From Candidatus Peregrinibacteria bacterium (GTDB lineage Bacteria > Patescibacteriota > Gracilibacteria > UM-FILTER-43-11), in contig DAOWGG010000029.1 in NCBI GenBank assembly GCA_030637565.1, forward strand, positions 1-14,492: a stretch of DNA of 14,492 bases, given 5' to 3'. Below the pieces are notes generated by a model. It saw only the letters and a program-made list of their open reading frames with translations. It made no database searches and had not been told where the DNA came from. Made by a program: the position numbers and the translations under genes. This document shows, piece by piece, positions 1 to 14,492 of this stretch. Every line of letters begins with the position of its first letter. Position 1 is the stretch's first letter.

Positions 1-1
1 A

Positions 2-91
2 AAGACAGCAGCCCCTAAAGCTACCAAGAAGCCTAAAGCCGAAACGGCAGAAACACCTGCTGAAGAAGCAAAAGAAGAGTCTGCTGAATAA
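2..91 (+). CDS. C-terminal tail of an unidentified protein (5' partial)
   Basis: The frame is open from the left edge to a TAA stop at 89-91 and gives 29 residues made almost only of Lys, Ala, Glu, Thr and Pro (it begins KTAAPKATKKPK and ends EEAKEESAE). Such low-complexity charged tails are common at the C-terminus of small ribosomal and nucleic-acid-binding proteins, but no domain is visible, so I assign no function. It is the only plus-strand gene on the left side and is convergent with trxB. A terminator-like structure follows about 15 bp after the stop. The coding call rests on the open frame and its biased composition. Confidence 0.6.
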   Translation, partial: KTAAPKATKKPKAETAETPAEEAKEESAE

Positions 92-106
92 TTAAAACAT
101 CGGTTG

Positions 107-193
107 AAACCCATTGCCCTCCCAGGACTGATTCTGTAGACCCGACATATCGGGACAGGATTTAGAGCCAGCCACCAGAGTGATGGGTTTTTT
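107..193 (+). terminator. Long branched hairpin ending in a T-run, probable terminator of the left-edge gene
   Basis: AAACCCAT at 107-114 pairs with ATGGGTTT at 183-190, and the run T188-T193 follows directly. Inside the arm are further stems: CTGA-TTCTGT (128-137) with ACAGGA-T-TTAG (155-165), and the perfect CCCGA/TCGGG hairpin with a CATA loop (141-154). An arm this long is unusual for an intrinsic terminator and may be a repeat element used as one. On the minus strand the same outer stem is preceded by an A-run, so it could work for only one direction. Confidence 0.5.
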
Positions 194-340
194 AGTAAGT
201 GGCGAAAAACGTGTTCCGAACGAAATGAGGACGACTAGTCCGAAATGAAGTAAGGATTCTGATGTGAAAATCTGCATGCAGATTTTTGCAATCAGGAAAC
301 GTTTCCCCATTGAGCCAGCACGGCACCATTCTAAAGGGGC
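194..340. repeat. Structured repeat, copy 1 (downstream of trxB)
   Basis: This is the most diverged of three related elements (others at 2585-2736 and 7998-8152). It opens with AGTAAGTGGCGA and has GTTCCGAAC near 213. Paired elements are GGAC/GTCC (229-232 with 238-241), TTCTGAT/ATCAGGA (257-263 with 291-297), the inner AAAATCTG/CAGATTTT with a CATG loop (267-286), and CCCC/GGGG (305-308 with 336-339) enclosing the box ATTGAGCCAGCAC. It lies between the stop of trxB and the terminator-like structure, so unlike the other copies it is not next to a start codon. Orientation of any transcript is unknown; a T-G pair in the third stem slightly favours the plus strand. Confidence 0.7.
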
Positions 341-347
341 TTAACAA

Positions 348-1271
348 TTACTCATTATCCTCCATCCACTTCTTCGCATCAATCGACGCCATACAACCAC
401 TGCCCGCCGATGTGATCCCCTGACGATATCGATGATCAGCAACATCTCCTGCGGCAAATACACCAGGCACGCTAGTCATGGTGTGCTCTTTTTGAACAAT
501 AAAACCAGTTTTATCCAATTCAACCTGATCTTTGAATAAATCGGTAACGGGAATATGTCCAATAGCCAAAAACATTCCATCCACTTCGATTTCAGACGTT
601 TCACCTGACTGAGTGTCTTTTAGTCGTAAGCCAGTCACCTTAGCATCTCCTAAAACCTCATCAACGGTTTTATTCATTAAAATTTCAATCTTTTCATTCG
701 CCTTCACTCGATCGATCATGATTTCAGAAGCTCGGAAATTCTCGGTTCGATTCACCAAATAAACTTTGGTTGCAAATTTGGTCAAAAAATTAGCCTCCTC
801 CATCGCACTATCCCCTCCACCAATAACAGCCACCACTTTTTCTTTAAAAAAGAATCCATCACAAGTGGCACAAGCAGACACCCCTTTCGCCCAAAATGTT
901 TTTTCGGATTCCAGCCCAAGCATCCGAGGCTTTGCACCTGTAGCAATAATAACCGTTTTAGCCAAATACTCCTCTTCATCCACATAAACCTTTAACGGCT
1001 GAGAGCTAAAATCAACCTTCGTCACATCCTTGGTAACATATTCCACACCAAAACGAGCAGCTTGAGCTCGCATTTCAGTCATCAGCTGTGGCCCCATAAT
1101 ACCGTCTTTAAAACCAGGAAAGTTTTCTACCTCCGTTGTCGTGGTCAATTGACCTCCAGGCTGCCACCCCTCAAAGATTAGGGTTTTTAAGTTTGCTCGA
1201 GAAGAATAGATTCCCGCGGTAAACCCAGCAGGCCCCGATCCAATAACAATCACATCATAAATATCATTCAT
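348..1271 (-). CDS. trxB: Thioredoxin reductase (NAD(P)H-dependent flavoprotein)
   Basis: A 307-residue protein, the usual length for low-molecular-weight thioredoxin reductase, which passes electrons from NADPH through FAD to a redox disulfide and then to thioredoxin in the cytoplasm. Visible motifs are the FAD dinucleotide fold GSGPAG at residues 11-16, the redox motif CATC at 134-137, the NAD(P)H fold GGGDSA at 151-156, and the C-terminal FAD motif AAGD. The segment that reads HRRDGFRA in E. coli reads NRTENFRA here (174-181), so the His and one of the two arginines that grip the NADPH 2'-phosphate are replaced; cofactor preference may differ. It is the last gene of the minus-strand cluster, 87 bp after the zinc-ribbon gene. 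The leader (TCTAAAATT before ATG) resembles that of the first ATPase gene and has no Shine-Dalgarno site. Confidence 0.96.
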   Translation of the reverse strand: MNDIYDVIVIGSGPAGFTAGIYSSRANLKTLIFEGWQPGGQLTTTTEVENFPGFKDGIMGPQLMTEMRAQAARFGVEYVTKDVTKVDFSSQPLKVYVDEEEYLAKTVIIATGAKPRMLGLESEKTFWAKGVSACATCDGFFFKEKVVAVIGGGDSAMEEANFLTKFATKVYLVNRTENFRASEIMIDRVKANEKIEILMNKTVDEVLGDAKVTGLRLKDTQSGETSEIEVDGMFLAIGHIPVTDLFKDQVELDKTGFIVQKEHTMTSVPGVFAAGDVADHRYRQGITSAGSGCMASIDAKKWMEDNE

Positions 1272-1291
1272 AATTTTAGAGTCAATAAAAA

Positions 1292-1320
1292 AAATAAGCT
1301 GTTTTTAAAATAAATATCAA
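1292..1320 (-). promoter_or_regulatory. Possible weak promoter for trxB
   Basis: On the minus strand TTGATA (1320-1315) is followed after 17 nt by TTATTT (1297-1292), about 20 nt upstream of the trxB start. The -35 is good and the -10 is poor. In sequence this AT-rich such matches arise by chance, so this is a weak call. Confidence 0.3.
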
Positions 1321-1358
1321 AAGTTAGTTTTTATGAATCCAATAAAGAGGTATTTTAT

Positions 1359-1499
1359 TTACTCTTCCTCAGAGTCACAAACACATTTACTTTTGACCTC
1401 ACCACAATCGAGACATTGCTCTTCCATCGGAATATTACACATATTGCATATGTCATCAACATTGCCTTCAGTGCCACACTTAGGACATTTTCCTTCCAT
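1359..1499 (-). CDS. 46-residue zinc-ribbon-like microprotein
   Basis: ATG at 1499 opens a 46-codon frame closed by TAA at 1361-1359. The protein begins MEGKCPKCGTEG and contains four closely spaced cysteine pairs: CPKC, CNMC, CLDC and CVC, eight cysteines in all, then an acidic SEEE end. CxxC knuckles of this kind bind structural zinc, and eight cysteines could hold two zinc ions. Family and partner are unknown. It is too short for standard gene cut-offs, but the cysteine spacing in this single frame, and its place in a same-strand gap between a membrane protein and trxB, argue that it is real. Next to a thioredoxin reductase its cysteines could also be redox active; that is inference. A 62-codon frame on the same strand (1543-1355) covers it but has no recognisable protein features. 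Confidence 0.8.
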   Translation of the reverse strand: MEGKCPKCGTEGNVDDICNMCNIPMEEQCLDCGEVKSKCVCDSEEE

Positions 1500-1532
1500 A
1501 GAACTAAAAACTTAGAGATTAAATTTAATCTA

Positions 1533-1561
1533 ATTATAAACAAAAAAGGATTTAATAAAAG
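1533..1561 (-). promoter_or_regulatory. Possible -10 box upstream of the zinc-ribbon gene
   Basis: A perfect TATAAT on the minus strand (1538-1533) lies about 34 nt upstream of the microprotein ATG. The hexamer 17 nt further upstream is CTTTTA, a poor -35. The gene could equally be read from the upstream operon. Confidence 0.3.
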
Positions 1562-1570
1562 TAGTTTTTG

Positions 1571-1882
1571 CTACACCAATAAATCATGATCATCACCCCC
1601 TTTATCATGAAACTCATGCAAAGCTAGACCGCTAAAGGTAAAAATTAAGAATCCGATCAAAAGAGTTAGAGGAAGATCGAGATATTGCACACTGTATTCC
1701 CAAATAGACCGCCCCACCATTATTCCCCCCACAATGAAGCCGGCAATGGAGAAGATGGTCCGTTTCCCAATAAAAATTTCCTTCATGGTATAGCCCAACT
1801 GCTCACTATAATGTCCAAATCGTATACGAACTCCTTTTTTCTTTTCTTGTGGCGCTGGCAACTGTTTTGGTAGGTCTTCCAT
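1571..1882 (-). CDS. Two-helix membrane protein of unknown function
   Basis: A 103-residue protein starting MEDLPKQLPAPQEKKKG. After a charged N-terminal segment of about 40 residues come two hydrophobic helices (about 42-60 and 70-88), then a short C-terminal tail rich in His and Asp (HEFHDKGGDDHD). By the positive-inside rule the Lys/Arg-rich N-terminus is cytoplasmic, which puts the tail on the same side. I do not recognise the family. The gene follows subunit D by 75 bp on the same strand, where E. hirae has ntpH and ntpJ, but it resembles neither in what can be seen. I chose the ATG at 1882 (leader TTTTAATT) over a GTG at 1924 because the 14 extra residues look like translated leader. 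The HD-rich tail could bind metal; this is inference. Confidence 0.8.
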   Translation of the reverse strand: MEDLPKQLPAPQEKKKGVRIRFGHYSEQLGYTMKEIFIGKRTIFSIAGFIVGGIMVGRSIWEYSVQYLDLPLTLLIGFLIFTFSGLALHEFHDKGGDDHDLLV

Positions 1883-1926
1883 AATTAAAATAGATAAGTT
1901 GTTTATCAGCATACCAAAAAACACCT

Positions 1927-1960
1927 TAATTAGTAATTAGTAATTGATAATTAGCAATTA
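1927..1960. repeat. TAATTAGTAATT-type AT-rich repeat in the gap after subunit D
   Basis: TAATTAGTAATT at 1927-1938 is extended by a tandem AGTAATT and then by the degenerate units TGATAATTAG and CAATTA. The same 12-mer occurs inverted at 6361-6372 and directly at 12109-12120. Confidence 0.6.
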
Positions 1961-2584
1961 ACCCTGAGCTTCAATCTTCGCCTTCACCACCATCGTATTG
2001 ATGATCGTACCACGTTCCATTTCACCCAATTTCATCTGGATGAACTTAATAGTATCTTCCAAATCAGGAATCATACGATATTCAAGCGCGTTCACACGAC
2101 GACGGGTTTTTTCGAGCTCATCCGCCAACGCTTCCGCTGATTTTTCAATCTCCGCCAATTCAATAAGTAGAGGAAAGACATCTTGGAAGGACTGAAGAGA
2201 CATGTCGAGCTCACCACTGGTCTGTAAATAACCATAAGTAATCACATCCCCTTCTGTTTTCAAAGTGAACTGAGGAATGCGAACCGACATCACGTTCTTA
2301 GTTTTAACTGAAAGCTCTGTTTTAGCGGTTGAATACAAAAGCGCTCCTTCTACAAATTCCTCAGACATCAAAGACCCTGCACGAATGAAATTCTTAAACG
2401 CTCCCCCTAATTTTTCCTCCACATCTTCACGGATACGCTTCGCTTCACGGATAATCTCCATGAATTTCTGCATCAGACCATCCTGCTTATCTTTAAGCAA
2501 TTTATGTCCGCGTTTAGCACCCTTGATCTTCTTTTTGAGACCGAGGAGAGCCATTCGAGTTGGATTGACGTTTAAGATCGCCAT
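1958..2584 (-). CDS. ntpD: V/A-type ATPase central-shaft subunit D
   Basis: A 208-residue protein that forms the rotating coiled-coil shaft inside the A3B3 head, linking ATP chemistry to the c-ring through subunits F and C/d. The family-typical start is VNPTRMALL (residues 6-14) followed by a Lys-rich helix containing KRGHKLLKDK; a second long helix near the C-terminus (about 140-195) completes the antiparallel coiled coil. The frame stays open 35 codons further upstream, but that extension is only the translated repeat element, so the ATG at 2584 is the start. It is separated from subunit B by 155 bp that the repeat fills almost completely. The bases before the ATG (CTACTTACC) belong to the repeat and include no Shine-Dalgarno site. 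Confidence 0.95.
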   Translation of the reverse strand: MAILNVNPTRMALLGLKKKIKGAKRGHKLLKDKQDGLMQKFMEIIREAKRIREDVEEKLGGAFKNFIRAGSLMSEEFVEGALLYSTAKTELSVKTKNVMSVRIPQFTLKTEGDVITYGYLQTSGELDMSLQSFQDVFPLLIELAEIEKSAEALADELEKTRRRVNALEYRMIPDLEDTIKFIQMKLGEMERGTIINTMVVKAKIEAQG

Positions 2585-2736
2585 GGTAAGTAGTGAGTAA
2601 CACGTTCCGAATGGAACGAGGACGACCGAATGGAAGTCCGAAGTAAAGTGAGGACTCCGATGTATAAATTTGCGAGCAAATTTGTGCAATCGGAGAGTGT
2701 GACCCTATTGAAGCAGCACAGGGCCGCTCCGCAAGG
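2585..2736. repeat. Structured repeat, copy 2 (fills the B-D gap)
   Basis: The element runs from the base next to the D start codon to 3 bp short of the B stop codon. In plus-strand order it shows GTAAGTAGTGAG, the hairpin GTTCC-GAAT-GGAAC (2604-2617), GGAC/GTCC (2620-2623 with 2636-2639), CTCCGAT/ATCGGAG (2655-2661 with 2689-2695) enclosing AAATTTG-CGAG-CAAATTT (2666-2683), and CCCT/AGGG (2703-2706 with 2720-2723) around the box ATTGAAGCAGCAC, then GCTCC. Copy 3 at 7998-8152 has the same order and the same junction with a start codon. It could act as an RNA element in the operon transcript, as an antisense RNA, or as a DNA repeat. Confidence 0.85.
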
Positions 2737-2739
2737 TTA

Positions 2740-4110
2740 TTAGTCTTTCATATATTTATCAATATGCTCAGCCTTCACACGTTTAAGCTCAGCTTTTGGA
2801 AGAAGTTTTAGAAGTTCCCAACCAATATCCAAAGAAGACTGAATATCGCGATCATCATATTCTCCCTGACGGATATATTTATCTTCAAACGCATTCGCAA
2901 AGTGCATATAAGCACGATCTGTTTCATCCAAAGCCGCTTCACCTAAGATCACTGCCAACTCACGAACGTCTTTACCACGAGCGTAAGAAGCATACAACTG
3001 ATTCATTAAACCAGCATGATCTTCACGAGTTTTATCAGGTCCGATTCCCTTATCTTTCAAACGAGAAAGAGAAGGAAGTACATCCACTGGTGGGAAAATT
3101 CCCTTTCGATGCAAATCACGAGAAAGCACCAATTGACCCTCGGTAATATAACCAGTCAAATCAGGAATTGGATGAGTGATATCATCTTCCGGCATTGTTA
3201 GAATAGGAATCTGAGTCACTGAACCCTCCTTTCCTTTAATACGACCTGCTCGTTCGTACAAAGTCGCAAGATCGGTATATAGATAACCAGGATAACCACG
3301 ACGACCAGGAACCTCTTTACGAGCGGCAGAAACTTCACGAAGCGCCTCCGCGTAATTGGTTAGATCGGTTAGAATTACAAGTACGTGCATTCCTTTTTCA
3401 TATGCCAAGTATTCCGCAGTGGTCAACGCCAAACGAGGAGTTGCAATACGTTCTACCACAGGATCATCCGCTGTATTTACAAACAAAACCGCCTTTTCAA
3501 TCGCACCGGTTTTTTCAAATTCAGACTGAAAGAATTGAGCCTCTTCAAAAGTCACACCCATCGCAGCAAAAACCACCGCAAAATCAGAACCATCTTTCAC
3601 TTTCGCCTGACGAGCGATCATCGCTGCAATACGGTTGTGAGGAAGACCCGCTCCAGAGAAAACAGGAAGCTTTTGTCCACGTACCAATGTATTCAAACAA
3701 TCAAGTGTAGAAATACCCGTTTGAATAAAGTCATTTGGATAATCACGTGAATAAGGATTGATCGCAGAACCGCTGATATCCAATCTCTTTTCAGGGATGA
3801 TTTCAGGCTGATTATCAATCGGTTTACCAGAACCATTAAACACACGTCCAAGCATATCCTCAGAAACTCCGAGCTTCATTGTTTCACCAAGAAAGCGAGC
3901 TTTCGCTCCCTCAGTAACCGCTCCTTGTGTGCTTTCGAACATCTGCACAAGCGCACGACCTTCAGAAGCTTCAAGAACCTTCCCGAGACGAGTGTTTTTT
4001 TCACCGGGCATCTGAATCTCAACAAGCTCTTCGTATTTAATATCTTCAACGCCTTCCACAACAACGAGTGGTCCGGAGACGGAAGTAATTGTCTTATATT
4101 CTTTCTGCAT
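2740..4110 (-). CDS. ntpB: V/A-type ATPase non-catalytic subunit B
   Basis: A 456-residue protein, normal length for the family. It alternates with subunit A in the hexameric head and supplies one side of each nucleotide site. The N-terminal beta-barrel begins near [10 protein letters not shown] (12-21). The position of the Walker A loop is occupied by the degenerate SGAGLPHN (152-159), with no Lys-Thr pair, as expected for a B subunit that does not hydrolyse ATP. The arginine finger that reaches into the catalytic site of A is R350 in PSLSRLK, the same number as in E. hirae NtpB. It follows subunit A by 88 bp and precedes D by 155 bp, both gaps filled with repeats. The leader is TTTACTTAAATC, without a Shine-Dalgarno site. 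Confidence 0.97.
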
Positions 4111-4130
4111 GATTTAAGTAAATTAGTTAA

Positions 4131-4190
4131 TAGTTTGTAGTTTGTAGTTTGTAGCAACCATGAGCTGCCAACTGTTAACTGTAAACTACA
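4131..4190. repeat. Inverted heptamer repeats in the A-B gap
   Basis: TAGTTTG is repeated three times in tandem (4131-4151, plus a partial TAG). After 15 bp come three degenerate heptads, AACTGTT, AACTGTA and AACTACA (4170-4190). AACTACA is the exact reverse complement of a rotation of TAGTTTG, so the two arrays can pair into an imperfect hairpin in the A-B intercistronic RNA. Confidence 0.75.
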
Positions 4191-4198
4191 GACAAAAA

Positions 4199-5965
4199 TT
4201 ATTTTTTAAGTGTTTGTATAGAACTAGCAACCTCTTTAGCCAAAGCTTCAAAAGCGTCCCAATTTCCTTCTTCAATTTCTTTCGCTTTAACAACCTTTTC
4301 CATCACACGAAGCTTCTTAAGTTCTTCAAAATCAAATTCTTCCTGTTCAACAATATCCTGAGCAGAGTTATAGATGCTCATAATACATTTAAGCATCCAA
4401 TATTGTTTTTTAAGAGAAGTGTATGCGTCTTCAGCATCAAACGCATTTTGGAACAAGAAATCTTCACGAATAGACTTCGCAGTTTCTAAAACCAAACGTT
4501 CTTTAGGACTCAAAGCATCCATACCGACCAAACGAACGATTTCTTCCAATTTAGATTCTTCTTGTAAAAGAGACATCGCTCCTTCACGAACCGCCATTGC
4601 ATCATCAGCCACATTCTTACCCCAGTATCCAGAAACGTTATCAGCATAAAGTGTGTAAGAAGAAAGCCAGTTGATCGCTGGGAAATGTCTTCGTCGAGCT
4701 AGGTTTGCATCAAGACCCCAGAAAACTTTAGTCACACGAAGTGTATTTTGAGTCACCGGTTCAGAAAGGTCACCACCCGGAGGAGATACCGCACCGATAA
4801 CGGTTAGACTTCCTTGTCGATCATCAGATCCAAGACATTCAACCGCACCCGCTCGTTCGTAGAAACCAGCCGTTCGGGAACCAAGGTAAGCAGGATATCC
4901 TTCCTCACCTGGCATTTCCTCAAGACGACCAGACATTTCACGCATCGCTTCCGCCCACCTCGACGTACTGTCCGCCATCAACGCCACGTTATAACCCATA
5001 TCACGGTAATATTCCGCAATGGTCATTCCTGTGTAAACAGACGCTTCACGAGCCGCTACTGGCATATTAGAAGTGTTTGCAATCAACACCGTTCGTTTCA
5101 TCAAAGGTTCACCTGTATTCGGATCTTTCAATTCTGGAAATTCCATCAATACATCGGTCATCTCATTTCCACGCTCTCCACAACCCACATAAACAATCAC
5201 TTGAGCGTCACAGTATTTAGCAATGGTTTGCTGAGTTACCGTTTTACCCGCTCCGAATGGACCAGGAATACAACCCGCTCCTCCTTTTGCCAATGGGAAC
5301 AAAGTATCAAGAATACGAGTTCCAGTGACAAGCGGTTCAATAGGCACACGTTTAGATTGAGACTTTCGAGAAATACGAATCGGCCATTTCTGAAGCATAG
5401 TTATTTTATGATGCTTACCATTTTCATCTTCAATCACAGCAACCACTTCTTCAACGGTTTTATTACCAGAGTGGATCTCAACAATCTTTCCGGAAATATC
5501 AACAGGAACCATGATTTTATGGTTGATCAAAACCGTTTCCTGAACCTCACCTAGAATATCCCCTTCAACAACAGCGTCTCCACTATTTACAACAGGTTTG
5601 AAATCCCATTTCTTTTCACGATCGATATTAGAAACATGAATTCCACGAGCGATAAACGCACCGGATTCTTTTTCCATCAATTCCAAAGGACGTTGGATTC
5701 CATCGTAAAAGTTTTCAAGAAGACCAGGTCCAAGTTCTACAGAAAGAGTTTGACCCGTTAAAAAAACAGGTTCACCAGGTCCAACACCTCCTGTTTCTTC
5801 GTACACCTGAATAGAAGCGGTATCGCCATCAAGGCCGATAACCTCTCCCACGAGTCGCTGATCAGAAACGTATACTACCTCGAACATTTTGGCAGTAGAC
5901 ATCCCTTTAGCAACCACGAGTGGTCCAGAAACTTTAATAATTGTACCTTCTTTATGAGTTGTCAT
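4199..5965 (-). CDS. ntpA: V/A-type ATPase catalytic subunit A
   Basis: A 588-residue protein, typical for subunit A and longer than F-type beta because of the inserted bulge domain (about residues 110-200). It hydrolyses or makes ATP at the A/B interface of the cytoplasmic head. The P-loop is GPFGAGKT (235-242) with the catalytic lysine K241; the catalytic glutamate is E264 in GCGERGNE (261-268); the motif [16 protein letters not shown] (328-343) follows. All essential residues are present, so the enzyme should be active. The sequence cannot show whether the complex mainly makes ATP or mainly pumps ions. The ATG at 5965 is preceded by TAATTTCTAATAATC, with no Shine-Dalgarno site. The gap to F upstream is 37 bp (49% longer gaps elsewhere hold repeats); this one shows only AT-rich sequence. 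Confidence 0.98.
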
Positions 5966-6002
5966 GATTATTAGAAATTAATGTAAAATTAAAAATTTAA
6001 AT

Positions 6003-6353
6003 TTAAGAAAGAATATCCATACCGACTGCTTTTTCTACAATTGCTTTAAGCTTTTGCAGACCGTAACCCGTTGTACCCAAATGACTGGGCAAAGGAATTA
6101 TGGCAGGAAGCGGATCAGCGGATAGTTTTTTGTAATCTTCCGGAGTAATATCTTTAGCAAACTCTTCCATAATAAATACAATCGCGTATTTATTCTTCAT
6201 TTCCCCTTCAACCTCCACCTTATCTTTTTTAAGAGAGTAAAGCTGTTCAACAGCCACCTTAGAATCGGTCACATACACAGGTTCAAGCCCAAGAGCTTTG
6301 AATCCAAGAATCGCTTCACGCGGTCCGATGATGGCCATTTTATATTGATGCAT
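6003..6353 (-). CDS. ntpG: V/A-type ATPase subunit F
   Basis: A 116-residue protein with a Rossmann-like fold that sits at the foot of the central shaft next to subunit D. The N-terminal strand and turn MAIIGPREAILGFKALGLEP (residues 6-25) and the C-terminal helix ending VEKAVGMDIL are family signatures. Three extra in-frame codons upstream begin with TTG, so the ATG at 6353 is the better start. Seven nucleotides before it on the coding strand is the 12-mer TAATTAGTAATT, found at nearly the same distance before rarA. It follows subunit C by about 60 bp; that gap also contains a small hairpin. Confidence 0.93.
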   Translation of the reverse strand: MHQYKMAIIGPREAILGFKALGLEPVYVTDSKVAVEQLYSLKKDKVEVEGEMKNKYAIVFIMEEFAKDITPEDYKKLSADPLPAIIPLPSHLGTTGYGLQKLKAIVEKAVGMDILS

Positions 6354-6360
6354 AACTTTC

Positions 6361-6418
6361 AATTACTAATTAGTCATCGCGAAACGAGACTCCGTTCGCG
6401 GAGTAATTACTAAATTAG
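6361..6418. repeat. C-F gap: TAATTAGTAATT and a small hairpin
   Basis: AATTACTAATTA at 6361-6372 is the minus-strand form of the 12-mer TAATTAGTAATT, and a diverged copy (AGTAATTACTAAATTAG) stands at 6402-6418. Between them CTCCG and CGGAG (6390-6394 and 6399-6403) form a hairpin with a four-base loop. In the operon transcript the hairpin would sit about 37 nt upstream of the subunit F start. Confidence 0.6.
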
Positions 6419-7422
6419 AGGGATAAAACGTTTTTATGAATATCGGCCGTTGGCAGTTGATTCAACTTACCAACCAAAACCGTTCGGAGGATCTGCATAT
6501 GATTTTCAAATTTCCAGAAGAATGCGAAAACAGGCTCTGGACCAAATGACATTTTTTTACTTTCTTCCATATAGCTCTGAAGCAATTCACTCATTTTCTT
6601 CTCCACAGAAAGTAGTGTTTTTTCTTTCAGGAATTCTTCGAGAACAAGAGCGAGCTCATCACAATGCATCTTTCTTTCAAGAAGCTGTCGAAGTTCTTCG
6701 TAACCCTTTTTATAGCTCTCAATAAAAACAGAAGCATCCACACGACCCCCTTCAAGCAAAATGCCTTCAAGGTGAATGGCTTCCTTCTTCAACTCTTTAA
6801 ATCGAATGAAGGTTTTCAAGTTAGTTAAGTCAATCAATCGCTGTAAATAACCAATAGTAAGAGGGCTTTTAAAGGTTTGAGCCATTGAAAGTGTCTCTTC
6901 TAAATAGTGCTTATCAACCAATTGGTCAACCATCTGAGAATCCCCTGTTCTTTCAAATTCTTTAGCAACATCAACCAAGGTTTCATGAAGCCCTTCTGTC
7001 AAAGAAGGAGTTTTTCCTTCCAACACAAACCGTTCCCAATCTTCAGCAGTTAAAGAACCCAAATCAACCAAAGCATGACTCACATCCGCGTATCCACGTT
7101 CGTTTAAACGAGCTTTTAAAGAAACCTTTAAATTGTGGAAGTCGTATTTCATCCATAAAAATCGAATCGCTTCAGCAGAAGGAGACATTTTTAGTAGAAG
7201 GGAAATCATTTTCTGAGTCGCATGAGTAAGAACTTTCTGAAATTCAGCAGCTGAGTATTCCCCGATACTACCGGAGATAAAAGGAAGATCATTCAAAACT
7301 CGGAAAGTTTCATCAGATGACTTCGCCTCAATCATACGTTCAACAAGATTAGAGGTAGGAAATTGAGTTTCCAAAGCTCGGAGTCTGCCAATGATGTAAG
7401 CGTAATCCGCTGAGTTAGACAT
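6415..7422 (-). CDS. ntpC: V/A-type ATPase subunit C (d-type, rotor cap)
   Basis: A 335-residue, largely helical protein with the length and N-terminus (YAYIIGRLRALETQ, residues 8-21) of the NtpC/AhaC family. It forms the funnel-shaped socket that couples the D/F shaft to the membrane c-ring. Sequence conservation in this family is low, so the call rests on length, all-helical composition, and position between E and F exactly as in E. hirae. Only 2 bp separate it from the stop of subunit E, so the two are probably translationally coupled. This is the tightest junction in the ATPase operon. The leader CTCTTAAAT overlaps the end of E. Confidence 0.92.
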   Translation of the reverse strand: MSNSADYAYIIGRLRALETQFPTSNLVERMIEAKSSDETFRVLNDLPFISGSIGEYSAAEFQKVLTHATQKMISLLLKMSPSAEAIRFLWMKYDFHNLKVSLKARLNERGYADVSHALVDLGSLTAEDWERFVLEGKTPSLTEGLHETLVDVAKEFERTGDSQMVDQLVDKHYLEETLSMAQTFKSPLTIGYLQRLIDLTNLKTFIRFKELKKEAIHLEGILLEGGRVDASVFIESYKKGYEELRQLLERKMHCDELALVLEEFLKEKTLLSVEKKMSELLQSYMEESKKMSFGPEPVFAFFWKFENHMQILRTVLVGKLNQLPTADIHKNVLSL

Positions 7423-7424
7423 AT

Positions 7425-7997
7425 TTAAGAGAATAGGAGTTTAGAAACTTCAAGTTCTGTCTTAGGACGAACGATTTTCTGAATAAGGTAAGGAAAAGAA
7501 AGATTGATTTCAAGCTTTCCGCTGGTTAAAACAAAACCTCCTTTAAAGTCGTGAGCTTCTTCTTTGATATGAAAATCAACATTGGCTTTTTCAAGCGCCT
7601 GCTCGGTTAGCTTGCGACGATCCGCAGGAACGGTTAAATTCCCTTTTTCAGCTGTCTTAGCAACATGCTTAAACATAGTCGTAACCAAGCTCACGTAATC
7701 ATGATCACTCAAACCGTTGAGTTCTTTTTCAACTTCCGCGTAAGTTTGATCGATGATTTCTCGTTTCTGTCGAAGGGTTTGACTACGACCTTCCATAGAA
7801 GCAAGGGTCTTAGACTTTTCAATAACAGAAGCTGATTGAGTTTCAATCTTCACTTCAATTTCAGCTTTTCGAGCTTCTGCTTTTTCATTGGTTTCGTCTT
7901 CGATCTTTTTAATCTCATCGTCAGCCACCTGCTTCATAAAAGCAGATTTTTTAGCAGCCTCGTCTTCGATTTTTTTGAGGATATCAGATAATGCCAT
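7425..7997 (-). CDS. ntpE: V/A-type ATPase peripheral-stalk subunit E
   Basis: A 190-residue protein that pairs with subunit G/H to form the stator stalk between head and membrane subunit I. The first 95 or so residues are a long charged helix rich in Lys, Glu and Ala. The C-terminal domain ends with the family-like GGFVLTSGKLEINLSF (about 154-169) and a final helix. An in-frame extension of 22 codons is open upstream, but it is the translated repeat, so the ATG at 7997 is chosen; its leader (CTACTTACT) is repeat sequence without a Shine-Dalgarno site, nearly identical to that of subunit D. The 181 bp gap to K is mostly repeat copy 3. Confidence 0.93.
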   Translation of the reverse strand: MALSDILKKIEDEAAKKSAFMKQVADDEIKKIEDETNEKAEARKAEIEVKIETQSASVIEKSKTLASMEGRSQTLRQKREIIDQTYAEVEKELNGLSDHDYVSLVTTMFKHVAKTAEKGNLTVPADRRKLTEQALEKANVDFHIKEEAHDFKGGFVLTSGKLEINLSFPYLIQKIVRPKTELEVSKLLFS

Positions 7998-8152
7998 AGT
8001 AAGTAGCGAGAAACACGTTCCGAATGGAACAAGGCCGTGTAGGCCGCCGTGCAATGAGGACAAATCTGATTCAATCTGCGGAATAAAATGGAGAAGATTG
8101 AATTAAATTTGAGTGTTTCCCTATTGAAACAGTACAGGGAAGCTCCTCAGGC
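7998..8152. repeat. Structured repeat, copy 3 (K-E gap)
   Basis: The element begins at the base next to the E start codon with AGTAAGTAGCGAGAAAC. It has the hairpin GTTCC-GAAT-GGAAC (8017-8030, identical to copy 2), GGCC/GGCC (8033-8036 with 8042-8045), CAAAT/ATTTG (8061-8065 with 8107-8111) enclosing ATTCAATCT/AGATTGAAT (8069-8077 with 8095-8103), and TTCCCT/AGGGAA (8117-8122 with 8136-8141) around the box ATTGAAACAGTAC, then GCTCC. The second and third stems differ completely in sequence from copy 2, yet both still pair, which supports a conserved structure. About 26 bp without features separate it from the K stop. Confidence 0.85.
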
Positions 8153-8178
8153 AACGTGCTTCTTAAGTTAGAAAGTAA

Positions 8179-8664
8179 TTAAAGTGAGAATACAATCAAA
8201 GCAGAGATCAAGAATCCAAGTACAGCGTAGGTCTCTACCATCGCAGAAAGCACCATCGCTTTACCCATAGTAGAAGCATCTTTAGCGATCATACCCATAC
8301 CAGCAGCAGATACCTTTCCTTGGTGCATACCAGAGAAAAGACAAGAAATACCAGCAGGTAGACAACCAAAGAAAACCAAGAAACCTTGGCTTAAAGAAAG
8401 AGTGGATGGATCTCCACCGATCAAACCAGTGTTTAATAATACAAGGAAACCAACCAAGAACCCATAAATACCCTGGGTCGCTGGTAGAGCTTCAAGAACA
8501 AGAACTTTACCAAAAAGTTCAGGTTTTTCTGCGGTAACGCCCGCACCAGCCTGACCCGCAAGGCCAACACCGATAGCAGAACCAATACCACCTAAAAATA
8601 CAGCGACTGCACCACCTAAAACAGCTAGTGCTAAGCCCCATTGTGAGATAACTACGTCTTCCAT
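8179..8664 (-). CDS. ntpK: V/A-type ATPase c-ring proteolipid subunit K, predicted Na+-binding
   Basis: A 161-residue protein with four transmembrane helices in two hairpins, the duplicated form of the proteolipid. It forms the rotating membrane ring that carries the coupling ion. The E. hirae Na+ site uses L61, T64, Q65, Q110 and E139; the matching residues here are L60, T63, Q64 (in LPATQGIYG), Q115 (in HQGKVSAAG) and E144 (in MVETYAVLG), all conserved with the same spacing. The ion-carrying glutamate E144 is in helix 4. A second acidic residue, E58, stands in helix 2 where I recall Gln in E. hirae. Na+ coupling is therefore the best prediction. The leader is TAATTTAAAACT, with no Shine-Dalgarno site. 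Confidence 0.96.
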   Translation of the reverse strand: MEDVVISQWGLALAVLGGAVAVFLGGIGSAIGVGLAGQAGAGVTAEKPELFGKVLVLEALPATQGIYGFLVGFLVLLNTGLIGGDPSTLSLSQGFLVFFGCLPAGISCLFSGMHQGKVSAAGMGMIAKDASTMGKAMVLSAMVETYAVLGFLISALIVFSL

Positions 8665-8704
8665 AGTTTTAAATTATTAAGAATTAAGAGTTATATTCAA
8701 CGCC

Positions 8705-8766
8705 TGTCTGCCGACAAAGGCAGTTTGTTACGTTGTAACGGCATCCCGAGACCTCGAGATAGCGTC
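8705..8766. repeat. Three small hairpins in the I-K gap
   Basis: CTGCC/GGCAG (8708-8712 with 8719-8723), GTTAC/GTAAC (8727-8731 with 8735-8739) and ATCTCGA/TCGGGAT (minus strand, about 8760-8743, one U-G pair) stand one after another in the 108 bp gap. The wobble pair in the third fits the operon strand. They could slow or process the transcript ahead of subunit K, which is needed in many copies per complex; that role is inference. Confidence 0.5.
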
Positions 8767-8772
8767 ACGACA

Positions 8773-10761
8773 TTACTTTTTTAATCGAACAAATTTCGAT
8801 TCACGAGACAAAGGTTCAAATGGAGATCCTCCTCCTTCCAAGAATTTTCCAAAAAATTCTACGAATTGAAGACGACCCGAATGAATAAAAGAACCAAGTG
8901 CGTTAATACCAAGATTGAAAATATGCCCTCCAATTAAGATGACAATAGCAACCAAGATACCGATGTAAGGAATGCCATTTGCCAACGCTGCAATAGTGTT
9001 CACCGCCATTCCGATAATCGCCGTTGCCAATCCAAGCGCCAACAAACGAGAGTAAGAAAGAACGTCACTCATATAACCAACCAGATCATATAAACTAAGA
9101 AGCCCTGAAAAGAATTTACCAACAATATTTTTGCTCTTTCGCCCCTGAGTTAAAACAATCAATGCAACTGAACCATATAACAAATAAGTGATGATTCCTT
9201 TTAGAGATTCTGGAAGAACACCCGCCGCAACCATAATAAACAAACTAATAAATGTTAAAATGATCGCCCACGGAAGGTTGTCTAAAACCGCATCCTTTTT
9301 ATTGATATTGCGGAAATTGTGAACAAAATTAAGCCAAACTCCAAATAAAGTTTGAGCCAAACCAAGCACCAATGAAAGAATCAAAACCTGCATCGCATTA
9401 TTCAAAGCATCAAACGTTTGACCACGGAAAACCAAAGAGCCGTCTTTGACGGTAGTAAGGAATGAAGGCGCCTGTTCAGGGGTGAGACCAAACCAACCTC
9501 CGAATAAAATTCCCATTATAAAAGTCAAAATTCCACCATACATCAACAATCGAACGAGGTTTTCCATTCCTTTAGGAATTTTAAGATAACGAAGCACAGA
9601 CCATGTTGTGATGAACATAATCAACCCGTATCCCGCATCGGTTAAACACATTCCAAAGTAAACAATAAAGAAAACCGCCAAGTAAGGAGTTGGGTCTGCT
9701 TCATGATAAAGAGGAAGTCCGTAAACATCGGTAACCGCACGGAAAGGTTTTAGGAAACGACCGTGTTTTAGAAGTACAGGAGCCGATTCACCTTCATTAG
9801 GTTCCACCTCAGACAATTCAAAACTTTTAGTAATTCCAGAAATTTCTTCACGAATTTTTTCAAGTCCTTCTTTCGGCATCCACCCAGAAATCAAAACAGT
9901 TGACTGCGTACCAACAAACTTTTTACGCGCTTGCTTCTGAATTGATTTCCAATTCATGTAGTCATAAATCATTCGAAGTTTTGGAAGATCTTTAGAAAGT
10001 TCCTGAGCCGCTTCTTGAAGCTGGCCTTGGCGATCTTTGATTTCTTTCAATCGTTTTTCAAGTCGATCCAATTCATCGTGAATGGTTCCGTTCGCTTCTG
10101 GTAAATCAACCTGCTCCGCCTTGTGAGTCGCAATCAAACCGCTGATATCGGATGCAAATGAATGATCCGCAACAATATGAGCGTAAACTTTTCCAGAATA
10201 AATATTGTCACATTCCAAAATCACCAAAGGAGAAAGATTCAAAAGTTCTGTTTTAAAGGCCTCCCAATCTTTAACAGGCAAAACAGCAAAGGTAGAAAAA
10301 ACAGTTTCTGTTTTCCGTGGAGCATTTAGATTGGACTGTAAATGCCTCCAAGGAGAAAGTTTTTCTTGATCAGCGTTCAATGCCTTTTCTTCATTATGTA
10401 AATTCACCAATTGCTCCTCAACCGATTCACAACGAGAAACAACATCTTTAAATTCAAACTTTTTAAGCACCTCTTCAATTTCAGAAAAATGCGTGTCCAC
10501 CGCCGAACCGTCGATCTTTGCCTGAATCCCTTTTTTAGGCGCTTCGTATTTCGCAAGAAATTTGACCGCAAAATCAAGCTGAGCCACATCAACTTCTAAC
10601 TGACGTCCCTCATCATCCATATCCAAAGCACAGCAACCTTCTTGCTCAACAGCTGAGTCCGTTACGTGCAAAATACCCTTGCCCTGCAAATAAGCCACCA
10701 CTTTGGGCTTATCTTCTTTGTGTACAAACAAGTTGATTTTTTGCATGGAGACAATAGCCAT
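8773..10761 (-). CDS. ntpI: V/A-type ATPase membrane stator subunit I (a-type)
   Basis: A 662-residue protein with a soluble N-terminal half (1 to about 350, including coiled-coil regions near 110-135 and 225-265) that binds the peripheral stalks, and a membrane half with about eight helices from residue 358 onward. It provides the ion half-channels against the c-ring. The essential arginine is R572 in SYSRLLALGLA, at the place of yeast Vph1 Arg735; a second conserved arginine, R630 in HSGRLQFVEF, corresponds to Vph1 Arg799. MAIVSMQKINLF is a normal N-terminus for the family. The gap to the preceding gene is 15 bp. The leader contains CCTCC, the complement of a Shine-Dalgarno site, so it cannot help ribosome binding in the usual way. 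Confidence 0.96.
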   Translation of the reverse strand: MAIVSMQKINLFVHKEDKPKVVAYLQGKGILHVTDSAVEQEGCCALDMDDEGRQLEVDVAQLDFAVKFLAKYEAPKKGIQAKIDGSAVDTHFSEIEEVLKKFEFKDVVSRCESVEEQLVNLHNEEKALNADQEKLSPWRHLQSNLNAPRKTETVFSTFAVLPVKDWEAFKTELLNLSPLVILECDNIYSGKVYAHIVADHSFASDISGLIATHKAEQVDLPEANGTIHDELDRLEKRLKEIKDRQGQLQEAAQELSKDLPKLRMIYDYMNWKSIQKQARKKFVGTQSTVLISGWMPKEGLEKIREEISGITKSFELSEVEPNEGESAPVLLKHGRFLKPFRAVTDVYGLPLYHEADPTPYLAVFFIVYFGMCLTDAGYGLIMFITTWSVLRYLKIPKGMENLVRLLMYGGILTFIMGILFGGWFGLTPEQAPSFLTTVKDGSLVFRGQTFDALNNAMQVLILSLVLGLAQTLFGVWLNFVHNFRNINKKDAVLDNLPWAIILTFISLFIMVAAGVLPESLKGIITYLLYGSVALIVLTQGRKSKNIVGKFFSGLLSLYDLVGYMSDVLSYSRLLALGLATAIIGMAVNTIAALANGIPYIGILVAIVILIGGHIFNLGINALGSFIHSGRLQFVEFFGKFLEGGGSPFEPLSRESKFVRLKK

Positions 10762-10776
10762 ACAGGAGGGAGTTTA

Positions 10777-11103
10777 TTATTGAAATAAAGCAACAAACGT
10801 ATCTTGAACGTGCTTAGAGGCTTTAGGAAGATTAATCTTCCCGCCTTCAACCACATCACGACGACGATTGTCTTCCTCAACGAGGATTTTTTTATATTCA
10901 TCTTTTGCTTTCGCTTTCGCTTCTTGGAAACGAACCTGCCCTTTTTCTTTCACTGCATCTTCTGCACCAGTAATAACCTGAGAAGAATTTTCTTTAGAAA
11001 GAATCACACGTTGATTATTGGACTGCTCATCCTTTTTAAGGGATTGAGCGACGTCGTTTTCTTTCTTCTGAATTTGAACAATAAAGTCACTTTGATCAGA
11101 CAT
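10777..11103 (-). CDS. ntpF: V/A-type ATPase peripheral-stalk subunit G/H
   Basis: A 108-residue, highly charged protein predicted to be one long helix; it pairs with subunit E as the stator stalk. Identification rests on size, the Lys/Glu/Gln-rich coiled-coil composition with the segment RFQEAKAKAKDEYKKIL (about 59-75), and first position in the operon directly before subunit I, as ntpF in E. hirae. An ATG six codons upstream (11121) is possible, but MSDQSDFIVQ at 11103 gives a better N-terminus and a leader, TCTCTAAAATT, like that of trxB. The operon promoter lies 37-65 bp upstream. Confidence 0.85.
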   Translation of the reverse strand: MSDQSDFIVQIQKKENDVAQSLKKDEQSNNQRVILSKENSSQVITGAEDAVKEKGQVRFQEAKAKAKDEYKKILVEEDNRRRDVVEGGKINLPKASKHVQDTFVALFQ

Positions 11104-11139
11104 AATTTTAGAGAGAAACATATTAAAAATGCGAACAGT

Positions 11140-11168
11140 ATTTTAGTCACGATGTCTAGGAAAGTCAA
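11140..11168 (-). promoter_or_regulatory. Promoter of the V-type ATPase operon
   Basis: On the minus strand TTGACT (11168-11163), a spacer of exactly 17 nt and TAAAAT (11145-11140) form a near-consensus sigma-70-type promoter. The predicted start near 11133 gives a leader of about 30 nt before subunit G/H. No other clear promoter was seen among the nine ATPase genes, so it probably drives all of them. Confidence 0.75.
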
Positions 11169-11344
11169 TGCTAGTAGATTAGCCATAAATTAAGAATATT
11201 GTATACATATAAAAAAAGATATTCTTATATAACAATTAGATACATAATGAAATTAAAAATCAGTTCAAAAAGAGTGACAAATGGTTTTACTTAGTAGCTT
11301 AAGCCGATTGTGCACCACGAAAAACAACAGTTGAACTTATAAAA
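11169..11344. other. Divergent intergenic region between the ATPase operon and the acidic-protein gene
   Basis: This stretch lies between the two divergent promoters. It is AT-rich, with TTAAGAATATTGTATACATAT and ATATTCTTATAT around 11190-11232 as imperfect inverted copies of AAGAATAT (11192 and 11220), a possible operator-like dyad. No open frame longer than a few codons with protein-like features was seen. Confidence 0.35.
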
Positions 11345-11373
11345 TTGACCAAACAATAAAAAGGGAATAATAA
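11345..11373 (+). promoter_or_regulatory. Promoter of the 129-residue acidic protein gene
   Basis: TTGACC (11345-11350), a 17 nt spacer and TAATAA (11368-11373) lie about 30 nt upstream of the ATG at 11404. The -35 is strong and the -10 fair. Confidence 0.55.
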
Positions 11374-11403
11374 TAGCAACCTTACTTTTTTAATAAAATA
11401 ATA

Positions 11404-11793
11404 ATGAATCAACCTGAATCAAACTCAAAATGTCCCAAACTTGAAGGTGTTATGGGCAAAGTTATAGAAAACGCACGCACTCTATTCAAAAGCATTAAAG
11501 ACGCTGAAGAAATCATTCAAGATTGTGAAAATCTAGGAGTAAGCCCAGACGAATATTCAATTGTAGCCTATAAAGACTGGCTCGGACTTGCAAAGACCCG
11601 CTTTCAGATGATGCGCGAAAAATTCCAACACTTATTTGAAAATATCCCAGAAGAAGTGTCTAAGTTAAAGGTACAAGAAGTAGATGAACTATTTGGAGAC
11701 AATGGAATCGTTCCTGAAGAAACAGAAGAAGAGGGGGGAAGTCTTCCAGAAAGCGATGATGAGGAAGTAGAAGACCTTCTTAATGTAAATTAA
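11404..11793 (+). CDS. 129-residue acidic protein of unknown function
   Basis: Starts MNQPESNSKCPKLEGV. Residues 15-95 look helical, and the C-terminal 35 residues are strongly acidic (ETEEEGGSLPESDDEEVEDLL), probably disordered. There is no signal peptide, membrane segment or known motif. It stands alone between its own promoter and a strong terminator, so it is a single-gene unit divergent from the ATPase operon. Two cysteines (C10, C41) are not arranged as a metal site. I do not recognise the family. The A-rich leader AATAAAATAATA has no Shine-Dalgarno site. Confidence 0.8.
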   Translation: MNQPESNSKCPKLEGVMGKVIENARTLFKSIKDAEEIIQDCENLGVSPDEYSIVAYKDWLGLAKTRFQMMREKFQHLFENIPEEVSKLKVQEVDELFGDNGIVPEETEEEGGSLPESDDEEVEDLLNVN

Positions 11794-11812
11794 AGTTATA
11801 AAGTTGCCCTCC

Positions 11813-11833
11813 ATTCCGAAGTAAATTCGGAAT
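11813..11833. repeat. Perfect hairpin after the acidic-protein gene
   Basis: ATTCCGAA (11813-11820) and TTCGGAAT (11826-11833) form a perfect stem with a GTAAA loop, 20 bp after the stop and directly before the terminator. It may protect the transcript 3' end. Confidence 0.6.
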
Positions 11834-11836
11834 CTC

Positions 11837-11865
11837 AAAAACCCTCTTTGCCCAAAGGGGTTTTT
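11837..11865. terminator. Bidirectional-looking intrinsic terminator
   Basis: AAAAACCC (11837-11844) pairs with GGGGTTTTT (11857-11865), with an inner CTTTG/CAAAG helix, and ends in a T-run; the matching A-run on the other side makes it usable in both directions. It closes the transcript of the acidic-protein gene. Confidence 0.85.
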
Positions 11866-11867
11866 AC

Positions 11868-11896
11868 TTGATGAGTAAACAAATGTTCACTATAAT
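11868..11896 (+). promoter_or_regulatory. rarA: Strong promoter of rarA
   Basis: TTGATG (11868-11873), exactly 17 nt, then a perfect TATAAT (11891-11896). It begins 3 bp after the preceding terminator. The predicted start near 11903 gives an unusually long rarA leader of about 225 nt that contains the palindromic repeats. Confidence 0.75.
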
Positions 11897-11904
11897 AACC
11901 TTGT

Positions 11905-12098
11905 TTGTCATTTCCACCCTTTGTCGTCCCGCACCCCTTTGTCATTCCCGCGCAGGCGGGAATCTAGTGACATCTATTGTTTTACCTATTATCTCACCAT
12001 ACCAACACACTAATTTGTCATCCTGAACTTGATTCAGGATCCATTATAATTAGATTCCCCTCTTCAGGGGAATGACAAAAAAGCCAGAATGACAAAAA
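11905..12098. repeat. Cluster of GTCAT-type palindromic repeats in the rarA leader
   Basis: Three palindromes are present: ATTCCCGC/GCGGGAAT with a GCAG loop (11944-11963), ATCCTGAA/TTCAGGAT (12020-12040) and ATTCCCCT/AGGGGAAT with a CTTC loop (12054-12073). TTTGTCAT precedes the first two, ATGACAAA follows the third and recurs at about 12089, and degenerate TTGTC copies stand near 11904 and 11922. The form GTCATTCCC...GGGAAT is a widespread type of bacterial intergenic repeat, similar in core to the Neisseria dRS3 inverted repeat. No open frame was seen in this gap of 335 bp. Confidence 0.8.
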
Positions 12099-12108
12099 GG
12101 ATAATTAA

Positions 12109-12120
12109 TAATTAGTAATT
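12109..12120 (+). repeat. TAATTAGTAATT 12-mer just upstream of rarA
   Basis: An exact copy ending 8 nt before the rarA ATG. The copy before subunit F ends 7 nt before its ATG on the coding strand. It could be a translation-enhancing AT-rich leader element or simply a repeat. Confidence 0.5.
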
Positions 12121-12128
12121 AAATAAGT

Positions 12129-13313
12129 ATGAGCAACCCATTAGCCGAGCGCATGCGCCCCAATAACCTAAAAGACTTCGTAGGCCAAAAAGAACTAATC
12201 GGAAAAGATTCCTTTTTGCGAAACGCCATTGAATCGGGCAACATTCCCAGCATGATCTTCTGGGGCCCTCCAGGTAGTGGAAAGACCACCCTCGCCAACA
12301 TCATCGCCAATAAAACCAAAGCCGATTTTAATCAGCTCAGCGCCGTAACCAGTGGAATCAAAGATCTAAAAGACATCATCAAACGCGCCGAAGAAAACTC
12401 CCGCCTTCGCATCCCCACTATCCTCTTCCTCGATGAAATCCACCGATGGAACAAAGCTCAGCAAGACGCTCTGCTCCCTCACGTGGAAAGAGGAACCATC
12501 ACCCTGATAGGAGCCACCACCGAAAACCCCAGCTTCGAAGTAAACAGCGCGCTCGTTTCCCGCTCCCGCGTTTTCGTTCTACATCGACTCACCGGAGGAG
12601 ACGTTGAAAGTGTTTTAAAAAGCGCTCTAAAAGACAAAACAAAAGGAATCCCTCAGAAAGTAACACTAGAAGACGAAGCCCTCAGCCTCATATCCCACCT
12701 ATCCAACGGCGACGCCCGCACGGCCCTGAATACCCTGGAGATCTGCGCGAATCAGGGTAAAACAATAACCAAAGAACTCATTAAACAAGTCGTACAAAAG
12801 CAAAACTTAATGTACGACAAAGGCGGAGAAGAACATTACAACATCATCTCCGCCCTTCATAAGTCCCTCCGCGGAGGCGACGGCAACGCCGGCCTTTACT
12901 GGCTCGCCAGAATGCTCGAAGGCGGAGAAGACCCCATCTACATCGCCCGCCGACTCCTCCGATTCGCCGCGGAAGACGTCGGCGTGGTCGACAACTTCGC
13001 AACGGTATTGGCCAACTCCGTTTTCGACGCCTGCAAAAAAATCGGAATGCCCGAATGCAACGTCCACCTCGCCCAACTCGTCATCTACCTAGCCAACACC
13101 AAAAAATCCATCGCCGCGTACCACGGGTATAAACAAGCGAAAACAGACGTAGAGAAACACGGAAACCTCGGCGTACCACTTCATTTAAGAAACGCTCCCA
13201 CTAAATTAATGAAAGATCTCGACTACGGCAAAAACTACAAATATACTCCCGTGGAAGACAGCAGTAAGCAGGAATATTTTCCGGAGGAATTGAAGGGGAA
13301 GAGGTATTATTGA
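12129..13313 (+). CDS. rarA: Replication-associated AAA+ ATPase RarA (MgsA)
   Basis: A 394-residue protein of the clamp-loader-like AAA+ group that acts at stalled replication forks. The start [11 protein letters not shown] with LKDFVGQ (14-20) is typical. Walker A is GPPGSGKT (46-53), Walker [11 protein letters not shown] (98-107, with Trp where Phe is usual), sensor 1 [15 protein letters not shown] (128-142), and the arginine finger lies in SRSR (144-147). The C-terminal part holds the tetramerisation domain, with [13 protein letters not shown] and the ending KGKRYY. It ends in TGA at the expected family C-terminus, so TGA is read as stop. Third codon positions are mostly C or A, unlike the minus-strand genes, which fits strand composition skew and need not mean transfer. 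It is convergent with the next gene, 9 bp apart. Confidence 0.96.
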
Positions 13314-13322
13314 TCCGCAATC

Positions 13323-13907
13323 TTAAGCCACATCTCCATTCGCATTATCAACCAACTCCTTCACTTTCGCCTCAAGCATTTCCATATTTTTAATAACTTG
13401 CGGATCTGTCCCATCGGTTAAACTTCTTTTTGCATTAATAAGCTTACTGGTAAGCCAAGCCGTAATAATAAATATTAAACTAAACGGCACCCAAAATGCA
13501 GCGAGCCAAAGGATTCTTAATAGAATATTGATTAAATCTGTTAGGGGTTTAATGGCAGTTAAAGCCAAATCTACAGACGCCTTATTAGCCTTTTGCATAA
13601 CCTCACTTTCAGCGATTGCCTTAATAACATTCGAAGTCGCATTTAATGAATTTGAAAGCGCCCTCACATATGGATTATCACTTTCTTGCGCAACCTCACC
13701 ATCAGCTTCCTCAGCCGGCTGGATCGCTTCCGTTACTGTCTTATTGTAACCCGTTAAATTACTAAAGCTTTTTTGAATGGTGTGACCCGAAAACCAACCG
13801 AGTGCAGATGAAATCAGAACAATTATTGCAACCTTAACAAGTATTTTTAAAATCAGATTCTTAAAACCACCAATTTTTTTCAACTTAGGATATTCGATTT
13901 TTTTCAT
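13323..13907 (-). CDS. Membrane protein of unknown function, two hydrophobic segments
   Basis: A 194-residue protein with a basic N-terminus (MKKIEYPKLKKIGG), a first hydrophobic helix at about 18-38, a polar middle region (40-125, with an acidic stretch near 62-77) and a second, longer hydrophobic region at about 127-153, followed by a short helical tail. The basic start and the basic stretch after the second helix (KLINAKR) suggest that both ends are in the cytoplasm and the middle region outside. No family is recognised. Its ATG overlaps the TGA of the upstream nuclease-like gene in an ATGA arrangement, so the two are co-transcribed and probably translationally coupled. Confidence 0.8.
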   Translation of the reverse strand: MKKIEYPKLKKIGGFKNLILKILVKVAIIVLISSALGWFSGHTIQKSFSNLTGYNKTVTEAIQPAEEADGEVAQESDNPYVRALSNSLNATSNVIKAIAESEVMQKANKASVDLALTAIKPLTDLINILLRILWLAAFWVPFSLIFIITAWLTSKLINAKRSLTDGTDPQVIKNMEMLEAKVKELVDNANGDVA

Positions 13908-14491
13908 TTAATTGTTTTTAATAAAAATTCATAAATCCTCACCATCGCCAGCGTATCCATATCGCAGTATTCCAGCAACCATTTTTCGGTCTTTTTCTTA
14001 TTCTTCATATTCCCAAACACCAAATCATAAATAGTTTCCGCCGCTTTCATTCCCCCCTGTATTTCTAAACCATCGTAACTCAGCTTTGGCACTAAAACAG
14101 GAAGCACTTTTTTTAAACCAGCACGGCCTTTAAACCGATAATCCAAATAACGATCCTTAAAAATCAGCTTCAGATCAATCATCCGGCGATTCAGGTCATT
14201 CATAAAATCCTTATATTTCGGCGCCATTTTCCCAATCAGAACATTCCGCCCTTCTTCAAAACTGGAATGCCAAGCGATCAGTGTGCCCGTGTCCCCAATC
14301 TGCTCACGCAGACGCTTTCCAATCGCCTCGAAAGGAGGTCTTTTAGTGGTATGTAGGTATTCAAAGTGCTTCAGCGTCCCATTCGGTTTATCTAAAACAT
14401 GCAATGAATACTGCATCGCTATAAACTTCCAGGGGCGGGTGCCGTTATAAAGGGGAATGGGGGAAGAAATGGCTTCGTAATCCAGAAAATA
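13904..14491 (-). CDS. DUF2779 / RecB-like-nuclease-associated C-terminal domain, 5' partial
   Basis: The frame is open to the right edge, and about 195 residues are visible; an internal ATG at 14416 is not the true start, because conserved sequence (YFLDYEAISSPIPLYNGTRP) lies upstream of it. This segment, the later LIAWHSSFEEGR, GLKKVLPVLVPKLSYDGLEI and YCDMDTLAMV match the DUF2779 domain, often found at the C-terminus of predicted RecB-family nucleases. The acidic residues DxE near the left of the domain, FE in the middle and YxxxD near the end follow the pattern of DEDDy exonucleases (inference). It ends in TGA inside the next gene's start (4 bp overlap). The N-terminal part is outside the window. 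Confidence 0.85.
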   Translation of the reverse strand, partial: YFLDYEAISSPIPLYNGTRPWKFIAMQYSLHVLDKPNGTLKHFEYLHTTKRPPFEAIGKRLREQIGDTGTLIAWHSSFEEGRNVLIGKMAPKYKDFMNDLNRRMIDLKLIFKDRYLDYRFKGRAGLKKVLPVLVPKLSYDGLEIQGGMKAAETIYDLVFGNMKNKKKTEKWLLEYCDMDTLAMVRIYEFLLKTIK

Positions 14492-14492
14492 A

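Follow-up and report, generated by a model that had tools for sequence, protein, structure and literature searches.

A family of folded DNA repeats in tiny uncultured bacteria, apparently mobile and mostly ending a few bases from a gene edge

Three structured elements and their neighbouring genes

The window, a stretch of 14,492 nucleotides from a Candidatus Peregrinibacteria genome, carries three structured elements. They are present at 194-340, 2585-2736 and 7998-8152, where an earlier note made from the letters had placed them, and the hairpins it named can be seen by eye. The core of element 1 occupies 198-312 on the minus strand, from CAATGGGG (left end, at 312) to CCACT (right end, at 198), and cmsearch matched 191-314 with 109.9 bits. 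It directly follows a terminator-like hairpin with a T-tract (115-193, plus strand, read by eye) that belongs to a plus-strand gene ending near 90; the right end of the element touches the T-tract (188-193) of this converging hairpin.

Elements 2 and 3 adjoin V-ATPase genes whose sense strand is the minus strand of the window. The core of element 2 (2589-2710, minus strand; 130.6 bits, match 2582-2712) runs from the left end CAATAGGG at 2710 to the right end CTACT at 2589. A 4-nt tail, TACC (2585-2588, minus strand, read in the sequence), separates it from the ATG of the subunit D gene (1961-2584, minus strand; Pfam ATP-synt_D, E 9e-60). The core of element 3 (8002-8126, minus strand; 119.8 bits, match 7995-8128) likewise has CAATAGGG at 8126 and CTACT at 8002, and its tail TACT (7998-8001, minus strand, read in the sequence) leads in 4 nt to the ATG of the subunit E gene (7428-7997, minus strand; Pfam vATP-synt_E, E 8e-8). 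Both elements carry an optional extension on the left, also on the minus strand: GCGGAGCGGCCCTGTGCTGC at 2713-2732 for element 2, and for element 3 TGAGGAGCTTCCCTGTACTGT at 8129-8149, which resembles the extension of the copy at the same site in genome G012. For element 2, the one element folded against shuffles, the predicted structure outperformed every one of 200 shuffles for both strands, with z -3.9 and -4.6.

A dispersed family with covarying stems

The earlier note had proposed a covariance model search of the genome and its relatives. A model drawn from 28 copies found 18 matches in the genome of the window; it also had hits in 14/18 genomes of its family (up to 30 per genome) and in 19/192 genomes of its class. 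The three elements of the window are thus not a chance resemblance but members of a dispersed repeat family. The 125 matches measure 98-164 nt (median 134) including about 9 nt of flank; cores are of about 110-155 nt, and the family is of roughly 120 bases. A scan of the window with Rfam, at E up to 1, gave no hits, and 40 loci scanned at the gathering score returned known RNAs only (6S, tRNA, 16S). Plasmid and phage records held no element match; among virus contigs there were 28 matches to a 15-base pattern and no convincing element (best E 0.11). The open-access literature on these lineages (Peregrinibacteria, Patescibacteria) yielded nothing on such repeats.

Each element has four or more helices. 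Its ends pair together (P0, P1) and enclose three hairpins (P2, P3 and P4); on the minus strand of the window the outer closing stem reads AATA-GGGAAACRC with GYGTTTCTC-GC-TACT. P0 and P1 carry fixed mismatches and a 2-nt bulge, which make the two ends unequal. Pairing is kept while sequence changes, as had been claimed: 588 double-change cells support it, against 170 in shuffles and 76-155 when partners were slid. The refuting outcomes named in the earlier note, a lack of further copies or many copies with uncompensated stem changes, did not materialise. Support is best for the outer closing stem and for the long hairpin's outer part; the first is missing from the earlier list, whose hairpins are otherwise there. 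That list also had a CCC/GGG stem around ATTGARNCAGYAC, which lies partly in the left extension recognised in only 21/125 copies, with the CCC kept in 11 of these 21.

Wobble pairs bear on whether the folded molecule is RNA or DNA. In the two outermost stems, P1 and P2, G-U pairs are no more frequent than A-C mismatches (15 vs 15 in P1, 9 vs 7 in P2); copies facing the opposite way gave 0 G-U and 3 A-C in P1 on S, too few to weigh. Both orientations relative to genes occur among the 125 copies. Together, the equal rarity of G-U and A-C in the two outermost stems and the two orientations favour a DNA palindrome over an RNA made from one strand. Hairpin P3 has more G-U than A-C (30 vs 14), which may reflect an RNA role. 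Of the two readings first offered, a DNA repeat family therefore fits better, also in view of dispersal and of presence and absence between relatives, and selection on RNA structure fits less well in spite of P3.

The GTAG end at gene boundaries

Most copies examined have one end within a few bases of a gene edge, which can be a start or stop codon or the end of a tRNA. This is the right end, which carries GTAG (read on the opposite strand) in 82/125 copies. It lies at a start codon in 43/125, at exactly 4 nt in 37 of those; at tRNA or tmRNA ends in 28/125, at a distance of 1-6 nt; and at converging stop codons in up to 12/125. Two copies sit at 6S RNA 3' ends, and some abut promoters and terminators by eye. 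An extragenic position is borne out by 87/125 copies, in which the element ends on a gene border or against another copy. The placement is one-sided, with boundaries at 5/65 left ends versus 42/77 right ends, and spacers are retained on the left side. In four copies the element's own TAG is the stop codon of the neighbour. Five converging ORFs have their stop codon within the element; in one of them, for instance, it follows a complete SEC-C motif.

By eye, no Shine-Dalgarno sequence is seen in the last 15 nt before the ATG of start-codon copies, which makes it worth asking how such genes come to be translated. Solo right ends persist in front of start codons after loss of the left end. Of four left-end orphans fetched, three lie inside long reading frames and are probably chance matches. 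The fourth (L276), a solo left end, precedes the ATG of a long ORF by 5 nt and seems to be what is left of an element's left end.

Probable movement, relatives among known repeats, and alternative explanations

Presence and absence point to movement. The site of element 2 is occupied in only one of ten genomes (G000), the copy being absent from the nine relatives read, and that of element 3 in two of ten (also G012), with absence in the eight other relatives read. In genome G005, a pair of copies 98.4% identical stands before two different genes. No clear target duplication, the mark of a MITE of a DDE transposon, was found over 60 offset and length settings in 122 copies (best z 2.7). The longest common substring was 3.39 vs 3.35 after shuffling for the 113 non-tandem copies, and 3.62 vs 3.42 for all 122 including tandem ones; single cases, such as copy L138 and its 9-nt repeat CCACTTAAT, may be remains of tandem copies. 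Exact right- and left-end patterns in 18 genomes gave no pair enclosing a gene by eye, as an autonomous copy would.

Integron attC sites are recognised by GTTRRRY/RYYYAAC boxes and an integrase beside the array, and the element's end sequences differ from these by eye. The closest kind is the GTAG-tagged REP/REPIN palindrome moved by RAYT (TnpA-REP) transposases (PMC3733652, PMC8266576), which qualifies the statement of the earlier note that no named family is recognisable, a statement that holds for Rfam. Like GTAG REPs, whose ends often provide the TAG stop of an adjacent ORF (PMC3733652), the elements are palindromes scattered between genes; they have GTAG at one end, lie close to genes and supply TAG stop codons. 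They also share fixed mismatches with E. coli REPs, in which conserved stem mismatches are required for activity (PMC8266576). In contrast to a REP, a single stem-loop of 20-40 nt, the element is 3-5 times longer, has three inner hairpins, and its GTAG covaries with its pairing partner. With REPINs it shares, as far as the part of that source consulted describes them, a hairpin unit of about 100 nt with conserved ends, a variable interior with compensatory changes, and supposed movement as single-stranded DNA (PMC3116915), but it has unequal ends, with GTAG on one side and TATTG on the other, its fold is closed and multi-branched, and copies number tens rather than hundreds. It is also set apart by abutting start codons and tRNA ends on one side only, usually with a spacing of 3-4 nt, the portions consulted on REPs and REPINs reporting no such 4-nt rule. 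Pneumococcal BOX, RUP and SPRITE repeats resemble it as MITE-like, structured, intergenic small repeats; BOX is modular, with some copies expressed, and BOX and RUP give the target duplications that were not detected here, while the sections consulted of that account report no comparable boundary rule (PMC3049150).

A RAYT or Y1 transposase as partner was considered and not retained, since no copies flank the loci fetched and the distributions match poorly. Among 60 fetched Y1/RAYT loci, some overlapping, none had a copy at E<0.01 (best 16.4 bits, E 0.076). Three genomes with copies (G000, G004, G013) have no Y1 by PF01797, and the RAYT-B profile had no match in G052, G127 and G182. PF01797 was found in 6/9 family genomes with at least 5 copies vs 5/9 with fewer; the RAYT-B profile (E up to 1e-10) matched 9/19 element genomes vs 19/173 others, a difference driven by family f1. 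Because no RAYT locus read carries an adjacent copy, the element is REP-like and not a REP.

We favour, with moderate confidence, a non-autonomous mobile palindromic DNA element of REP/REPIN-like kind whose GTAG end meets gene boundaries. It would most likely move as folded single-stranded DNA, with the GTAG end as the substrate of an HUH-type enzyme. Copies would survive where this end adjoins a gene boundary, and in start-codon copies the right end would have become the leader directly before the ATG; we infer that the exact position is fixed by selection or by end-directed deletion. Several observations count against this explanation. Besides the RAYT and Y1 results, the lack of clear target duplications and of an autonomous copy, the missing 4-nt rule in REPs and REPINs and the G-U excess of P3, GTAG is replaced in 43/125 copies (mostly by ATAG in 12, GATG in 9, GTGG in 6, GTTG in 4 and GAAG in 4), and the left end of L276 stands before a start codon.

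Tentatively, the element may also follow a boundary rule, its GTAG end being placed at the last functional base of the neighbour, by targeting or by end-directed deletion, and then serving the host as leader or stop codon. The boundaries would comprise start or stop codons, tRNA 5' or 3' ends, tmRNA, 6S RNA, promoters, terminators or another copy. To our knowledge, such targeting or end-directed deletion is known for no other small bacterial repeat.

It is rather unlikely that the elements are RNA punctuation, in which either strand is transcribed and the outer stem marks mRNA, tRNA, tmRNA and 6S RNA borders for processing or insulation, hence 3-4 nt from the functional end. This would suit the distances of mostly 3-4 nt that separate elements from start codons and from either end of tRNAs, as well as the copies at 6S RNA 3' ends, the retained solo right ends, the folding predicted for each strand of element 2 and the P3 excess. 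Sequences also cluster weakly by context within genomes (46/74 nearest neighbours share context; permuted mean 36, with 41/2000 permutations as high). However, the two outermost stems show no preference for G-U over A-C, stop codons are abutted without spacing, and by eye promoters and terminators as well, where processing is unneeded, and relatives differ in copies at the same site. With at most about 30 copies per genome of about 1 Mb, most genes would have to do without the element.

Equally doubtful is end-directed erosion, by which elements would insert at random in spacers and the GTAG end would then provoke one-sided deletions up to the next functional base. Boundaries that differ in kind, being set by function with no common sequence, stop codons within the element and spacers kept on the left agree with it. 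Yet the 98.4% identical pair and element 2 in G000 alone are already exactly placed, which leaves little time for gradual erosion, and no deletion was seen directly because the relatives' spacers are too different to compare. A riboswitch-like leader RNA in cis is very improbable and was dropped: stems covary and 43/125 copies end just before a start codon, but the downstream genes look unrelated by sequence, both orientations occur with many copies antisense or at tRNA ends, wobble pairs in P1/P2 show no strand bias and Rfam has no match in the window.

Small palindromic repeats shape many bacterial genomes, and their choice of insertion site is poorly understood. In this family the distance to genes is set within a few bases and on one side alone, for boundaries of several kinds and across uncultured, small-genome bacteria of one class. 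If targeting determines the placement, this would be a new insertion rule; if erosion and selection do, each right end would mark the exact limit of the adjoining functional sequence, and the family would provide a natural map of minimal gene borders.

Family distribution and fold

BLAST and pattern searches found further copies of the element in G000, the genome that holds the window as contig 55 (0.957 Mb, 167 contigs, 79% complete). The three copies placed by the earlier note at 194-340, 2585-2736 and 7998-8152 (elements 1, 2 and 3) are all present there. A covariance model, R1, was built from 28 aligned copies with both conserved ends, picked out of 35 pattern hits. R1 finds 18 matches in G000. 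Within the family, 14 of 18 genomes have matches (E up to 0.05, maximum 30 per genome); of 192 genomes sampled from the class, 19 do (E up to 0.001; families f1, f2, f18, f19 and f23), a lower bound owing to filters stricter than for the family. On the fetched loci R1 gave 130 matches, five of which were removed (four second readings of one place and one 31-nt fragment). The 125 copies analysed are neither complete nor random, the loci having been chosen mainly by better scores; they measure 98-164 nt (median 134, about 9 nt of flank included), and a few are partial or weak (L011:1632, L144, L077, L090). The genomes are drafts, ORFs were called by script without a gene finder, and presence or absence and most gene names were judged by eye.

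On the element strand, S (the minus strand of the window), the layout is 5' C-AATA-GGGAAACRC, the long hairpin P2, a UCCUCAYUNCAYU linker, P3, P4 (GUUCCAUUCGGAAC, weak at 68% paired) and GYGUUUCUC-GC-UACU 3'. Stem P1 pairs GGGAAACRC with GYGUUUCUC, and the outermost stem, P0, pairs AATA with TACT, with the GC bulged on one side. P0 varies as AATA/TACT, AATA/TATT, AATG/CACT, AGTA/TACT, AATT/AATT and AACG/CGCT, and in 81 of 104 rows its second pair does not form, mostly being A-C. Double-change cells, which tally sequences and not events, numbered 129 against 43.5 in shuffles in the alignment of 28 copies, and 588 against 170 in that of 105 distinct rows, which were aligned by R1 and hence are biased towards the model; sliding the partners of the latter by 1-3 columns left 76-155.

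An RNA is expected to show more G-U than A-C pairs on its working strand. Across 108 rows, and not counting P1's fixed G-U pair or the weak first pair in P4, G-U and A-C stood at 15 vs 15 in P1, 9 vs 7 in P2, 30 vs 14 in P3 and 30 vs 26 in P4. P1 showed seven G-U and six A-C where S is the neighbour's sense strand, and none and three in copies of the opposite orientation, numbers too small to weigh; on S, P3 leaned to G-U in both orientations (13 vs 8 and 7 vs 1, respectively). Since G-U is about as rare as A-C in P1 and P2, and since the fixed G-U of P1 (104 of 108 rows) and the usual A-C of P0 indicate opposite strands, the behaviour of the two outermost stems is that of a DNA palindrome whose mismatches are built in; only P3 gives a hint of an RNA on S. 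The compensated changes may reflect selection, but a mutational route, in which one arm is copied from its partner, would also suit them, and the scarcity of single-sided intermediates in P1 and P2 fits such copying.

Position of the right end

The distance to the next boundary was measured for each of the 125 copies, starting at the final base of the right-end box (CTACT on S). Start codons account for 43 copies (37 at 4 nt, three at 3, two at 2 and one at 1), including one, L065:1195, that reads as a masked antisense tRNA. A further 13 right ends lie 3-6 nt from same-strand tRNA 5' ends, 15 lie 1-4 nt from other-strand tRNA or tmRNA 3' ends, 12 fall at the stops of converging ORFs (-11 to +5, with L051 doubtful because its true neighbour is a tRNA 18 nt off) and four lie 6 nt from another element. 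The 38 copies outside these classes include two at 6S RNA 3' ends, one at a masked tRNA and one at a short ORF; others (e.g. L148, L137, L146, L158, L119) seem, by eye, to adjoin promoters or terminators. In the window, Pfam identifies a minus-strand V-ATPase operon, and on that strand elements 2 and 3 have their right ends 4 nt upstream of the start codons (ATG) for subunits D and E. Element 1 lies downstream of trxB (named from sequence; Pfam gives Pyr_redox_2), and its right end meets the T-tract of a terminator-like hairpin that converges on it.

The two ends were compared by applying one rule to both sides, counting tRNA ends and ORF stops within 200 nt. Of these boundaries, 42 of 77 on the right and 5 of 65 on the left fell at -12 to +6 (Fisher p 1e-9), a cruder measure than the 125-copy tally, as at least four right-hand stops (window, L169, L086, L179) are those of chance ORFs and the copies concerned abut something else. 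For stops alone, the figures were 14/43 and 4/60 (p 0.001).

Eleven converging ORFs were read, and five have their stop codon inside the element: in four (L151, L163, L107, L117) it is the element's own TAG, and L138 stops at a TAA further in. In L117 a complete SEC-C motif (1-19 of 19) has its final residue directly before the TAG. The GAPDH (L124) and GroEL (L177) genes have their own stop codons, starting 1 nt (L124) and 5 nt (L177) ahead of the element. Of 10 ORFs scanned, Pfam gave names to 7.

One variant (L146, L158, L147, L140) has CAGAAGGG, CAGGTGGG or CAAAAGGG as its left end and in most cases CGCATCT as its right end. By eye, it separates a TATAAT box from the ATG of an opposite-strand gene and would thus supply that gene's 5' leader, beginning at about the transcription start.

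Turnover and partial copies

Among ten genomes read, only G000 carries an element at the V-ATPase B-D site; at the K-E site, also read in ten genomes, G000 and G012 carry one, and G001, of the same genus as G012, does not. Two copies in G005, upstream of genes reading as rplN and rplB (names from sequence), are 98.4% identical, although both contigs end nearby and an assembly error is possible. Tandem copies were found on contigs C30 and C108 and on G002 C26. Two divergent copies in G000, L022:8-147 (C156) and L033:1497-1636 (C16), are 95% alike; because their right flanks are also similar (TTGGGGCTCTG...AACGTTGT), the element may be part of a larger repeat there.

The V-ATPase spacers at 4111-4198, 6363-6414 and 8665-8772 of the window hold, by eye, unrelated short palindromes and AT-rich repeats, and the B-D spacer is wholly different among relatives, which suggests rapid spacer turnover in this lineage.

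The right-end pattern hit 56 places in 18 genomes, of which 12 judged incomplete by eye were fetched. Six (L265, L266, L268, L269, L271, L272) are right ends without a left end, 4 nt upstream of an ATG, and this suggests that the right end may persist as a leader after the left end is lost. ORF lengths are 38 codons for L266, 50 for L269 and only 19 for L272, which is therefore doubtful. By eye, L270 has the 5' end of a tRNA close by; L267 has no clear neighbour, and the remaining four are truncated copies or at contig edges. In the mini forms L266 (G012 C11 near 122326) and L269 (G016 C23 near 919), which lie 4 nt upstream of an ATG, a left extension ending AATAG is fused directly to TTTCTCRCTACT and the entire P1-P4 core is absent. 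Three of four fetched left-end orphans lie within reading frames. The solo left end L276 (CAATAGGGAAATCCTT, G006 C18 near 12503) stands 5 nt upstream of a long ORF's ATG, the opposite of the usual pattern; right-end retention is thus a tendency, not a rule.

Relation to REP elements and the placing of borders

The closest known kind is the REP/REPIN, a GTAG-tagged palindrome moved by RAYT (Y1, HUH-type) transposases, and the element's GTAG end (82 of 125 copies), fixed mismatches and compensatory interior all match published examples. According to PMC3733652, ORFs flanking a GTAG REP often take their TAG from its end, and most REPs lie <20 bp from ORF 3' ends; compensatory changes in REPIN arms (PMC3116915) and two mismatches needed in E. 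coli REP (PMC8266576) are also reported. The element is most likely palindromic and non-autonomous, moving as folded single-stranded DNA. Y1/RAYT genes occur in 11 of 18 family genomes, but no element copies flank them in the 60 loci read, and the RAYT-B profile was not found in three genomes that have element matches, G052 (12), G127 (6) and G182 (9). Thus, the element is taken to work like a REP, yet is not classed as one.

A RAYT-like protein of 183-189 aa is common to G012, G001, G005 and G006 (L192, L193, L190, L201). It looks vertically inherited, since its gene adjoins one for a 381-419 aa protein in G012, G001 and G005.

No common sequence defines the borders at which the element lies, the 4-nt tail showing only a bias, with T or A in the first place, C the most frequent base in the third and T in the fourth. 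Because the borders also differ in kind, it is function that sets them. Either the insertions at borders are those that survive, as supported by recent copies that are already in exact position, or the GTAG end erodes adjoining sequence, as supported by stops lost to the element's TAG. For copies at start codons, a third influence is likely to act as well: their right end would be needed as a leader, which would fix the 4-nt spacing.
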